From NCBI GenBank assembly GCA_023248635.1, contig JAHFED010000031.1, positions 1 to 64,000 of the forward strand: a DNA stretch of 64,000 bases, in the 5' to 3' direction. Positions 1 to 64,000 of the stretch are shown one piece after another. Below the pieces are notes generated by a model. The model searched no databases. It worked only from the letters and a program-made list of their open reading frames with translations, and was not told the origin of the DNA. This stretch comes from Myxococcales bacterium. GTDB lineage: Bacteria; Myxococcota; UBA727; VGSZ01. The position numbers and the translations under genes were made by a program. The stretch's first letter is position 1; each line of letters begins with the position of its first letter.

Positions 1-2
1 CG

Positions 3-68
3 ACCACGGATGGGGAGGGCCCCGTCGGCGACTTGCTCGACGACGGGAGGGGGCGCAGCCCCCTTTGA
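3..68 (+). CDS. possible C-terminal end of a gene entering from the left (partial)
   Basis: One plus-strand frame is open from the window edge to a TGA at 66-68 and would encode about 21 residues rich in Asp, Gly and Arg. The codons have the G/C-ending bias of the neighbouring genes. Nothing identifies a family. A perfect GGGGGC/GCCCCC stem near 48-63 followed by TTT overlaps the stop and could terminate transcription. Support is weak because so little of the frame is inside the window. Confidence 0.25.
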   Translation, partial: TTDGEGPVGDLLDDGRGRSPL

Positions 69-73
69 AACAC

Positions 74-119
74 AGTCCCTGGGTTCAGTTGAGTGCAAAC
101 TCAACTGAATCCAGGGACT
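74..119. terminator. 46-bp near-perfect hairpin between convergent ends
   Basis: A 20-bp left arm (74-93) pairs with a 20-bp right arm (100-119) around the 6-nt loop TGCAAA, with one G-T wobble. It lies just downstream of the minus-strand GNAT gene stop at 129 and just after the possible plus-strand stop at 66-68. The position fits a bidirectional terminator. There is no long T tract, so a REP-like or mRNA-stabilising role is also possible. Confidence 0.6.
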
Positions 120-128
120 AACCGCCGC

Positions 129-656
129 TCACCAGGTGCCGCGGCCCAGGCACAAAGAGCCCGTGGCGACGACGGCGTCGACGAAGCCGGGCTGCAGCTC
201 TTTCACCAGGCAGGGAGCCGTCTCTTTCACCTCGCTCCCTCGGGCATCGAGAGAGACCACCGGCACGAGCAGGGGCACGAAGCCGAAGCGCTCGAGCAGG
301 GACCGGGCTTCGTCGGTGCCGAGGAAGACGACGACGGCGGCACATCCATCGGCGAGGGCCAGGACCTTGGTCGTCAGCGCCGTCGCGATGCCTTGGCGTT
401 GCCAGACCGGATCGACGGCGACGCCGGTGCCGGCGATGGCGTAGGGCTGGCCGCCGACGTCGAGGTCGCGCCAGACCACCATGCGAAAGCCGATGACGGC
501 TCCACCGAGCACGGCGCGGGCGACGACGACGACGTCGGGGCGGCTGTCCCAATACCAGCGACCCTGCAGGTGGGCTTGGGGCAGCGCGCGGGCCACGAGG
601 GCCACCAGCTCCTGCTCGAGGCTGGCGTCAACGTCGGCGCAGACCTCGATCAGCAC
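129..656 (-). CDS. GNAT-family N-acetyltransferase
   Basis: Predicted 175-aa acyltransferase of the GNAT fold, which transfers an acetyl group from acetyl-CoA to an unidentified amine. The acetyl-CoA-binding motif is visible as AVDPVWQRQGIATAL at about residues 80-94, the R/Q-x-x-G-x-A pattern of motif A. A later segment (EARSLLERFGFVPL) matches the usual C-terminal strand where a residue-rich loop precedes G/F. The GTG start at 656 overlaps the stop of the upstream ATP-grasp gene (650-652), so translation is probably coupled. The 57 codons upstream in this frame run antiparallel to nothing conserved and lie inside the ATP-grasp gene, so they were excluded. Coupling to an ATP-grasp ligase suggests that the two act on one small molecule, but this is inference. 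Confidence 0.8.
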   Translation of the reverse strand: MLIEVCADVDASLEQELVALVARALPQAHLQGRWYWDSRPDVVVVARAVLGGAVIGFRMVVWRDLDVGGQPYAIAGTGVAVDPVWQRQGIATALTTKVLALADGCAAVVVFLGTDEARSLLERFGFVPLLVPVVSLDARGSEVKETAPCLVKELQPGFVDAVVATGSLCLGRGTW

Positions 657-1687
657 GTGGCGCCGTCGACGATGCGCCGCCACAGCTCGACGTAAGAACA
701 GCCCGCCGCCGACGCCGCCTTGGCACAGGGAGCCTCGGGGTGCAGGTAGGTCATGGGCGTGACGTCGATGATCAGGGGAATGCCGCCCTTGTCGAGGCGC
801 AGGTCGACGCGTCCCCAATCCTGCCAACCGATGACGTGCAGCGCACGAGCACAGAGGGCGCCGACGTCATCGAGAGATCCCGCAAAGGGGGCCGCCGACG
901 CGCGCTGGGGGATGGAGCCCGGGGCGCGGTCCCGCAGGGGAACGTCGACGTCGCGCTCCAGCCATTTGCGATCGAAGGTGCGAATGGGCAGGCCTTCGGA
1001 GAGTTGGTGCTCCATCAAGGGCCAGGGTCGCAGCGGGCGGCCGATGCAAGAGACGTAGAACTCGCGGCCGGCGACGTATTCCTCGACGAGGATGGGCTGG
1101 CCATAGCGGTGCTGCAGCGACAGGGCTTTGGCCCGCACCGCGTCTTCGTCGAAGCACACCGAGGTGGGATCGATGCCAACGCTGGCGTGCTCGCCGCACA
1201 GCTTGAGGATCACCGGCGGCACCAGCTTCAGCTCGAAGGAGGCCACATCGGCGTCGACGTCGATGACCTGGTAGCAGGGCGTCGGCAGTCCCTCGCGCAC
1301 GAGCACGGCTTTGACGTCGTGCTTGCGCTTGCCCAGCGCAGTGGCTCCCGCATCGCCGCCGGTGTGGCGCAGGCCGTGGGCGTCGAGAAAGGCCGGCACC
1401 AGGGGCGCGAGACGGGGCTCGCCCTGTACCGAATCGCAGAGGTTCACGACGAGGTCGGGGGCGGCGTCGACGAGTGCTTCGCCAGCACCAGCGACGGCGG
1501 CCAAATCCTGGGTGGCCTTGGCGCCGAGCACCGCGGTGCTGACCTCGTGCCCCAAAGAGCGCAGGGCGCTGGCGACGTGGGGGGCGTCGTTTTGGGCTTG
1601 GACGCTGGGGTCCGACGACGACAAAGGCCCGTCCATCCGATCAAAGATGGAGGCGAAGCCGGCGTCGGATGCGACGGTGATCCTCAT
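650..1687 (-). CDS. ATP-grasp ligase, D-alanine-D-alanine ligase-like
   Basis: Predicted 345-aa ATP-grasp enzyme that would form an amide bond using ATP. It shows the Ddl layout: a Lys-rich element KRKHDVK at about 120-126, VILKLCGEHASVGID at about 159-173 for the ATP lysine and glycine loop, ILVEEYVAGREF at about 199-210, and GRVDLRLD at about 292. Near residue 307 the metal-binding strand reads IDVTPMTYLHP where Ddl enzymes have E-x-N-x-x-P-G, so the metal site is diverged. A true Ddl is therefore unlikely and the substrate is unknown. The start at 1687 (MRITVASDAG) matches the family N-terminus. The gene is the first of a coupled pair with the GNAT gene and is divergent from the alpha-oxoamine synthase gene. 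Confidence 0.8.
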   Translation of the reverse strand: MRITVASDAGFASIFDRMDGPLSSSDPSVQAQNDAPHVASALRSLGHEVSTAVLGAKATQDLAAVAGAGEALVDAAPDLVVNLCDSVQGEPRLAPLVPAFLDAHGLRHTGGDAGATALGKRKHDVKAVLVREGLPTPCYQVIDVDADVASFELKLVPPVILKLCGEHASVGIDPTSVCFDEDAVRAKALSLQHRYGQPILVEEYVAGREFYVSCIGRPLRPWPLMEHQLSEGLPIRTFDRKWLERDVDVPLRDRAPGSIPQRASAAPFAGSLDDVGALCARALHVIGWQDWGRVDLRLDKGGIPLIIDVTPMTYLHPEAPCAKAASAAGCSYVELWRRIVDGATC

Positions 1688-1786
1688 CAGCGCGCCTATA
1701 GCGTGCCCACCAGATCCAGGGATCGGCACCAGGCATCGCTGCAGCCGGCACGACCCTGATCCCCGGCCGCGCTATACCTCGTCGTC

Positions 1787-3046
1787 ATGGCCGACGTCTT
1801 CGACAAGCTGATCGACGAGGTGCTCGGCGACAAGAACCGCGAGGTGCAAGAGCTGCTCGAGCGGGGTCGGCTCTACGACTGCGTCGTGCAGGAAGTGAAG
1901 GGCCGCAAGGTGCGCATCGGCGATCGCTGGATCACCGACTTCGCCTCCTGCAACTACCTCGGGCTCGACCTGCGCGCAGACGTCATGGCCACCATCGCGC
2001 CCGAGCTCCGACGCTTTGGCACCCACCCCTCCTGGGCCCGCCTGGCAGCGTCGCCGGTGCTCTACGAGACGCTCGAGGAAAAGCTCGCGCGTTTGTGCGG
2101 CGCCGAAGATGCGCTGGTGCTGCCGACCATCACCTTGATCGCCATCGGTCTGATACCGGCGGTCACGGGCAAGGGCTCGGTGATCTTCGCCGACAAGCTG
2201 GTGCACAAGGTCAACCACGACGGCTGCCGGCTGGCGCGCGACATGGGCACCGAGCTGCAAGGCTTTCGCCACGACGACCTGAACGATCTCGATCGCAAGC
2301 TCGCCGACGCGCAGGAGCGCAAGACCAAGACGCGCTTGGTCGTCGTCGACGGCGTGCTTTCGACCACGGGTCGGGTGCCCGATCTCAGGGGCATCCACGC
2401 GCTGTGCACCAAGCACGAGGCCATCCTCTACGTCGACGACGCCCACGGCTTCGGCGTCTTGGGCGAAGGGCCCACGGCGGAGATGCCCTGGGGACACCGG
2501 GGCAATGGTGTGCTCGCACATCTGGGAATTCCACTCGATAATATATTGTACGTAGCAGGACTCTCAAAAGCTTATTCTTCGCTGGCGGCTTTTGTGCTGT
2601 GTCCGACGAAGCTCAAGCCCAAATTGAAGTGCAACATCACCAGCTACATCGTGTCCGGACCGGTGCCCACGGCGGCCTTGGCGACGGCACTGGCCGGCCT
2701 GGCCTTGAACGAGATCGAGGGAGATCGTTGGCGTCGGACCCTGCACCAGTACACGCACCACATCATTCAGAGCTACCGCAAGCGCGGCATCGCCACCGAC
2801 AACGACTCGGGCTTTCCCATTGTCTCGGCCTGGGTGGGGAGCAAGGAGGCCGTCGAGCGTGGGGGGCAATTACTCTACGATGAAGGCGTCTATGTCACCT
2901 TGCAAGGCTATCCATTGGTTCCCCGTGACAAGGGCGTGTTGCGGGCGACGCCGACGGTGGCCAACACCGATGACGAGGTCGAGCATTTGATCGAGGCCGT
3001 CGACCGCACCGTGAAGACGCTGCGCCGAGAGGGGCTCACGCCTTGA
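1787..3046 (+). CDS. alpha-oxoamine synthase family PLP enzyme (serine palmitoyltransferase/KBL/BioF-like)
   Basis: Predicted 419-aa fold-type I PLP enzyme that condenses an amino acid with an acyl-CoA or acyl-ACP with loss of CO2. Family hallmarks are visible: NYLGL at 56-60, VVVDGVLSTTG near 196, the PLP-ring pair D218 and H220 in VDDAHGFGVLG, and the Schiff-base Lys261 in AGLSKAYSS. The insert around PALDNILYV and the C-terminal RATPTVANTDDEVEHLIEAV match the family. The codons around Lys261 (2527-2580) are strikingly AT-rich compared with the rest. The stop overlaps the TTG start of the next gene (TTGA), an acyl-CoA dehydrogenase, so the pair may make or tailor an acylated amino-ketone such as a sphingoid-type lipid. 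Product identity is inference. Confidence 0.85.
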   Translation: MADVFDKLIDEVLGDKNREVQELLERGRLYDCVVQEVKGRKVRIGDRWITDFASCNYLGLDLRADVMATIAPELRRFGTHPSWARLAASPVLYETLEEKLARLCGAEDALVLPTITLIAIGLIPAVTGKGSVIFADKLVHKVNHDGCRLARDMGTELQGFRHDDLNDLDRKLADAQERKTKTRLVVVDGVLSTTGRVPDLRGIHALCTKHEAILYVDDAHGFGVLGEGPTAEMPWGHRGNGVLAHLGIPLDNILYVAGLSKAYSSLAAFVLCPTKLKPKLKCNITSYIVSGPVPTAALATALAGLALNEIEGDRWRRTLHQYTHHIIQSYRKRGIATDNDSGFPIVSAWVGSKEAVERGGQLLYDEGVYVTLQGYPLVPRDKGVLRATPTVANTDDEVEHLIEAVDRTVKTLRREGLTP

Positions 3047-4155
3047 ACGCCCGAGATCAGATCCGCAGCCGCTTCGTCGACGTCGGCGCCCGCCTGGTGG
3101 CTCCATCGACGTCGGCGCGGGATCGGGCGGGGTCCTTCGATCGCGCACTGTGGCAAGAGCTCGGGGCCGCTGGGCTCTTCGCGCTGTCGACGTTGGGCGA
3201 GCGCGTCGTCGCCGTCGAGGGCCTGGTGCTGGGCTCCCTCGATCTGGGGTTGGCGGTCAGCGTCTGCGCTCAGCTCGTCGTCATCAATGTGATCGCAACC
3301 GAGGGCACGCCGGCCCAGCAGCAGCGCTGGCTCCCCGGTCTGCGGGCCGGAACCTTACTCGGGGCCTGCGCCAATGCCGAAGTCAACGCGGGCACCGACC
3401 TGATGGGACTCAAGAGCCGCGCCCGCATCGACGACGACGGCGTTTGTCTTTCGGCCCGCAAGCGCAGCATCACCAACCTCGGCGCTTGCGACCTCGCCCT
3501 GGTCTCGGCTCGGGTGGTCGACGTGCCGGCGCGCGAAGCCGTCAACGTCTTCGTCGTCGACACCAACACGGCACGGGTGGCGCAGCGGCTGCGATCCGAC
3601 CTGGCCGGCTTGCGCACCTCACCCACGGGATCGTTGGTGGCCTGGCGCGCGCAACTGGGCCCCTCGTGCTGGGTGGGCGCCCGCGGCGACGGCGTGCGAC
3701 TGTTTCGCAAGATGTTCTCGGACGAGCGTATTTCCACTGGATTTCTATATCTTGGTTCCTTGAAGGCTTGTCGTGATCGAGCACTGCTCCACGCCGAGCG
3801 CCGCCGACAGTTTGGTCAGCCCATCGGCCGGAATCAGTATGTACAAGAAAAGATCGTGAAGATGCAGGTGGGCATCGACCTGCTCGAGGCCCACTTGTGG
3901 CGCGTCGTCGACGACTACGACGCCGGCGTCGACCTGCATGGTTCGCTCTCGGTCATCAAGATCTTCGGCGTCGAGGTGGCGCTGCAGGCAGCCCTCGATC
4001 TCGGGCGGCTCTTGGGCTCGCGTGGGGTCTCCACCGACGAGCCCGCCGAGCGCTTGGTGCGCGATCTGCTCGGGTTGTCGATCCTCGGCGGCACCGTCGA
4101 GCTGATGAAGATGATCGTCTACGACGAAGCCCGACGACACCTGTCTTTGCCCTGA
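3043..4155 (+). CDS. acyl-CoA dehydrogenase-like flavoprotein
   Basis: Predicted 370-aa member of the acyl-CoA dehydrogenase superfamily. The middle domain has the FAD/substrate region ACANAEVNAGTDLMGLKSRA (about 109-128) and the C-terminal helical domain has ERRRQFGQPIGRNQYVQEKI (about 253-272), which resembles the canonical R-x-x-F-G-x-x-I-x-x-x-Q signature. The segment is shorter than typical (about 380-390 aa), with a short N-terminal domain. The catalytic Glu near the usual C-terminal position is not obvious; the corresponding region reads GLSILGGTVELMKMIVYDEARR. The TTG start at 3043 overlaps the previous stop. Genomic coupling to the alpha-oxoamine synthase suggests that it acts on an acyl chain used by that enzyme. 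Confidence 0.8.
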   Translation: MNARDQIRSRFVDVGARLVAPSTSARDRAGSFDRALWQELGAAGLFALSTLGERVVAVEGLVLGSLDLGLAVSVCAQLVVINVIATEGTPAQQQRWLPGLRAGTLLGACANAEVNAGTDLMGLKSRARIDDDGVCLSARKRSITNLGACDLALVSARVVDVPAREAVNVFVVDTNTARVAQRLRSDLAGLRTSPTGSLVAWRAQLGPSCWVGARGDGVRLFRKMFSDERISTGFLYLGSLKACRDRALLHAERRRQFGQPIGRNQYVQEKIVKMQVGIDLLEAHLWRVVDDYDAGVDLHGSLSVIKIFGVEVALQAALDLGRLLGSRGVSTDEPAERLVRDLLGLSILGGTVELMKMIVYDEARRHLSLP

Positions 4156-4162
4156 GGTCTTC

Positions 4163-4405
4163 ATGCGTCCGCCGATTTGCGCTGTGTGCCATGTCCGCTT
4201 TGGTGCCGACGAAGGCGGATTGTGCTCCTTCGTCCTCGACGACGCGGCGCGCGCCTTCGCGAAACGCCGTCGCGAAGAGCCGGGCTTTGTGGGCCATCCA
4301 CCCCAACAGGAGTGGTTTTGCGGCGACCACATCGAAGCCGCGCGGGCCCTCACCCACCTCACGCGCAGTGCGGCCTTGGAGCTGCTGCAGTCGGCGAAGG
4401 CGTGA
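4163..4405 (+). CDS. small Cys-containing protein, possible zinc binder
   Basis: Predicted 80-aa protein starting 8 bp after the acyl-CoA dehydrogenase stop, with a GAGG ribosome-binding site 5 nt before the ATG. It has a CAVC pair at residues 6-9, another Cys near 21 and CGDH near 53-56, a pattern that could hold one metal ion. The rest is basic and amphipathic with no membrane segment. No family was recognised. Tight spacing suggests that it belongs to the alpha-oxoamine synthase operon. Confidence 0.6.
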   Translation: MRPPICAVCHVRFGADEGGLCSFVLDDAARAFAKRRREEPGFVGHPPQQEWFCGDHIEAARALTHLTRSAALELLQSAKA

Positions 4406-4517
4406 GGCCTCGGCCCCTACCGGCGACATCCGCTTGAGCCGGTCGCCGCTGGAAACTTGTCGAGCGCCGCGATGCGTCTAGGATCCCCGAGAGACCACCG
4501 ACCACCGAGGCCGCGCC

Positions 4518-5144
4518 ATGGGTGACCCACAGCCGCAGAAGCCATCCGGTCCCGCCCTCGAAGGCGACGTCGTCGAAGCCGATCCCGATGCCCCGCCCCA
4601 AGACGCCGATCGGCCCCGCTTCAACCTCGACGTCACCGGCAAAAATGCCGCCGAAGCCATGGTCAAGCTCAAAGACACCGTCGGCTATTGGGTCAGCCGT
4701 GGCCGCTACAACAAGGTGCGGGTGAAGCGTGGCGGCAAGGCCGTCTTGCCCGACATTCCTGTCGGCGCGCTGGTGGCCTTCGAAGCCGCCACCTTCTTTT
4801 GGACCGGGCTCTTGAGGGCCGCCCTCGTCAACGTCGTCGGCCGCGCCTTCTTCGAGGTCGAGCTCATCAACGAAGCCGAAGAGCACTATAAAAAGGGGCT
4901 CGAGCACTTCCTTGCTGGCGACATCGACGACGCTGAGCGCCACCTGGGCAAGGCCTTGGAGATCGACGAGCGCTACGCCAAGGCCCACCTCCAGATGGGC
5001 GTGTTGCGCAAGATGCAGGGCAAGAAGAAAGAGGCCCTCGCACACTTCGAGCGAGCCATCGTGCTCGACCCCCACAGCGACGCTGGCAAAGAGGCCAAGG
5101 TCCACCGCAAAAAGATGAGCGACGCCTCTCCGCCAACAGGCTGA
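4518..5144 (+). CDS. TPR-repeat protein
   Basis: Predicted 208-aa protein. The N-terminal 45 residues are Pro/Asp-rich and disordered. A hydrophobic stretch at about 78-105 (LPDIPVGALVAFEAATFFW onward) may be membrane-associated. The C-terminal half carries about two tetratricopeptide repeats (EEHYKKGLEHFLAGDIDDAE, then AKAHLQMGVLRKMQGKKKEA, then LAHFERAIVLDPHSD). TPR regions bind partner proteins. No partner can be named, and the neighbours are an unrelated operon upstream and a lipoprotein downstream. Confidence 0.75.
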   Translation: MGDPQPQKPSGPALEGDVVEADPDAPPQDADRPRFNLDVTGKNAAEAMVKLKDTVGYWVSRGRYNKVRVKRGGKAVLPDIPVGALVAFEAATFFWTGLLRAALVNVVGRAFFEVELINEAEEHYKKGLEHFLAGDIDDAERHLGKALEIDERYAKAHLQMGVLRKMQGKKKEALAHFERAIVLDPHSDAGKEAKVHRKKMSDASPPTG

Positions 5145-5190
5145 CCCCGCGGCACGCCGCCCTCCGTTTGGTGCGTGGTACCGTGCAGGC

Positions 5191-6384
5191 ATGAAGAGCG
5201 TCGTCGTCGTCGTCCTCGCTGCGTTCTTGTTCGGCTGCCCTGGCGAAGCCCCGGCCACTGAGGGCGAGGGCGAAGGCGAGGAAGGCGAAGGCGAAGAAGG
5301 CGAAGAAGGCGAAGGCGAGGAAGGCGAAGGCGAAGAAGGCGAAGGCGAAGGCGAAGAAGGTGAGGGAGAAGGCGCTGAAGGTGAGGGAGAGGGCGAGGGC
5401 GGGGAGGGGGAAGGCGAAGAAGGAGAAGGAGAAGGAGAAGGAGAAGGAGAAGGAGAAGGAGAGGGGGAAGGCGAAAGCACCTTCTGCCATCGTGACGGCG
5501 ACTGCGACGCCACCGCTCCTGCTGATGTCTGCCTCTTCGACGACCCCGACGACGACGGTTTCATTGCGGGCGGGGCCTGTGGCGTCACGGCCGGTGGCTC
5601 GGGGGCCGGCAGCGCGTGCGCCGACGGCAGCGACTGCGATCGAGAGTCCTGTTTTCAGGGGCTGTGCACGAAGCTGTGCGTGGGCAACATCGACTGTCCG
5701 AGCACCATGGTGTGCCAGAGCAATTCCTTCACGCTGGCGGGACCCACGGCGCGCGGAGGCGTCGCTTCCATCTGCGTCGCAGATCCGGCGCTGCCCGACA
5801 CCGCCTGCGACAACGACGCCGACTGCACCTCCACCAACCGCGTCTGCAACGAATTGGTGGGCGCCCAGGACTTCACGCTGCAGTGTGGTTCCCCGGGCAC
5901 TGGAGCGGCCCTGGGCGGGCAGTGCGTGTCAGAGAGCCTCACCAACCGGGGTGTTTGCCAGTCCGGCCTCTGCGACGGCGACGTCGCCGGCATGTGCACG
6001 GAGGCTTGCACCTCGAACGCGGATTGTGGGGCCGGCGGCCTCATCTGCTCGGGCTCCATGTTCGACAACGTCGACGGAGGATTCTGCGCCGAGCCTTGCA
6101 TCGCCGACGCCCAATGTGACCTCGTGGCGGGACGCTTTTGCTCGGTGCGCGACAACCGGGCGGGCAACGGCCTCGACACCGTCTGCGCCAATCCCCCCGG
6201 CCCCAAGGTCTTCGGCGAGCTCGCAGGCAGCGGGCTCGAGTGTCAGACCGGGCTCGCCATCAGCGATCGCTGCACCCACTTGTGCCAAGCCGGCGGTTGC
6301 GCCGGACCCCTGCCGACCTGCACGGCGGTGATCTTCACGCGCCCCGACGGCGGCGATCAGCAGCTCGACGTCTGCGTCCCCTGA
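5191..6384 (+). CDS. lipoprotein with (Gly-Glu)n spacer and Cys-rich domain
   Basis: Predicted 397-aa outer-surface lipoprotein. The signal peptide MKSVVVVVLAAFLFGC ends in a lipobox with Cys16. Residues about 24-95 are almost pure Gly-Glu/Glu-Glu-Gly repeats and would form a long flexible acidic stalk. The remaining 300 residues contain many Cys in spaced pairs (for example CFQGLCTKLC and CQSGLCDGDVAGMC), a pattern typical of disulfide-rich secreted domains in Myxococcota. No enzymatic motif is visible. The spacer DNA is a purine-rich microsatellite-like tract prone to slippage. Confidence 0.8.
   Translation: MKSVVVVVLAAFLFGCPGEAPATEGEGEGEEGEGEEGEEGEGEEGEGEEGEGEGEEGEGEGAEGEGEGEGGEGEGEEGEGEGEGEGEGEGEGEGESTFCHRDGDCDATAPADVCLFDDPDDDGFIAGGACGVTAGGSGAGSACADGSDCDRESCFQGLCTKLCVGNIDCPSTMVCQSNSFTLAGPTARGGVASICVADPALPDTACDNDADCTSTNRVCNELVGAQDFTLQCGSPGTGAALGGQCVSESLTNRGVCQSGLCDGDVAGMCTEACTSNADCGAGGLICSGSMFDNVDGGFCAEPCIADAQCDLVAGRFCSVRDNRAGNGLDTVCANPPGPKVFGELAGSGLECQTGLAISDRCTHLCQAGGCAGPLPTCTAVIFTRPDGGDQQLDVCVP
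5262..5475 (+). repeat. purine-rich GAAGGC/GAAGGA microsatellite encoding the Gly-Glu stalk
   Basis: The tract is built from 6-bp units GARGGC/GAAGGA in frame and encodes Gly-Glu and Glu-Glu-Gly. The last part (about 5425-5465) is a near-perfect GAAGGA run. Expansion or contraction by multiples of 3 or 6 bp would change stalk length without a frameshift. Confidence 0.85.
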
Positions 6385-6441
6385 TCGATACTTTCTCGAC
6401 GTCGGAGCAGCGGGGCGTCTCGAGGGATTCGTCGGGTTCCC

Positions 6442-6981
6442 TCAGGTCCGGACTTTGATCGTGATCTCGATGGAGCCGTCGGCGGCTTCGCCGCGCACCA
6501 CGGACTCCACCTGTCCCAGCGACCGAGCCTTGCGCTGCAGGGCCTCGAGATAGACGCGCTGGATGGCGGCCTCGAGTCCGGCCCGCACATCGCCTTCGGC
6601 CTTGGCCAAAGTCGTCGTCGCCTGGCGTTTGACGGCGGCGCTGGCGGCGGCGGCGGCGGCGGCGGCGGCGTGCTCGGCGGCGCTCTGGCTCGAACCACTA
6701 CCTCCCACCTGGCGCTCGGCGGTCATGGAGACGCTGACCCGGGTGCCGTCCCTCGCCAAGGTCGCCACCAGGCCCGGCTTGAGGATCTTCTCGCGGCTGC
6801 CGTCGGCGCCTGGCTGCCAACCCTCTTTGGCCAACTCCTGGCGCAGGAGCTCGCGCATGGCGTCTTCGCCCAGGATGGGCAGCAGGGCGACGTCGACGCA
6901 CAGCTCGTCGCTGGCGCTGACCTGGCGCTGGGCGGTGGACAGGGGTTCGACGACGACGCGGTAGCCACGGCTCATGGCCAA
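6442..6981 (-). CDS. hypothetical protein, third gene of the radical-SAM operon
   Basis: Predicted 179-aa soluble protein of no recognised family. It starts 3 bp after the stop of the 377-aa gene, so it is in the same operon. Visible features are an N-terminal alpha/beta region (GYRVVVEPLS, then RELLRQELAKEGW), a central 12-residue Ala-rich run flanked by Gln/Ser (about 100-120), and a C-terminal beta strand DGSIEITIKVRT. The layout resembles the small DUF1257/DUF2997-type partners found beside NrdG-like radical-SAM genes in the Ycf46 neighbourhood. That resemblance is weak and based on context, not on alignment. Confidence 0.7.
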   Translation of the reverse strand: MAMSRGYRVVVEPLSTAQRQVSASDELCVDVALLPILGEDAMRELLRQELAKEGWQPGADGSREKILKPGLVATLARDGTRVSVSMTAERQVGGSGSSQSAAEHAAAAAAAAASAAVKRQATTTLAKAEGDVRAGLEAAIQRVYLEALQRKARSLGQVESVVRGEAADGSIEITIKVRT

Positions 6982-6984
6982 ACG

Positions 6985-8118
6985 CTATCCCACCGTTGCA
7001 GTGAGGGCGCGGGTGAAGGTGGCGAGGGCCCCTCGGTGCGGTGCCAGATCGTCATCGAGCACCCGCAGCGCGAGCTGGGCTTCGTCGTAGCGATCATCGC
7101 CGTAGCGCTCACCCTGCAGACGCCCGCGCAGCTGATCGAGGACCAGCGCCACATCACAGAGCCCCTGCAGGGCGGCGACCACGCGATCCCGATCGGCCAT
7201 CGTCGTCACCCCCGGTCGTTGCAGCAGGCGCGCGCGAGCGTCGTGGGGGAGCACCACGGGGACGGCCGCGAGCAGACGAGCCACTGGACCCAAGAGATCA
7301 AGGCGCTGGTGTGCGTCGAAAGCGCCCACCAAGGCCAGCAGCAGCCGCGTGAAGGCCTGGCAACGGGCGGCGAATTCGACGGCGTCGAGGGAGCGGGTCC
7401 AGATCTGTTTCAAGCTGCGCACGAAGGCGGCAGCGATGGCGCTGTCGGTCACCTCCAACAGGCGAACCACCGATGGTGCCAAGAGCGCGGCGACGTCGAC
7501 GTCGGCGCGATCGGGATCGTCGGGCGCCAGCAGGGCGCACAGCGGGGACGACGCCGACAGGTTCCGGCGCACCGCGACGTCGACGGCGTCGGGCAAACGC
7601 AGGGCGGCGCAATTCTCCAGCGCCAGCGCGCACCACACATGATCGAAGGCCGTGCGCGCGGGCAGGGTGAGCGCGCGCTTCAAGGTGGTGCGCTCGTCGC
7701 GGCTGAGCTCGGCCAACGAGCTCTTCTCACCCCGACCAAGGGCCAGGGGCAGCACGGTGGTGGCGAGGTTCCACACCAGGGAGAAAGCCATGGGACTGAA
7801 GGAGGGGTCGACGTCGACGTTGAGGTGGGCATCCCACAAGCGTCCGCGTTGCCGACGTCCGTGGCGCAAGACCGTCCGCTCCCGCTCCCCACCGACTGCC
7901 AGCAGGAAACGCAGGCAGCCGACGGAGAGCACGCGGGCCACCGCCAGACGCAAAGAAGGCGAAGGCGACGACGACGGCGACGGCGCCTGCCAAAAACGCG
8001 CGCCCCGGTTCTTGCCCACGAGCAGCTCGGCGACGATGGCGACGTCGGCCTCACCGATGGGCAGCGTCAGATGCAGCAGCAGGGCCTGCTGCACATCAGA
8101 GGGGAGGTCGGGGATCAT
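6985..8118 (-). CDS. hypothetical protein, second gene of the radical-SAM operon
   Basis: Predicted 377-aa mostly helical, Leu/Ala-rich soluble protein with no signal peptide and no recognised domain. It overlaps the radical-SAM gene by 4 bp (ATGA) and is followed 3 bp later by the 179-aa gene, so all three are translationally coupled. A Pro/Ser run (PSPSSSPSPSL) near residue 46 is the only low-complexity segment. Cys residues are few and not arranged as a metal site. It could be a substrate, scaffold or AAA-partner protein of the radical-SAM enzyme. The function is unknown. Confidence 0.7.
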   Translation of the reverse strand: MIPDLPSDVQQALLLHLTLPIGEADVAIVAELLVGKNRGARFWQAPSPSSSPSPSLRLAVARVLSVGCLRFLLAVGGERERTVLRHGRRQRGRLWDAHLNVDVDPSFSPMAFSLVWNLATTVLPLALGRGEKSSLAELSRDERTTLKRALTLPARTAFDHVWCALALENCAALRLPDAVDVAVRRNLSASSPLCALLAPDDPDRADVDVAALLAPSVVRLLEVTDSAIAAAFVRSLKQIWTRSLDAVEFAARCQAFTRLLLALVGAFDAHQRLDLLGPVARLLAAVPVVLPHDARARLLQRPGVTTMADRDRVVAALQGLCDVALVLDQLRGRLQGERYGDDRYDEAQLALRVLDDDLAPHRGALATFTRALTATVG

Positions 8119-8729
8119 CGGGTGCGGGCTCCGTGCACGGGCCAGCCGTTGATGGTCAGCGCCCCGGTGCCTTTGTCGATGAGCACGCGCAGCTCGAGGG
8201 TGTTGCCTTCCGCAAAGCGTGCATCGTCGGCCTGGTAGCGATCGCTCAAGAAGTGCAGCACCTGGTTGTCGCTGCCGATGTAGCGGCGCCGGGTCGTGCG
8301 CTCGCCCTCTTCGTAGCGGCCGTCGACCAGGAGATCGGTGCAGGCCAGCAAAGCCAAGACGTCGTCGTCGCCTTCGGCCTGCAGCTCCGCCAGCGTGTAG
8401 CCCGAAAAGACCATGACGCTGAGCCCGGCAGCGCGCGCCGCCGCCGCCACCTGTCGCAACGCCCGGGCCTGGCGGGTGGGTTCGCCGCCGAGCAGGGAGA
8501 TGCCCTCGATGTGGTGCTGCGCCTGGGCCTGCAGCATTTCAGCGACGACGTCGTCGACGAAGCGCCGGTCCCGCTGCTGAAAAGGGAGAAACTCCGGGTT
8601 GCAGCAACCGGGGCAGCGCAAGGCACAGCCCTGCACCCAGAGGGCGTAGCGCGGGCCTGGTCCTTCGGCCTCGGTGCAGGGCACCGCCAGCGCCACATTC
8701 AAGGTCTCGCGTTCCCCCGCCTTGCTCAT
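8115..8729 (-). CDS. radical SAM protein, NrdG/activase-like 4Fe-4S enzyme
   Basis: Predicted 204-aa short radical-SAM protein. The cluster motif reads WVQGCALRCPGCCNPEF at about residues 31-47, a C-x3-C-x2-C that binds the 4Fe-4S cluster. It is followed by ISLLGGEPTRQARAL, the SAM-binding GGE motif. The length and layout match glycyl-radical-activase (NrdG)-type proteins, but no glycyl-radical enzyme gene is adjacent. Its partners are two unrecognised proteins in a coupled operon. In cyanobacteria and plastids an NrdG-like protein is found with Ycf46/DUF1257/DUF2997, which is a possible analogy. Confidence 0.85.
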   Translation of the reverse strand: MSKAGERETLNVALAVPCTEAEGPGPRYALWVQGCALRCPGCCNPEFLPFQQRDRRFVDDVVAEMLQAQAQHHIEGISLLGGEPTRQARALRQVAAAARAAGLSVMVFSGYTLAELQAEGDDDVLALLACTDLLVDGRYEEGERTTRRRYIGSDNQVLHFLSDRYQADDARFAEGNTLELRVLIDKGTGALTINGWPVHGARTR

Positions 8730-8786
8730 GGCCCCCCAGCATCGTTTGCAGCTTGATGTCTCCTGCCGCGTCCTGAGGTCAGCGGA

Positions 8787-10301
8787 TCAGTGGAGAGCGG
8801 TGGCGTCGACGAGGCGCTTGAGCACCGCCTGCAGGATCTTCAGCTGGCGCAAGTGATTGGCCGTCGCAGGATCGCTCGAGAGCGTCGACAGGTGCGTGAT
8901 GGCCTGCTCGAGGCCCCACAACAGCGGACCCACGGCGCCGATCAAACCTGCCACCGGCGCCTGTGCCGCCGACAGGGCTGTGAGCTTGGCCTCCAAGCGG
9001 CCCACCTCGTCCTCCAGACGCTGCACATCGGCGCTGAGGTCAGCCGGCGAGAGACGGGTGGCCATGCGGGGAGGTCGCGGCGGCGACGGCGACGGCGACG
9101 GCGACGACGCTGGGGGTCCCATGGGCCGGCTGCCGATCCTGGTGAGCTCGTCCTCGAAGAGGGGGACCGGGGCGTTGACTTGGGTTTGCGGCTCTTCGGG
9201 CTCGGCGATCGGCGCCGCGGTCACCGGCACCGGCGCCCGCTCCCACGACGTGCGGGTGATGCTGGCCACCGCGACCGGCGTTTCTTTGTCGGTGGGGGGC
9301 AGGCCCATGGCGGCGACGATGACGTCAGCGACAGGGAGCGGGGCCTCCGAGGGCAGGGCCGCCAGCAGGGCGTCCCGCAGCGCCGACGCCGACGCTGTGC
9401 GCCCGGCCGGGTTCTTGGCGAGGCAGGAGAGCACGATCTCCTCGAGGCGCGCCGGCACGTTGGGGTTGAGCGCCCGCAGTCGCTGCGGGGGATCGTCGAG
9501 GATGGCCTTCATGGTGAAGACATCGCTGGGGCCATCGAAGGGACGTCGCCCCGTGAGCAACCAATAGAAAACGACCCCGACGGCGAAGACATCGGCGCGG
9601 CCGTCGACGGGCTCTTCTTTGAGCTGCTCGGGGGCCATGAACGGCACCTTGCCGCGCAGCTCGCCCGCGGTCGTGAGCGCCGTCCAGCCCTGGCGCTTGG
9701 CCACGCCGAAATCGAGCAATTTGGTGACGCCCGACGTCGTCACAAACACGTTGTCAGGGCTGATGTCCCGGTGCACCAACCCGGCAGCCTTGCCGGTGGC
9801 CGGATCTTTCATGTGGTGTGCATGGTCGAGGCCCACGCAGAGATCGGCGACGACGCGCACCAGCACTTCGATGGGCAGGGGTTTTTGCATCTGCCACACC
9901 CGGAGCGCCAGATCGTGCAGCGTGAGTCCCTCGAGGTGCTCCATCGCCAAGAAGTGCTCGCCGAAGGCATTGCCGTTGCGCGGAGGTTCGATGCCGAGCT
10001 CGTAGATGCGCACGATGTTGGGGTGGTCGAGGCTGGCCAGCAGCCGGGCTTCGCGCAGGAACATCTCGACCAAGGTTTGGGACGCGGCGTGGCTGAGCAG
10101 CGAGGGGCGGATGCGTTTGACGACGGCGCGTGTGGCTGCGGGTCCGTCGGCGAAGGCGAGGTAGACCTCGGCCATGCCGCCCTGGCCAATGAGCTTGTCG
10201 AGGCGGTAGCGGCCCAGACGGAAGGGCTGGCCGGAGCGCTTCTCGACGACGTCCCGGGTGACCACCTGGGTGCGATCTTCGGAGTCGTCGTGGACGGTCA
10301 C
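8787..10301 (-). CDS. Hanks-type serine/threonine protein kinase
   Basis: Predicted 504-aa kinase. The Gly loop is IGQGGMAEVYLAF, the ATP lysine lies in VVKRIRPS, the catalytic loop is HRDISPDNVF, the metal motif is LDFGVAK, and the activation end is MAPEQ. The C-terminal 200 residues are Pro/Thr-rich and end in a coiled coil (about DVQRLEDEVGRLEAKLTAL) followed by hydrophobic helices. There is no clear transmembrane anchor. The GTG start at 10301 has AAGGTG about 6 nt upstream; longer versions would overlap the oppositely oriented YceI-like gene. It phosphorylates unknown proteins on Ser/Thr. Confidence 0.9.
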   Translation of the reverse strand: MTVHDDSEDRTQVVTRDVVEKRSGQPFRLGRYRLDKLIGQGGMAEVYLAFADGPAATRAVVKRIRPSLLSHAASQTLVEMFLREARLLASLDHPNIVRIYELGIEPPRNGNAFGEHFLAMEHLEGLTLHDLALRVWQMQKPLPIEVLVRVVADLCVGLDHAHHMKDPATGKAAGLVHRDISPDNVFVTTSGVTKLLDFGVAKRQGWTALTTAGELRGKVPFMAPEQLKEEPVDGRADVFAVGVVFYWLLTGRRPFDGPSDVFTMKAILDDPPQRLRALNPNVPARLEEIVLSCLAKNPAGRTASASALRDALLAALPSEAPLPVADVIVAAMGLPPTDKETPVAVASITRTSWERAPVPVTAAPIAEPEEPQTQVNAPVPLFEDELTRIGSRPMGPPASSPSPSPSPPRPPRMATRLSPADLSADVQRLEDEVGRLEAKLTALSAAQAPVAGLIGAVGPLLWGLEQAITHLSTLSSDPATANHLRQLKILQAVLKRLVDATALH

Positions 10302-10386
10302 GGCCCACACCTTGACGCGATTTTTTCCCGACGTCGACGGCGACGGTGCATCGCTACACCTCCCAATGCCGGCCACTGGAGGTCGC

Positions 10387-11160
10387 ATGAACCCCACCGC
10401 AGAGCCCTCTGACGCGCCACCGAGGGCAACACCAACCCCCCAGCACCGCCTGGGCGCGGCGCGGATTCGCGGGCTCGTCTGGCCCCTGACCAGCGCGGTG
10501 GCCGTCGTCGTCGTCGTTGCCGTCTCGGGGTGGCGGGCCTGGTCGGTGGGTGCGACCCAGGGCGGCGGACCGGGGACCGAGCCGTCCCCGACCCAGGAGT
10601 GGACCCGCACCGCCGCACCCGCCACGGTGCGCTTCACGGCCACGGTGGCGGACCTGAGCTTCGAAGGCAGGACCCCAGACGTCGACGTCGAAGAGACCGA
10701 GCAACACATCGTCGTCGTCATCGGCTTGGAATCGCTGAGCACGGACCTCGAGCTGAGGGATCAGCTGATGCGGGAGCACTTCCTCGAGGTCGAACAATTT
10801 CCCGAAGCCAGACTCGAGGTGTTGCGCGCCGACCTGCAGATCCCCGACGACGTCGGCCGGTCTTCTCCTGCGGACGTGCCGGGGGCCTTGTCCCTGCATG
10901 GCGAGACCCAAGACATCACTTTTCGGCTCGAGAGCTCCTGCAACGCCGCCGCTCTTTGCGACATCGTTGGCGACACTGTGATCGTCATGACCGATTTCGG
11001 CATCCCCCTGCCCGTCTACCGCGGCAATGCGCTGAGCCCCGAAATCGCCATCCATGCGACCTTCCAAGTGCAGCACACACCGTCGCCGCCGCCGCCGCCC
11101 GACCAGGAGCCCGCACCGCCGCCGACGCTGCCGCCGCCTCCGCTGCCGAGTGCCTTGTGA
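10387..11160 (+). CDS. YceI-like membrane-anchored protein
   Basis: Predicted 257-aa protein with an N-terminal anchor (LVWPLTSAVAVVVVVAVSGW, about 29-48). An extracytoplasmic domain follows that resembles the YceI lipid-binding barrel: TVRFTATVADLSFEG, LRDQLMREHFLEVEQFPEA, and a GETQDITFRLES strand. This is the D/H-F-x-V-E-x-F-P/A pattern of YceI proteins. The C-terminus is a long Pro-rich tail (PPPPPDQEPAPPPTLPPPP). YceI proteins bind isoprenoid-like lipids, and a role in envelope lipid transport is inference. The ATG at 10387 was preferred over an upstream extension lying in the kinase promoter region. Confidence 0.75.
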   Translation: MNPTAEPSDAPPRATPTPQHRLGAARIRGLVWPLTSAVAVVVVVAVSGWRAWSVGATQGGGPGTEPSPTQEWTRTAAPATVRFTATVADLSFEGRTPDVDVEETEQHIVVVIGLESLSTDLELRDQLMREHFLEVEQFPEARLEVLRADLQIPDDVGRSSPADVPGALSLHGETQDITFRLESSCNAAALCDIVGDTVIVMTDFGIPLPVYRGNALSPEIAIHATFQVQHTPSPPPPPDQEPAPPPTLPPPPLPSAL

Positions 11161-11223
11161 CCCACCCAGATCAGCTGTGGTGAGCCGGTCGTCATGATTT
11201 TCCGCAGCCGGGCGAGGACAAAG

Positions 11224-11412
11224 TTCAAGACGCGCCAGCGTCTTGAACAGCCAAAGTTCAAGACGCGCCAGCGTCTTGAACAGCCAAACTTCAAGACGCG
11301 CCAGCGTCTTGAACAGCCAAAGTTCAAGACGCGCCAGCGTCTTGAACAGCCAAAGTTCAAGACGCGCCAGCGTCTTGAACAGCCAAACTTCAAGACGCGC
11401 CAGCGGCTTGAA
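11224..11412 (+). repeat. tandem array of six 33-bp units, each with a 10-bp perfect stem (family A)
   Basis: Six copies of a unit centred on TTCAAGACGC-gcca-GCGTCTTGAA occur at 11224, 11257, 11290, 11323, 11356 and 11389, with a strict 33-bp period. Spacers alternate between CAGCCAAAG and CAGCCAAAC. The last copy carries one stem mismatch (GCGGCTTGAA). The array lies between convergent genes, 64 bp after the YceI-like stop and 12 bp from the minus-strand stop at 11424. It is open in frame (11-codon period), but this follows from the repeat length and is not evidence of a protein. Confidence 0.95.
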
Positions 11413-11423
11413 CCGCCAGCACT

Positions 11424-11708
11424 TCAACGCAGTCGGATCGTCACCTGGGTGCGCTCGAGCTTCACCGTGAGGATGGTCGAATAGGGGATGATGAGCTGCT
11501 CGTCGCCCAGCAGTTTCACGACGACGTGATCGGCGTGGGCCTCGCCGATCGAGATGCGCGAGTCCTGCAGTTTTTCGGGGCCAGGACCCAAGATCAGGAG
11601 CTTTTTGTCGGTGACTGAATCCGAAAACAAGCTCTGCAGCGTGCGCGTTGGCACCTTGGTGGCGGCGGTGGCGGCGGCGCGGGGATCGACCATGCCGCCT
11701 TTTGCCAT
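11424..11708 (-). CDS. small hypothetical protein
   Basis: Predicted 94-aa protein. An Ala/Thr-rich start is followed by a beta-rich segment (DKKLLILGPGPEKLQDSRIS, EAHADHVVVKLLGDEQLIIPYSTILTVKLERTQVTIRLR). The C-terminal half, with D-H-V-V-V-K-L-L and I-P-Y-S-T-I, looks like a small beta-barrel (RNA- or lipid-binding-like), but no family is certain. A second ATG at 11693, preceded by AAAGG, is an alternative start. The 5-prime side, including an alternate-frame stretch beginning at 11808, may be a broken longer version. Confidence 0.55.
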   Translation of the reverse strand: MAKGGMVDPRAAATAATKVPTRTLQSLFSDSVTDKKLLILGPGPEKLQDSRISIGEAHADHVVVKLLGDEQLIIPYSTILTVKLERTQVTIRLR

Positions 11709-11875
11709 GGCGCGCGCCTGCGACGCGACGTACCGGCGATTTGAGTCGCTGGGCCGAGCCGTCGTCGAGCACCGGCGGTGAGGCGGGGCCAAGGTCGTCG
11801 TCGAGCATGGGACGCAGGCGTCGTGGCAAGGAACCGAGCGAGGCGCGGCGAATCCAATTGATCTCTGGGATGAAG

Positions 11876-12095
11876 TCATCCCACGTCCGCTTGATGTTCG
11901 ACCGCGTTCCGAGATGGGAAAGACGCGGGATGAGGCGCGTGAAGCGCGCCCGCGGAACGCGGAGTTGGTGGGGGGCCCAGCGTCCGGCTTTTCCGGCGCG
12001 GGGGGGGAGGTCTGCACCAGACCTCCCAGAAGAGCATCCCCGACGGCGATGAACGAGACCGCTCCGCGGTCGACGTTCAGCGAGATCGGGGATCA
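11876..12095 (-). repeat. dispersed hairpin-rich element, family B copy 1
   Basis: This 220-bp element reads on the minus strand and starts exactly at the TGA stop of the Yip1-like gene (12093-12095). It shares most of its sequence with the copies at 42264-42482 and 48478-48632. Hairpins include GACCGC/GCGGTC, GGGAGGTCTG/CAGACCTCCC with loop gtg, and long-range pairs. No long coding frame is conserved between copies. It occupies most of the 384-bp gap between 11709 and 12092; the remaining ~165 bp holds no clear feature. Confidence 0.85.
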
Positions 12096-12863
12096 GCTGG
12101 CGCCTCCCGCCGCCGCCCCCGCGGTTCCCAGCGCCATGGAGAGGAAGTGCGCGCCGAAGACGACAACGACGGGCACCTGGGTTCGCCCGCCCGCGGCCCG
12201 CGTGAGACCCACGGCGATCCACGCGCAGCCCCAGAGCTCGAAGAAGTCGAAGCCCCGCAGAAACACCGCCAGCGCCGAGCGCGTCGCCTTGCCGGCGAAC
12301 AACCAGGCGCTGGGATTGCTCGCCACCGGATTTTGGGGATCGATGCTGTGCAGATCGAAAGCGCAGAAGGTGAGCGCGGCGACGACGTCATGCACATAGA
12401 GTGGCGCCGCTCCGACGACGGCCACAGCCACCGCCCGGGCCAGCGTCAACTGGGGGCGTGTCCCCCGCAGCAAGGCCACGCAGACGCCGGCGCACACCAA
12501 GAGCGCGAGCCAGCGTTTGGCGACGGCTCCCAGCGGCAACGCGATGGCGGTGCCGGTCACCATCAGGCCCATGACCTGGTCGCGTTTGTCGACGGGGATC
12601 TTGTCGAAGCGTCCGCTCTTGCGCAGCTCGTCGCGCAGCACCGACTCGACGCCGTCGCCGCGGTGGGCGCTCGCCAAAAACGCCGCCGGCGGCAGCACAG
12701 CGAAGAGCCCCGCCACCAAGAGGGAAAGCACCACCAGGGGTCGAGCGATGGCGGCGGCGAAGGCGGCGTCGGCGTCGACGAGGGCCAGAATGCGCGCCCG
12801 GGGGCGCTGCTCGCGCTTGCGCAAGCTGGGGAGATGAAGCTGCGGCAGCGGCTGAGCAGACAC
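12093..12863 (-). CDS. Yip1-like multi-pass membrane protein
   Basis: Predicted 256-aa inner-membrane protein with about five hydrophobic helices after a cytoplasmic N-terminus (about residues 1-40). A helix LVVLSLLVAGLFAVLPPAAF is followed by a soluble charged loop (HRGDGVESVLRDELRKSGRF) and further helices. The Pro/Gly-rich helices and the loop pattern suggest the Yip1/YIF1 superfamily. Its stop codon is the first base triplet of family B copy 1. It lies 8 bp downstream of gatC and is probably co-transcribed with it. Confidence 0.65.
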   Translation of the reverse strand: MSAQPLPQLHLPSLRKREQRPRARILALVDADAAFAAAIARPLVVLSLLVAGLFAVLPPAAFLASAHRGDGVESVLRDELRKSGRFDKIPVDKRDQVMGLMVTGTAIALPLGAVAKRWLALLVCAGVCVALLRGTRPQLTLARAVAVAVVGAAPLYVHDVVAALTFCAFDLHSIDPQNPVASNPSAWLFAGKATRSALAVFLRGFDFFELWGCAWIAVGLTRAAGGRTQVPVVVVFGAHFLSMALGTAGAAAGGAS

Positions 12864-12871
12864 GGCTCTCC

Positions 12872-13195
12872 CTACTCGACGACGCGGGGGACCTTCACCA
12901 TGCCATCGCTGACGTCGTAGCCGGCGCTTTGCTCGATGGCCCGGCGTCCCAGCACGGGTGCTGCGGCGGCAGCCGTCGTCGTCGTCGTCGTCGTCGTCGC
13001 CGGCTCGGCCAGGGGAGCGCCGTGGGTCATGGGCGGCACACCCTCGGTCGAGACGGCACGCAAAGCATCGACATGAGTCACGATGCCCGAGAGCTCGGGC
13101 ACCAGCGCGCGGACTTCGTCGTCGTCGAGGGCCAACCGCGCCAGCTTGGCCAGCTTCTTCAGCAGCTTTTCGTCGAGGGGGGCGGAGCCGGTCAT
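12872..13195 (-). CDS. gatC: glutamyl/aspartyl-tRNA amidotransferase subunit C
   Basis: Predicted 107-aa GatC, the small subunit that stabilises GatA-GatB for conversion of Glu-tRNA(Gln) or Asp-tRNA(Asn). The core DEKLLKKLAKLARLALDDDE and ELSGIVTHVDALRAVSTEGV matches GatC. The C-terminal part carries an unusual insertion of eight Thr followed by five Ala, encoded by a (GTC)8 tract on the plus strand at about 12975-12998. After it, the segment containing GMVKVPRVVE matches the GatC end. gatA and gatB are not in this window. The start at 13195 excludes a long antisense-like extension. Confidence 0.9.
   Translation of the reverse strand: MTGSAPLDEKLLKKLAKLARLALDDDEVRALVPELSGIVTHVDALRAVSTEGVPPMTHGAPLAEPATTTTTTTTAAAAAPVLGRRAIEQSAGYDVSDGMVKVPRVVE
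12975..12999. repeat. (GTC)8 trinucleotide microsatellite inside gatC
   Basis: Eight uninterrupted GTC units on the plus strand encode eight Thr (ACG) on the minus strand in the middle of gatC. Slippage by whole codons would only change the linker length, which would make it tolerated. Confidence 0.85.
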
Positions 13196-13208
13196 GGAGG
13201 CGGCGTTA

Positions 13209-13919
13209 TCACTGCCCACGGGGCGACACGAGGCCCGGCGTCCTGCCCTCGCTGTAGGACCAGACCCCCGCCGGCCTCTTGCTGGTGACCCGCTGACCCG
13301 CGGCAGCGGCGATGACGCCGTCGTCGACCCAGCGCAAGAAGCGTCGTCGGAAGTTGCCGGGATCGCTGCGCCCACCCGTGACGGCGTCGATGCTCGCGCG
13401 CAGCTCGGCCATGGAAAACACGCGCGGCACCAGCTCCCGAGCCTGTTCGTGGTGCCCTGCCTCCATGTCTTGGCGCAGCCGCTCCAAGCAGACGCGGGCG
13501 ATCTCGTTGTGGTCCAGCGCCAACGTGATCTTGTCGAGGTCCCGCGCGGCAAACCAGCGCACGGCGGCGTCGGCCCGGGCCCGCACGAAGGCGGCGACTT
13601 CGGGGCGCACCACCGTCAGGAAAGCCACCGAGACGATGCGCGTGCACGGATCCCGAAAGGGCGCGCTAAAGGCCTTCACCAAGACCAAGGCACCGGCCTC
13701 GATGTGGGTCAGCTCCAAGAGGGCACGGCGGGCCGCCGCCGGCACATCTTCACCTTGGTCGCGCACGCCGTCACCGCAGTGCACGAGGCCCCCCGGCAGC
13801 GCCAGCGTCGGCTGCGCCGGATCGCGACGCACCAGCAGCACCTTGCAATCGCTCTCGAGCACCGTGACGGCGACGACGTCGACGGCCACCTGGGCGCGCG
13901 GCCAGGGCTTCTTGATCAT
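13209..13919 (-). CDS. Nudix-fold transcriptional regulator (NrtR-like), likely non-catalytic
   Basis: Predicted 236-aa protein with an N-terminal Nudix fold and a C-terminal winged-helix region. The Nudix box is degenerate: PGGLVHCGDG, then RRALLELTHIEAG, in which the canonical R-E-x-x-E-E is reduced to R-A-x-x-E-L. The C-terminal segment AELRASIDAVTG, then NFRRRFLRWVDDGV resembles the DNA-binding domain of NrtR-family NAD-metabolism regulators. The start overlaps the upstream lipoprotein stop (ATGA at 13916-13919), so it may be the last gene of that unit. The ligand and the regulated genes are unknown. Confidence 0.75.
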   Translation of the reverse strand: MIKKPWPRAQVAVDVVAVTVLESDCKVLLVRRDPAQPTLALPGGLVHCGDGVRDQGEDVPAAARRALLELTHIEAGALVLVKAFSAPFRDPCTRIVSVAFLTVVRPEVAAFVRARADAAVRWFAARDLDKITLALDHNEIARVCLERLRQDMEAGHHEQARELVPRVFSMAELRASIDAVTGGRSDPGNFRRRFLRWVDDGVIAAAAGQRVTSKRPAGVWSYSEGRTPGLVSPRGQ

Positions 13920-14422
13920 TCGACGATGACCGGCTCCAGGGATCCAAGCACGACTTCGACGTTGTCGTCGGCGCCGTCGAAGTCCACGTCGTTGGGGGCC
14001 GCCAAGGAGAGGGCGACGTCGATGGACACGTCTTGGCCGGCGTCGACGTCGTCGCGCGCGATGGACAGGCGCAGGCGGTCGGCACCGGTGCCCGACGAAC
14101 CCACGCGAAAAGCGAAGCCGACGTCGGCGATGGTCCAAAACGCGGGGTCGTCGCTGGCGAATTCCTCGTCGGTGAACTCGAGCAGGAAGGAGCTGTCGGT
14201 GCGGGTGATCGCGACGTCGAAATGGGCGTCGAAGGAGCTGGGATCGACGCTGGCCGGCACATCGAAGCGCTGGATGGGATTGAGGTCATCGAGGGTGAAG
14301 GTCAGCTGCTTCGACGTCGTCGTTTCGGTGAAGACCCCAAAGCCACCAGGCGGCAAACCGTCGAAGCCGCCGTCGCATCCGCCCCCGCCCAGCACCAGCA
14401 GCACCAGCAGCACCAACCTCAT
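13916..14422 (-). CDS. short lipoprotein, unrecognised
   Basis: Predicted 168-aa lipoprotein with signal MRLVLLVLLVLGGGGC and a lipobox Cys16. The mature part is acidic with many Asp-rich turns (DSSFLLEFTDEEF, then DVDAGQDVSIDV), likely a beta-sandwich. It overlaps the upstream 187-aa gene by 4 bp (14419-14422) and the downstream NrtR-like gene by 4 bp. The two genes have similar beta-rich composition and may be paralogues. The function is unknown. Confidence 0.7.
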   Translation of the reverse strand: MRLVLLVLLVLGGGGCDGGFDGLPPGGFGVFTETTTSKQLTFTLDDLNPIQRFDVPASVDPSSFDAHFDVAITRTDSSFLLEFTDEEFASDDPAFWTIADVGFAFRVGSSGTGADRLRLSIARDDVDAGQDVSIDVALSLAAPNDVDFDGADDNVEVVLGSLEPVIVE

Positions 14423-14982
14423 TCGCCTTCTCCTTCGCCTTCGCCTGCGCTTGCGAAGTCCACGTCGGGGGATACCTCGAGAGCCAGGGTCTCGTCACCG
14501 CTCGGCGCACCGTTGCGAAACACCGTCGTCGACGCCACCAGCCCGAAGGTCACGCGCACGCTCGAGGCGGTGTCGCGCTTGCGAGCGGCCAGCACCAACT
14601 GGCTGCCGTCGACGACGCGCTCGACGCCGAAGCTGCCCTCGCGCACCGCCGCCAACGACGCATCACCGGCCAACTCGACATCCGCGGGAAGAGGCGCGCC
14701 GGCGGCCAGCAATCCGACGTCGACCACCGCCAGGCCATCGGTGGCCCGATCTTGGTCGTCGTCGACAACGATGTCGCTGCGCAGCAGCAGCGCGTCGGCA
14801 TCGGTCACCGTCGAGGCGACGTCGACCAAGAAGCGGGCCTCAGGGGCGTCTTCGTCGAGCACCAGTGTGATCGACTTGTTGGAGCTCACAACCTGAAAGG
14901 ACGGCTCGATGGGTGGGCTGGTGGCGGTCACGGCGAGCACACCGACGACGACGACCGCCTTGAGCAGCAGGTGACGCAGCAT
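14419..14982 (-). CDS. secreted protein with C-terminal Gly-Glu tail, unrecognised
   Basis: Predicted 187-aa protein. The N-terminus (LLLKAVVVVGVLAVTATSPP) is a signal peptide without a lipobox Cys. The mature region is acidic and beta-rich (for example DADALLLRSDIVVDDDQD) and ends in GEGEGEGE, the same repeat as the stalk in other lipoproteins of this window but at the C-terminus. It is the first gene of a coupled three-gene set with 13916-14422 and the NrtR-like gene. No family is recognised. Confidence 0.65.
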   Translation of the reverse strand: MLRHLLLKAVVVVGVLAVTATSPPIEPSFQVVSSNKSITLVLDEDAPEARFLVDVASTVTDADALLLRSDIVVDDDQDRATDGLAVVDVGLLAAGAPLPADVELAGDASLAAVREGSFGVERVVDGSQLVLAARKRDTASSVRVTFGLVASTTVFRNGAPSGDETLALEVSPDVDFASAGEGEGEGE

Positions 14983-15030
14983 GAGCGGAGAATGCCACAG
15001 CGCGCCAGATCCGCACCGGCGCAGTGGCGC

Positions 15031-15519
15031 TCAGTCGACGACGTCGTCGAAGATCTGCACGAGGCCGTCGGGATAAATGACCCAGGCATCGAGGGTCTCG
15101 TCGTTGTCGAGGTTGGCGCAGGCGACGGCGAAGTAGATGTCGGGGTTCTCCCCGAAGGCGACCTCGTCGTTGAAGGGCGGGGGCAGATCGGCGGTGGCGA
15201 TGCTGCCGCACTCGGCCATGGTGGCGGTGATGCCCTCGAAGACGGCCTCGCCGGGCTGGTCTTCGCCTCGGCCGAAATAGGTGTAGCGGTGCTTGCCCTG
15301 GGGCTTGAAGCCGATCTGGGTGAAGTTGGGTTTCCCTTGGCCGTGCTCGGCGATGTAGGCGTTGCCGGCGGCGAAGGCGATGCGCAGGTTGGTCCCCGCT
15401 TCTTTCTGGTAAGAGCGGGCAACGTACTTTTGGTAGTTCACGCCCCCAAGGGTCGCCAGGATCCCAATGAGGGCCACGACGACCATGATCTCGATGAGCG
15501 TGAACGCGCGCTTTCGCAT
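15031..15519 (-). CDS. type IV pilin-like prepilin, orphan
   Basis: Predicted 162-aa prepilin. The leader MRKRA is followed by FTLIEIMVVVALIGIL, which matches the class III signal with Glu at mature position 5. The residue before the cleavage is Ala rather than the usual Gly. The body has Gly/Asn-rich loops typical of minor pilins, and two Cys may form the D-region bridge. GGGAG lies 7 nt before the ATG. No other pilus gene is in the window. It could be a major pilin, a minor pilin or a pseudopilin. Confidence 0.85.
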   Translation of the reverse strand: MRKRAFTLIEIMVVVALIGILATLGGVNYQKYVARSYQKEAGTNLRIAFAAGNAYIAEHGQGKPNFTQIGFKPQGKHRYTYFGRGEDQPGEAVFEGITATMAECGSIATADLPPPFNDEVAFGENPDIYFAVACANLDNDETLDAWVIYPDGLVQIFDDVVD

Positions 15520-15626
15520 GATCTGATCTCCCGACATCCGCACCCTTATCGAATCACAGTAGAGCAGTGAAAAATCGTGCTGTCCTGTTTTCACGCGATC
15601 AGCACAAGCGACGACGACGCTCGGCG

Positions 15627-16778
15627 TCAATTAGGGCTGTCGTTGCCGCCGTCGCTGTCGTCGTCGTCGCCGCTGTCGTCGTTGCCGTCGTCGTCGTTGC
15701 TGTCCTGGTCGTCGGCCTCACCTGCTTCCTCCGCTTCCTCCGCTGCGACGTCGTCGGGGGGGCCGCCGTCGATGAGCAGATCGGCGAGGGCGAGGAGCTC
15801 TTGGCTGCGCTCGACGTCGCTGACCCAGGCCGGCGGAAACGCTCCCACCCCCAGGCGCGCGCCCAGCAAGGCCCCCGCCAAGGTCGCGATGGAGTCGCTG
15901 TCGCCGGGGGTGTTGGCGCCGTGCAAGACCGCGGCAGCGGCGTTGTCGGGGTAGCGGACCAACAAATACACCGCGGCCGCGATCGCCTCATGGGCGGCCC
16001 AGGACTGCAAGCGCTCGAAGACGTCGTCGGGGTCGACGCTGGGGTCTCGGGCTTCGCCCAGCGCGCGCGCCATCATCAGCGCGGTGGTCTCGCTGTAGCG
16101 ACGGGCCACCGCGATCATCTCGAGGGCGGTGCTGAGCACGTCGGCGCCGTGCACCTGCCGCGCGATTCCCACCGCCATGGCCGCGCAGGCTGCCAGCGCG
16201 ATCGGATCGCGGTGCGTCGCTGCGCTGTGGGCGACGGCGTAGTCGACAGCGTCGTCGACGGCGTCGTGAAACACCAAGCCGAAGGGATAGGCCCTCATCA
16301 CCGAGCCGCAGCCGCCCGCGCTTTGGCCCCCGGCCGTCGACCAATGGGTCCCCTGTGCCAGGGCCCGGCACCCCGCCAGACAGGCATTTCCCGGCGCACG
16401 GTGACCACCCTGAGGATGCTTGGACCACTCGACAAAACGCCGACTCATGATCCGCATGGTGGCCTCGACGTCGGCAACGCCGGCGGCGCGGGCTTCGAGC
16501 AAGGTGCGCAGCACCTGCTCCGCCATCTGTGTGTCATCGGTATAGGGCGAAAAGCGCTTTCCTTGCACGTTCCAGTAGAGCTCAAATCCCCGAACGCCCT
16601 CGGGTCCATACCTCTGGCGAATGGCCGCCATCTTCAGGAATTCCGTGGGATGGCCCATGGCGTCGCCGATGGCGCCACCAACGACGGCCCCGCGGCAGGA
16701 CTCCCGCAGGGCGCGTCGCGCGGCAGGCTCGGTGGGCAGCGAGGAGGCGAGGGGCGGCTCGGAGGTTCTGATCGTCAT
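15627..16778 (-). CDS. ADP-ribosylglycohydrolase family protein
   Basis: Predicted 383-aa member of the ARH/DraG family, which removes ADP-ribose from proteins or small molecules using two Mg ions. Visible motifs are GAIGDAMGHPTEF near 35-47, YTDDTQM near 80, and GDSDSIATLAGALLGA near 290, whose Asp residues bind metal. The C-terminal 45 residues form an acidic Asp/Asn/Ser-rich tail (DDDSDGGNDSPN at the end) that the usual family members lack. It precedes, on the same strand, a phosphoribosyltransferase and a CBS protein. The target is unknown. Confidence 0.9.
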   Translation of the reverse strand: MTIRTSEPPLASSLPTEPAARRALRESCRGAVVGGAIGDAMGHPTEFLKMAAIRQRYGPEGVRGFELYWNVQGKRFSPYTDDTQMAEQVLRTLLEARAAGVADVEATMRIMSRRFVEWSKHPQGGHRAPGNACLAGCRALAQGTHWSTAGGQSAGGCGSVMRAYPFGLVFHDAVDDAVDYAVAHSAATHRDPIALAACAAMAVGIARQVHGADVLSTALEMIAVARRYSETTALMMARALGEARDPSVDPDDVFERLQSWAAHEAIAAAVYLLVRYPDNAAAAVLHGANTPGDSDSIATLAGALLGARLGVGAFPPAWVSDVERSQELLALADLLIDGGPPDDVAAEEAEEAGEADDQDSNDDDGNDDSGDDDDSDGGNDSPN

Positions 16779-16808
16779 GGGCCGACGCTGCCACAGACGA
16801 CGCCGCGG

Positions 16809-17477
16809 TCAGAGCGGGTGGCTGGGCTCGTGGGCTTCGGGCTCGGGGCTCGTGGGGCGGGCCAGGAGGGCGCGGACTTCGTCGTCGCTGACCTGCCGGA
16901 AGTCCAGGTACCACTGCCCCACCGAGCGAAAGGGCGCGGGGGTGCGCAAGCAGACGACATCGTCGGCCTCGGTGCGCAGGCGATCACAGGTGCTGGCGGC
17001 AGCGACCGGGACGGCGACGACGATGCGGGCGGGCTGGAGTTTGCGAATGGCGGCGACGGCGGCGCGCATGGTGTTGCCGGTGGCCAGGCCGTCGTCGACG
17101 ACGATGACGCTGCGGCCTTGAAGCTCCTGAGGGGAGCGCACGGTGTAGGCCCGGGCACGGCGCGCAAGCTCGCTGGACTCGCGACGAGCGATGGCAGCGA
17201 TGTCGCCGGCATCGAGGTCGAGGGCTTCGACGACGTCCTGGTTGAGGATGACGACGTCGCCGGCGATGGCTCCCATGGCGAACTCGGGCTGGCCGGGCAG
17301 GCCCAGCTTGCGTGCGACAATCACGTCCAAGGGGGCACGCAGCGCGCGGGCCACCTCGAAGGCGACGGGCACGCCTCCGCGCGGCAGGCCCAACACGACG
17401 ACGTCGGCGCGATCAGCGAAGGACGCCAACTGGGCGGCCAGCAGCTTTCCGGCATGGGCACGATCACGAAACAGCAT
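16809..17477 (-). CDS. phosphoribosyltransferase family protein
   Basis: Predicted 222-aa type I PRTase. The PRPP motif reads VIVVDDGLATGNTMRAAVAAI at about residues 125-145, with the two acidic residues followed by the T-G-x-T loop. An N-terminal VVVLGLPRGGVPVAFEVARAL region is typical. This is the group often called ComF/phosphoribosyltransferase of unknown specificity, found near CBS proteins in many bacteria. The start at 17477 was chosen because the upstream frame lies against the adjacent CBS gene. Its activity on a nucleobase is not shown by the sequence. Confidence 0.8.
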   Translation of the reverse strand: MLFRDRAHAGKLLAAQLASFADRADVVVLGLPRGGVPVAFEVARALRAPLDVIVARKLGLPGQPEFAMGAIAGDVVILNQDVVEALDLDAGDIAAIARRESSELARRARAYTVRSPQELQGRSVIVVDDGLATGNTMRAAVAAIRKLQPARIVVAVPVAAASTCDRLRTEADDVVCLRTPAPFRSVGQWYLDFRQVSDDEVRALLARPTSPEPEAHEPSHPL

Positions 17478-17527
17478 GGCTCGGCCACCCCAGGCGACGC
17501 AGCACTCCAGGCGGAAACAAGGAATCC

Positions 17528-17959
17528 TTATCTCGAGGGATGGGCTTCGCGTTCGGCAACTTTGGCAAAGACGGCGCCGCTTTTGCGTGTGCTCTCGAAC
17601 CCCGGGAGATCGGAGAGACTGATCACGCCGCTCACCGCGCCGCTGGCGTCGGTGCACAGGATGCGCGATTTCTGGCGACGCATCATCAGGTCCTCGGCCA
17701 CGCTGAGCTCGTCGTCGATGCTGACGAAGACCGCGTCGGCGGTCATGACGGCGGCGACCTTGGTGCTCGCCGCTTTGCCTTCGGCGACGGCGCGGATGGC
17801 GATGTCACGATCGGTGATGACGCCGATGGCCTTGTGGTCGGCGCCGCACACGGGCAGAAACCCGACGCCGTGCTCGCGCATTTTCATCGCCGCCAGCTGG
17901 ACGATGTCGTCGGGCCCCACCGAGACGACCCATTTCTTCATGACGTCCTTGCATTTCAT
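17528..17959 (-). CDS. CBS-pair domain protein
   Basis: Predicted 143-aa protein made of two CBS repeats. The first has CKDVMKKWVVSVGPDDIV and GVITDRDIAIRAV; the second has VAAVMTADAVFVSIDDELSV and GVISLSDL. CBS pairs bind adenosine nucleotides and usually act as energy sensors. A GGAG ribosome-binding site sits 7 nt before the ATG. The gene lies upstream of the phosphoribosyltransferase and ADP-ribosylglycohydrolase genes, which together hint at a nucleotide-responsive unit. Confidence 0.85.
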   Translation of the reverse strand: MKCKDVMKKWVVSVGPDDIVQLAAMKMREHGVGFLPVCGADHKAIGVITDRDIAIRAVAEGKAASTKVAAVMTADAVFVSIDDELSVAEDLMMRRQKSRILCTDASGAVSGVISLSDLPGFESTRKSGAVFAKVAEREAHPSR

Positions 17960-18066
17960 GAGCGCACCTCCAGGAGCAACGCGCTCCTCGAGGAACCCTA
18001 GGATCAAGCCTCGATCCTGGCAGGCGAGCACGCCAATTCGACGTCGTCATCGGCTATGTTGGGCCC

Positions 18067-18699
18067 ATGCACCGGCCCTCTGCCGCAGAGATCGACGCCT
18101 GGCCCTCTCCCACGCCCGACGCCCCCTGGTCGCTGCTGCTCAGCGGCTGCCTGCACGGCAATGCCTGTGGCGTCGACGGCACCGACTACGGCGGCTGGGA
18201 CCTGCGCGCCCGCCTGTTGGGCAGCAAGAACGTCGACGTCACCCCCTTCTGTCCCGAAGACGCCATCTGGGGCACGCCCCGGGCGCTGTGCGACCTGCAC
18301 GGCGGCAACGGCTTCGACGTCCTCGACGGCACGGCCCGGGTGCTCACCGAGGCGGGCGAAGACTGGACCGCTGGCATGCTCGAAGCGGCGCAGCGGATGT
18401 TGGCCGTGGCGATGAGGGCGCGGGTGCGGGTGGCCATCCTGATGGACATCAGCGCGGCCTGCGGCTCCCAGGTGATCTACCTCGGCAGGCGCACCGCTCC
18501 CCTCAAGGTGCTGCAGCGGGGTCCGGGCGTGTGCGCCGCCACGCTGATGCGCGCGGGGATCAAGGTCGTCGCCCAGCGCGATCTGAAAACCATGGGACTG
18601 CTGCTGCGCAAGATCGATCCCACCCACGTCGTCGACGCCCACGCCCGCGACTACGACCAGAGCGATTGGTACCGCGGCTATTTCAAGCCGGCGTCTTGA
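18067..18699 (+). CDS. DUF523-like protein
   Basis: Predicted 210-aa protein with an N-terminal segment LLLSGCLHGNACGVDGTDYG that carries Cys pairs in the DUF523 arrangement (C-L-x-G-x-x-C-x-x-D-G). Further conserved blocks include VDVTPFCPED near 56-65, ILMDISAACGSQ and GVCAATLMRAGI. DUF523 function is not established, although a conserved Cys set suggests an iron-sulfur or metal site. It is divergent from the CBS gene and followed by a family A palindrome 8 bp after the stop. Confidence 0.75.
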   Translation: MHRPSAAEIDAWPSPTPDAPWSLLLSGCLHGNACGVDGTDYGGWDLRARLLGSKNVDVTPFCPEDAIWGTPRALCDLHGGNGFDVLDGTARVLTEAGEDWTAGMLEAAQRMLAVAMRARVRVAILMDISAACGSQVIYLGRRTAPLKVLQRGPGVCAATLMRAGIKVVAQRDLKTMGLLLRKIDPTHVVDAHARDYDQSDWYRGYFKPAS

Positions 18700-18706
18700 G
18701 CATCAA

Positions 18707-18766
18707 CACTTCCAGACGCGCCGGCGTCTTCCAGACGCGCCAGCGTCTTTGAACATCCAAACTTCA
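18707..18766 (+). repeat. family A palindrome, partial double copy
   Basis: Two adjacent palindromic units read CAGACGCgccggCGTCT and CAGACGCgccagCGTCT, followed by TTGAACATCCAAACTTC. They are the same orientation and core as the 11.2-kb array, and begin about 8 bp after the DUF523 stop. Confidence 0.85.
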
Positions 18767-18961
18767 CCTAGGGTGGGCGCACCTCTTCCAGGCATTGGAG
18801 GCCGATCGCTCCAAGCACGCGCGGTCGCCCAAAAAGCTCGTGTGATCGCTGGGCGTACAGTAGACGACAGCCCGGGCCTTTGGCGCGCGCATCCGGCTGC
18901 GGATCCACGGGTGGCACGAATTTCGCGTTGGCGCCGTCTGCCTTCAGGTCCTGGGAGTTTC

Positions 18962-21900
18962 ATGCATCGTCTGCTGCCCTTTGTGCTCCTTGCCCTCGCG
19001 TTGCCGGCAACAGCTGGAGATCGCTTCCAGCTGCGCACCTTCCGCACCGGCGGTCTGACGGTGGCGGTCGATGCCCGAGGCGACGCCTTCGCCGTGAAGC
19101 TCCACGGACAAGACGCCAACCAGGTCGCCGTCGTCGTCGAAGAGCTGCTGCAGAAGGTTCCCGACGCCGCGGGCACGCCGATCACACGGGCCTGGACGCT
19201 GCGCCCTGATGGCTTGATCGGCATGGAGGTCGCTGCCCCCCTCGCCGCGGCCCAGCTGCGGGTCCTGGCCTCGCTGGTCGCTGCCAGAGGCGGACACCTC
19301 TGGCCCGCCCTCACCCGTCCCATCGGCATCCCCAGCGACAACCGCGCCTTCGCCGACGACCAGCTCGTCGTCACCGCCGCCGCTGGACAGCTCGAGGTGG
19401 TCTTGCAGACCCTGTTGCCCAAGAGCGACGGCGTCGTGGTCCGCCGCTCCGAGCGCCTCAAGGACACCGCCCTGGTGGCCGTCGGCGCCGCCTTCGACTT
19501 CGACGCCGTCAACGCGTCGGTTGCGCTGGCCTTGTTGCCCGGGGTGGTCAGCGTCGAGCCCAATCTCTACCGCGAGCTCAAGGCCGCCGCCACCGTCGAC
19601 GATCCCCTCTTTCCGCTGCAGTGGCACCTCGCCCGCGGTGCCGGCAACGCCGACGTACCGGGTCTCGGCACCATCCACGCTGACGTCGCTTGGGACACGA
19701 GCAAGGGCAACCCCAGCGTCGTCGTCGCCGTCTTCGACACCGGCACCGATTGGGAGCACCCCGATCTCCTCCCCAACGTCCGACAGGATCTGATGTTCGA
19801 TCCCACCGGCGACAACGATCCGCGCCCCGAGTGCGAGCAGAGCCAGGACGGCATCGACGTCTCGACGCACTGCCCCGCCGATGCTCCCTTCAAAGAGAGC
19901 CACGGCACCTCGGTGTCAGGGACCATCGCCGCCGTCGGCGACAACGGCTTGGGCCTGTCTGGCGTGTGTCCCCAGTGCACGCTGATGCCGGTGCGACTGC
20001 TCGGTGCGCCGACCAACGACTCCCTGTCGATCGCCGAAATCTTTGCCCGCGGTTGCGATCCCGAGAACAACGGCGCCGGCAACGGTGCCTGGATCATCAA
20101 CAACTCTTGGGGCCCGGGCCTCTCGCTCTTTTTCCCGCTCTCCCAATCCGAGCGCACGGCCTTCGGCATCTGCCGCGACATCGGTCGCAACGGCAAAGGC
20201 ACGGTGATCATCTTTGCCGCCGGCAACGAGACCAGCAACGTCGCCGCCGACGCCTACGCCAAAGATCCCTACGTCATCGGCGTCGCGGCCTCGAGCAACC
20301 TCGACGACTGGGCGCCCTATTCGAACTTCGGCGCCGAGATCGACGTCGCTGCTCCCTCGCTGGGGGGCACCATCAACGAAGACAACTTCGGCATCGTCAC
20401 CACCGACGTGCGCGGCGACGAGGGCTACTCCATCGACGCCGGCCGCTTCGACCTCGACTACACGCTGGACTTCTCGGGCACCTCGGCCTCGAGCCCGGTC
20501 ACCTCCGGCGTCGCCGGTCTCATCCTGTCGGTGAACCCCACGCTGAGCGCCGAACAGGTGCGCCTGGTGTTGACGGCGACGGCAGACAAGATTCACGCCG
20601 ACAAAGTCCCCTGGGACCAGATCTTCGGCCAGGACATCAACGCGGCCTTCGACTACGACGACGACGGCCACTCCATCGGCTTCGGCTATGGACGCATCAA
20701 CGCCGCCACCGCCATCGCGTTGGCCGCCGATCCCATCGCCCTCGCAGCCTTGCTCGGCGACGCGGGCGCCCGCTGTGAGGACCTGCCCTGCGCAATCTGC
20801 TCCGCCGAGGGCGTGTGCTTGACCTCGTGCACCGCGCAGAGCGACTGCGCCGACGGCTCCATCTGCAACCTCGAGCTCGGCGCCTGCGAGCTGCCCCGCG
20901 AAGGACGCACCGACTTCCTGGCACCCTGCAATTCCGACTGCGCCTTCTGCGTCTCCACGCTCGACACCGCCTTCGAGGCCACTCAAGTGTGCAGCCGCGA
21001 ATGCACCACCGACGCCTCCTGCGATCCCCGCTGCGCCGACGGCGACCCGGAATGCGTCACCGACAACTTCGACTGCCGCCCCATCACCGACGACCCCGAA
21101 GGCCCGGCCATCTGTGCGGTGGGCGATCCCAACAGCGGTGGCCCCAACGACTTCAACCGCTGTCCCCGCAACGACTTCGTCGGCGTCCCCACCCTCGTGC
21201 TCTCGGACGAAGGCAAAGAGCTCTGCGGCGAGAGCTGCCTCGATGACGCTCCCGGGGCCTGTCCCTACGGCTTTGCTTGCGGCGAAGCCATCTGCGTCTG
21301 CAGCCGCGAAAACCAAAATGGCGATTGTCGCGAGCTGACTTGCGAAGCCTCTGTTCCCGGCGCCGGCGAAATCGGCCTCTGCTTGCCCAAGCCCGGCCAC
21401 GCCGACATCTGCAAGGCCGACGTCGACTGTCAGTTCGGCGACTACTGCCAGCTGCCCGAAGGCGTCTGCCACCTCGAGGACCGCGACTGCGACGTCTGCC
21501 GGGCCTGCTCCGACTCCAGCGAATGCGGCGGCCGCGAGGCCTGCCTGGGCGCCAGCGATACCGAAGCCGGCGTGTGCACCGTCGCCTGCGACGACGGCGA
21601 AGCTTGCCCGGGCAATACCCGCTGTCGCACGGTTTCAGTGCCCTCCTTCGGCGGACGGGTGCGGCAGTTCGATGCCTGCGTCGGCGACGGCGCCGCCAAC
21701 GAAGACGGCACCCTGTCTCCCCAACAAGCTTGTGCAGATCTGGAGTGTGCCGTTGCGTGTCGGGCCGACCTTCCCTGCCAAGGCAACCTGGTGTGCTCAG
21801 CCGGAGAGTGCGTGGCTCCCCCTCCGCCCCCGGGAGAAGAGGTTGTCGACGACAGCGAGCTGCGCCTCTCGGGCGGCGGCCCAGGCTGTGGCGGCTGCAA

Positions 21901-21985
21901 CGGCGCGGGCACCGGCTTCGGCGTGCTGCCCCTGGCCGTGTTGGGACTCTTGCGTCGTCGGCGACACGCTCGTCACGCTGCCTGA
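18962..21985 (+). CDS. subtilisin-like serine protease with Cys-rich domain and MYXO-CTERM-like tail
   Basis: Predicted 1007-aa exported S8-family protease. The signal peptide is MHRLLPFVLLALALPATAG. The catalytic triad is visible as Asp259 (VAVFDTGTD), His314 (ESHGTSVSGT) and Ser508 (SGTSASSPV), with the oxyanion Asn in NNSWGPG. Residues about 600-960 are Cys-rich (over 40 Cys) in EGF-like spacing. The C-terminus has a Gly/Cys cluster (GGPGCGGCNGAGTG), a hydrophobic helix and the Arg-rich end RRRRHARHAA, matching the MYXO-CTERM sorting tail. Likely attached to or released at the cell surface. The start at 18962 gives a clean signal peptide; codons upstream lack one. Confidence 0.9.
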   Translation: MHRLLPFVLLALALPATAGDRFQLRTFRTGGLTVAVDARGDAFAVKLHGQDANQVAVVVEELLQKVPDAAGTPITRAWTLRPDGLIGMEVAAPLAAAQLRVLASLVAARGGHLWPALTRPIGIPSDNRAFADDQLVVTAAAGQLEVVLQTLLPKSDGVVVRRSERLKDTALVAVGAAFDFDAVNASVALALLPGVVSVEPNLYRELKAAATVDDPLFPLQWHLARGAGNADVPGLGTIHADVAWDTSKGNPSVVVAVFDTGTDWEHPDLLPNVRQDLMFDPTGDNDPRPECEQSQDGIDVSTHCPADAPFKESHGTSVSGTIAAVGDNGLGLSGVCPQCTLMPVRLLGAPTNDSLSIAEIFARGCDPENNGAGNGAWIINNSWGPGLSLFFPLSQSERTAFGICRDIGRNGKGTVIIFAAGNETSNVAADAYAKDPYVIGVAASSNLDDWAPYSNFGAEIDVAAPSLGGTINEDNFGIVTTDVRGDEGYSIDAGRFDLDYTLDFSGTSASSPVTSGVAGLILSVNPTLSAEQVRLVLTATADKIHADKVPWDQIFGQDINAAFDYDDDGHSIGFGYGRINAATAIALAADPIALAALLGDAGARCEDLPCAICSAEGVCLTSCTAQSDCADGSICNLELGACELPREGRTDFLAPCNSDCAFCVSTLDTAFEATQVCSRECTTDASCDPRCADGDPECVTDNFDCRPITDDPEGPAICAVGDPNSGGPNDFNRCPRNDFVGVPTLVLSDEGKELCGESCLDDAPGACPYGFACGEAICVCSRENQNGDCRELTCEASVPGAGEIGLCLPKPGHADICKADVDCQFGDYCQLPEGVCHLEDRDCDVCRACSDSSECGGREACLGASDTEAGVCTVACDDGEACPGNTRCRTVSVPSFGGRVRQFDACVGDGAANEDGTLSPQQACADLECAVACRADLPCQGNLVCSAGECVAPPPPPGEEVVDDSELRLSGGGPGCGGCNGAGTGFGVLPLAVLGLLRRRRHARHAA

Positions 21986-22024
21986 CACCGCGGCGTCGGC
22001 GCGGCCGATCGGTACACTGGGCCG

Positions 22025-23269
22025 GTGCTGCTGGATGGGCTCTTGACCTTGCTGCGTCGGCTCGTGGCCCTGCTCGTAGTGGGTGCGGCGTCGGCGCAGG
22101 CCGCTGAGCCAGTCGTCGAAAGCGGCGACGACCTCGTGGTCATGCTGGTCACCTTCAGCCCCGGCGACGACGTCACCTCTTGGTTCGGCCACAGCGCTCT
22201 CGTCGTCGAGAACCGTAAAACCCGCGATGCCCGCCTCTACAACTATGGCGAGTTTTCTTTCGATGACACCCTGCTCGTGCGCTACGCCCTGGGACGTCTG
22301 GAGTTCTGGGTCGGCGAAAGGCCCGTCGAACAGACGCTCGAGCTCTACCGGCGCCAACGCCGCAGCATCGGGATCCAGGAGCTGGCGCTGACGCCGTCGC
22401 AACGACTCGAGACTGCCGCTTTCTTGCGCAACAACGCGCTACCGGAACACCGCGGCTATCTTTACGATCACTTCACCGACAACTGCGCCACCCGGCCCCG
22501 CGACGTGATCGACCTCGTCACCGGCGGGCGTTTGCGTGCTGCCGCTGCGGGTCCGGGGCGGCTGAGCTTGCGCGAGCACACCCGCCGCCACACGGCGCGC
22601 AATCCCGTGCTCGCCGTGCTGATCGATTTCGTGATGAACAGCGACGTCGACCGTCCGCTGACCCGCTGGGAAGAGGCCTTTTTGCCGGCGGAGCTCGCAG
22701 CCCTGGTGGCCGACGCCGACGACGGCGACGGCCACGGGTTGGTGGCCCGGGCGTTCACCGATTTTCAGGCACCCGAGCGGGCAGCACCCCCCGCCCAAGC
22801 CCCGCGCTCCTGGCCCGGGATGCTCGGCATCGGCACCGGCGTCGCCGTCGTCGCCTGGCGGGTGCGCCGCACGCGTCGGTTGCTGGGAGCCCTGAGCGCC
22901 CTCGTTGGCTTCGTCGTCGGCGTGCCGGGGCTCGTCCTGCTCATCATGTGGACCTGCACCGATCACCTGGTGGCCCACGACAACGAAAACGTGCTGTTGG
23001 CCAATCCGCTCACCCTCATGGGCCTGCCGCTCGGCGTGGCCTGGGCCCTCGGCTCACAGCGGGCCGGGCGCGGGCTGCGGGTGCTGTGGCCCCTCGTTGC
23101 CCTTTTGGCCCTGGGCGGGCTGGCGCTCAAAGCCCTGCCCGGGTTCGACCAGGACAATTGGAACATCCTCGCCCTGGTCGTCCCCGCTGTCGTCGCCCTG
23201 GGGGTGGCGGTGCGGCGGGGCCCAGTTGATCCAGCGGCGGGCGGTCGCCGAGATGCGGCCCGCGACTGA
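22025..23269 (+). CDS. DUF4105 (Lnb N-terminal domain-like) membrane protein
   Basis: Predicted 414-aa protein. A signal or anchor (about 8-26) precedes an extracytoplasmic domain with VMLVTFSPGDDVTSWFGHSAL, LYNYGEFSFDD, and YDHFTDNCATRPRD, the Gly-Asp/Ser-Trp-Phe-Gly-His and Asn-Cys pattern of DUF4105. Four hydrophobic helices follow in the C-terminal 150 residues. Lnb proteins in this family add acyl chains to lipoproteins with a Cys as nucleophile, and the Cys in NCATR is the candidate. The GTG start lies 40 bp after the subtilase stop; co-transcription is likely. Confidence 0.8.
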   Translation: MLLDGLLTLLRRLVALLVVGAASAQAAEPVVESGDDLVVMLVTFSPGDDVTSWFGHSALVVENRKTRDARLYNYGEFSFDDTLLVRYALGRLEFWVGERPVEQTLELYRRQRRSIGIQELALTPSQRLETAAFLRNNALPEHRGYLYDHFTDNCATRPRDVIDLVTGGRLRAAAAGPGRLSLREHTRRHTARNPVLAVLIDFVMNSDVDRPLTRWEEAFLPAELAALVADADDGDGHGLVARAFTDFQAPERAAPPAQAPRSWPGMLGIGTGVAVVAWRVRRTRRLLGALSALVGFVVGVPGLVLLIMWTCTDHLVAHDNENVLLANPLTLMGLPLGVAWALGSQRAGRGLRVLWPLVALLALGGLALKALPGFDQDNWNILALVVPAVVALGVAVRRGPVDPAAGGRRDAARD

Positions 23270-23323
23270 TCTGATCCGACCCAGAGTTTGAGCGTCGGTG
23301 GGGCCGTGGTACCTCACACCTCC

Positions 23324-24346
23324 ATGCTTCGCGTCGTCGTCGTTGCCTCTTTGCTCGTCTCTCTCGCGGCGCGTGCCGACGAGCAGGACGATGCCTTGGC
23401 CCGCCTCGTCGAGGCTGTGCAAGACGCCTCGAGCTTCAAGATCAGAGCGACCGCCGCCGTGGCTTTGGGGCGGCTGGGAAATCCGCGGGTGGTGCCCATC
23501 CTCGCCGAGGTCGCCCGCTCCGACGACTCCTACGCGGTGCGGGCGGCGGCAGCGGCAGCGCTCGGCCGGATGAACGACGTCAGCGCCGTTGGGCCCCTGT
23601 TCGAGGCGCTGCACGATTCCGACGAATACGTCCGCCACGAAGCCAACGACGCCCTCGACCGCTTTCACACCCCCACACACCTCCTCGCCTTCCGCGAAGC
23701 GCTGAGCTCCGACGACGCCGTGGTGCGCTTGGCAGCGGTGCGGGCCTATGGCGACGTCGTGCGGGATCCGCTGGCGTCGGCGGGCGTGGCCTCCTTCGTG
23801 ATCACCGCCCTGGGTGACGACGACGAAACTGTGGCTGCAGCGGCAGAGACGGCGATCAGCGCCGTGGCCCACGAACGCGCGGTGCCCTTGCTCATCGGCG
23901 GACTCGGCGACGGCGCCGCCGGCGTACGCTCGGCCTGCGCCCGGCTGCTCGAAAAGCGCGCCGATCCCAGAGCGGTGAACCCCCTCATCGCCCTCATCGT
24001 CAGCACCGACGAACCCGAGGACGTCCGCCGGCCTGCTCGCTCGGCCCTCAAACGCCACCTCGAGTACGTCGACGTCGGCCGCTACTCCGCCGACGCCGCC
24101 GACCCCAGCAAGCCCGAACGCGTCACCGCCTTGCGCGTGATCGCCGCGCTCGGCGACCAGCGCACCCTCGGCCTCGTCGAAAGCTTCCTGAAAGACAGCG
24201 ACCCCACCGTCCGCGTCGCCGGAGCCCGCGCTGCCGTCGACTTCGGTGGACCCAAGGCCCGCGGCTTCGTCGAGCAAGCCAGCGCGAAGGAAACCGAGCC
24301 CCGCCAGAAGCGCAACCTCGAGAACCTCCTGCGCTCGATGCGCTGA
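23324..24346 (+). CDS. exported HEAT-repeat protein
   Basis: Predicted 340-aa protein with signal MLRVVVVASLLVSLAARA and about nine HEAT/PBS-lyase-like repeats: for example AVALGRLGNPRVVPILAEV, AAALGRMNDVSAVGPLFEAL and ALGDQRTLGLVESFLKDS. The repeats cover almost all of the mature protein and would form a helical solenoid that binds other proteins. The final residues are basic. The downstream gap contains a short repeat shared with 38886-38921. The role is unknown. Confidence 0.8.
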   Translation: MLRVVVVASLLVSLAARADEQDDALARLVEAVQDASSFKIRATAAVALGRLGNPRVVPILAEVARSDDSYAVRAAAAAALGRMNDVSAVGPLFEALHDSDEYVRHEANDALDRFHTPTHLLAFREALSSDDAVVRLAAVRAYGDVVRDPLASAGVASFVITALGDDDETVAAAAETAISAVAHERAVPLLIGGLGDGAAGVRSACARLLEKRADPRAVNPLIALIVSTDEPEDVRRPARSALKRHLEYVDVGRYSADAADPSKPERVTALRVIAALGDQRTLGLVESFLKDSDPTVRVAGARAAVDFGGPKARGFVEQASAKETEPRQKRNLENLLRSMR

Positions 24347-24420
24347 GCCAATTTCTTTGCCCTCAGGCCGGGCGGCCAATTATCTTGGCACGGCGGATCG
24401 AAGCGACCCTGCGCGCCAAT

Positions 24421-25671
24421 TCAGGTCCGGCAACGTCGACGACGCAGCAGCAGCAGCAGTCCCAAACCTCCCGCCGTCGTCTGGGTGCCCATCTGGGCGC
24501 AGGAGGCTTCGGTGGAGCTTGCGATGCGCACCGAGTTGGGCTCGGCGTCGATGGTCAAGGTCTGGCTGATGCCGTTGAGGGTGGCGGTGACGTCGTGGAC
24601 GTGCCCGAAGCCGAGGCCGCTCCTGGTGAAGAGCAAGAGGTCGCCGTTGCGGCTCTCGGTGTCTTCGGGGAGATCGTCGGGACCGAGGTCCCAAGTGATG
24701 GGGGCGCCGAGCATGGCGCGACCCTCGGCGTCCTTCACGTCGATCTTCGCGACGCACGCATTGTCTTTGCCGCAGATGATCTTCGGATCGTCGCTCGACT
24801 CAATCGCGTCGCGCACTTCGCTGGGGACCTCGAAGTCGGCGTGGTCGTCGAGGTAGTCGACGAGGTTCTGTCTTCTGACGAAATCCGCGGTGGCGACGTC
24901 GATGTCGGTGGTGCCCAGGATCTGCGCGCGTCCCAAGGGCGTGTCTGAGACGGTGAAGTCGACGACGTAGGGCGTGCTGGACGGCGGGAGGTGCAACACA
25001 TTCCAATGCGGCTGTAGGGACGTCTCGAAAAGACCAGCGTTGTTCCCAGTCGTCGTCACCGACAGCCCAAGCGGGGGACCAACGGCCTGCAGCGTCGACG
25101 ACACGCCGAAAGCGCGCTCGCCGGCGGAAAGGTAGGACACGATGAGATCGGCTCCAAGGTCCCCGATGCGCAGAGCAGACAAGTTGATCTCGGGATCTTC
25201 GATGCTCGGAACTGAGATCGGAATGTCGAGTCGAATCGCGTCGGGGACGACGACACGGAGGCTGCGCTGGTCGATCGTCTCGCCGGCGACGTTCTTGAAG
25301 ATCATGTCGGCGTCGCCGCCGTTGAAGGTGGAGATCACCAGCTTCAACACTTTCTTGCTGGCGAAAAATCCAACGTCGACGACGTCGGAGCTGGCCACCT
25401 GGAAAACGGCCTCGTCCGACGACGTCACGCGCAGTTGCTCGAGATCGATGAACCAAGCGCGCGGCTCGACGTCGAAGTTCACCTGACTGACTTCGACGTA
25501 GGGATGGATGCGCTCGATGGCCTCATCGCTCGATCCAGTGGCCCCCGCTTGAAAGAAGCAATCACTGACGATCAGAGCCCGGTCGTCGCCGTCGCCGCCG
25601 CAGGAGCACGACGACGTCGCGAACGCGAGAGCCAAACCCGGCAAGGCCAGCCGAACAGAACCTGAGTGCAT
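24421..25671 (-). CDS. exported protein with MYXO-CTERM-like C-terminus, unrecognised
   Basis: Predicted 416-aa secreted protein. The signal peptide runs to about ALAFATSSCSCGG, with a possible lipobox. The mature region is beta-rich and acidic, with repeating immunoglobulin-like elements such as SLRVVVPDAIRLDIPISVPS. Its C-terminus carries Cys, then a Gly/Leu hydrophobic helix (GGLGLLLLL) and RRRRCRT, a short form of the MYXO-CTERM tail. Start at 25671 chosen because a longer reading would begin inside the repeat element. Possibly a surface-anchored adhesin-like protein, not established. Confidence 0.75.
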   Translation of the reverse strand: MHSGSVRLALPGLALAFATSSCSCGGDGDDRALIVSDCFFQAGATGSSDEAIERIHPYVEVSQVNFDVEPRAWFIDLEQLRVTSSDEAVFQVASSDVVDVGFFASKKVLKLVISTFNGGDADMIFKNVAGETIDQRSLRVVVPDAIRLDIPISVPSIEDPEINLSALRIGDLGADLIVSYLSAGERAFGVSSTLQAVGPPLGLSVTTTGNNAGLFETSLQPHWNVLHLPPSSTPYVVDFTVSDTPLGRAQILGTTDIDVATADFVRRQNLVDYLDDHADFEVPSEVRDAIESSDDPKIICGKDNACVAKIDVKDAEGRAMLGAPITWDLGPDDLPEDTESRNGDLLLFTRSGLGFGHVHDVTATLNGISQTLTIDAEPNSVRIASSTEASCAQMGTQTTAGGLGLLLLLRRRRCRT

Positions 25672-25925
25672 GCGAACCTCGGCTGCGCCCTGTGCAACGC
25701 GAGTACCAAGCGCGCCGCCGCCTCCGTCTGCCCGCGGCCGCCCCGCGCTTCCACTCAGCCAAGACAGAGCTGTCGCGGACATCGTCAACATGGTCGCTCG
25801 ATCATCCGCGCAGAAGGAGCCATCTCCCCCAACGCCTCTTCCGCAGGCGCGGCTTCGACGTCGTCGCCGCGAGAGGGGAGCGAGTCCAAACGACGACGGC
25901 GCCCTCCGGGTTGAGACGCGCAGCG

Positions 25926-26160
25926 CGCCGCGGCCATCGAAGAGCTCGTTGCCCTCGAGCTCTGCCGGCGCCGAAGCGCTCACCCGCCAAGCGCCGTGCA
26001 TCCCACGACGACGTTCGCTCGCCGGCAACAGCTCGAGGGAGCCTTTGGCCAGCACCAGCTAACGCGTCCACCCAAAGGGCAGGGGTCCAGGGGGCTTGCC
26101 CTGGAGCCCCTTGGCCCGGCCGGAGGCCTTCTTCGCGCGAAGCGCGTGCTTTGATTCGCG
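25926..26160 (+). repeat. dispersed stem-rich element, family C copy 1
   Basis: About 235 bp, shared with 57660-57905 and 59695-59990. It contains a ~20-bp imperfect inverted pair (CCTCGAGCTCTGCCGGCGCC versus GCCGGCAACAGCTCGAGG) around a variable ~45-nt loop, a hairpin within GGGTCCAGGGGGCTTGCCCT, and a GCGCGAAGCGCG run near the end. It fills the middle of the 617-bp gap (25672-26288) upstream of rpsU. The frame is not conserved between copies, so it is non-coding. No further feature was seen on either side of it. Confidence 0.85.
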
Positions 26161-26288
26161 AGAGCTCGTCGCCGACGCCAACGAGTTCACGCAGAACAGC
26201 TTTGACAGCATGGAACGACGCGACTACTCCCCGACTCCTGTTTGGTGATCCCGCCAGCCGGCGGCGTCGATGCTGAAGGAGCTGACTC

Positions 26289-26498
26289 GTGACGAAGGTG
26301 ACTGTTCGCGATGGCGAGACCGTTGACCGCGCGATCAAGCGTTTCAAGCGCAAGGTCGAGCAGGCTGGAATTCTCAAGGAAGTCCGCAAGCGCGAGCACT
26401 ACCTGAAGCCCTCGGTGAAGGCGAAGCTCAAGGCCCGCGCCGCCGAGGCCCGCGCCCGCAAGCGCGAAAAGCGGCTCCTCCTCAACACCGGGGTGTGA
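26289..26498 (+). CDS. rpsU: 30S ribosomal protein bS21
   Basis: Predicted 69-aa small-subunit ribosomal protein with [20 protein letters not shown] and [18 protein letters not shown], the bS21 pattern, and a Lys/Arg-rich C-terminus. It starts with GTG, with AAGGAG 7 nt upstream. It stands alone, with no dnaG or rpoD beside it. A family A palindrome follows 55 bp after the stop. Confidence 0.95.
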
Positions 26499-26552
26499 CC
26501 CAGCGCGTCTGACGTCCCGAACATTCTTGTCGATGTCGGCGCGTTCGGGCCC

Positions 26553-26590
26553 CCTTCAAGACGCGTCAGTGTCTTGAACATCCATCCTTC
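26553..26590 (+). repeat. family A palindrome, single copy
   Basis: Core CTTCAAGACGCgtcaGTGTCTTGAA with one stem mismatch relative to the array, followed by CATCCATCCTTCATG. Same orientation as the 11.2-kb array and located after a plus-strand gene. Confidence 0.85.
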
Positions 26591-28294
26591 ATGACGCAGA
26601 CGACGCCCCTTCTGGCACAGTCCCCCCCCAGGGGTGCACCGGTGCACAGTTGGGGCGTCTTCCTGTTTGCTGGGCTGTGCCTCGGCGCAAGCGCGGCCCA
26701 TGCGGGGGAGCCCGACGACGACCTCGTCATCATCGAGGACGAACCCGTCAAAGACGACAGCGGCGCCATCATCTTTGACAAGGACGCCGAACCAAGAACC
26801 GTCGACGACGACGACGAGCGCATCATCATCATCGATGAGCCCGGCGCCCCCTTGCCCACCGCCGAGCGCGCGACGGGCCCCCTGGGTCGCACCTGGGAGG
26901 CCTGGCACATCGCCGCCGACACCGAGGTTTTCGCCGCCGCCCAGATCGTCGACACCGCCGACGGCCCCTGGCGCGTCTTGGGCTCGACGTGGGTCGAGAG
27001 CTGGCTGCTGCCTGCGCCCAATCTCAGCTTCTACGGCACGGCCTTTGGGCGGGCTGCCATCGACGGCACCCCAGAGGGCAAGTTCCTCGCCTTCGCCGAC
27101 ATCTACGAGCTGTATGGTCGCGTCACCGTCGAACGCGCCACCGTGAACTTTGGACGCCTCGTGATCCCCTGGGGACGGACCCAGGCGGCGGGCTTCGGCG
27201 ATCGCCTGCACCCACCCGATTTGCGTCGCGGTTCACCCTTTCCCGATCCCGCCCGCCAAAAACAGCCGCAGCTGGGGGCCCAGGTGAAGGGATCCCTCGA
27301 TGTCGTCGGCGTCGAGGGCGTCGCCTTCGTTTCTTATGAGGGGAGCGAGGGATCGCTGGCGGCCGCCAACCAGGGCGGCGTGCGCATCGGCCGCTACCAG
27401 ACCGCCCTGGTGCGGGCACCGTCGAAGGCCGGGGGCCTGCTCGCCGACGACGACACCAGCTCGCTGCGCACCTTGCCCGCTCTTGCTGAGCCTACCCTCG
27501 CCGCCCGGGCCTGGCGCCGCGTCGGCGAGGTCGACGTCACCGCCAGCGTCGCCTGGCAGTTCGACGAGACGCCGACCCTGAACCTTGCTCCGGAGGTGCG
27601 CCGGGCCCTGGTCGCCGAAGCACTGGCCCTGCGCGGCGTCGTCGACGTCCCCGCTTCCCCCTCGCCGTGCGGCGGCGATACCTCGCTGTCTTGCGTGGGC
27701 GATCGCAGCTCGCTCACCTATCAGCGCACCTCGAGCTTCTCCCTCGATGCTTCTTGGGGCCTGGGCCTCGTCGTCGTTCGCGCCGAGGCGGTGGCCTACC
27801 CCAAGATCGGGCCTGAGGGTGGCAAGACCGCGCTCATCGTCGATGACGACGGCCTGCGCTCGGTGCAGGTGAGCCAGTGGTCCGCCGCCGTGGCTGTGGA
27901 GGGGCAGCTGGGGCCCGCCGTCGACGGCAGCCTCGAGCTCTTCAACGTGATGTGGGACGGCGTGCCCCGGAACACGCGCCTGTGGGGCATCGAAGTGCTC
28001 AACGACGAGGTCGACGGCAGCGACATCCCCGATCTGCGGGTGGTCAACCGCTTGGCGGCAGGGGCCTATCTCGGCGGCGCCTTCTTCGAGGACCGGGTGC
28101 ATTGGAAGCTGCGCGGCGAAGCCGGGATGTTGCAGCCCGACGTGCTTTTGTCGGCGGAGGTTCGCTACCGCTTGCCCGTCTTCGATCTCTACGTCGGCGG
28201 GCGCGGCGATCTCTTCACCGGCTTGCCGGGGAGCCCGGGGTGGATGCGGCAAGACGCGAGCTTGTTGGGCGTGTTCCTTGGCGAGGGGGCTTGA
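26591..28294 (+). CDS. probable outer-membrane barrel protein, porin-like
   Basis: Predicted 567-aa exported protein. A signal is visible in VFLFAGLCLGASAAHAG at about residues 22-38; the exact start is uncertain because the preceding 20 residues are not signal-like. An Asp/Ile-rich acidic segment follows. From about 130 onward the sequence is beta-rich with repeated aromatic turns (FYGTAFGRA, RVTVERATVNFGRLVIPWGR), and the strand GRLVIPWGRT with downstream LHPPDLRRG resembles the DUF1302/alginate-porin family motif. An integral outer-membrane transporter is likely; its substrate is unknown. Confidence 0.65.
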   Translation: MTQTTPLLAQSPPRGAPVHSWGVFLFAGLCLGASAAHAGEPDDDLVIIEDEPVKDDSGAIIFDKDAEPRTVDDDDERIIIIDEPGAPLPTAERATGPLGRTWEAWHIAADTEVFAAAQIVDTADGPWRVLGSTWVESWLLPAPNLSFYGTAFGRAAIDGTPEGKFLAFADIYELYGRVTVERATVNFGRLVIPWGRTQAAGFGDRLHPPDLRRGSPFPDPARQKQPQLGAQVKGSLDVVGVEGVAFVSYEGSEGSLAAANQGGVRIGRYQTALVRAPSKAGGLLADDDTSSLRTLPALAEPTLAARAWRRVGEVDVTASVAWQFDETPTLNLAPEVRRALVAEALALRGVVDVPASPSPCGGDTSLSCVGDRSSLTYQRTSSFSLDASWGLGLVVVRAEAVAYPKIGPEGGKTALIVDDDGLRSVQVSQWSAAVAVEGQLGPAVDGSLELFNVMWDGVPRNTRLWGIEVLNDEVDGSDIPDLRVVNRLAAGAYLGGAFFEDRVHWKLRGEAGMLQPDVLLSAEVRYRLPVFDLYVGGRGDLFTGLPGSPGWMRQDASLLGVFLGEGA

Positions 28295-28352
28295 GCGCTG
28301 TCTCTCTAGCGCCCCGCGCGTACAGCGCGCTGTGCGCCTCCGGGCGCGCGGC

Positions 28353-29387
28353 GTGATCAAGTACTTGGGCAGCAAGCGGCGGCTCATCGCTCTGATCGAA
28401 GAGGCGGTCCTTTCCGTCGGCGACGTTCGCGTTTTCGTCGATTTGTTCTCTGGCACCTCGCGCGTGGGCCAGGCACTCAAGAAGCGCGGCCTGCAGGTGA
28501 AGGCCAACGACCACAACGCCTACGCCCACACCCTGGCCCGCTGCTACGTGCAAGCCGACGCCGAAGCCCTCGTCGACGACGTCACCCTCTTGGTCGCCGA
28601 GCTCAACGCGCTGCCCGGTCGGCCCGGGTGGTTTGCCGAGACCTACTGCGAGCGTTCACGTTTCTTTCAACCAAAAAACGGCGCTCGCATCGATGTCATC
28701 CGCGACGCCATCGCTGCCAAGGGTCTGGAGCCTGTGCTCGAGGCCGTGCTGCTCACCTCGCTCATGGAGGCCGCCGATCGGGTCGACTCCACCGTCGGCG
28801 TGCAGATGGCCTATCTCAAATCGTGGTCAAAGCGCTCATTTAATGATATTGTTCTTCGTGTACCTGATCTTATTTCATCATCCAAGAACGGTTCATGCTC
28901 TGCCCATCACCTCGATGCGCACGCTGCCGCCGCTGCCCTTTCCGCCGACGTCGCCTACTTGGATCCACCATACAATGTACATAGCTATCTATCGAACTAT
29001 CACATCTGGGAGACACTGATCGCTTGGGACCGACCTGAGGTCTACGGCGTCGCTTGCAAGCGGGTGGAGTGTCGCGAGCGCAAGAGCCGGTTCAACAGCC
29101 GCGCTCAATTCACCGATGCGTTGCATGGCGTCGTCGCCCGCTTGGACGCCCGGGCGCTGGTCGTGAGCTTCTCCGATGAGGGCTACCTGAAGAGGGACGA
29201 GCTCGTGGCGATCTTGCAAACCAGGGGGCCCGTCTCCGTCATCGAGCAGAGCGGATTTCGGCGCTACGTCGGGGCCCAGATCGGCATCTACAATCCCAGT
29301 GGCAAAAAGGTCGGCGCTGTCTCCCACACTGAAAACACCGAGTACCTCTTCGTCGTCAACGTCGAGACTCCGCCGCTGCGCCCCTGA
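28353..29387 (+). CDS. D12-class DNA adenine-N6 methyltransferase
   Basis: Predicted 344-aa Dam-like enzyme. Motif X at the start is IKYLGSKRRL, motif I VDLFSGTSRVGQAL, and the catalytic motif IV is AYLDPPYN with Asp-Pro-Pro-Tyr. It transfers a methyl group from SAM to adenine in a site not read here. The GTG at 28353 gives the normal short N-terminus; a TTG upstream would overlap the previous gene. No restriction gene flanks it, so it may be an orphan regulator. Three AT-rich codon clusters lie in it (28653-28684, 28830-28893, 28968-29005). It overlaps the rlmA 3-prime end by 32 bp. Confidence 0.85.
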   Translation: MIKYLGSKRRLIALIEEAVLSVGDVRVFVDLFSGTSRVGQALKKRGLQVKANDHNAYAHTLARCYVQADAEALVDDVTLLVAELNALPGRPGWFAETYCERSRFFQPKNGARIDVIRDAIAAKGLEPVLEAVLLTSLMEAADRVDSTVGVQMAYLKSWSKRSFNDIVLRVPDLISSSKNGSCSAHHLDAHAAAAALSADVAYLDPPYNVHSYLSNYHIWETLIAWDRPEVYGVACKRVECRERKSRFNSRAQFTDALHGVVARLDARALVVSFSDEGYLKRDELVAILQTRGPVSVIEQSGFRRYVGAQIGIYNPSGKKVGAVSHTENTEYLFVVNVETPPLRP

Positions 29388-30243
29388 CTCCTGCGCCGAT
29401 GCGTTTTCGGAAACGGAGCACCCTCACACTCGCGCTCACGGCCAGGCTCTCGCTCCCGGCGTCGACGGCGACGTGGTGGTGCTGCGGCGTCATGTGCAGC
29501 AGATCGTGCACTGCCGTGGCCGACAGCTGCAGGGTCTGCTCCCAGACGACCTCGCCGTCAGCCTCGAAGAAGGGCGCGAGCTGCGTGCTCAGGTGGGCCT
29601 GCTTGTCGACTTCGATGCCGATGCCCCCAAAGCGGGCCCGGAGCTCGTGCAGGTGTCCGGCGTTGGGAATGGCGATGAGCAGCAGCCCACGAGGCGCCAA
29701 GACCCGCGCGAACTCGCCCGGGTTCCTGGGGGCAAAGACACCGACGACGACGTCGACGACGCCGGCGTGCAGGGGCAGGGTAAGCTTGCCGTCGGCGACG
29801 ACGAAGTGAGGTCCCTCCGCCGCCGACATCGTGCGCCGCCGGGATGCCAGGCGCACCGCCTCACGAGAGACGTCGACGCCGACGCAGCAGGTGGATTTGA
29901 TGTGGTTTGAGATTGCGGCAGTATAGTATCCTTCTCCGCAGCCGACGTCGACGACAACCTGCTCTTTTTCAGGGGGCTTGCTGGGAGGAAACTGGGCGAG
30001 CAGCGCGGCCGCCAGGGGTGCATAGGCGCCAGATTCCAGAAATCGTCGCCGCGCTTGCAGCATGGGCAACGTATCGCCGCCGATGCCGCGCCTGGCCTGT
30101 CCACTGGGGAGCAGGTGAAGATATCCCTCGCGTGCGAAGTCGAAGGAGTGCTTCTTTTCGCAGCGAATCGAACGAGCTTCAAGATGAAACGATCCCTGAC
30201 ACACAGGGCAGCACAGCATCTCGATCCAGGAGGGGTGCGCCAT
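29356..30243 (-). CDS. 23S rRNA (guanine-N1)-methyltransferase RlmA-like
   Basis: Predicted 295-aa SAM-dependent methyltransferase. The N-terminal zinc ribbon is CCPVCQGSFHLEARSIRCEKKHSF (Cys-x2-Cys and Cys-x3-His pattern, about 11-35). The SAM loop VVVDVGCGEGYYTAAIS is near 96-112, and motif LPLHAGVVDVVVGVFAPRN is near 155-173. RlmA methylates guanine 745/748 of helix 35 in 23S rRNA. The 3-prime end overlaps the methylase gene convergently over 32 bp. The C-terminus has a basic tail beyond the family length. Confidence 0.85.
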   Translation of the reverse strand: MAHPSWIEMLCCPVCQGSFHLEARSIRCEKKHSFDFAREGYLHLLPSGQARRGIGGDTLPMLQARRRFLESGAYAPLAAALLAQFPPSKPPEKEQVVVDVGCGEGYYTAAISNHIKSTCCVGVDVSREAVRLASRRRTMSAAEGPHFVVADGKLTLPLHAGVVDVVVGVFAPRNPGEFARVLAPRGLLLIAIPNAGHLHELRARFGGIGIEVDKQAHLSTQLAPFFEADGEVVWEQTLQLSATAVHDLLHMTPQHHHVAVDAGSESLAVSASVRVLRFRKRIGAGVRGAAAESRR

Positions 30244-30245
30244 GG

Positions 30246-32186
30246 CTACACGAGGTGAAGAGCGTCGCGCGTCGCCGCAAAGCTGAGCTTGAAGATGGCT
30301 CCGCGGACTCTGTCGTTGGCGTCGACGCTGATGCGACCGCCGTGCTCCTCGACGATGCGGTGCACGACGGCGAGGCCCATGCCCTTGTGTCCTTTGCTGG
30401 CCCGCGTGGTGAAGAAGGGCTCATAGATGCGCTCGAGGTTCTGCGGCGGAATCCCCGGCCCGCTGTCTTCGACGATAACTCGCACCAATTTTCCGTCGAC
30501 GCTGTCGGTGCGGACGGTCAGCGTTCCTCCCTCGGGCATCGCGTCTTTGGCGTTGAGCACGAGTTGCAACAGGGCCTGCTGCAGATCGGCGGGGCGCCCA
30601 CGGATGCGGGGAAGCACGCTGGCGAGGTCTTTCTTGACCGCGATCCGGGCGGCGATGATGGGCCGTGCCAGCAAGGCCAAGGCGCCGTCGACGAGGACGT
30701 TGACGTCGACGGTGCCCATCACCTGCTGGGACTGATCTTGGGAAAGCTGCAGCAGGCTCTCGACGATGTCCTTGATGCGCAGGCCCTCGCGTTCGATGTC
30801 TTCGAGGTAAGGGCGCACGCGGGTGTCGAGCCGCTCCGAGCGCAGCAGCGCCAGCTGGGCAGAACCGAGCACCGCCGCCAACGGATTGTTGATCTCGTGG
30901 GCGACGCCGGCGCCGAGCTCGCCGAGCGCGGCCATCTTCTGGCTTTGGATGAGTTGGTTCTGGGCCTCTTTTAGATCGCGGGTGCGCTCCTCGACCTTGT
31001 GCTGGAGCTCGTCGTTGAAGCTGCGCAACTGCCGACCGTATTCGTCGATCTCGTCGGCCATGCCGTTGAAGGCCAAGGCCAGCTTGCCGATCTCGTCGCT
31101 GCCGAGGCCCGGCGCTCGAACCTTGGCGCTGAGCTCGCTCCCGCTCACCTTGCTGCGTTTGGCGAAGCTCTGCACCACGCCGGTGAGCACCTCGACGGGA
31201 CGCACGACGCCCTGGGCCAGCACCAGGCCCGCCAGCAGCGCCAGCACGAGCGCGGCGCCGACCCAAAAGGCCACCCGTCGCACGAGGTCGTCGACGGCGG
31301 CCAAGGCTTCGGCCCGCTCGCGCTCGACGACGACGCCCCAGGTGCGGCCCTGTGGTGTGATCAAGTGTCCCAGGCGGGCATAGGCGATCAGGGCGCGGTC
31401 GTCGGCGACGTCGAGGTTGACGACGCCGGCGGCGGGGCTGCGCGGCTCGAACAGTGCTTCGACGCCGGGATTGAGGGCGACGTCGGTGCGGCTCAACGCC
31501 TGGGCGCTCTCGGTGTGGCAAACCACCTTCCCATCGAGATCGACGAGAAATGCGCGCAGGCCTTCGTCTTTGGTCTCCTCGAAGCGCGTGTTGAGCCGGC
31601 GCAAGCTGAGCTCGACGGCGACGATCCAGGGCCGAGCTTTGCCGTCGACGTCGACGGGGCCCGGGATGCGCACCGCCAGCGCGATGAGGGGTGCGCCCCG
31701 GCCTGGGTCGGCGTAGGGCACGCCAATGGCCTTGCCTGCCTTCATCGCCTCGGCCAGCGGGATGTGTTCGGCGAATTGATCGAGCGCGCTCTTCGAGGGC
31801 AGTGCTTCGTGGTCAGCGAGTCCGGGATCGCTGCCGACTTGCTCTTGAAAGACTGGGTCGGTGACGCTCTCGCCGGTGACACCGTCGAGCAGCACCACCG
31901 CCGTGCGCTGGGCATCGGCACGGTAGATGAGCCACAGCGCGCCGGGTCGCTCGGGAGGCTGCAAGCGATCGAGGCCCAGCAGCGACGCCTGCTTGAGATC
32001 GTCGAGGCTGCCGAGGATGGTCGTCTCAGCCAGCTCGGCGAGATGCCGGGCCTCAGCCTCGAGGGTCGCGCCAGCGGCTTCGGCGATGGCACGACGGGCC
32101 AGCAGCACCCCGGAAATGCCACTCACAGTCACTGGCACCACGGCCACCAACAAGAGCACCAGCAGGACCTTGACGACGAGGCGCAC
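30246..32186 (-). CDS. membrane sensor histidine kinase with Cache-like domain
   Basis: Predicted 646-aa two-component sensor. TM1 is at about 5-30, an extracytoplasmic double-Cache-like region spans about 40-300, and TM2 lies at about 303-330. A HAMP linker, a coiled coil (ELQHKVEERTRDLKEAQNQL) and the H-box GAGVAHEINNPLAAV (about 435) follow. The ATP domain has N-box LVLNAKDAMPEG and G-boxes DSGPGIPPQNL and GHKGMGLAV. No response regulator is adjacent. The gene is divergent from moaC, with starts 17 bp apart. Confidence 0.9.
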   Translation of the reverse strand: MRLVVKVLLVLLLVAVVPVTVSGISGVLLARRAIAEAAGATLEAEARHLAELAETTILGSLDDLKQASLLGLDRLQPPERPGALWLIYRADAQRTAVVLLDGVTGESVTDPVFQEQVGSDPGLADHEALPSKSALDQFAEHIPLAEAMKAGKAIGVPYADPGRGAPLIALAVRIPGPVDVDGKARPWIVAVELSLRRLNTRFEETKDEGLRAFLVDLDGKVVCHTESAQALSRTDVALNPGVEALFEPRSPAAGVVNLDVADDRALIAYARLGHLITPQGRTWGVVVERERAEALAAVDDLVRRVAFWVGAALVLALLAGLVLAQGVVRPVEVLTGVVQSFAKRSKVSGSELSAKVRAPGLGSDEIGKLALAFNGMADEIDEYGRQLRSFNDELQHKVEERTRDLKEAQNQLIQSQKMAALGELGAGVAHEINNPLAAVLGSAQLALLRSERLDTRVRPYLEDIEREGLRIKDIVESLLQLSQDQSQQVMGTVDVNVLVDGALALLARPIIAARIAVKKDLASVLPRIRGRPADLQQALLQLVLNAKDAMPEGGTLTVRTDSVDGKLVRVIVEDSGPGIPPQNLERIYEPFFTTRASKGHKGMGLAVVHRIVEEHGGRISVDANDRVRGAIFKLSFAATRDALHLV

Positions 32187-32203
32187 GCAGCGACTCTAGG
32201 GTC

Positions 32204-32731
32204 ATGGCCGTCTCCAAAGCGAAGAAGGCGAGGCCCGCAGCCGCGGCGGAGCCCTCGAACAAGTCCCTCTCCCACGTCGACGCCGACGGCAAGGTGTTGA
32301 TGGTCGACGTCACGGACAAAAGAGAGAGCGCTCGCCTGGCCGTGGCCCGGGGCCTGCTGCGTTGCAGCGCGCAAACACGAGAGGCCCTGCTGTCGTCGTC
32401 GACGTCGAAGAAGGGCGAAGCGCTGGTCACCGCCAAGGTGGCGGGCATCTTGGCGGCCAAGCAGACCGGGACCTTGATCCCGCTGTGCCACCCCGTGGCC
32501 CTGAGCGACATCGTCGTCGACATCAGCGCCGTCGCTGCGGGCTTTGCCATCGAGGCTCGGGTGGCCTGCGTGGGCCGCACCGGGGTCGAGATGGAGGCCC
32601 TGGTCGCCGTCTCGGTCTGCGGCCTGACGCTGTACGACATGGGCAAAGCGCTGGAACGCGACATGGTGCTGAGTGAGGTGCGCCTCGTCGAAAAACGCGG
32701 AGGCAAGAGCGGGGTGTGGCTGCGTTCCTGA
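32204..32731 (+). CDS. moaC: cyclic pyranopterin monophosphate synthase
   Basis: Predicted 175-aa MoaC, which converts the MoaA product into cyclic pyranopterin monophosphate in molybdenum cofactor synthesis. Motifs: LSHVDADGKVLMVDVTDK at about 22-39, KVAGILAAKQTGTLIPLCHP at about 79-98, and GVEMEALVAVSVCGLTLYDM at about 123-142. A basic/Ala-rich 20-residue extension precedes the usual start. No moaA or moaB is in the window. Confidence 0.95.
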   Translation: MAVSKAKKARPAAAAEPSNKSLSHVDADGKVLMVDVTDKRESARLAVARGLLRCSAQTREALLSSSTSKKGEALVTAKVAGILAAKQTGTLIPLCHPVALSDIVVDISAVAAGFAIEARVACVGRTGVEMEALVAVSVCGLTLYDMGKALERDMVLSEVRLVEKRGGKSGVWLRS

Positions 32732-32735
32732 TTCG

Positions 32736-34307
32736 TCAGGGCGGAGCGACGACGACGACAGGGCCTTCGCCGGTGCGGCAAGACTCGCCCTTGCACATCG
32801 ACAGGGCCACCAGACGCGTGTGCAAGGCGTCGAGCACGGCCTTGTTCTGGGCGGGGTGAAGCACCGCTTGGTTGTCGAGCTCGCGGGGATCGTCGTCGAG
32901 AAAGTAGAGCTCTCGCTCGTTGGTGTCGGGCCACTCGACGTACTTCACGCTCAGGCTGCGCTTTCCCTCGACGAGGGTGGCGCGCAGCCCCCGCCACGTG
33001 GGCAGATCGAGCAGCACGGCCGGGGTGAACACTTCGATGGCGCTGCGCAGCTCCTGGCCGATGCCGTTGGCCGCTCCGCCACCGTCGTATTCGATCAGGG
33101 TCGTCGCCCGCCACGGCGGCGGAGGTCCCGCGCGCAACAAGGGCGCCAGCGAGCGGCCGTCGACGTCGAGGCCGCGGGCGCCCGTGAGCTCGACGATGGT
33201 GGGCGCGAGATCGGCGAGGGTGACCATGTGCTCGGCGTCGATCACGGCGGCGCGCAAGCCCAGAGCGGCGCCGCCGGCGACAAAGAGGGGAACGCGCAGG
33301 GACTCCTCATAGGGCGCCATCTTGTGCACGAGTCCGTGGGCGCCGAGGTTGTAGCCGTTGTCCGAGACCACGACGAACAAGGTGTGATCGAAGCGGCCGC
33401 GGGCCCGCTGGGTGGCGACGACGGCGGCGATCATGTCGTCGACGGCGTAGAGGGACCCGAGTCGGTCCGCCCAGTCCTTGTCGTTGAACGCGCGCAGCAG
33501 CCCGAGGGTGCGTTTGCTCCACGAGTCGCGCAGCCACTTGGGCTTGTCCGAGACCTCGGCGCCGTCGGCGAAGTACGAGGCCGTCTTGGGCAGCGTGCCT
33601 TGCCATTTCTGCGCGAGCACGGCGTGCCGCGGCGCGGGGGGCAGAGGCAAGTGCGGCGCCGTCGGGGCGAGATACAGAAAGGCCGGCGCCGATCCCGCGC
33701 TCTGCAGAAAAGCGACGGCCTTGTCGCGGAAAACATCGGTGGAGTAGTCGGCGGAGGCGTGCCCGTAGTGCACGACGCTGGGACTCTTTTTCGGCGCCTG
33801 CTCGAGCAAATTGAAGTCGTAGCCGACGTAGCCCTGAATGCCACCGTCGACGATGGCCGCCCAGTCCGTCCAACCGGGGGGCACAGGTGGCGCCTTCTTT
33901 CCGTCGAGCTCGTATTGGTTCATGTACTTGCCGATGAGCATGGTGCGGTAGCCCTCGGCGGCGAGCGCCGTCGCCAGGGTGTGCTGCTCGCCGTGCTTCT
34001 GCTGAAAAGTGCGCCAGCCGCCCGTGGGTCCGCCGTTGGTCAGCACCCCCGTGGTGTGACCCTCACAACCCGAGAGCAGCGTGGCCCGCGAGGGACAGCA
34101 GATGGGCGTCGTCGACAGCGCCAGATCGAAGCGCACGCCGCTGCGCTCGAGCACCAGGGTCTTTTCGAGGATCTGCTCGACGAAGGGGCGGCTGGTGACG
34201 GCATCGAGGTCGTCGAGCAACACCAAAACAACGTCAGGACGATCGCTGCTGGCGGCGGGGGCAGCGGGAGCTGCGAGGGCCAGGACGAGGGCGAGGCTGA
34301 TGACCAT
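32736..34307 (-). CDS. secreted sulfatase (formylglycine type)
   Basis: Predicted 523-aa arylsulfatase-like enzyme with signal peptide MVISLALVLALAAPAAPAAS. The metal and formylglycine site reads VVLVLLDDLDAV and CCPSRATLLSG; Cys70 is the residue oxidised by a sulfatase-modifying enzyme. The downstream Asp-Asn in VVVSDNGYNLGAHGL (about 335-349) completes the metal site. Substrate sulfate ester is not known. It is followed 4 bp downstream by the moaC end in the opposite direction and preceded by an S41 protease gene 34 bp upstream. Confidence 0.9.
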   Translation of the reverse strand: MVISLALVLALAAPAAPAASSDRPDVVLVLLDDLDAVTSRPFVEQILEKTLVLERSGVRFDLALSTTPICCPSRATLLSGCEGHTTGVLTNGGPTGGWRTFQQKHGEQHTLATALAAEGYRTMLIGKYMNQYELDGKKAPPVPPGWTDWAAIVDGGIQGYVGYDFNLLEQAPKKSPSVVHYGHASADYSTDVFRDKAVAFLQSAGSAPAFLYLAPTAPHLPLPPAPRHAVLAQKWQGTLPKTASYFADGAEVSDKPKWLRDSWSKRTLGLLRAFNDKDWADRLGSLYAVDDMIAAVVATQRARGRFDHTLFVVVSDNGYNLGAHGLVHKMAPYEESLRVPLFVAGGAALGLRAAVIDAEHMVTLADLAPTIVELTGARGLDVDGRSLAPLLRAGPPPPWRATTLIEYDGGGAANGIGQELRSAIEVFTPAVLLDLPTWRGLRATLVEGKRSLSVKYVEWPDTNERELYFLDDDPRELDNQAVLHPAQNKAVLDALHTRLVALSMCKGESCRTGEGPVVVVAPP

Positions 34308-34341
34308 GGCTCTGTATGGCACGAAGCGGACGCGGAGCAGC

Positions 34342-35760
34342 TCAGGGCGCTGGGCCGGTGCCGGTGTAGAGCACGACGTTGCGCTCGACTTCCTGCAAGA
34401 CATCGAGGGCCGACAACACCCAGGAGTCGTCGAAGGGATTGGCGCCCTCGAGCACGGTGCGCCGGGTGGCGGGGGCCAGAAAACGATGGGGCCGCACGCC
34501 GCCTTCGTCGAGACGTTTGCCGGTCGGTCCGACGTAGTAGCCGGCGGTGACTTTCAAGAGGCCGCCGTCGGGGACGGGAATCTGCCGCTGCACCGATCCC
34601 TTGCCGGCTGAGGTCGCGCCGATGAGGGTCGCCCGCCCGCGGTCCTTGAGCACCATCGCCGTCAGCTCGCTCGCCGACGCCGACCCGCCATCGATGAGCA
34701 CGACGAGGGGCATCGTGGTGTCGAAGCCGTCGCGGTGGGCCACGAAGTCGTCGGTGGGCCGCCCGGGGCCCGAGCGCACGCCGGCCATGGGTCCTTCGCG
34801 CAAGAAGGTGTCGAGGACGCCGATGCCCTCGGGCAGAAGGCCACCCGGGTTGTGCCGCAAATCGAGGATGACACCGACGTAGGAGCCCGCTTGCAGGTTC
34901 TGTCGCAGCTGCTCGGCGACGCCGGACTTGAACACCGGAATGTGCACGTAGAGAACGGCTCCCAGGCGCGCCACGCGGACGTCGTCTTCGGGCACCTGCA
35001 AACGCAGCACCGACATGTTGCGGGTGGCGCCGCCGGCAGCCTTTTTCAGCTGCAGGTTGACCTCGCTGCCGTTGGGGCCGCTCATTTGTTGAAGCACCTC
35101 GGGAAAGGTCATGGCGGCGACGTCGGTGCAGTCGCTGCCCGCACTCTTGCAGATGCCGAGGATTTGGTCGCCAGCAGTGACGCCTTTGCTGTGGGCATCG
35201 GAGCCCGCGCGCACCTCGCGCACCTTGGTTGGATCGCGGGGCCAGAGATCGATGCCCGGCGTCGCCGCCGACAGGCCGTGCTTCTGGGTTCCCGCGATGG
35301 CCATCATGCCGGGCGACAGGTAGGCGGTGAAGGGGTCGTCGACGGCCATGGCCAAGGCCCGCGCCAGGCGCTGCACGCGGCCGGGCTCGATCTGGTGGTT
35401 GGGATCGACGAGGACCGCGGCCTGGCTGAGGAGGGCGGCGACGTCTACGGCCTTTTGGGGGGGCCAGGGCACCGTGATGCTCGTGCCGCGACAGCTCAAG
35501 ATCAAACCGCCGGCGGTCCCTGCGCGCGAGAGACAGCGATCCAGATCGGCCAGGGCGTCGAGGGCAAAGAGGGCGTAGCGATCGAGGGAGACTTTTTCGA
35601 CGTAGGAGGCGTCGAGGCTGAGCATGACCTCTTTGAGGATTTCGTCGACGTCGTTGGTGCCAAGGCCCGGGGGGCCTCGCTGGGCAAAGACCGGCGCCGC
35701 CACGATGGCGGCAACAAGCACGAGCGGCGACAGGCGCACGCGACCTCCGACGACAAACAC
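34342..35760 (-). CDS. S41 (CtpA-type) periplasmic peptidase with PDZ domain
   Basis: Predicted 472-aa protease. Signal peptide at about 8-27. A PDZ-like domain lies at about 180-250 (EVRAGSDAHSKGVTAGDQIL). The catalytic region includes LDLRHNPGGLLPEGIG (about 295), a Ser in LIDGGSASASELTAMVL (about 350), and Lys in GATSAGKGSVQ (about 379), which form the Ser-Lys dyad. Such enzymes cleave C-terminal tails of secreted proteins. It is transcribed with the downstream sulfatase gene. The substrate is unknown. Confidence 0.9.
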   Translation of the reverse strand: MFVVGGRVRLSPLVLVAAIVAAPVFAQRGPPGLGTNDVDEILKEVMLSLDASYVEKVSLDRYALFALDALADLDRCLSRAGTAGGLILSCRGTSITVPWPPQKAVDVAALLSQAAVLVDPNHQIEPGRVQRLARALAMAVDDPFTAYLSPGMMAIAGTQKHGLSAATPGIDLWPRDPTKVREVRAGSDAHSKGVTAGDQILGICKSAGSDCTDVAAMTFPEVLQQMSGPNGSEVNLQLKKAAGGATRNMSVLRLQVPEDDVRVARLGAVLYVHIPVFKSGVAEQLRQNLQAGSYVGVILDLRHNPGGLLPEGIGVLDTFLREGPMAGVRSGPGRPTDDFVAHRDGFDTTMPLVVLIDGGSASASELTAMVLKDRGRATLIGATSAGKGSVQRQIPVPDGGLLKVTAGYYVGPTGKRLDEGGVRPHRFLAPATRRTVLEGANPFDDSWVLSALDVLQEVERNVVLYTGTGPAP

Positions 35761-36017
35761 GCGCTGGTTCTACCTGAACACGCCGTGCGACTGGAAACGC
35801 CGGCGGCAGAAGCCCCATTCAGCAGCAGCGTCACTCCTCTGCGCTGCACGGCGTCACTGCGGCGGGGCTGGCTCTTCGTCGCAGCTGCCCGTTGGATTGA
35901 CGTCTCCTCGGCGTGCGGGACAATGGTTGTGATGAGCATCACGGGCCTCGCTTCGTCCCCCTTCGTCGGTGCTCCTTGAGTCCCCGCCGCCTGGGCCGCC
36001 TGCGCACGCCGACGCCG

Positions 36018-37100
36018 GTGATCTTCCCCTTTGCCGACGACGCTGCGGGGCTCTTGTTTGGCGGTCCCCCGCTCTTGGCCGTTCAAGACGAAGCGGCGCG
36101 GGCCTGCGGCCTCGAAGTGGTCGACGTCGACGAGGCTGAGCCCCTGCCCGAGGGCGTGGTCGCCCTGATTGCTCGCGATGTGCTGGTGTCGACGGCTGCA
36201 CTGCAACGTCTGCTCGACCACAGCACCTCCCCTTCCCGTCCCGTACAGGCCGCGCTTCGGCGGGGCACCGCCCTGTACGCGGCGAGCACGCGCCTCCTCG
36301 ACCTCGCTGACGACTTGCGCGTACCACTGTGGGCCGGCGTCCTGGCCGGACGCGTTGCCACCGAGCTCGAGGCCGATGCCGTCGTCGTCGCCGACGAAGA
36401 CGGCGCCGTCGTCGTCGATACCGCTCCCTGGGGGCCAGCACCGCACCAACTGGCCATCGCCGATGTCGAGCGGCTGTTGGGACACCCCACCCACTGGCTG
36501 CACGTGCTCGAGCTCTCGCTGGCGGCGGCGCGCACCAGGCTGCGCTCCCCACGCAGGACGCACCACCGGGGCGCCCGCCGCCCGCGCATCCACGCCACCG
36601 CCCACGTCGACAACAGCATCCTGGGGGCCGGTGTGCGCGTCGAAGCCCACGCCAGCGTCATCGACAGCGTCATCGGCGACGACGTCATCGTGGCCGATCA
36701 CAGCGTGATCCAGGGGTCGGTGGTCGGCGAACGCTGCCGCACCCTCGTCGACACCCACCTGCGCCGCGTGGTGGCCATGCCAGGATCGACCCTCTCCAAC
36801 CTCGACATGCAAGACGCCATCTTTGGACGCGAGGTCTTTGTGACCACGGGCGTCGCCTTCTTCCACGACGGACCAGGCCGCAATGTCACGGTCGACGGCA
36901 AAGACAGCGGCCGCGCTCTCTTGGGCGGGGCCATCGGGGCCCGATCGGTGCTGGGCTCGCGGGCCCTCTTTCGCTGCGGCGTGGCGTTGCCCGCGGGTTT
37001 GCTCGTGGTCGCTCGTCCCGAGGAGGCCTTCACAAAGCTCGACGAGGTCAGCATGGCCCGGGCCGCCGTGGCCTTCGGGGACCGCCAGCGCGACTTCTGA
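36018..37100 (+). CDS. GlmU-like sugar-phosphate nucleotidyltransferase family protein
   Basis: Predicted 360-aa protein. A short N-terminal Rossmann-like part (VIFPFADDAAGLLFGG, then VVALIARDVLV) is followed by a left-handed beta-helix with hexapeptide repeats (THHRG, IHATAHVDNSILGAG, ASVIDSVIGDDVIVAD, GSVVGERCRT). The C-terminal end is DEVSMARAAVAFGD. It resembles the GlmU-related family with an uncertain substrate; the nucleotidyltransferase loop is not evident, so it may be only a binder. The GTG at 36018 was chosen; a TTG at 35976 overlaps a 15-codon reading frame and is an alternative. Confidence 0.7.
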   Translation: MIFPFADDAAGLLFGGPPLLAVQDEAARACGLEVVDVDEAEPLPEGVVALIARDVLVSTAALQRLLDHSTSPSRPVQAALRRGTALYAASTRLLDLADDLRVPLWAGVLAGRVATELEADAVVVADEDGAVVVDTAPWGPAPHQLAIADVERLLGHPTHWLHVLELSLAAARTRLRSPRRTHHRGARRPRIHATAHVDNSILGAGVRVEAHASVIDSVIGDDVIVADHSVIQGSVVGERCRTLVDTHLRRVVAMPGSTLSNLDMQDAIFGREVFVTTGVAFFHDGPGRNVTVDGKDSGRALLGGAIGARSVLGSRALFRCGVALPAGLLVVARPEEAFTKLDEVSMARAAVAFGDRQRDF

Positions 37101-37148
37101 CGTGGGCGACCAGCTTGCGTCGGGGGCCCGGGGACGCGAGCGTGCCCC

Positions 37149-38258
37149 ATGCTGCGCGCGCTGCTGGAAGCCCCCGCGGGACCGCCCGCTGTACACGAGC
37201 TCTTTCTGGGGCCCTTTCCCGCCGTCGTCGTCGTCGCCGATGGCCAGGTGCAGGCCGTGCGCGCGGGTCCCTTCGTCGGCGAAGACGCTCTGCTGCGCCT
37301 GCTGCTCTTGTCGCGACGCCCGGTCAGCACCCAACACGACGCCCCCAGCGAGACGGCCGAGACCCCGCTGGGGTCGACGTCGGAGCTGCTGGTGCGCTTC
37401 GATCTCTTCGCTGGTGATCTGCAGCGCCAGAGCACCAGAGCTGGGGGCCTGTCGCGGGTGTGGGCCGTGCGTTTTCTGGCGCTGAAGGCCGTGCTGCAGG
37501 GGCTGCCCGACGACGTCAAAAGGGTGGTGCGCCTCATGGACGGCACCCGCGACGTGCAGAACCTGATCGCCGAATCGCCGCTGCCGCCGCCGCTGACGCT
37601 GAGGGTGGTCGAGCGTCTCCTGCAGCGGGGCACCCTCGAAAGGGCCGATCTGGGCGACGACGACGACGACGACGGCGCGGTCCCCGCTGAGCCCAGCGCC
37701 CAGACCCGGGCCGCCCCCACCGAGGCCGTCTCAGCCGATCACAGTTGGTTGCAGGAGCGCACCAGCCGTCCTCCCGAGCCCTCCCGACCCGTGGAGGCCG
37801 CCACGCTGTCGACCCCGCTGACAGCGAAGCGAACGTCGACGCCCACAGCGCCGATGAGGGCGGTGACGACGGCGGCGACGGTTCAGCCGGCGACGACGGT
37901 GGCGGCGACGACGGCGGCCCCGCCGCTGTCGGCGACGCCGAGGGTGGCCACGCCGAGGTTGAGCGCCGTGGCAGCGACGACGGCGCCAACTGCTGAGCTC
38001 AGCGACGCGGTGGCCTCGGAGCCCGTGCTCCTGGAGAAGCGCCGGGGCCTCCCGGGTCGGTCCTTGCCCGACGCCATCCCGGTTCCCCGCGCCCAGGGCG
38101 GCGCCGAGCTCTCGGCTTGGCTGGGGCCCGAGGACAAATTCTTCGAGCCCTCGACGCCGATCGAAGCGGAGCCGCTGACCTGGGCCCCGTGGACCCTCGT
38201 CATCATCGTCGTCGCCGGCGCGGCCATCGGCGCCATCGTGGCCATGGCCTTCAGCTGA
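37149..38258 (+). CDS. PATAN/DUF4388-like protein with C-terminal anchor
   Basis: Predicted 369-aa protein. The N-terminal part (ELFLGPFPAVVVVADGQVQA) and the segment DVKRVVRLMDGTRDVQNLIA followed by LTLRVVERLLQRGTLERA resemble PATAN-type domains that act in two-component or GTPase-regulatory systems of Myxococcota. A Thr/Ala/Pro-rich linker covers about 180-300, followed by a Trp-rich segment and a C-terminal membrane helix LVIIVVAGAAIGAIVAMAF. It would therefore be membrane-anchored with a cytoplasmic head. The domain assignment is tentative. Confidence 0.6.
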   Translation: MLRALLEAPAGPPAVHELFLGPFPAVVVVADGQVQAVRAGPFVGEDALLRLLLLSRRPVSTQHDAPSETAETPLGSTSELLVRFDLFAGDLQRQSTRAGGLSRVWAVRFLALKAVLQGLPDDVKRVVRLMDGTRDVQNLIAESPLPPPLTLRVVERLLQRGTLERADLGDDDDDDGAVPAEPSAQTRAAPTEAVSADHSWLQERTSRPPEPSRPVEAATLSTPLTAKRTSTPTAPMRAVTTAATVQPATTVAATTAAPPLSATPRVATPRLSAVAATTAPTAELSDAVASEPVLLEKRRGLPGRSLPDAIPVPRAQGGAELSAWLGPEDKFFEPSTPIEAEPLTWAPWTLVIIVVAGAAIGAIVAMAFS

Positions 38259-38391
38259 GGTTCGCTCTCTTGGCCCTCGGCTCGGGGCCAATTCGCCGCC
38301 CGCCCTGAGAGAGGTCCGGTGGCGTCGGCGTCGCTGATCAGTAGGCTCTCCGGAGGCATCGGCACGACGTTCCCCAACGAAGGAGCAAGCC

Positions 38392-38886
38392 ATGGCCCCG
38401 TCAACGAGTGAGCTCGCGAGCGGACACTCCAGCATCAGCAAGCCCAACGATCGTGAGATCCGCGTCGAACGGGTGTTTCAGGCCCCGCGCAGTCTCGTGT
38501 GGCAAGCCTTCACCGACCCCGACCTGGTCTCGCAATGGTGGGGGCGCGGCAACACGCTCGTCATCGAGAAGATGGAGGTTCGGCGCGGCGGCCACTGGCG
38601 TTTCGTCGAGCACAGTCCCGAGGGCGTGCAGGGCTTCGAGGGGCGCTACCGCGAAGTGAGCCCTCAAACACGCATCGTGCAAACCTTCGAGTGGGACGGC
38701 ATGCCCGGCTACGTCGCCGTCGACACCGCAACCTTCGCCGATCACGGCGCCAAGGGCACCCGGGTCATCATGACGTCGTTGTTTCACACCAACGAAGAGC
38801 GCGATGGCATGTTGAGCTCGGGCATGGAGCAGGGACTCAACCAGAGCTTCGCCGCGCTGGATCAATTGCTGCGCGGCCTGAGCTGA
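38392..38886 (+). CDS. AHSA1/SRPBCC-domain protein
   Basis: Predicted 164-aa protein of the START-like AHSA1 fold. It has IRVERVFQAPRSLVWQAFTD near 24-43, QWWGRG near 49-54, and MTSLFHTNEERDGMLSSGME near 131-150, matching the family pattern. These proteins bind hydrophobic ligands, and some regulate stress or toxin resistance. No partner is evident. It stands between the anchored PATAN-like gene and a short hypothetical membrane gene. Confidence 0.85.
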   Translation: MAPSTSELASGHSSISKPNDREIRVERVFQAPRSLVWQAFTDPDLVSQWWGRGNTLVIEKMEVRRGGHWRFVEHSPEGVQGFEGRYREVSPQTRIVQTFEWDGMPGYVAVDTATFADHGAKGTRVIMTSLFHTNEERDGMLSSGMEQGLNQSFAALDQLLRGLS

Positions 38887-39004
38887 ATGGGCCGCCCGGC
38901 CTGAGGGCAGAGAATTGTCTACAGGTTCATCGCCGAGCGGCGATGAATTCAGCGCCGCCAGGCGATGAATTGTCCCGGCCGTTAGGGCAGAGGTTCGCCA
39001 AGGC
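38886..39004. repeat. short dispersed hairpin repeat in an intergenic gap
   Basis: The segment begins GGCCGCCCGGCCTGAGGGC and contains a TTCATCGCCG/CGGCGATGAA stem at 38927-38948. A closely similar sequence, inverted, lies at about 24353-24380 after the HEAT gene, and a diverged one at about 38262-38310. No coding frame is visible. Confidence 0.55.
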
Positions 39005-39676
39005 ATGAGCGACGACGACCCCCCCGATGTTCCCGGCCCGGCCCTCGGCAGCGACGACCTCGACGAATTCGTCCGGGGCCAGGCTTCCCGCCGCGCGCTG
39101 CATCCCGTGCGCGCGGTGCTCGCCGTCGCCGCCCTGGTCGCGGTCTCGTGGATTCTGATCCCGACCACCGATGAGCTGGTCTTTCATTTTTCCCAGCAGC
39201 ACGTGCCCCTCGACGTCGGCGACGTCACTGGGGTTGATCTCTCGCGCATCCCCGACGGCACCTGGCTGCGGGCCAGCGTCATCCTCGGCAACAAGGCGGC
39301 GGAGATCCCCGAGTGGCGCACCGGCAGCCTGCGCTTTGGACCCATCGAAGTGCGCGAAGTCGTCGGCGCCCCCCTCTTTGTCGAGCTGAGCCGAAAGACC
39401 CACCCGAGCCTGGGACCCTTCAGCCAGTCCGACGTCGAAGGCCGCCTGGTGTCCTTTGGGCCCGGCAGCGAGCTCGCCGAGGTGCGAGCCTATTTCAACC
39501 GCGATCTGCGCACGCCGGTGCCGACGACGGCGCGGGCCCTGATCCTCGATGAGCGTCCGGGCGGCATGTCGCTCTATCTCGGCGCTTGGATCGCCGGCGT
39601 GGCCCTGGTGGTGCTCTCGCTGACCTCCATCGTGCGGCGGCTGCTGCGCCAGCGGCCGGCCGCCGACGCCCGATAG
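39005..39676 (+). CDS. membrane protein with two hydrophobic segments, unrecognised
   Basis: Predicted 223-aa protein. A first helix lies at about 33-53 (VRAVLAVAALVAVSWILI) and a second at about 190-215. The region between is extracytoplasmic and beta-rich with motifs GDVTGVDLSRIPDGTWLRAS and FGPIEVREVVGAPLFVEL. No family was recognised. It lies between the AHSA1 gene and the zinc-finger membrane gene and is transcribed in the same direction. Confidence 0.7.
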   Translation: MSDDDPPDVPGPALGSDDLDEFVRGQASRRALHPVRAVLAVAALVAVSWILIPTTDELVFHFSQQHVPLDVGDVTGVDLSRIPDGTWLRASVILGNKAAEIPEWRTGSLRFGPIEVREVVGAPLFVELSRKTHPSLGPFSQSDVEGRLVSFGPGSELAEVRAYFNRDLRTPVPTTARALILDERPGGMSLYLGAWIAGVALVVLSLTSIVRRLLRQRPAADAR

Positions 39677-39823
39677 TGTCGCCTCAAGCTCTTCCGCAGC
39701 CGGGCGCTCTGGGGACCCGACGGCGTCGGGGCAGCGTCTGGTGCCAACAAAGGCCACGACCCGCGTGATCTCTGGACAACGACGGCGCACCCTTTCTGTC
39801 GGTTCCGTGCTTAGGCTCCAGCC

Positions 39824-40750
39824 ATGTCGTCCGCACCTTTTGTCGCCACGTCCGCCGCCGGCCTCGCCGTCCAGCTGAACCATGTCTGCGCCCGGCATCC
39901 CGAGATGCGCGGCGAAGGGGTTTGCGCCCGCTGCAGCAACGCGTTGTGCACGGCTTGCGCGCGCTCCTTGCCCCACCGCGAGTGTCCCGCTTGTCGCCAG
40001 AGCGCCGCCAAACCCGCCCACGTCGTCGACGTCAGCTGGCGCATCCAGCTTCTGATCGATGCTCTGGTGTCGTCGTTTCGGGCTGTGTCTCGTCGCTGGC
40101 CTGCCCTGATCGGCATTCTGCTGGTTTCTCTGGTCGCGCCGCTGGGGCTCTTCTTGGTCCTCGGCGGTCTGCAAGAGAGCGACTCCACCAAGTTCGGCGT
40201 CGTCGGTGGACTCTTCGCGCTCAGCGCCTTTGCGCTGGGCCTGTGGCTTCAACCTTTGATGGTCTTGCCCACGGTGGCCCGCACGTCCAAAGGACGCCTG
40301 TTGGTCGGGGCGTTGCTCGGCGCCTTCGTGTCGCTTGGGCCCCTGCTCACCCTCTGCGTCGCGGCTGTGCCGCTGGAAATAGCGCATGTGAACTCCGAGC
40401 TGGTCGGACAGTTCTTGGGGATGGCTTTCATGCTCGTCGGCTCCATCACCTTCCCGGTCGGCCTCGTCTTGCAAGGCCGCGCCCTCTTGGGGCGTGGGCC
40501 GTCGGTGCGCGGGACCGTTGGGGCCGTCGTCGCCCATTTCTGTCTGGTGGGGATGTGGTCAACGGTGCTGGGGTTGGCTTGCGTGCCCCTCGGGGTGTTG
40601 GTCGGCGTCGGCGTGCTCGTGCATCCAGCCGTGGCCGGCGTCTTCGGCGTCGGCGGCGGCGTCTTGGTGTGGCTGCTGGTCCTGCTCGGGATGGGCAGCT
40701 TTGCGGCGGCGTCGTCCCGCTACAGCGACGACCTCGAGCGCTTGTCCTGA
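39824..40750 (+). CDS. zinc-finger B-box-like multi-pass membrane protein
   Basis: Predicted 308-aa protein. The N-terminal 50 residues carry [37 protein letters not shown], a Cys/His cluster like a B-box. Five or six hydrophobic helices follow (about 75-290), with Gly-rich turns. Proteins with this combination are common in Myxococcota and often lie beside signalling genes, but no function is known. The stop is 67 bp before nuoB. Confidence 0.75.
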
Positions 40751-40817
40751 CAGCCTTGCTCTGTTAGCCCGTCGGCGTCGTCTCGGTCGCCTTCGACGTC
40801 GCTGGTCTGGAGAGAGC

Positions 40818-41414
40818 ATGCGCCTGTTGCCTGTGATTGGTGCTGGGGCTTCTGCCGACAAGGCTGGCACCCCCGAGTGGCTGCTCACCAAGATCGTCGA
40901 CTGGGGTCGCGAGAATTCGATTTGGCCGGCGTCTTTTGGCCTGGCCTGTTGCGCCATCGAGATGATGGCCACCGGCGGCAGCAAGTTCGACATCTCGCGC
41001 TTCGGCAGTGAGCTGTTCCGGGCCTCGCCGCGCCAGGCCGATCTCATGATCGTCTCGGGCCGGGTGTCGCAGAAGATGGCCCCCGTGCTGCGCGAGGTCT
41101 ACGACCAGATGCCCGATCCCAAGTGGGTCATTGCCATGGGCGACTGCGCGGCCTGCGGCGGCATCTTCAACAACTATGCGATCATCCAGGGCGTCGACCG
41201 CATCGTCCCCGTCGACATGTATGTGCCGGGCTGTCCACCGCGTCCCGAGGCTCTGCTCGACGGCATCATCAAGCTGCAAGAGCGCATCAAGCACGGCCAC
41301 GGACGCAAAGAGAAAGGCCACTACCGCGACTCCCGCGTCGACAGTCCGGTGTTTTTCAAAGCGCTCGAAAAGGGCGGCAGCCAAGACGCGCTGCTCTTTG
41401 AGCCGAAGACGTAG
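40818..41414 (+). CDS. nuoB: NADH-quinone oxidoreductase subunit B (solitary)
   Basis: Predicted 198-aa NuoB, which binds the terminal N2 4Fe-4S cluster of respiratory complex I. The four cluster Cys are in [13 protein letters not shown] (about 36-48), [13 protein letters not shown], and [14 protein letters not shown]. Residues before about 20 are short, as in other NuoB. None of the other nuo genes is present, so this copy stands alone. ATG at 40818 has GAGAG upstream. It may be from a split nuo locus or a group with dispersed complex I genes. Confidence 0.9.
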
Positions 41415-41417
41415 ACG

Positions 41418-42143
41418 ATGCCGAGAGTGCTGCTGCTGATCGTCGCCGTTACGGTCTTGAGCGCTTGCCCCAGCTACACCCTCGTTGCCGCTGGCGCCCG
41501 CGCTTCCATCGATGAGGCCCACACCGGCGAGCTGCTCTATCTGAAGCAGTCCATGTACGCCGGCCGCTTCTACGACGACGACCGCTACCGTCTGGTGCAC
41601 CCCCGCCGCTTCGAGGAGCTGACCTACTTGCTCACCGCCGAGGGGGACCCCATCCCGCCCCCGCCGGCTGAAGAGATCATTCCCGCAGGCACCCGGGTGC
41701 GCGTGGAAAAGATCGAGTGGCCCGACGGCGACGCGGTGTTTCGCCGTCCTCTCTACACACCGCGCTACACCACCTGGGTCTTTCTGCGCGTGGCCCGTGA
41801 GCGGGGCTCGGACACGACCATCGAACGCAGCGAGAGGCACATCCTCCTGCTGCCGGCGGGGATCGCCGATCAAGAGACCTTCGACCAATGGTTCACCGCG
41901 TCCTTGTCGGCGGAGGACAACAACCCAGCCCTCCTCGCCCTCCCCGAAGAGCAGCAGCAAGGCGTCGCCCAGAAGAAGCCTTCGACGGGCATGAGCTACC
42001 AGACCCTGACAGCGGCCCTGGGCTTTCCCGATCGCCTCGCCCGCGAGGAGCAAGACGGCCACGTCGTCGAAGTCGCTGTGTACGGCGCCACCAGCGTGGT
42101 GCTCACCGACGGCGTCGTGCAACGCTTCTCCGCGCCGAAGTAG
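41418..42143 (+). CDS. lipoprotein, unrecognised
   Basis: Predicted 241-aa lipoprotein; signal VLLLIVAVTVLSAC with lipobox Cys17. The mature part has aromatic-rich strands (FYDDDRYRLVHPRRFEEL, RRPLYTPRYTTWVFLRV) and a conserved-looking C-terminal block SYQTLTAALGFPDRL. The start is 3 bp after the nuoB stop, so it is probably co-transcribed. No family is known. Confidence 0.7.
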   Translation: MPRVLLLIVAVTVLSACPSYTLVAAGARASIDEAHTGELLYLKQSMYAGRFYDDDRYRLVHPRRFEELTYLLTAEGDPIPPPPAEEIIPAGTRVRVEKIEWPDGDAVFRRPLYTPRYTTWVFLRVARERGSDTTIERSERHILLLPAGIADQETFDQWFTASLSAEDNNPALLALPEEQQQGVAQKKPSTGMSYQTLTAALGFPDRLAREEQDGHVVEVAVYGATSVVLTDGVVQRFSAPK

Positions 42144-42263
42144 AGGATGAGCGCGGGCCTGGGCCAGAGGCGTAGGCATGGCCAACGCCGCTCCGAGATC
42201 GCACATGCGTGGTCGGCAACCCGGCCGACGACGTTTTTCGGACAGACTCGAAGTTCAGCGAGC

Positions 42264-42482
42264 TCATCCCCGATCTCGCTGAACTTCGACCGCGGAGCGG
42301 TCTCGTTCATCGCCGTCGGGGATGCTCTTCTGGGAGGTCTGCAGCAGACCTCCCCCCGCGCCGGCGGAGCCGGACGCGGGGCCCCCCACCAACTCCGCGT
42401 TCCGCGGGCGCGCTTCACGCGCATCATCCCGCGTCTTTCCCATCTCGGAACGCGGTCGAACATCAAGCGGACGCGGGATCAG
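42264..42482 (+). repeat. dispersed hairpin-rich element, family B copy 2
   Basis: This copy is 219 bp long and reads on the plus strand. It has an extra upstream perfect inverted pair: GAAGTTCAGCGAG at 42250-42262 with CTCGCTGAACTTC at 42275-42287. The element fills the 342-bp gap between the lipoprotein stop and the lpd stop. Pairs include GGGAGGTCTG/CAGACCTCCC with loop cag, CCGCGTTCCG with CGGAACGCGG at about 42402 and 42446, and ATCCCGCGTC with GACGCGGGAT. Both neighbours are convergent. The remaining ~100 bp (42144-42249) shows no other feature. Confidence 0.85.
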
Positions 42483-42485
42483 TGC

Positions 42486-43919
42486 TCAGCCGTGGGCCGC
42501 GCGCCCAACCGCCATCGACGCCGCCTCCCAGATGGCCTCGTAGAGAGTCGGGTGGGCATGAACGGTGCGAGCAAGCTCCTCGATGGGCATCTCGGCCGAA
42601 ATGGCCAAGGCCGGTTCGGCGAGGAGGTCGGTGGCTTGCGGACCCACGATGTGCACACCAAGGATCTCCCCGTACTTGGGATCGGTCAGGAACTTCACGA
42701 ACCCCTTCTTCTTCAGCAGGATCGCGGCCTTGGCGTTTTTCGCAAAATCGAACTTGGTCACCTTGAAGGCGAGGCCGCGCTTTTGACATTCCTCCTCGGT
42801 GAGGCCGCTCCAGGCCAAGGGCGGCTCGGAGTACACGCACGAGGGCGTGTGGTCGTAGTTGAGGGCCGCCGGCTTCGTCGGGGTCTTGCCGAGGCCGAAA
42901 GCGATGTGCTCGACGGCGATCATGCCTTCGGCTGAGGCCACGTGGGCCAACCAAGGCGTGTTGACGCAGTCGCCGATGGCGTAGAGGCCGGGCTCTCCCG
43001 TTTGCATCATGCCATCGACGACGACGAAGCCGGCTTTGTCCGTCGCGGCTTTGGTGGTCTCGAGGCCGATGTTCTGCGTGAGGGGGGGACGACCCACCGC
43101 GACCAGCATGTACTCCGACGTCAGCGTCGCCGTCGTACCGTCTTTGTTTTGGTAGCTGGTGTAAATTTCGTTGCCTTTTCGCTCGATCGAGGTGACTTTG
43201 ACGTCACATTTGATTTCGCAGCCCTGCTTTGAGAGCTCGTCGGCCAGCAGCTTGCTGGAGTCGGCGTCGGCAGGGGCGACGATGCGCGGCAGCATCTCGA
43301 GGACCGTGACCTTGGTGCCCAGGCGGCAAAAGAGCGACGCGAACTCGATGCCGATGACGCCGCCCCCCAAAATGGCCAGCGAACCGGGGATTTTTGGAAT
43401 ATCGAGAATGTGATCGGAGTTGATGATTCGCTCACCATCGAATTTCGCGAAGGGCAGCTCACGCGGCTTGGAGCCGGTGGCCAACACCACATTGTTGGTC
43501 TCGAGAGTGGTCTCTTTGCCGTCGTCGCCAATCACTTTCACGCGCCTTTTGCCGCCGGAGAAATCCAGCCGACCAAAGCCGCTGACGACGTCGACCTTGC
43601 GGGTCTTCATCAGATGGGCGACGCCACCAGCGTTGGAGGTGACGACCTGCCGCTTGTGGCCGAGCACCTTGTCCCAGTCGATCTTCACGCCCTCGACCAT
43701 CACGCCCATGCGGGCCGCATCTTTGATCTCGGTGAGCACGTCAGCGGCGTGCAGCAGGGCTTTGGTCGGAATGCAGCCGCGGTGGAGGCAGGTGCCGCCC
43801 AGCAGCTTGTCGCGCTCGACCACCGCGGTCTTGAGACCCAGGGCCCCGGCCCGCGCCGCCGCGATGTAGCCGCCGGGACCAGAGCCGATGACGACGACGT
43901 CGTAGGTGGGGGAAGTCAT
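42486..43919 (-). CDS. lpd: dihydrolipoyl dehydrogenase
   Basis: Predicted 477-aa flavoprotein, the E3 component that reoxidises dihydrolipoamide. The FAD site is VVVIGSGPGGYIAAARA, the redox disulfide is GGTCLHRGCIPTKA with Cys44 and Cys49, the NAD site is SLAILGGGVIGIEFA, and the active-site His is in HAHPTLYEA (about 454-462, with Glu461). Length and pattern are canonical for E3. The E1 and E2 genes are not in this window. It converges with the lipoprotein gene across family B copy 2. Confidence 0.95.
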   Translation of the reverse strand: MTSPTYDVVVIGSGPGGYIAAARAGALGLKTAVVERDKLLGGTCLHRGCIPTKALLHAADVLTEIKDAARMGVMVEGVKIDWDKVLGHKRQVVTSNAGGVAHLMKTRKVDVVSGFGRLDFSGGKRRVKVIGDDGKETTLETNNVVLATGSKPRELPFAKFDGERIINSDHILDIPKIPGSLAILGGGVIGIEFASLFCRLGTKVTVLEMLPRIVAPADADSSKLLADELSKQGCEIKCDVKVTSIERKGNEIYTSYQNKDGTTATLTSEYMLVAVGRPPLTQNIGLETTKAATDKAGFVVVDGMMQTGEPGLYAIGDCVNTPWLAHVASAEGMIAVEHIAFGLGKTPTKPAALNYDHTPSCVYSEPPLAWSGLTEEECQKRGLAFKVTKFDFAKNAKAAILLKKKGFVKFLTDPKYGEILGVHIVGPQATDLLAEPALAISAEMPIEELARTVHAHPTLYEAIWEAASMAVGRAAHG

Positions 43920-44021
43920 GGTGTCCTCGCGAGATGGGTGAGATCTGGTGGTAGGAGCAAGAGCCCCCCCTGGTCAAGTGTGCCGCTCGCCAAGCCGGCA
44001 CCCATTGGCTAACGCCCGGAC

Positions 44022-45926
44022 ATGGGCTCCCACCCCCCGCCCGACGGCAGAAAATTCCTCGAAGCCTTGGCCGAAGGACCCCTGGTCTTCGACGGCGCCA
44101 TGGGCACCCAGCTTTACGAACGGGGCGGGGCACCCAACCGATCCTTCGACGAAATGAGCGTCAGCCAGCCCGCCCTCGTCGAGGCCGTCCACCGGGACTA
44201 CCTGCGCGCCGGCGTCGACGTCGTGCAGACCAATTCCTACGGCGCCAACCGCTTCGCGCTGCACAACCACGGCTTCGCCGATCGCGTCGGCGAAATCTGT
44301 CGCGCCGCCGTCGTCGCTGCCCGCGCCGCCGTGAACCAGCACGGCTGCGGCTTCGTCGCCGGCTCCATTGGACCCTCGGGGCTCTTGCCCAAAGATCTAA
44401 TGCGCGGACGCACCCGCCGCCAAGTCTTCGACGCCTACCGCGAGCAAGCCCAGGCCCTCGTCGAAGGCGGCTGCGATCTCTTGCTCTTTGAGACCTTCGG
44501 CTTTTTGGGCGAGCTCGAGATGGCCGTCGAAAGCGCCTACGGCCTCGACGTTCCAGTTGTCGCCCAAGCGCGCTTTGGCCACGGAGGCAAAGACGACCAG
44601 ACCGACGACGGCGCCACGCCCGAAGAGGTGGTGGCCCGCCTGGTGGAGCTCGAGGTCGACGTCGTCGGCGCCAACTGCTGCCTGGGTCCTGATGCCCTCC
44701 TCGAGGTCGCCGCGCGCATGGTCGCCCTGCAAAAAGACGGCAAAGGCCGACCGGTGATCTTCCAACCAAACGCCGGACACCCCCGGGTCGTCGACGGCCG
44801 CACCCTCTTCAGCTCCCCCGAAACTTACGGCGTCGTCGCCCGCCGGGCCTTCAAGCTCGGCATCGCGGCCGTCGGCGGCTGCTGCGGCACGGGACCCGAG
44901 CACTTGCGCCGGGTGGTGGCGGCGGCGCGCATGGTGGGTGGTCGTCGCTCCCTCACTTCTGTTACTTCCATAGGTTCCGAAACGAATGGTACGAGGCCCG
45001 CCGGCAGCGAACCCGTGGCCTTTGGCGAGCGCTCGCGCCTGGCGGCCAAGCTCGCCCGCGGGGCGTTCATCGTCTCGGTGGAGCTGCTGCCCCCGACCGG
45101 GCTCGATCCCCAAAAGACCCTCGACAAGATCGCGATTCTCGAGCGCGGCGGCGTCGACGCCGTCAACATCCCCGATGGACCCCGGGCCACCGTGCGCATG
45201 GCCAACCAAGCCCTGGCGCGCATCGTCGTCGATACTTTTGAAAAGATCGAACCGATCCTGCACGTCTGCGGACGGGATCGAAACCTGCTCGCCCTGCAAG
45301 CAGACCTGATCGGGGCCCACGTCGCCGGCATCCGCAACACGGTGATCATCACCGGCGATCCCCCCAAGGTTGGCGATTACCCCGACGCCACCGCCGTCTT
45401 CGACCTCGACAGCATTGGCATCCTGGGCTTGGCCGACGGGCTCAACCGCGGCCTCGATCCGGCAGGCAAGGCCGTCGGCGGGCAGACCCGCTTCGTGCTC
45501 ATCACCGGCGCCGAACCCGCCGCCGTCGACGTCGAACGCGAGATCTCTCGCCTCAAAGAGAAGCGCGCGGCCGGCGCCGAAGTCGTCATGACCCAGCCCG
45601 TGTTCGACGAAGCCACCCTGCACCGCTTCTTGGATCGGGTGCGGCCGCTGGGGTTGAAGGTCGTCGTCGGCATCTTGCCCCTGGCCTCGTCGCGCAACGC
45701 CGAATTCCTGCACCACAACGTGCCCGGCATGACCATCCCCGCCCAAGTCCGCGCCCGCATGGCCGCCGCAGGCGTTGGCAAAGAGGCCGCCGCCGTCGGG
45801 GTAACCATCGCTGCTGAAGCCCTGAGAGCCATTCGCCAAGGCGCCGGCGACCAGGTCGTGGGGGCCTATCTCATGCCGCCCTTCTCGCGGGTCGAGCTGG
45901 CCCTCGAGGTCATCGCTCGCATGTGA
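44022..45926 (+). CDS. fused homocysteine S-methyltransferase and methylenetetrahydrofolate reductase
   Basis: Predicted 634-aa bifunctional enzyme. The N-terminal domain (about 1-310) is a betaine/homocysteine methyltransferase type: GPLVFDGAMGTQLYERGG at the start, and zinc Cys in GANCCLGPDA and VGGCCGTGPEH. The C-terminal domain (about 345-634) is MTHFR-like, with SVELLPPTGLDPQKTLDKIA, VIITGDPPKVGDYP and MTQPVFDEATLHRFLDRV. The fusion would pass the methyl group of 5-methyl-THF to homocysteine. No riboswitch was convincing in the 102-bp upstream gap. Confidence 0.9.
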   Translation: MGSHPPPDGRKFLEALAEGPLVFDGAMGTQLYERGGAPNRSFDEMSVSQPALVEAVHRDYLRAGVDVVQTNSYGANRFALHNHGFADRVGEICRAAVVAARAAVNQHGCGFVAGSIGPSGLLPKDLMRGRTRRQVFDAYREQAQALVEGGCDLLLFETFGFLGELEMAVESAYGLDVPVVAQARFGHGGKDDQTDDGATPEEVVARLVELEVDVVGANCCLGPDALLEVAARMVALQKDGKGRPVIFQPNAGHPRVVDGRTLFSSPETYGVVARRAFKLGIAAVGGCCGTGPEHLRRVVAAARMVGGRRSLTSVTSIGSETNGTRPAGSEPVAFGERSRLAAKLARGAFIVSVELLPPTGLDPQKTLDKIAILERGGVDAVNIPDGPRATVRMANQALARIVVDTFEKIEPILHVCGRDRNLLALQADLIGAHVAGIRNTVIITGDPPKVGDYPDATAVFDLDSIGILGLADGLNRGLDPAGKAVGGQTRFVLITGAEPAAVDVEREISRLKEKRAAGAEVVMTQPVFDEATLHRFLDRVRPLGLKVVVGILPLASSRNAEFLHHNVPGMTIPAQVRARMAAAGVGKEAAAVGVTIAAEALRAIRQGAGDQVVGAYLMPPFSRVELALEVIARM

Positions 45927-46004
45927 TCGACGACGACGGCAGGGTCGCTTCGCTGTGACTGCTCGCTTCTGCGTCCCCGAGAAGTGCCCAGAGCGACCAA
46001 AGGA

Positions 46005-46316
46005 TCAGTGGACCGGCGTCTTTTCAGGCAGCGTGTCGACGGCGCCGTAGCGCTCCTCATAGCGCGAGATGTTGTCTTGCAAAGCACCCAGAAGTCTCTT
46101 CGCCTGCTTTGGTGAAGCAATCACCCGGGAACGCACAACCCCGCGTGGTTCATGAGGAAGAACATACACAAAATCGAAGACGAACTCCGTCTCTGTATGT
46201 GAGACAAAAGTGAGATTTGCGTAGGCGCCATTTTGCACCTCAGGCGGAATCTGGATCTGAATCTGGGGCTGCTGCGGCTTCGGGGCCCCCTCGGGCGGCT
46301 TTTGCGACGACGTCAT
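46005..46316 (-). CDS. DUF3467-family protein
   Basis: Predicted 103-aa protein. After a Pro/Gln-rich disordered start, it has GAYANLTFVSHTETEFVFDF, then SRVIASPKQAKRLLGALQDN and YEERYG, the full DUF3467 pattern. Function of the family is not established. The ATG at 46316 was chosen; a longer start would overlap the divergent kinase promoter. It converges with the fusion gene and is divergent from the kinase gene. Confidence 0.85.
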   Translation of the reverse strand: MTSSQKPPEGAPKPQQPQIQIQIPPEVQNGAYANLTFVSHTETEFVFDFVYVLPHEPRGVVRSRVIASPKQAKRLLGALQDNISRYEERYGAVDTLPEKTPVH

Positions 46317-46428
46317 GGGCGCTTCCTGTCTCTCGTGGTGCCAGGCAATACGCACGAACCCTCATGCTGCGGGCGCGGGCGACGACGCGGTTTGCGTTCG
46401 TCATCCGACGTTTGCGACCATTCGCGCC

Positions 46429-48480
46429 GTGAGTCGACACCCCACAGCCCGCGCCGGCACCAAAATGCTGGGGCGCTACCGCATCGAGCGCGAATTGGGG
46501 CGCGGCGGCATGGGCGTCGTCTACGTCGCCACCGACGAAAACACCGGCCGCCTGGTGGCGCTGAAGACCACCATGGTCGCCGGCCTGGGCTCAGGCGAGA
46601 AGACCCGCAACCAGAGGCGCGAGCGCTTCGTGCGCGAGGTGCGGGCCCTGACGCAGATGAACCACGAGAACGTGGTGCACGTGTTCGATGCCGGCGAATG
46701 CGATGATCCCGACATGGGTTGGTTGCTTTTTTATACGATGGAATACGTCGAAGGAACCACGCTGGCGGCTTTGGTGCAGGAGCAGGGCGCGCTGCAGGGA
46801 GGCGAGGCCGCCGCCGTCGTCATGCAGGTGGCTGCGGGGCTTGGTGAAGCGCACGCGCAGGGCATCATCCACCGCGATGTCAAGCCTGCAAACATCTTTT
46901 TATCGGTCGACGGACGCGCCAAAATTGGAGACTTTGGCATCGCGAAAATCGAAGGCAGCACCCAGATCACGCGGCGGGACCAACTGGTCGGAACGCCCAA
47001 CTATCTCGCGCCGGAGCAGATCACCGGCGACGTCGTCACCCCGGCCACCGATGTCTTTGCCCTGGGCGCCCTCTTCTTCGTCATCACGCAAAACCGTCCA
47101 TTGCGGCAGCAGGTCGACGCCGCCGCCTTGCTGGCCTCGGCCAACGGCAACGATCCCGTGCAGCGCGTGCACGCCGTCGACAACCTCAGCGAAGGTCTCA
47201 AGCGCGCCGTCGCCCGGGCCTTGGAGCGCGACCCCGCGCGCCGCTACCTCGACGGCACCGCCTTTGCCGACGCCCTGGTCGAGCACGCCACCCGCATTCC
47301 CCCCTTGCGTGGCAGCCCGGCGCGCGCCGATTTTCTCAGCGAAGGGACCAGCGATCGCAGCAGCGCCTTCATCGACAGCGGCCGCGGCGACGAATCCATG
47401 CCCGACGCCAACGCCTTCGACATCCAAAGCCTCCCCGACGTCGCCGGCGACGACGTCGACTCCATCGAAGCAGTCGCGGCAGCCATGCTGGGCGAGGTAG
47501 AACGCCGGGCCACAGGCACCTTCCGACAGCCACCACTGGCCCCCACCGATTCCCTGCCCGTGGCCCGCACCGAATCCACCGTGATGTTCAACCTGCGCGC
47601 GCTCGAAGAGGAGCGCAGCGCCAAGGGTCCAGCGTCGCCGTCGTCGACGGGCGCTGCTCCCCTGCCTGTGGCCCGCACCGAGTCCACCGGCTCCTTTCGC
47701 GTGCCCGAGGCAAGCCCCACCAAAGCGCGCATCGAGCTCGAGCCCCTCGCCGACGAGCGCTCCGCCAGCGCCAGCTATGACGGCCCCTCCATCACCTCCC
47801 CGGTTGTCACGCCGGCACCCGCCCGGCTCCAGCCCAAAGGCGGATGGGAAGAGGCCACGCACGAATCCGCCGCCGTTCCCGTCTCCCCCAGCGACCCCCT
47901 CACCGCCGAGCTGCCCGCGCCCCCAACGCTGAACGACACCCCGCGGGCAACGCCGAGCCGGGCTTTCGGGCCCCGGGCGGTGACCGGGGCGGCGCGGGTG
48001 CCCAGTGGGGCCCTGAGGGCCGCGGGGACGTCGTCGTCGTCGGGCCCCTCCCGAGGTGTGTTGATGGCAGCCTGCTTCGCCGCCGGCACCCTGCTGGGGT
48101 TCGGGCTCGCCTTCGCTTTGGCGCCTCCTTCGATCCCCACGGTCACTGTCCCCGAGCACAGCGGCGGTGAGGCCGCGCCGCAGCCGGGGGGACGACCGAG
48201 CTTGTGCCCCCAACGCAGCGTGACCCCCGAAGAGCAGGCCCAGGCCGCGGCCTTCCTCGACGAGGCCCGAGCGATGCGGCGAGACGGCGAGTCGTCGTCG
48301 AAGGTCCTCGATCGCCTCTCCCTCGGCATCGCCAAAGATCCGACCAACCACTTGCTCTTTTACGAGCTCGGGCGTGTGTCGAGCGCGGCCAAGGAGCAGG
48401 ACATCGCCGACGAATGCGTCTGCCGCATCGCCCGCGATTCCAAGGAATGCGCGACGGTGGAAAAAGCCCGCGGACACTGA
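46429..48480 (+). CDS. transmembrane Hanks-type Ser/Thr kinase
   Basis: Predicted 683-aa kinase. Kinase motifs: GRGGMGVVYVATD, the ATP lysine in VALKTT, HRDVKPANIF, DFGIAK, and TPNYLAPEQ. Residues about 290-560 are a low-complexity linker containing two copies of LPVARTEST (47554 and 47662), candidate phosphorylation or FHA-binding sites. One TM helix is at about 545-565 (GVLMAACFAAGTLLGFGLAF), followed by a ~110-residue extracytoplasmic domain with Cys pairs. GTG at 46429 lacks a clear ribosome site, and ATG at 46465 is an alternative. Its stop is the first codon of a family B element. Confidence 0.9.
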   Translation: MSRHPTARAGTKMLGRYRIERELGRGGMGVVYVATDENTGRLVALKTTMVAGLGSGEKTRNQRRERFVREVRALTQMNHENVVHVFDAGECDDPDMGWLLFYTMEYVEGTTLAALVQEQGALQGGEAAAVVMQVAAGLGEAHAQGIIHRDVKPANIFLSVDGRAKIGDFGIAKIEGSTQITRRDQLVGTPNYLAPEQITGDVVTPATDVFALGALFFVITQNRPLRQQVDAAALLASANGNDPVQRVHAVDNLSEGLKRAVARALERDPARRYLDGTAFADALVEHATRIPPLRGSPARADFLSEGTSDRSSAFIDSGRGDESMPDANAFDIQSLPDVAGDDVDSIEAVAAAMLGEVERRATGTFRQPPLAPTDSLPVARTESTVMFNLRALEEERSAKGPASPSSTGAAPLPVARTESTGSFRVPEASPTKARIELEPLADERSASASYDGPSITSPVVTPAPARLQPKGGWEEATHESAAVPVSPSDPLTAELPAPPTLNDTPRATPSRAFGPRAVTGAARVPSGALRAAGTSSSSGPSRGVLMAACFAAGTLLGFGLAFALAPPSIPTVTVPEHSGGEAAPQPGGRPSLCPQRSVTPEEQAQAAAFLDEARAMRRDGESSSKVLDRLSLGIAKDPTNHLLFYELGRVSSAAKEQDIADECVCRIARDSKECATVEKARGH

Positions 48481-48632
48481 TCCCCAATCTCGCTGAACTT
48501 CGACCGCGGACGGGTCTCGTTCATCTCCGTCGGGGATGCTCTTCTGGGAGGTCTGGACGCGGGGCCCCCCACCAACTCCCCGCGTCTTTCCCATCTCGGA
48601 ACGCGGTCGAACATCAAGCGGACGCGGGATGA
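48478..48632 (+). repeat. dispersed hairpin-rich element, family B copy 3 (deleted form)
   Basis: This copy is 155 bp long and starts at the TGA of the kinase gene. Compared with copies 1 and 2 it has lost two internal blocks: the right arm of the GGGAGGTCTG hairpin with the following GC-rich part, and the CGTTCCGCGGGCGCG block. The flanks of both deletions are short direct repeats. Its right end GACGCGGGAT is retained. Confidence 0.85.
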
Positions 48633-48642
48633 GCTCGGAGCT

Positions 48643-49347
48643 TCAGGATCTGTCGACGTCGACGCGCCCGAGCCGCCGGAACATGTCGCGCAAGAGGGCG
48701 GCGTCGCGTTCGCTGACGTCCATCTTCTGCAGAATCTCCTGCAGGCGCGGATGAAACTCCCCCCGCGTCGTCGTCTGGTAGAAGCCCGCGCTCTGCAAGG
48801 CGTCCTCCCACGTCGACAACAGGGCCGCGCGTGCCGCCATCGTAGCCCTGGGGGCCACGCTCTGCTCCCCGGCGGCCGCCAGCAGGGTCAAGGTGACGGC
48901 GACGGCGTGGCTGAGGTTGAGGCTGTCGACGGGGCCTGGCGTCGGGAGTCGCAGCACCCGCGCACAGCACGCCGCCTCCATCAGCGACAGCCCGGTGCGC
49001 TCGTTGCCAAAGACCAAAGCCAAGCGCTCCGACGGTGCCGGCAGCAGCAGCCTCGCCCGGTCGACGTCGAGGGCGGGGCCCGCCAGCGCTCCGGAGATCT
49101 TTCCCGACAGCGCCACGGCCAGGGCCGCATCAGCCAGCGCGTCCGCCAAGGACGCAAAGCGCGGGGCCTCATCGAGCAAGGCCTCACAGGGATGGGCCAT
49201 CTGCCAGGCTTCCTTGGTGCGCAGGTCGACGTCGACGTCGACGAGCCGCAGCTCGACCCCGAAGTTGCCGCACAAACGCGCGACGCTGCCGGCGTTGCGC
49301 GGGCCTTCGGTGCGCACCAAGACGACGACAACGCCGGCGAGGGTCAC
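48643..49347 (-). CDS. SPOUT-type RNA 2'-O-methyltransferase (TrmH/TrmJ-like)
   Basis: Predicted 234-aa enzyme. Motif 1 is RTEGPRNAGSVARLCGNFGV (about 12-31), motif 2 LALVFGNERTGLSLMEA, and motif 3 DSLNLSHAVAVTLTLL, all typical of the alpha/beta-knot SAM site. It probably methylates tRNA or rRNA. The C-terminal extension with helical Asp/Arg-rich sequence (DVSERDAALLRDMFRRLGRV) matches the TrmJ-like group. The GTG start at 49347 is 17 bp after the upstream lipoprotein stop. Confidence 0.8.
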   Translation of the reverse strand: MTLAGVVVVLVRTEGPRNAGSVARLCGNFGVELRLVDVDVDLRTKEAWQMAHPCEALLDEAPRFASLADALADAALAVALSGKISGALAGPALDVDRARLLLPAPSERLALVFGNERTGLSLMEAACCARVLRLPTPGPVDSLNLSHAVAVTLTLLAAAGEQSVAPRATMAARAALLSTWEDALQSAGFYQTTTRGEFHPRLQEILQKMDVSERDAALLRDMFRRLGRVDVDRS

Positions 49348-49363
49348 GGCGAACCCGGCGGGC

Positions 49364-50041
49364 TCAATTCGGCGAAACGCGGAACCACAAGACCAGCTCG
49401 TCGCCGTTTTCGGTGCACAGGAGCCGGCGGGCTGCGAGTCCCTCGTCGCCTTGCGCTGGGGGTTGGGGTCGACGCGAGACGTAGGGCGCCTGTCCCCGCA
49501 CGCCGCAACCCAGATGGGCGACCAGGGTGTCGGCCTCGCCCAGGCTGTCGACGACGATGGCCCGCTGCGGCGACGCGCCGACGCCGACGCCGGCCTGGAC
49601 TTTTCCGGCCAGCAACATCGCGCGCGCGCGCCCCACTTTGTCCTGCAGCTCGAGGTCGGGCGGCAAGATGGAAGCGGCGACCACATAACCGGCGAGAGCG
49701 TCGCGGCGGCGTTCGTCGTCGACGCCGCGGGCGGCTTCGGCGAGCAGCCAATAGAGATTGGCCCGGCCCCGTTCGCTCAAGAAGTCACAGCGCAACAGGG
49801 CCTGCAGCCGGGGAATAGCGGCGGCGTTGTCGTGCTTCTGCAGCAGCTCGATGGCCTCGGTGATCAACAGCCCTGCCTCCGACGGCGTCTCGGGTCTGGC
49901 GATGAGCGGAGGGGCAAAGACGGGACCCCCCGCGTCGAAGTCCAGCGGCGCATGGAGTGTCGGGGCAACCACCGGCGCCGACGCGCAGCCAACACCAAGC
50001 ACCAGGGCGAGCAGCACGGAGATCCGCAGGACCATGCCCAA
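49364..50041 (-). CDS. lipoprotein, unrecognised
   Basis: Predicted 225-aa lipoprotein with signal MGMVLRISVLLALVLGVGC, lipobox Cys19. A helical middle part (ETPSEAGLLITEAIELLQKH, then RGRANLYWLLAEAARGVDDE) resembles TPR-like pairs, then a more beta-like C-terminus. It is transcribed ahead of the SPOUT methyltransferase gene. No family was recognised. Confidence 0.7.
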   Translation of the reverse strand: MGMVLRISVLLALVLGVGCASAPVVAPTLHAPLDFDAGGPVFAPPLIARPETPSEAGLLITEAIELLQKHDNAAAIPRLQALLRCDFLSERGRANLYWLLAEAARGVDDERRRDALAGYVVAASILPPDLELQDKVGRARAMLLAGKVQAGVGVGASPQRAIVVDSLGEADTLVAHLGCGVRGQAPYVSRRPQPPAQGDEGLAARRLLCTENGDELVLWFRVSPN

Positions 50042-50096
50042 GCATAGGCGGCACCACCCGGGGCCGTCGTCGACGTCTCACCTCGGATCGCCCCGC

Positions 50097-50136
50097 TCAA
50101 AAAACGGCGACGGCCGCCAAAAGGCGGCCGTCGCTC
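50097..50136 (-). terminator. intrinsic terminator for the large lipoprotein gene
   Basis: A perfect 12-bp stem (50107-50118 with 50123-50134) around AAAA lies just downstream of the stop at 50157. On the minus strand it is followed by a T-rich run (A run at 50099-50104). This is a textbook terminator for the minus-strand gene. Confidence 0.9.
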
Positions 50137-50156
50137 AGACCCGGTCGTGGCCGCGC

Positions 50157-53100
50157 TCAGGGAGCGACGTCGAAGTCGCTGAACACCACCGGGAGCTCGA
50201 TGGCCCCGCGCGTGAGGCCAGCGCTGACCGACGACAAGAACCAGATGCCGGTCTCCAAGGGAGCCGCCGCCTGGAAGACGCCCGTGAAGCCAGCGGCGGT
50301 GCCGTCGACGTAGGTCATCGTGACGTCGGCGATCGGCACATCGTCGAAGCTGAGATCGAAGGGTCCGTCGATCACCACCCGACCATCGGCCAAGGCGACG
50401 GGGTCGTCGTCGTCGGTCTCGCCGGTGTTGTTGGGACCGGGCGTGCCGATGTCGAGATCGGTGGCCACCGGGCCGAGGGAGAGCGTGGCCTGCAGCGGCA
50501 CCAGGAAGGTGCGACCGGGCAGAATCTCCACGACGTAGGTGGTGTTGTTGGCGGTGGTCGTCTGGGCGGTGCCATCGTTCATGAGGTCGTCGACGGCGGT
50601 CTGCACCGACGCCAGCGTCAGGTACTCGTCCATCTGGCAGTTGAAGGTCACGGTGACCTGATCGCCGGCGACGAGGCGGCCGTCGTTGACGATGAAATTG
50701 TGGCTGATGGCCAAGGTCGGCGCCAGCACGTCCGTCGGGGGCATGGCCGCCGCGAGCTCTTCGGCAGGGACGCCGTTGTCGTCGATGATGCCAGCGATGT
50801 TGAGACTGAAGTCGATGGCGTCGCCGGTCGCGAGCGTGGCGAGATCGGGCATCGTCACCTTGAACGCCTGGTTGCCCGTCGCGACGACGTCGGCGCGCAC
50901 GATGGCCGTGCCCTCGGCGACGTCGTTGAAGGCGACGACGATGGCGTCCTTGGCGGCGTTGACCGAGGTGGCGTCAAGCGGCTCGCTGAAGTTGAAGGTG
51001 ACGGTGTCGTTGTCGTTGACGGCGTCGTCGGGGTCGCCTTCGAGGATGGAGTCACCGCAGTGCGTACCCACGCGAGCACCGACCACCGTCGCCAAGGTCG
51101 GCGCCAGATCGGGATCGAAGTTGACGTCGCTGACGGTGGGGTTTTGGTCTTCGAGGATGGACAGGCCGTTGTCGTCGAGCACGGTCTCGGCCAGCGCGCC
51201 GAAGGCGAAGGTCTCCGAGCCGTCGTCGATCTCGAACTCCTGGTTGCCGAGCAAGGTGTAGGTGAAGCGGTTGCCCGTCAGCCCGTCTTCGTCGGAGATC
51301 ACGATGTCGGCGGCGACGGTGCCGGCGACGAAGGTCCCGCGACGCACGCCTCCTTCGAGAGTGCCGGCAGCAATGCGCGCACCGAGCTCGGCGCGGGTGG
51401 TGACGGGGTCCATCTTCTTGGTGAACTGGAAGAGCAGGCTGTCGCCGACCTCGATGGTGTTGTCCTCACGCGGGGTCGCGCCCAGGACCACCTTGAGGGT
51501 GTCTTCTTCGACGAGGGCGGCGAAGTCGGCGGTGTCGGTGAGCTTGACCAGCGCAGGCTGGATAATGAACACCGCGCGGGTGGCCTTCGGCACCTGATCC
51601 TCGGCGATGATGATCCCGATGTCGGCGGCGGCGACCTTGTCGGTCACCTCGGCCAGCAGCGGGTCGGTCGTAAACGCGCCGAGGTTCAGCTCATCGTCGA
51701 CGACGAGGCTGTCGGGGGGCTCGCCCCCGGCCGCGGCTTTGAGCGTGTAGGTGAAGACGTTGTTGTCGATGGCCGTGTTGGTGGGGTCGTCGGAGGCCAA
51801 GAAGTTGGCGGCGACAGCATTGATGCGGTTTTCAGCGCCGTCGTCGAGGGCGTTGAGCATGCGTGCGAGATCGGTTTGCACCGTGAGGACCTGCATGTCC
51901 TCGCTGAAGGTCCAGACCAGCTTGTCGCCGGTGACGAGGCGGTTGTTGTCGTGGGCGCCACCGGTCAAACGCGCGGGGACCGCGTTCTTGAGGATGACCT
52001 GCATCGTGTCTTCAGCGGCCACATTGATGACGTTGAGGGTCGGCACCTGGATGTCGGTGATCAGGAAGTGGACTTCCTCTGTGCTGTTGGTGATGCCCTC
52101 GGCGCTGGTGAGGTCGTGGGGGAAGAGCACGAGGTCGAAGGCGCCGTCGAGGCCGTTGAGGTTCAGGTTGACCGGGGCGCCCTGGATTTTGACCTTGTAT
52201 TGGCCGACGTCTTCGAAGTCGACCTTGACGTCGGGGAAGACGCCGCTCTCTTCGAGCCGGAATTCAATGGCCTGCTCGGTGGATTCCTGGTCCATGGCGG
52301 TGGTGAAGCGCACCGCGAAGGTGTCGTTGACCGCAAAGATGCCGTCTTCGAGCACCGCACTCAGCTCGACGTCGCCGCCGTCGCTGTCGTCGATGGGGAT
52401 GAAGAGCTCACCCGCGGGCTCGGCCTGTGCCGCCAGCAGGGCGCCATCGTTGATCACCACTTCGATGAGCGCGTTGCCGTCGCCATTTTCGTCGCGCACG
52501 GTGAAGGGCGGCATCAGCAGCGAGGTGCCGACGTTGACGCCCTGGGCGTTGAAGTTGGCGTGGGGGAAGTCGTCGGCCAGCTCGTAGATGAACTGATATT
52601 CACGGCCCGGGTCGGTCTCGACGACGCGGAAGGCCTCGTCGATGCCGATGACGTCGTGGATCCAGTCCTCGAGAGCGTCCTTCGTCGTCAGCTGCATCGG
52701 CCGATCGAAGCGCAGGTTGAAGGACGCGTTGGTCGCCAGCAACCCATCGGGGTCGGTATCATTTTCGAGGTCGAGCTGGCGCAGCCCGTTGACGATGGTG
52801 AAGCACACGCCGTCTTCGCCTTCGCCGGCGGTATCGCAGCCGTCGTTGCCATCGACGGTGTCGAGAGCGACAGACGCGACCAGCTCGGGCGCTGAGCGGC
52901 GCGAAAACGAGAGCCGGATGGTCTGATCTTCCAGGTTGTTGTCGTTCACGCGGCCGGCGAAGTCGACCAGGACCTGGTCGTCGTCGTCGGTGCCGTTTTC
53001 GTCGAGGCCGGTGAGCGCGATGATCTCGGTCTCGCCGTTGCCGTCGGCGACCGCCACGGTTCCGCCGCCTTCGCCTTCGCCTTCGCCGCCACCGCCGTCG

Positions 53101-53366
53101 CCTTCGCCCTCACCGCCGTCGCCTTCGCCTTCACCGCCGCCGTCGCCTTCGCCCTCACCGCCGTCGCCTTCACCCTCCCCTTCGTCGCCTTCGCCTTCGC
53201 CTTCGCCCTCGCCTTCGCCTTCGCCCACGGCGTCACCGGGGTCGCCCTTGTCGCCCTTGTCGCCCTTGTCGCCCTTGTCGCCCTTTTCTCCGGGCGGGCA
53301 GCCGAGCAGCAGGAATACGCAGGAAAACAGCGCGGTTCCAAAGGCAGGTCCCAATCTCAATTTCAT
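50157..53366 (-). CDS. very large lipoprotein with collagen-like and Gly-Glu stalk and Ig-like repeats
   Basis: Predicted 1069-aa lipoprotein. Signal MKLRLGPAFGTALFSCVFLLLGC, lipobox Cys23. Residues about 26-47 are collagen-like (GEKGDKGDKGDKGDKGD), then about 50-105 are Gly-Glu/Gly-Asp repeats, a long flexible stalk. The rest contains several bacterial Ig-like units (for example AVNDTFAVRFTTAMDQESTE and VNDNDTVTFNFSEPLDATS), with an Asp-rich composition that may bind calcium. AGGAG lies 6 nt before the ATG. It is a candidate surface or adhesion protein. The function is not shown by the sequence. Confidence 0.8.
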   Translation of the reverse strand: MKLRLGPAFGTALFSCVFLLLGCPPGEKGDKGDKGDKGDKGDPGDAVGEGEGEGEGEGEGDEGEGEGDGGEGEGDGGGEGEGDGGEGEGDGGGGEGEGEGGGTVAVADGNGETEIIALTGLDENGTDDDDQVLVDFAGRVNDNNLEDQTIRLSFSRRSAPELVASVALDTVDGNDGCDTAGEGEDGVCFTIVNGLRQLDLENDTDPDGLLATNASFNLRFDRPMQLTTKDALEDWIHDVIGIDEAFRVVETDPGREYQFIYELADDFPHANFNAQGVNVGTSLLMPPFTVRDENGDGNALIEVVINDGALLAAQAEPAGELFIPIDDSDGGDVELSAVLEDGIFAVNDTFAVRFTTAMDQESTEQAIEFRLEESGVFPDVKVDFEDVGQYKVKIQGAPVNLNLNGLDGAFDLVLFPHDLTSAEGITNSTEEVHFLITDIQVPTLNVINVAAEDTMQVILKNAVPARLTGGAHDNNRLVTGDKLVWTFSEDMQVLTVQTDLARMLNALDDGAENRINAVAANFLASDDPTNTAIDNNVFTYTLKAAAGGEPPDSLVVDDELNLGAFTTDPLLAEVTDKVAAADIGIIIAEDQVPKATRAVFIIQPALVKLTDTADFAALVEEDTLKVVLGATPREDNTIEVGDSLLFQFTKKMDPVTTRAELGARIAAGTLEGGVRRGTFVAGTVAADIVISDEDGLTGNRFTYTLLGNQEFEIDDGSETFAFGALAETVLDDNGLSILEDQNPTVSDVNFDPDLAPTLATVVGARVGTHCGDSILEGDPDDAVNDNDTVTFNFSEPLDATSVNAAKDAIVVAFNDVAEGTAIVRADVVATGNQAFKVTMPDLATLATGDAIDFSLNIAGIIDDNGVPAEELAAAMPPTDVLAPTLAISHNFIVNDGRLVAGDQVTVTFNCQMDEYLTLASVQTAVDDLMNDGTAQTTTANNTTYVVEILPGRTFLVPLQATLSLGPVATDLDIGTPGPNNTGETDDDDPVALADGRVVIDGPFDLSFDDVPIADVTMTYVDGTAAGFTGVFQAAAPLETGIWFLSSVSAGLTRGAIELPVVFSDFDVAP
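53056..53285 (-). repeat. low-complexity tract encoding GDK and Gly-Glu repeats
   Basis: The DNA is a run of GCCCTTGTC (GDK) units at about 53228-53285 followed by GCCTTCGCC/GCCCTC units. It is a slippage-prone tract inside the stalk region of the large lipoprotein. Confidence 0.8.
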
Positions 53367-53553
53367 TGATCATCTCCTGGCGAGGCGGTCGAGTGCAGCG
53401 GACGAGGGGGAGCATCGTCGAAGCAGAGGATCTGGGGCAAGGCGCCCGCGCGGGTGACTTGACGTCCCGCACACAGCGCATCCCAATGCTCGGAGTGCCT
53501 GGCCGGCTGGTGCCCCAGGTCGGGCGCCCTGGCGTGGCAGAGCGCGCTGACCG

Positions 53554-55011
53554 TTACTCGAGCCGGTAGTTGGGCGCTTCGCGGGTGATGATGACGTCGT
53601 GCACGTGGGCTTCACGCAGCCCTGACGACGTCACCTTCACGAAGTTGGCCTTGGTGCGCAGCTCGGGGAGGTTCTTTGCCCCCAGGTAGCCCATGCCCGA
53701 GCGCACCCCGCCGGTGAGCTGGTAGAGGTTCGCCGACATCGACCCCCGTGCGGGCACCCGACCTTCGATGCCCTCGGGCACGAGCTTGTTGGCGTCTTTG
53801 ACGTCGGACTGGCCGTAGCGGTCCTTGCTGCCCTGCTCCATGGCGCTCATGGAGCCCATGCCCCGGTACACCTTGAAGGTGCGGCCTTGAAACAAGACGA
53901 GCTCACCCGGGCTCTCATCGGTGCCGGCAAAGAGGGACCCGATCATGACGGCGTCAGCACCCGCTGCCAGGGCTTTGACGCAATCGCCGGAGTACTTCAC
54001 GCCGCCGTCGGCAATGGTGGTGGCACCGCGGGCCCGGGCCGCCGTCGACACGTCCATCACCGCGGTGACCTGGGGAACGCCGACGCCGGCGACGATGCGG
54101 GTGGTGCAGATGGAGCCCGGACCAATGCCGGCCTTCACACAGTCGGCACCAGCGTCGATGAGCGCGTTGGCGGCGTCGGCGGTCGCGATGTTGCCACCGA
54201 CCAAGCAGACATCCTTGAACCAGCGGCGCAGCGCGGCGACGGCGTCGATGACCCCCTTGCTGTGCCCATGGGCGGTGTCGACCACGAGCACATCGACGCC
54301 GGCGTCGACGAGGGCGTGAGCGCGCACCTCGAGATCGCGTCCCGGACCGACGGCGGCAGCACACAGCAGGCGACCGCGGGAGTCGCGGGCGGCGTTGGGA
54401 AAGTCCTTTGCCTTGAGCAGATCTTTGACGGTGATGAGCCCGAGCAGACGGCGATCGTCGTCGACAACCAGCAATTTCTCGACACGCCGTTGCACCATCA
54501 GCGCCATGGCATCGTCGCGACCGACGCCTTCGCCAGCGCTCACGAGGTTGCGGGTCATGACTTCGCCGATGGGGGTCGAAGGCACCGCCGCCCGCAGATC
54601 GCGCTTGGTCAAGATGCCCTGCACGCGCCCAGCATCGTCGACGACGGGAAAGCCGGAGACGCCGAAGGCCGCCATCTTGTCGAAGGCTTCTTTGGCGAGG
54701 GCGTTGATGTTGAGGGTGACCGGATTGCGGACGACGCCGGCCTCATACTTTTTGACCTTGGCCACCATGGCCGCTTGGGCGTCGGGGGTGAGGTTCTTGT
54801 GCACGACGCCGACGCCGCCGCTCTGGGCCATGGCGATGGCGGTGGCCGACTCCGTGACGGTGTCCATCGCCGCCGACAAGAAGGGGATCGACAAAGACAC
54901 ACCGCGGCCGAGGTGGGTGCGCGTGTCGACCTCGGACGGCAGCACGTCGCTCTCAGCGGGGACCAGGGAGACGTCGTCGAAGGTCAGGGCTTCGCGGATG
55001 GTGGCGGTCAT
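53554..55011 (-). CDS. guaB: inosine-5-monophosphate dehydrogenase
   Basis: Predicted 485-aa GuaB, which oxidises IMP to XMP with NAD in guanine synthesis. A CBS pair interrupts the barrel at about 95-205 (for example GEVMTRNLVSAGEGVGRDDA). The catalytic loop is GIGPGSICTTRIVAGVG with Cys near residue 302, and the flap region is GMGSMSAMEQGSKDRY. ATG at 55011 is preceded by AAAGGA 9 nt upstream. No guaA follows in this window. Confidence 0.95.
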   Translation of the reverse strand: MTATIREALTFDDVSLVPAESDVLPSEVDTRTHLGRGVSLSIPFLSAAMDTVTESATAIAMAQSGGVGVVHKNLTPDAQAAMVAKVKKYEAGVVRNPVTLNINALAKEAFDKMAAFGVSGFPVVDDAGRVQGILTKRDLRAAVPSTPIGEVMTRNLVSAGEGVGRDDAMALMVQRRVEKLLVVDDDRRLLGLITVKDLLKAKDFPNAARDSRGRLLCAAAVGPGRDLEVRAHALVDAGVDVLVVDTAHGHSKGVIDAVAALRRWFKDVCLVGGNIATADAANALIDAGADCVKAGIGPGSICTTRIVAGVGVPQVTAVMDVSTAARARGATTIADGGVKYSGDCVKALAAGADAVMIGSLFAGTDESPGELVLFQGRTFKVYRGMGSMSAMEQGSKDRYGQSDVKDANKLVPEGIEGRVPARGSMSANLYQLTGGVRSGMGYLGAKNLPELRTKANFVKVTSSGLREAHVHDVIITREAPNYRLE

Positions 55012-55207
55012 CGGCTTGGGTCCTTTGCTGAAGCTGCGCGTGCTGCGCTGAACAAACTGCGGCCAACAAAGCGCGCCCGAAGGGCGCGATCCGAGAGCCC
55101 ATCTCACAGCCCCTCCCCTCGCGATGCTCACCGACGTCGCCGATGCGAAGGGCCGGTTCTTCGCGCCCAGCGCTCAATCTGAGCTCCGGGGTCATGAGAT
55201 GCGCCGT

Positions 55208-55358
55208 CTAGCAGGCTGCTGAAAAACGAAGTCTTGAGGCAGACGCGTCCTTGGGAGGGAGGCTCGTCGAGGCTTCGCCTCGACGAGGGAGGGTCTGGGA
55301 CAGACCCTCCGGAAGTACAGCAGGGTGCGAAAAACGGAGTTTTTCCGCACGCTGCTAG
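55208..55358. mobile_element. 151-bp MITE-like element with inverted ends
   Basis: The left end CTAGCAGGCTGCTGAAAAAC (55208-55227) pairs with the inverted right end CTAGCAGCGTGCGGAAAAAC. Both termini lie in CTAG, which may be a target duplication. Inside are hairpins with CTCGTCGAGG/CCTCGACGAG and GAGGGTCTG/CAGACCCTC arms. No reading frame of useful length is inside. Its right CTAG at 55355 supplies the TAG stop of the neighbouring minus-strand gene. It occupies part of the 343-bp gap 55012-55354. The remaining ~195 bp is the guaB upstream region with no other clear feature. Confidence 0.65.
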
Positions 55359-56479
55359 CCTTTCTTGCCCTTTTTCTTGGGCTCTTCCTTGGGAGGCTCG
55401 GGAGCAACGATCACCGGTGGCGGCGGAGGAGGCAGCGCCAGCAGGTCGCCCATCGCAGCCGACAACAGCGCCGTCGTCGTTGCGTAAGCGCTCAGGCGCG
55501 GGGCAATGAGCGCGAGGGCGGCCTGGGCTTCGGGGTCTTTGTCGACGGGGCCACAGGAGAGCGCGCGCTTGCGGATCTCGCGACTGACGCTGCAGGCGAG
55601 CAGGGTGCGGGCATAGCCTTTGTCGTCGACGACGGCCTTTTGCACCGGTTCAGCGAGCTTCGCGAAACCCTCGATCAACGTGCCCGCAGCCACGACCTTG
55701 GCCGTCTCACCAGCCACCAAAGTCTTGGCGTAGGCCAGCACCGCAGCGTCGATGATGGCCTCGTCGTCGGCGGGCCCGCGCGAAGGCCCGCTGATGATGC
55801 CGGCGGTGCCGCCGGCGGCATCGGGCACCTGGAGCACGAACAGACTGCCAGCGGCGTCGAGGTCGTTGAGCACCACGGCCACCCGACCAGACACCGTGGC
55901 AGCGTCGTCGAGGAGGGCGTCGGAGGTGTCTCCCAGGCGCACCAGCTTGGTGGTGGCTTTGACGGCGGCGTCGAGGCCGGGGAGCAGGCGTTTTTGCGTG
56001 GCCCGGGCTTCTTCGTTGGCGTTGCGCAGCAGGGCGGAGCCGCCCTCTTCATTGAACCATTCGCGGATGGGGGCCGCGAGGGCTTTGGCCAAGGGCGACG
56101 TCGCTGCCTTGTCGTCGAAGCGGGGGGCGGGGCCGAGCTCCAAGACGGCGGCGGCGTACTCTTGCGCCGATACTGGGAATTTCTCGATCAGCTTGATCAG
56201 CTCGGGCGACGTCGACCGGCCGATGTTCTGGCGGAGCTTCTCGCGGGTGGGCGAGAACTTGGGCCGTTGCAGCGGCAGGGGTCCAAGAATGGATTCGACG
56301 TCGTAGCCGGCGCCGTTCAAGATCGCATAGAGGGCAAAGAGCCGGGGCTCGACGCCGAGCTCGACGCCGTCTTCGGTGAAGACGCTGGCGCTCGACCATT
56401 GGGCGTGGGCCGGCACCGCGGGAACGACGGCGGCCAGGATCAAGCAGACGTAGGCAAAGGGACGCAGGGGCGGACGCAT
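55355..56479 (-). CDS. exported hypothetical protein, unrecognised
   Basis: Predicted 374-aa secreted protein with signal ending near AVPAHAQW (about 20-28). The mature body is helical and Ala-rich, with repeated short motifs and a Pro/Lys tail (PPPPPPVIVAPEPPKEEPKKKGKKG). The stop codon TAG is the outer end of the MITE-like element. Cys are few (LLACSVSREI, ALSCGP). No family recognised. Confidence 0.6.
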   Translation of the reverse strand: MRPPLRPFAYVCLILAAVVPAVPAHAQWSSASVFTEDGVELGVEPRLFALYAILNGAGYDVESILGPLPLQRPKFSPTREKLRQNIGRSTSPELIKLIEKFPVSAQEYAAAVLELGPAPRFDDKAATSPLAKALAAPIREWFNEEGGSALLRNANEEARATQKRLLPGLDAAVKATTKLVRLGDTSDALLDDAATVSGRVAVVLNDLDAAGSLFVLQVPDAAGGTAGIISGPSRGPADDEAIIDAAVLAYAKTLVAGETAKVVAAGTLIEGFAKLAEPVQKAVVDDKGYARTLLACSVSREIRKRALSCGPVDKDPEAQAALALIAPRLSAYATTTALLSAAMGDLLALPPPPPPVIVAPEPPKEEPKKKGKKG

Positions 56480-56635
56480 CAGGACTCCAGGCTCGACGAC
56501 GACAGGCCGCGTTTGGGCGTGGGCAAACCAGGAACACTCGTGCGTGCCGACAGGGTTGTGGCGGCAGCACCCCTCAGCTCGGGCGTAGCAGGCGCCGTCT
56601 TGCGTTCAAGGGGGCCTTTTGGGAACGAGGGTTCC

Positions 56636-57229
56636 ATGAACTACCGAGCGCTCCCCGCCGTGATCGCGCTCTGCGTGGCCTGCGGCGTCCCGCCGCCAGA
56701 TCGCCTCGAGATCGAACCACCACTGCCGATCAAATCCGCCGAGCTCGGCCAAACCGTGTCGCTCCAGGCACACGCCTTCCGCGGCATCGTGGCCCACGAC
56801 GAAGGCAAGGCTCCGCTCGTCGTCACTTGGACCTCCAGCGATCCCGCGGTGGCCACAGTCGACGCGGGGGGCAAGGTCACTGTCGCCGGCAGCGGCAAGG
56901 CCAAGATTCAGGCCTCGGTCCCGGGCAGAAACAACCAGGCCGTCACCGCCGACGTCGACGTCAACAATCTCATCGTGCAGACGGTGACGGCGACGGGCGA
57001 CTTTCCCAAGCGCTTCCGGCTCAACAGCAAACCGGTGCCGCTCACCATCGTCGTGAAAGACGAGAAGGGCGGCGTCGTCGAGAAGCCAAAGCTGCGCATG
57101 CACGCCAATGACTACTGCGTCGAAGTGACGCCCGATGGTGTGGTCTATCCGTTGGCGGTCGGGTCGTGCTCCGTCATCGTTGAGGCGGGGAGCAAAGCTG
57201 CTCAGATCGATCTCGACGTGAAGGAATGA
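56636..57229 (+). CDS. exported protein with bacterial Ig-like (Big_2) domain
   Basis: Predicted 197-aa protein. The signal ends in LCVACGVPP, which may act as a lipobox Cys. The mature part has VVTWTSSDPAVATVDAGGKV, the Big_2 pattern, followed by an additional beta-rich region with two Cys (DYCVEV and VGSCSV). Such domains are found in adhesins. ATG at 56636 follows a long non-conserved reading frame, so the shorter form was preferred. Confidence 0.75.
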   Translation: MNYRALPAVIALCVACGVPPPDRLEIEPPLPIKSAELGQTVSLQAHAFRGIVAHDEGKAPLVVTWTSSDPAVATVDAGGKVTVAGSGKAKIQASVPGRNNQAVTADVDVNNLIVQTVTATGDFPKRFRLNSKPVPLTIVVKDEKGGVVEKPKLRMHANDYCVEVTPDGVVYPLAVGSCSVIVEAGSKAAQIDLDVKE

Positions 57230-57269
57230 TTTTTCGATCTTGCAGCTGAAGTTCGCTTGCGCTGACAAC

Positions 57270-57545
57270 GCGCTCCGCGCCGAGGAGAACGCGCTTCGCG
57301 CGGGAACGCGCTTCGCGCGGAGAACACGCTTCGCGCGGAGAACGCGCTTCGCGCCAAGACGCCTTCGGCGAAGAACGCCTCCGGCGGGGCCAAAGGGGTT
57401 ACCTGGTGGTGGCGAAGCGCTCCAGGGCAAACCCCTTTGGAATCCCTGCCCTTGGGTGATCGCGTCCCTTGAGCAGTTGCCCCCGAAGGCTGTCTTGGTT
57501 CGGGCCGCCTCGTGGCAAGTGCTCAAGGGAACGACGTCTTCGATT
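57270..57545 (-). repeat. degraded inverted copy of family C (copy 4) with GCGCGAAGCGCG repeats
   Basis: About 57300-57545 shows the reverse complement of family C motifs (for example AGGGCAAACCCCTTTGGAATCC corresponds to parts of the C consensus). At 57270-57370, tandem ~18-bp units of GAGAACGCGCTTCGCGCG occur. Similarity is clear but degraded. It lies in the 690-bp gap between convergent genes at 57229 and 57920. Confidence 0.55.
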
Positions 57546-57659
57546 GCCCATCGTTTTGCGTTTGGGGGAGGAGCGGCTTGGTTGAGCGCTGACGACGTCA
57601 ATCCGAGGATTCCACGCAATCAGCGAGGTGCGCCGCGACCATCGAGGCGCTCCAGGCAA

Positions 57660-57905
57660 AGACACAAAGCACGCCGCAGCCATCGAAGTGCTCGTTGCCC
57701 TCGAGCTCTGCCGGCGCCGAGGCCTTCAACCTCCTGGCGCCGTGCATCAACGACGACGTCCCGAGCGCCGGCAACAGCTCGAGGGAACGCGCCTACACAA
57801 GGGGCAGGGGTCCAGGGGGGTTGCCCTGGACCCCCTTGGCCCGGCCGGAGGCCTTCTTCGCCGAAGGCGTGCCCACGCGAAGCGTTCTCCGCGCGAAGCG
57901 CGTTG
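57660..57905 (+). repeat. dispersed stem-rich element, family C copy 2
   Basis: About 245 bp in the same orientation as copies 1 and 3. The CTCGAGCTCTGCCGGCGCC arm pairs with GCCGGCAACAGCTCGAGG around a different ~45-nt loop. It is followed by CCAGGGGGGTTGCCCTGG hairpin sequence and a GCGCGAAGCGCG end. It ends about 15 bp before the stop of the next minus-strand gene. Confidence 0.8.
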
Positions 57906-57919
57906 TTCCTTTGGGAGAT

Positions 57920-58354
57920 CTACGTGGGCTTGGGCAAGCCATTCACAAGACCAGACAAGCGCAAAACGGACGCGAGATCTTTCTCGATCGACGCCGACAT
58001 CGAACGCCCACCCGCAGTGTGACAGCCAAAGCTGACGTCGACGGCGCGGGGCCCCTTGGTGGTGCTGAACAACACGGCATGGGTCGGAAGGTTCGAGCAG
58101 GGACGACGGGGTGCCGTGGCCAGGGCATTGACGAGAGCGAGGGTGTGGCTGCGGTCGAGGCCCTTGAGCTCGAAGCGACGGCCATGTCCACAGGCCTGAC
58201 CCTTGGCGTCGACGGCGGAGCGGCAGGTGCCGTCGCCAGGGACGTTGAGCTCGACGACGACGGCGCTTTGCACGGTGGCACCATCGACGGGCAAGGCGTC
58301 GCTGGCAGAAAAGACCGAGGCCAGGGCGGCGGCCGCGAAGAAAGAAGCGTGCAT
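57920..58354 (-). CDS. small exported protein with four Cys, unrecognised
   Basis: Predicted 144-aa secreted protein with signal MHASFFAAAALASVFSASDA. The mature part has TVQSAVVVELNVPGDGTCRS, and Cys at about TCRS, QACGHG, PCSN and GCHTAG that could form two disulfides. The C-terminal part (VLFSTTKGPRAVDVSFG) looks like a beta strand pair. No family recognised. Confidence 0.6.
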   Translation of the reverse strand: MHASFFAAAALASVFSASDALPVDGATVQSAVVVELNVPGDGTCRSAVDAKGQACGHGRRFELKGLDRSHTLALVNALATAPRRPCSNLPTHAVLFSTTKGPRAVDVSFGCHTAGGRSMSASIEKDLASVLRLSGLVNGLPKPT

Positions 58355-58491
58355 GCAGGGCTCTTCGACGACGCAATCGCGGCGCGCAAGGGCACAGAGG
58401 TGCGGCACATGACATGAATCACGGGCCCTGCGCATCCACCCAGCGTCGGTGCAAACAGCCGCCGGCCTCCAGGACCGGCGGCGCGCGTTGC

Positions 58492-59046
58492 TCAGCGACG
58501 TTGTTCGCCGCCGTTGCCCCGCTTCTCTTTGTCTTTGTTCGTGCCAATCTGATCGGGCTGCTTCTGCGTCGTCGAAATCTGGACCTTGCGCGGCTGGACG
58601 TCTGGCCGCTTGGGAATCGTCAGCTCGAGGACGCCGTCGAGCATCGACGCTTTGACGTCGTCGACGTTGGCGCCTTCGGGCAGGGTCACTGTGCGCATGA
58701 AGGTGCCGTAGTTCCGTTCGAGGGCATGCCAGGTCTCGCCCTCGCGGCGTTCTTCGCTTTCGCGACGGCCGCTGATGGTGAGGCGGTTGCCGGTGACGGA
58801 GACGTCGATGTCGCTGGCCTTCACCCCCGGGAGATCGGCGCGCAGGTGATAGCCCTCGGCGGTCTCTTTGAGGTCGAAAGCGGGCTGGAACATCAGCTCG
58901 CCGCCGCGCATGCCGCCGACTTCGATCTCGCCGAGCGGATCGAAGCTCTGCATCAACTCCCACATGGTGCGCAGGGGTTCGAACGACGACGACGGCAGGA
59001 GGGATTCACGGCGCTGTGAACGGCGGATCGGCAGCAGGCTGGTCAT
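58492..59046 (-). CDS. Hsp20-family small heat-shock protein
   Basis: Predicted 184-aa alpha-crystallin domain chaperone. The domain spans about 55-155 with [40 protein letters not shown] and [13 protein letters not shown] (the L-D-G-V-L motif). The N-terminal arm and a charged, disordered C-terminus follow the family pattern. No CIRCE element was seen in the 328-bp gap (59047-59374) shared with divergent rpmG; no other feature was found there. Confidence 0.9.
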
Positions 59047-59374
59047 GGAGACTCCTCGTTGTTGGCTCGGTGCGAGCGCGGGCCGTCTTTGCAGCGCCTG
59101 TGCCTTCGCTGCTGGGGATTCCTGGGTCACGCCGACGTCGTCATGCCCCCAGCGACGGGCCCAAGGGCGCCACACCTGTGGCGAGGCTGCTCTTGCAGGG
59201 CAGCCACACGGAGGGACTCCCGATCAGGAGGGCACAGATCAGGCGATCAGCAGACCGCGATCGCCAACGTCGCTGGAGAACGGCCGACGATCTCCCTTGA
59301 GCGCTCCGTCGGCGTCGGCTATCGAGGTCCGGTCCCGTCAGCCGCGAGGCTGTGAATCTTCTTCGGAGCGTTCC

Positions 59375-59542
59375 ATGGCGAAGAGCAACCGTGAGCTCAT
59401 CAAGCTCGAGTCCACTGCCGGCACCGGCTTTTTCTACGTGACCAGCAAGAACCGCAAGACGGCCAAAGAGAAGCTCGTCAAAAAGAAGTACGACCCGGTC
59501 GTGCGCAAGCACGTCGAATTCAAAGAGACCAAGATCAAGTGA
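59375..59542 (+). CDS. rpmG: 50S ribosomal protein bL33
   Basis: Predicted 55-aa ribosomal protein. It has [37 protein letters not shown] and [14 protein letters not shown], the bL33 pattern. The form lacks the C-x-x-C pairs of zinc-containing L33. A strong intrinsic terminator follows. No tRNA genes are next to it. Confidence 0.95.
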
Positions 59543-59566
59543 CCGCGATCGTCCTCTGACGACGTC

Positions 59567-59606
59567 GAAAAGCGGGCCAACGGCCCGCTTTTTCTTTTTT
59601 CTTTTT
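59567..59606 (+). terminator. intrinsic terminator after rpmG
   Basis: Stem AGCGGGCC (59571-59578) with GGCCCGCT (59582-59589) around loop AAC, followed by a long T-rich tract. It is a textbook terminator 25 bp after the stop. Confidence 0.95.
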
Positions 59607-59613
59607 GCAAGTC

Positions 59614-59660
59614 GTGCCGTTCAAGACGTGCCAGCGTCTTGAACGGCAGAACTTCAAGTT
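59614..59660 (+). repeat. family A palindrome, single copy with extended 14-bp stem
   Basis: TGCCGTTCAAGACG-tgccag-CGTCTTGAACGGCA is a perfect 14-bp stem. Its core matches the 11.2-kb array. It follows the rpmG terminator in the same orientation. Confidence 0.9.
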
Positions 59661-59694
59661 CGCGCATATTTTACCCAGCAACGCTGAAAAAGAC

Positions 59695-59990
59695 GCGAAG
59701 CGCGTCGCGACCATCGAAGAGCTCGTTGCCCTCGAGCTCTGCCGGCGCCGAGGTGCTCACCCACTGGTCGTCGCGCAACCACGACGACGCCCCGGCGCCG
59801 GCAACAGCTCGAGGGAACGCGTCAACACAAGGGGCAGGGGTCCAGGGGGCTTGCCCTGGAGCCCCTTGGCCCGGCCGAAGGCCTTCTCCGCGCGAAGGCC
59901 TTCTCCGCGCGAAGCGCGTGCTTCCGCGCAAAGCGTGCTTCCGCGCAAAGCGTGCTTCCGCGCGAAGTGCGTGCTTCCGCCGGAGAATCA
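59695..59990 (+). repeat. dispersed stem-rich element, family C copy 3
   Basis: About 295 bp, sharing the conserved arms and the GGGTCCAGGGGGCTTGCCCT hairpin with copies 1 and 2 and ending in tandem GCGCGAAGCGCG/GCAAAGCGTGCTTCC units (about 59885-59985). It borders the stop of the next gene at 59988. It fills the remaining part of the 445-bp gap after rpmG. Confidence 0.85.
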
Positions 59991-61061
59991 TTCGCCATCG
60001 ACAGTGGGCACCGCCGGCACATCAACGCCGTCCGCAGGACCAGTCCCCAGCGGCGGGACGTCGTCGAAAAGCCCATCGCGAAGCTTGAGCAAGGTGTCCG
60101 CCGAAACCACCCGCTGGGCATGCGACAACCCTTGCTGCACGCGATCCCGATTGAGGGCGGCCTGGCCATAGCGGGGACTGAGCTCGGCAGCGCGGGCGAA
60201 GGCAGCGTGGGCTTCGGCGGTGCGACCCAGACGCTCGTAGCCGACGCCGAGGTTGTTCAACATGTAGCCCTGTTGGGGCTTGAGCGAGAGCACGCGCTCG
60301 AGGCTGTGCACCGCCCGCTCGTTGTCGCCCAACTGCAGCGCCGCGAAGCCGAGGTTGTTGAAGGCGTAGGCGTTGTCGGGCTGGGCGTCGACGACGAGGG
60401 CGAACTGATCGATGGCCTCTTTCCACATGCCGGCCTGGCTGAGGGCGCGGCCCAGAGCTTGGCGCGAAGCTGGGTTCTGCGGCTGCAGGCGCACCCACTC
60501 TTCGGCGTGGGCCCGAGCGCGGGTGGCGTCGTTTTGCGAGAGGTAGTGGCGGGTGAGCAGCCGGCGCGCGGGCAAGTGGTCGACGTCAAGACTGACGGCC
60601 TCGAGCAGGCAGGGAACGCCGCGCTCGACGTCGCCAGCCCGCAGGTAGGCATCGCCGAGCGCGGCCCACGTTTCCGCCGACGAATCGACGCTGAGGGTTT
60701 TCCTGAGCTCGACGATGGCGCTGGCCTGCTCGCCTTGTTGCAGCAGCTGCAGAGCGAAAGCCTTGTGATCGACCAGGTCGCCGTCGTCGAGGGCGATGGC
60801 TTCGCGATCGAGCAGGGAGGGTGGCTCGGCCGAAGGAGGGTCGAGCACTGGCGTCAGGTCGGTGAAGCCGACGCTGCGCGTTTCGCCTTCTCGTGGGCGC
60901 GGCAGCGGCACGCCGGCGTCGATGCGGAAGTTCTGCTGCTCAACACGCTGGCGCGTCTTTTCGGTGACGACGGCGGCCTTGGGCTGCGCAGCTGGATCGT
61001 CGACGCAGGCGGCGACGACGGCACACAACAACGACAACGCGACACAACACGCTCGCTTCAC
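59988..61061 (-). CDS. TPR-repeat lipoprotein
   Basis: Predicted 357-aa lipoprotein. Signal LSLLCAVVAAC with lipobox Cys19. A Pro/Arg-rich spacer is followed by about five to six TPR units from about 100 to 320, for example SSAETWAALGDAYLRAGDVE, NPASRQALGRALSQAGMWKE and GYMLNNLGVGYERLGRTAEA. The C-terminus is Pro/Gly/Val-rich. It would be an outer-membrane-associated scaffold. It is divergent from the acyl-CoA ligase gene. Confidence 0.85.
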   Translation of the reverse strand: MKRACCVALSLLCAVVAACVDDPAAQPKAAVVTEKTRQRVEQQNFRIDAGVPLPRPREGETRSVGFTDLTPVLDPPSAEPPSLLDREAIALDDGDLVDHKAFALQLLQQGEQASAIVELRKTLSVDSSAETWAALGDAYLRAGDVERGVPCLLEAVSLDVDHLPARRLLTRHYLSQNDATRARAHAEEWVRLQPQNPASRQALGRALSQAGMWKEAIDQFALVVDAQPDNAYAFNNLGFAALQLGDNERAVHSLERVLSLKPQQGYMLNNLGVGYERLGRTAEAHAAFARAAELSPRYGQAALNRDRVQQGLSHAQRVVSADTLLKLRDGLFDDVPPLGTGPADGVDVPAVPTVDGE

Positions 61062-61279
61062 GGCGGGTCCTCCTGGTGGGCGACGGCGCGCCAGATCGGG
61101 CGTGACGTCGTGCCCGAGGACATTTCACGCGCGATGCCAAGGGAGATGGCGCTTCCAGCCGTGGGCGCGTGTCCGTGGAGACACGGTGGGTTGTGTCTGC
61201 GGCCCCCGGGCATGCTGGTCCTCAGGTCGGGCGGCAGAAACCCCTACAGACTTGCGCTTGGGGGCACTAGCTAGGCGCG

Positions 61280-63154
61280 ATGACGCCGACGACGTTGCCG
61301 CTTGTGGTTTCCGGTGCGGATCGCTCCCTGCCCCAGATGTATTTCGATCGGGCGCGCGCGGCGGGATCGCGGGCCGCGCTGCGCATGAAGCAGGGGGCCG
61401 GCTTCGTCGACGTCTCCCACGCCACGCAACTGAGGCGCGTGGAGGTCATTGCCGCGGGATTGCTCTCCATTCCCGGCGGCGTCGACGCGCGCGTGAGCGT
61501 GGGCATCTTTGCCGGCACCCGCGCCGAATGGATGGCCATCGATTTCGCCGCCTTGTCTTTGGGCGCCATCACCGTGCCCATCTACGCAACGCTGCTCGAG
61601 AGCGAGGTCGGCTACCTGCACGTCGACGCCGCCATCGAAGTCGTGTTTTGCGAAGGACGAGAGCAGCTGGAAAAAGTGCGGTCTTTGCGCAAGGGCTTTC
61701 GCTTTCTCGACAAGGACTACGACGCAAAACGCGTCAAGCTGCGCCACATCGTGCTCATCGATCCTGCCGGCGTCGACGTCGCTGACGACTGGGAGTCCCT
61801 GGCTGCGCTACAGGTGCGTGGCGAAGGCGAGCTTGAGCGCACCCGGGCCGAGCGCGAAAGGCGCACCAAGGCCCTCACCCGCGACGACGTCGCCACCTAC
61901 AGCTACACCTCGGGCACCACCGGGGCGCCCAAGGGCGTCATTCAGAGCCACGGCAACTGGCTCGCCATTCTCGACGTCGCCAGCGACATGGGCATCTTCA
62001 CCGAGGGCACGCGCGAGACCGGCGTGTTTTTGTTTTTGCCCCTGGCCCATGCCTTTGGACGCTTGATCGGTTTCGGCGCTGCGTACTTCCAAGCCGTGAT
62101 CGTGTTGTCGTCGATGGAGACGCTGCTCGACGATCTCACCGGCACGCGTCCAGGCTTCGTGCCTTCAGCTCCGCGCATGTACGAGAAGATCTATGCGCGC
62201 TTGATGGCGACGGTGGCCGCCGCTCCTCCTCGACGACAAAAGCTCTTCGCGCTGGCCATCGACATCGGCCGCCGCACCATCCCCTACCGCCAGCAGCACA
62301 AGCCCTTGCCGCCCCTCTTGCGGGCTCAACACCTGATCGCCGATCGCGTGGTGCTGTCGAAGATCCGCGCCCGCCTCGGCCTCGATCGTGTGGAGTCCAT
62401 GCTGACGGGATCGGCTCCGCTGGCGCCGGTGGTGCACGAGTTCTTCTTCGCCATCGGCCTCACCCTCATCGAGGCCTATGGCCTGACCGAGACCTGTCCT
62501 GGCATCTCGGCCAACCGTCCCGATCATTGGAAGCTCGGCACCGTCGGAACCTTGCTCAAGAACGTGCAGTTGAAGATGGAGACCGACGGCGAAATCTGCG
62601 TCAAAGGTCCCAACGTCACCCGGGGTTACCTGAACCGCGACGACGCCAACGCCGACGCTTTCGACGGCGACGGCTGGTTTCACACCGGTGACATCGGCGA
62701 GCTCGACGGCGATGGCTTCTTGCGCATCACCGATCGGAAAAAAGATCTCTTGAAAACCTCGGGAGGCAAATACATCGCTCCCCAGAAAATTGAGGGCTTG
62801 TTGAAGGCGCGTCCGCTGATCAGCGAGGCCGTCGTCATCGGCGACAACAAGAAATACTGTACGGCATTGATCGTGATCGACGACGACGTGCTCGGCCAGT
62901 GGTCCACCCGCACCGGACACTCGGCGGATCGGACGTCGACGGCGACCATCTCCTTCCTGCAAGAGCAGATCGCGGCCGTGAACAGCGAGCTCGCGTCCTT
63001 CGAGACCATTAAATATTTTCGCATCGTTCCGGAGTCGTTCACGATCCAAAACGGCCTGCTGACCGCGAGCTTCAAGGTGAAGCGCAAGGCGGTCTCGACC
63101 CGCTACGCGAGCTTGATCGACGAGATGTATGCCGCGTCGTCGAAGCCGGCTTGA
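61280..63154 (+). CDS. long-chain acyl-CoA synthetase (AMP-forming)
   Basis: Predicted 624-aa adenylate-forming ligase that makes acyl-CoA from fatty acids, ATP and CoA. Motifs: the P-loop YTSGTTGAPKGV near 210-222, EAYGLTET near 395-402, DGWFHTGDIGELDGDGFLRI near 465-484, and DRKKDLLKTSGGKYIAPQ near 487-504. The C-terminal end is typical of the FadD/FACL group. Two or three AT-rich codon islands lie in it. The queA gene follows, starting 3 bp after the stop. Confidence 0.9.
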   Translation: MTPTTLPLVVSGADRSLPQMYFDRARAAGSRAALRMKQGAGFVDVSHATQLRRVEVIAAGLLSIPGGVDARVSVGIFAGTRAEWMAIDFAALSLGAITVPIYATLLESEVGYLHVDAAIEVVFCEGREQLEKVRSLRKGFRFLDKDYDAKRVKLRHIVLIDPAGVDVADDWESLAALQVRGEGELERTRAERERRTKALTRDDVATYSYTSGTTGAPKGVIQSHGNWLAILDVASDMGIFTEGTRETGVFLFLPLAHAFGRLIGFGAAYFQAVIVLSSMETLLDDLTGTRPGFVPSAPRMYEKIYARLMATVAAAPPRRQKLFALAIDIGRRTIPYRQQHKPLPPLLRAQHLIADRVVLSKIRARLGLDRVESMLTGSAPLAPVVHEFFFAIGLTLIEAYGLTETCPGISANRPDHWKLGTVGTLLKNVQLKMETDGEICVKGPNVTRGYLNRDDANADAFDGDGWFHTGDIGELDGDGFLRITDRKKDLLKTSGGKYIAPQKIEGLLKARPLISEAVVIGDNKKYCTALIVIDDDVLGQWSTRTGHSADRTSTATISFLQEQIAAVNSELASFETIKYFRIVPESFTIQNGLLTASFKVKRKAVSTRYASLIDEMYAASSKPA

Positions 63155-63157
63155 AAC

Positions 63158-64000
63158 GTGAACGACGTCGACGAAGACCTGCTCTCCTCTTGGACTTTCA
63201 CCTTGCCGGCAGAGCGCATCGCTCGTCACCCGCTGGCGCAGCGTTCGGCCTCGCGTCTGCTGCATCTCGACCAAGAGGGTCTGCACCACCGGCAGTTCGC
63301 CGACATCGTTGGCCTGCTGCACCCAGGCGATGTGCTCGTCGTCAACGACACCACCGTGCTGCCCGCGCGCCTGCGGGGTGAGAAGGCGCAGTCCGGCGGC
63401 AAAGTCGAGGTCTTGCTCGTGCGGCCCGCTGCTGCTGGCAACGCATGGATCGTGCTCTTGAACGCGTCGAAGAAAGCGCGGCCGGGACAGCGCCTGGTGT
63501 TTGCCGCGGGCACCGACGCGCTCTTCGCCACCGTGGTCGGTGCTGTCGACGACGAACCCGGTGCCTGGCGCTTGATCTTCGACGGCGACGTCGTGGCCTT
63601 TGCCCGTCTGCATGGCGCTGTGCCCCTGCCGCCCTACCTGAACCGCGCCCCCGACGACGACGACAGCGAGCGCTACCAAACCATCTTTCGCGACGCGGCC
63701 AAGCTTGGATCGTCCGCGGCCCCCACCGCGGGGTTGCACTTTGACGCGTCGACGTTGGCAGCCTTGCAGGAACGCGGTGTGCGCCTCGCCAAGGTCACCT
63801 TGCACGTGGGACCGGGGACCTTTCTGCCCGTGCACCAAGAGCGTTTGAGCGCCCATGCCATGCACCCCGAGCCCTGGTGGCTGTCGTCGTCGACGGCGGC
63901 CCTGCTCAACGAGGCCCGCAACCAGGACAAACGCATCGTCGCCGTCGGCACCACCGCGGCCCGCGTGCTCGAGAGCGCGCGTGTGGGCCTCGACGTCGAC
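63158..64000 (+). CDS. queA: tRNA preQ1(34) S-adenosylmethionine ribosyltransferase-isomerase, C-terminal end outside window (partial)
   Basis: At least 281 codons of QueA are present and the frame is open to the last base. Recognisable blocks are IARHPLAQRSASRLLHLD, GDVLVVNDTTVLPARLRGEK, LPPYLNRAPDDDDSERYQTI, SSAAPTAGLHF and KVTLHVGPGTFLPVH, all conserved in QueA. The enzyme transfers the ribosyl part of SAM to preQ1 in tRNA during queuosine synthesis. It begins with GTG 3 bp after the acyl-CoA ligase stop. The C-terminal ~60 residues lie outside the window. Confidence 0.95.
   Translation, partial: MNDVDEDLLSSWTFTLPAERIARHPLAQRSASRLLHLDQEGLHHRQFADIVGLLHPGDVLVVNDTTVLPARLRGEKAQSGGKVEVLLVRPAAAGNAWIVLLNASKKARPGQRLVFAAGTDALFATVVGAVDDEPGAWRLIFDGDVVAFARLHGAVPLPPYLNRAPDDDDSERYQTIFRDAAKLGSSAAPTAGLHFDASTLAALQERGVRLAKVTLHVGPGTFLPVHQERLSAHAMHPEPWWLSSSTAALLNEARNQDKRIVAVGTTAARVLESARVGLDVD

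Follow-up and report, generated by a model that had tools for sequence, protein, structure and literature searches.

The short element at positions 55208–55358 of the window (the whole stretch of 64,000 nucleotides that was analysed) is best read as one of a number of IS5-type MITEs which, to judge from the sequence comparisons described below, probably carry an RNA module similar to a 3′-UTR and settle harmlessly on the stop codons of genes.

Two CTAG words at 55208–55211 and 55355–55358 bracket a body of 143 bp (55212–55354); the CTAG flanks had been described in a previous sequence-only reading of this region. That reading had seen here a MITE-like insertion with ends like those of insertion sequences and without a transposase, and our analysis supports this: the element is short (143 bp), multicopy and devoid of a transposase gene, and it possesses terminal inverted repeats as well as a target-site duplication, as is characteristic of MITEs. 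The inverted ends, given previously as about 20 bp long, are real but measure closer to 16 bp, two positions of the family consensus being mismatched (CAGGCTGCTGAAAAAC versus CAGGGTGCGGAAAAAC, 14 of 16 bases equal), and in the window the right end has an additional private change (GCAGCG in place of GCAGGG). Because a repeat finder with default settings found nothing between 55100 and 55500, these imperfect ends were found through comparison of the family members. Similarly, the CTAG words do flank the element but represent the duplicated target and thus lie outside the element proper. On either strand the element folds into a far more stable structure than shuffled versions of it (z about −8). 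The features of the element and of its surroundings are compiled in Table 1.

Table 1. Coordinates of the element at 55208–55358, of the neighbouring genes and of the family-3b MITEs in the window
Feature	Position	Strand	Basis or remark
Left copy of the 4-bp target-site duplication, CTAG	55208–55211		Both 4-bp flanks agree in 24 of 33 complete copies
MITE body of 143 bp, with no room for a transposase gene	55212–55354	+	Sequence and family comparison
Left terminal inverted repeat CAGGCTGCTGAAAAAC	55212–55227	+	Sequence, end-pattern counts, consensus
Structured core, two hairpins	55250–55316	−	Covariance model, 73.3 bits; same sense as the 374-aa gene
Core hairpin HP1, covarying stem	55263–55287	−	Folding and alignment
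Core hairpin HP2, GGAGGGTCTG..CAGACCCTCC	55288–55310	−	Folding and alignment
Tip hairpin, right end plus inverted copy of that end	55319–55356		Folding
Right terminal inverted repeat, consensus CAGGGTGCGGAAAAAC, one private change here	55339–55354	−	Consensus
Right copy of the target-site duplication, CTAG	55355–55358		Contains the TAG stop of the 374-aa gene (55357–55355, minus strand)
374-aa protein	55355–56479	−	No Pfam match; possible N-terminal signal peptide (by eye); full-length, judged against orthologues
guaB (IMP dehydrogenase), next gene downstream of the element	53554–55011	−	Start codon inferred by reading against relatives
Family-3b MITE directly behind the TGA stop of open frame 46261–48480	48481–48629	+	TGA repeated at 48630–48632
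Family-3b MITE directly behind the TGA stop of minus-strand open frame 12093–13205	11879–12092	−	Core at 11964–12033; duplication TGA
Family-3b MITE, classed intergenic	42267–42478	+	Core at 42326–42393; duplication TCA

We searched the genome to which the window belongs, a draft of 6.53 Mb in 135 contigs, for further copies. At least 40 matches were obtained, those other than the query itself having an identity of 95–99%; since only 40 of the 89 candidates were scored, the true number is probably higher. The fetched regions contained five additional copies or parts, so that the family amounts to about 45 copies or parts, among which some parts at contig ends may be two halves of one copy. Nine contigs (L088, L089 and L091–L097) begin or end inside a copy of the MITE, so that the assembly is broken by the element and the copy number is uncertain. 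For the end pattern GCAGNNTGCNGAAAAAC the genome has 55 occurrences, 25 of them forward and 30 reverse, and for the reversed control pattern none, which shows that the end pattern does not occur by chance. From 86 pattern rows 33 complete copies were derived. The remaining rows had hit the mirror-image half of the right tip, or they belonged to copies that are interrupted by a contig end or altered at one end; for six loci (L006, L008, L015, L027, L029, L030) wider regions of the same places (L159–L162) were used instead. Mean pairwise identity of the complete copies is 97%, and from this near-identity we infer that the family has transposed.

Identical 4-mers flank 24 of the 33 complete copies (CTAG on both sides in 11, TTAG in 10 and CTAA in three cases), the flanks of the remaining nine being unequal. 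As both flanks vary together in three versions, they are to be regarded as a 4-bp target-site duplication of the type YTAR. In two shorter copies of 82 bp (61 bp less) much of the core is deleted and both ends are kept. Outside its own genome the element as DNA matches four of the 39 genomes searched (G001, G002, G003, G032), and there with inner parts only. At the site 55208–55358 itself no empty allele was seen, the orthologous intergenic regions being too diverged for an alignment by eye.

The location of the copies relative to genes was determined with genes called by a coding score of our own, for which the window served as training set. In 13 of the 33 complete copies the duplication falls exactly on the stop codon of a gene, three copies lie inside genes and 17 are intergenic. 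For comparison, the 186 YTAR sites in the window and in 400 kb of contig C9 are distributed as 23 at stops, 79 inside genes and 84 intergenic. Compared with all YTAR sites the odds of a stop position are raised 4.6-fold (13/33 versus 23/186, p = 0.0005), and compared with the intergenic YTAR sites only the excess is 2.8-fold (p = 0.02). YTAR words are rare here, and CTAG itself is a very rare word in these 400 kb (L163–L182) with 69 occurrences versus 1248 expected from the base composition and 273 from a Markov estimate, i.e., it is about 18 times and about 4 times rarer than expected, respectively.

A second group of MITEs, to which the three family-3b elements of the window belong, starts with TCCCCGATCTCG, finishes with TGGACTTGGGA or GCGGACGCGGGA and is flanked by 3-bp duplications. 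Duplications of the type TNA are known for some groups of the IS5 family. The 44 rows of this group include 12 one-ended ones, and among the 32 two-ended copies three with unequal flanks were left unclassified; the other 29 carry duplications of TGA (17), TCA (9), TTA (2) or TAA (1). Twelve of these 29 are located on stops, two inside genes and 15 in intergenic regions, one of the stop cases (L018) resting on 60 codons at the edge of the locus. When only the TGA and TCA copies are considered, 12 are at stops, one is inside a gene and 13 are intergenic versus 282, 9002 and 1093 background sites, corresponding to a 3.6-fold excess of stops over intergenic positions (p = 0.002). The contiguous 400-kb sample of C9 alone gives a weaker result, with one of eight second-group copies on a stop; most of the other second-group copies were fetched by the hairpin pattern or a match to the core model and not by gene context. 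The core of the member at 48481–48629 is shortened and was missed by the core model. To sum up both groups, much of the stop-codon excess reflects the loss of insertions inside genes, and over intergenic positions alone the excess is about threefold.

Both MITE groups contain the same core, which is composed of HP2 (GGAGGGTCTG..CAGACCCTCC), a further stem (HP1), in which an A is often bulged, and a tail rich in C. The core also occurs in at least two further families of the same genome and in copies in relatives. We aligned 16 core sequences, hand-picked from 25 candidates (the nine omitted ones were near-duplicates or irregular), and in this alignment pairing is kept in 93.8% of the cells. 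In HP1 changes on both sides are present in nine of the 11 pairs, and the covariation score exceeds that of all 500 shuffles, which ignore relatedness. The pairing of HP2 was part of the patterns used for selection; the pairing of HP1 was not, though letters of the HP1 loop were contained in one search pattern. A covariance model of the core matches in 18 of 193 genomes of the phylum, of which five had contributed sequences to the model, most of the matches outside these five being weak.

At stop-codon insertions in the window's genome the core is biased towards the sense orientation relative to the gene: with both groups taken together and L010, which has genes on both sides, excluded, 19 cores at stop insertions are in sense and five in antisense orientation (p = 0.007). 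For the window's own family alone the counts are nine and three, which is not significant (p = 0.15), and the intergenic copies of the second group display no orientation bias (6 TGA, 7 TCA). In relatives the core is likewise encountered behind stop codons to a varying extent. In G003 a stop codon lies no more than 4 bases from the start of eight of the 11 tested cores (out of 14 matches). All three cores of G005, a genome that gave no sequence to the model, start directly after a CTAG stop. A position 0–4 bases behind a stop was found for one of the 12 tested cores in G032 (out of 45 matches) and for two of 15 cores in the family f18 genomes.

With respect to the function of the core, a search of five loci against Rfam gave no counterpart: its three matches stayed under the gathering score, and they lay outside both the element and the core. 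Two terminator-like sites with a T-run are present in 54900–55600 (0.9 expected), neither of them in the element. The core is therefore not a textbook intrinsic terminator, and an intrinsic (Rho-independent) terminator, i.e., a hairpin with a U-tract, was discarded as an interpretation of the element. As no T-run follows the core, a role in processing or stability is as likely as one in termination.

Several related structures were observed in addition. A further MITE family of 155–160 bp with the ends CAGGGTGAGGAAAAC / CAGGCTGCGGAAAAAC and the same core is present in the window's genome (L080 3708–3863, L081 3213–3372, L083 2177–2331), and in L198 (around 1435–1600), L299 and L301 another family has CAGGGTGCTGAAAAAG-type ends around the core, in L198 with apparent CTAT flanks as judged by eye. 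In genome G002 (L108, L112, L120, L123, L129, L137) there are elements of 47–138 bp which are alike in build and composed of other letters, most of them with two tip hairpins and CAGG.TGC.GAAAAA-like ends. In G032 (L068) the core is arranged in head-to-tail tandem copies of 78 bp each. Finally, at the edge of the window (10–70, minus strand) a weak core match of 24 bits lies behind a long hairpin with arms that contain AGTCCCTGG and CCAGGGACT, which is possibly another element family.

It is quite conceivable, though on balance not probable, that the elements are purely selfish MITEs. Stop codons would then be enriched only because insertions are lost from genes and because the YTAR and TGA words in noncoding DNA often are stops, and the hairpins would be by-products of the inverted ends. 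This explanation agrees with the few copies inside genes (3/33 and 2/29), with the rarity of CTAG, with the single second-group copy on a stop (of eight) in the contiguous C9 sample and with the foldback structure that is common in MITEs (PMC2229807). The excess of stops over intergenic sites, however, persists when both groups are pooled (odds ratio 3.2, p = 0.0001), and the sense bias of the core, the covariation of HP1 between families with different ends and the cores behind stop codons in G003 and G005 argue against by-products of selfish transposition.

We consider it unlikely that mobility resides in the two-hairpin core alone, or that this core is a site used by another system, with the IS5-like ends being secondary. 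Cores without such ends upstream do exist in G003, in G005 and among most of the tested G032 copies, and the tandem repeats in G032 would fit as well. In the window's genome, however, the duplicated flanks are found at the ends of the whole element and not at those of the core, and both 82-bp copies have retained their ends in spite of the deletion of much of the core.

The gene next to the right end codes for a protein of an unnamed family, and a guaB-like frame follows it in G002, G003, G005 and G006 (read from the DNA, unscored). It had been proposed from the sequence alone that the element supplies the stop codon of this gene and that the protein may be shortened or altered at its C-terminus. 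The TAG at 55357–55355, inside the right-hand CTAG, is indeed the stop of the gene, but it belongs to the duplicated target and not to the element. Being within the duplicated CTAG, this stop should pre-date the insertion. Matches to the protein were obtained in 11 of the 39 genomes searched, the window's own included, with identities of 65% for the G002 and 48% for the G003 orthologue. The orthologues of G002, G003 and G005 have a Pro-rich part followed by a Lys/Gly- or Lys/Ala-rich tail and end at nearly the same place; they stop with TGA, and no element is present in the next 300 bases. The G006 relative ends earlier, lacks this tail and gives no hint of a lost extension. A scan of the genome contigs for the protein detected one relative, L156, with the same C-terminus as in G002. 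An altered C-terminus is consequently not supported, given the similar K/G-rich tails of orthologues without the element and the TAG in the duplicated target, and the longer C-terminus which had been suggested as a check is not seen in the orthologues, three of which end at about the same place and that of G006 earlier. Two observations had been named beforehand as speaking against the proposal; the C-termini of orthologues without the element do fall at about this residue, but elements of the same kind, which should then have been missing elsewhere, are abundant. That the element inserted within the reading frame and brought a new stop which truncated the gene is hardly credible and was rejected on the evidence of the orthologue C-termini: the stop is at the edge of the element, but it lies in the duplicated target, the element-free orthologues of G002, G003 and G005 have their C-termini in this region too and 12 other complete copies likewise sit on a stop. 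Thus the protein seems unchanged, and its message probably gains a new folded tail.

The element has no transposase of its own and would depend on an enzyme supplied in trans. A full element with related ends, which the sequence-only reading had recommended to look for, exists in genome G020 of the same phylum (L138), and not in the window's genome. It is an IS of 1270 bp with CTAG on both sides, both ends read CAGGTTGTTGAAAAA, in which 13 of 15 bases are as in the left end of the MITE (counted by eye), and its transposase of 367 aa reaches 260 bits with the IS5-family model NF033581, the cut-off of which is 140. Our first guess, ends of the IS1182 type, was abandoned, as the G020 partner scores above the cut-off of the IS5 model and below that of IS1182. 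In the 135 contigs of the window's draft genome no IS5-family transposase was found, and the G020 transposase gave only two chance-level matches there (best E = 0.09). PF01609 has two matches in this genome, L099 and L100; L099 was dismissed as an IS5-family helper because it is scored as IS4/Tn5 type, and L100 is nearly identical to L099 by eye. Since the assembly is a draft, the absence of an autonomous partner from the same genome is weak evidence, and the helper is presumably missing, lost or unassembled.

It is also hard to believe that the element is REP/BIME-like and owes its mobility, in single-stranded form, to a Y1 transposase (RAYT or IS200/IS605) recognising hairpins. The strong hairpins of both strands (z about −8) would be in line with such a transfer, and so would the presence of a tetranucleotide where the element inserted, but duplicated flanks which co-vary in three versions fit a staggered cut, which IS200/IS605 enzymes are not known to make. 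Mobilisation by Y1/RAYT was also rejected because Y1_Tnp is not matched in the window's genome, whereas five of 14 control genomes gave a match. IS5 is reported to duplicate Py-T-A-Pu, most often CTAG (PMC5493358), and the flanks CTAG, TTAG and CTAA of our family follow this rule. Together with the G020 element and the duplication of MITEPsy1 (see below), the duplication rule makes an IS5-type enzyme acting in trans the best inference.

On these grounds we propose for IS5-type MITEs with a putative 3′-UTR-like module the following course of events. An IS5-family transposase would act in trans and cut the CTAG that consists of the stop TAG and the base before it, with which the final codon ends; the MITE would insert and the filling of the gap would duplicate CTAG, so that the stop codon survives and the protein remains untouched. 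The message of the neighbouring gene would then end with the tip hairpin, HP2 and HP1. Insertions at stops may survive because the target word holds the stop codon that is restored. The two-hairpin core is a candidate RNA 3′-UTR module for message end formation, processing or stability, and such a role would account for the sense orientation of the core as well as for the copies that stand behind stop codons in relatives. A more far-reaching and rather doubtful possibility is a dispersible 3′-UTR system in which one conserved RNA module was taken up by several IS5-type elements with different ends, insertion at stop words (YTAR, TNA) restores the stop and equips the gene with a prefabricated 3′ end in the correct orientation, and a working module leads to the retention of copies in this position.

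MITEs, the YTAR duplication and repeats at gene ends are already known. We noticed no report, within the open-licence literature, of target duplications which restore stop codons or of one covarying core across elements with different ends. The element illustrates a harmless way into the end of a gene, as the target word contains the stop and the duplication rebuilds it. If the core acts in RNA, transposition would give bacterial genes new 3′ ends, and if this is true, the spread of MITEs would be linked to message termination and stability in high-GC genomes.

Several known systems come close to the element. MITEPsy1 of Pseudomonas syringae is, like our element, small and has inverted ends, a CTAG or YTAA duplication and a link to the IS5 family; it is about 100 nt long with 18-nt inverted ends containing the letters CTGAAAAA, and a derivation from ISPsy2 (IS5 family) was suggested (PMC3189936). 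It differs in that six copies are present in its strain, and the accessible text mentions neither a covarying core nor a stop-codon bias (PMC3189936). The IS5 family shares with our element the YTAR duplication with CTAG as the commonest form (PMC5493358), and the ends of the G020 element are similar; the window's element differs by lacking a transposase, none having been found in its genome. Correia/NEMIS, ERIC and RUP are also small non-autonomous repeats that fold in RNA, and some of them alter the messages of neighbouring genes, but most have 5′-TA-3′ at their termini and the portion at hand describes no YTAR or TNA duplication (PMC2229807). From Streptococcus pneumoniae two repeats at gene ends are reported: SPRITE, a terminator-like repeat, is enriched at gene 3′ ends, and BOX encodes the stop at 36 gene ends with no strong evidence of truncation (PMC3049150). 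In BOX the repeat itself encodes the stop (PMC3049150), whereas the stop at our element comes from the duplicated target, and a single core is common to several element families that differ in their ends.
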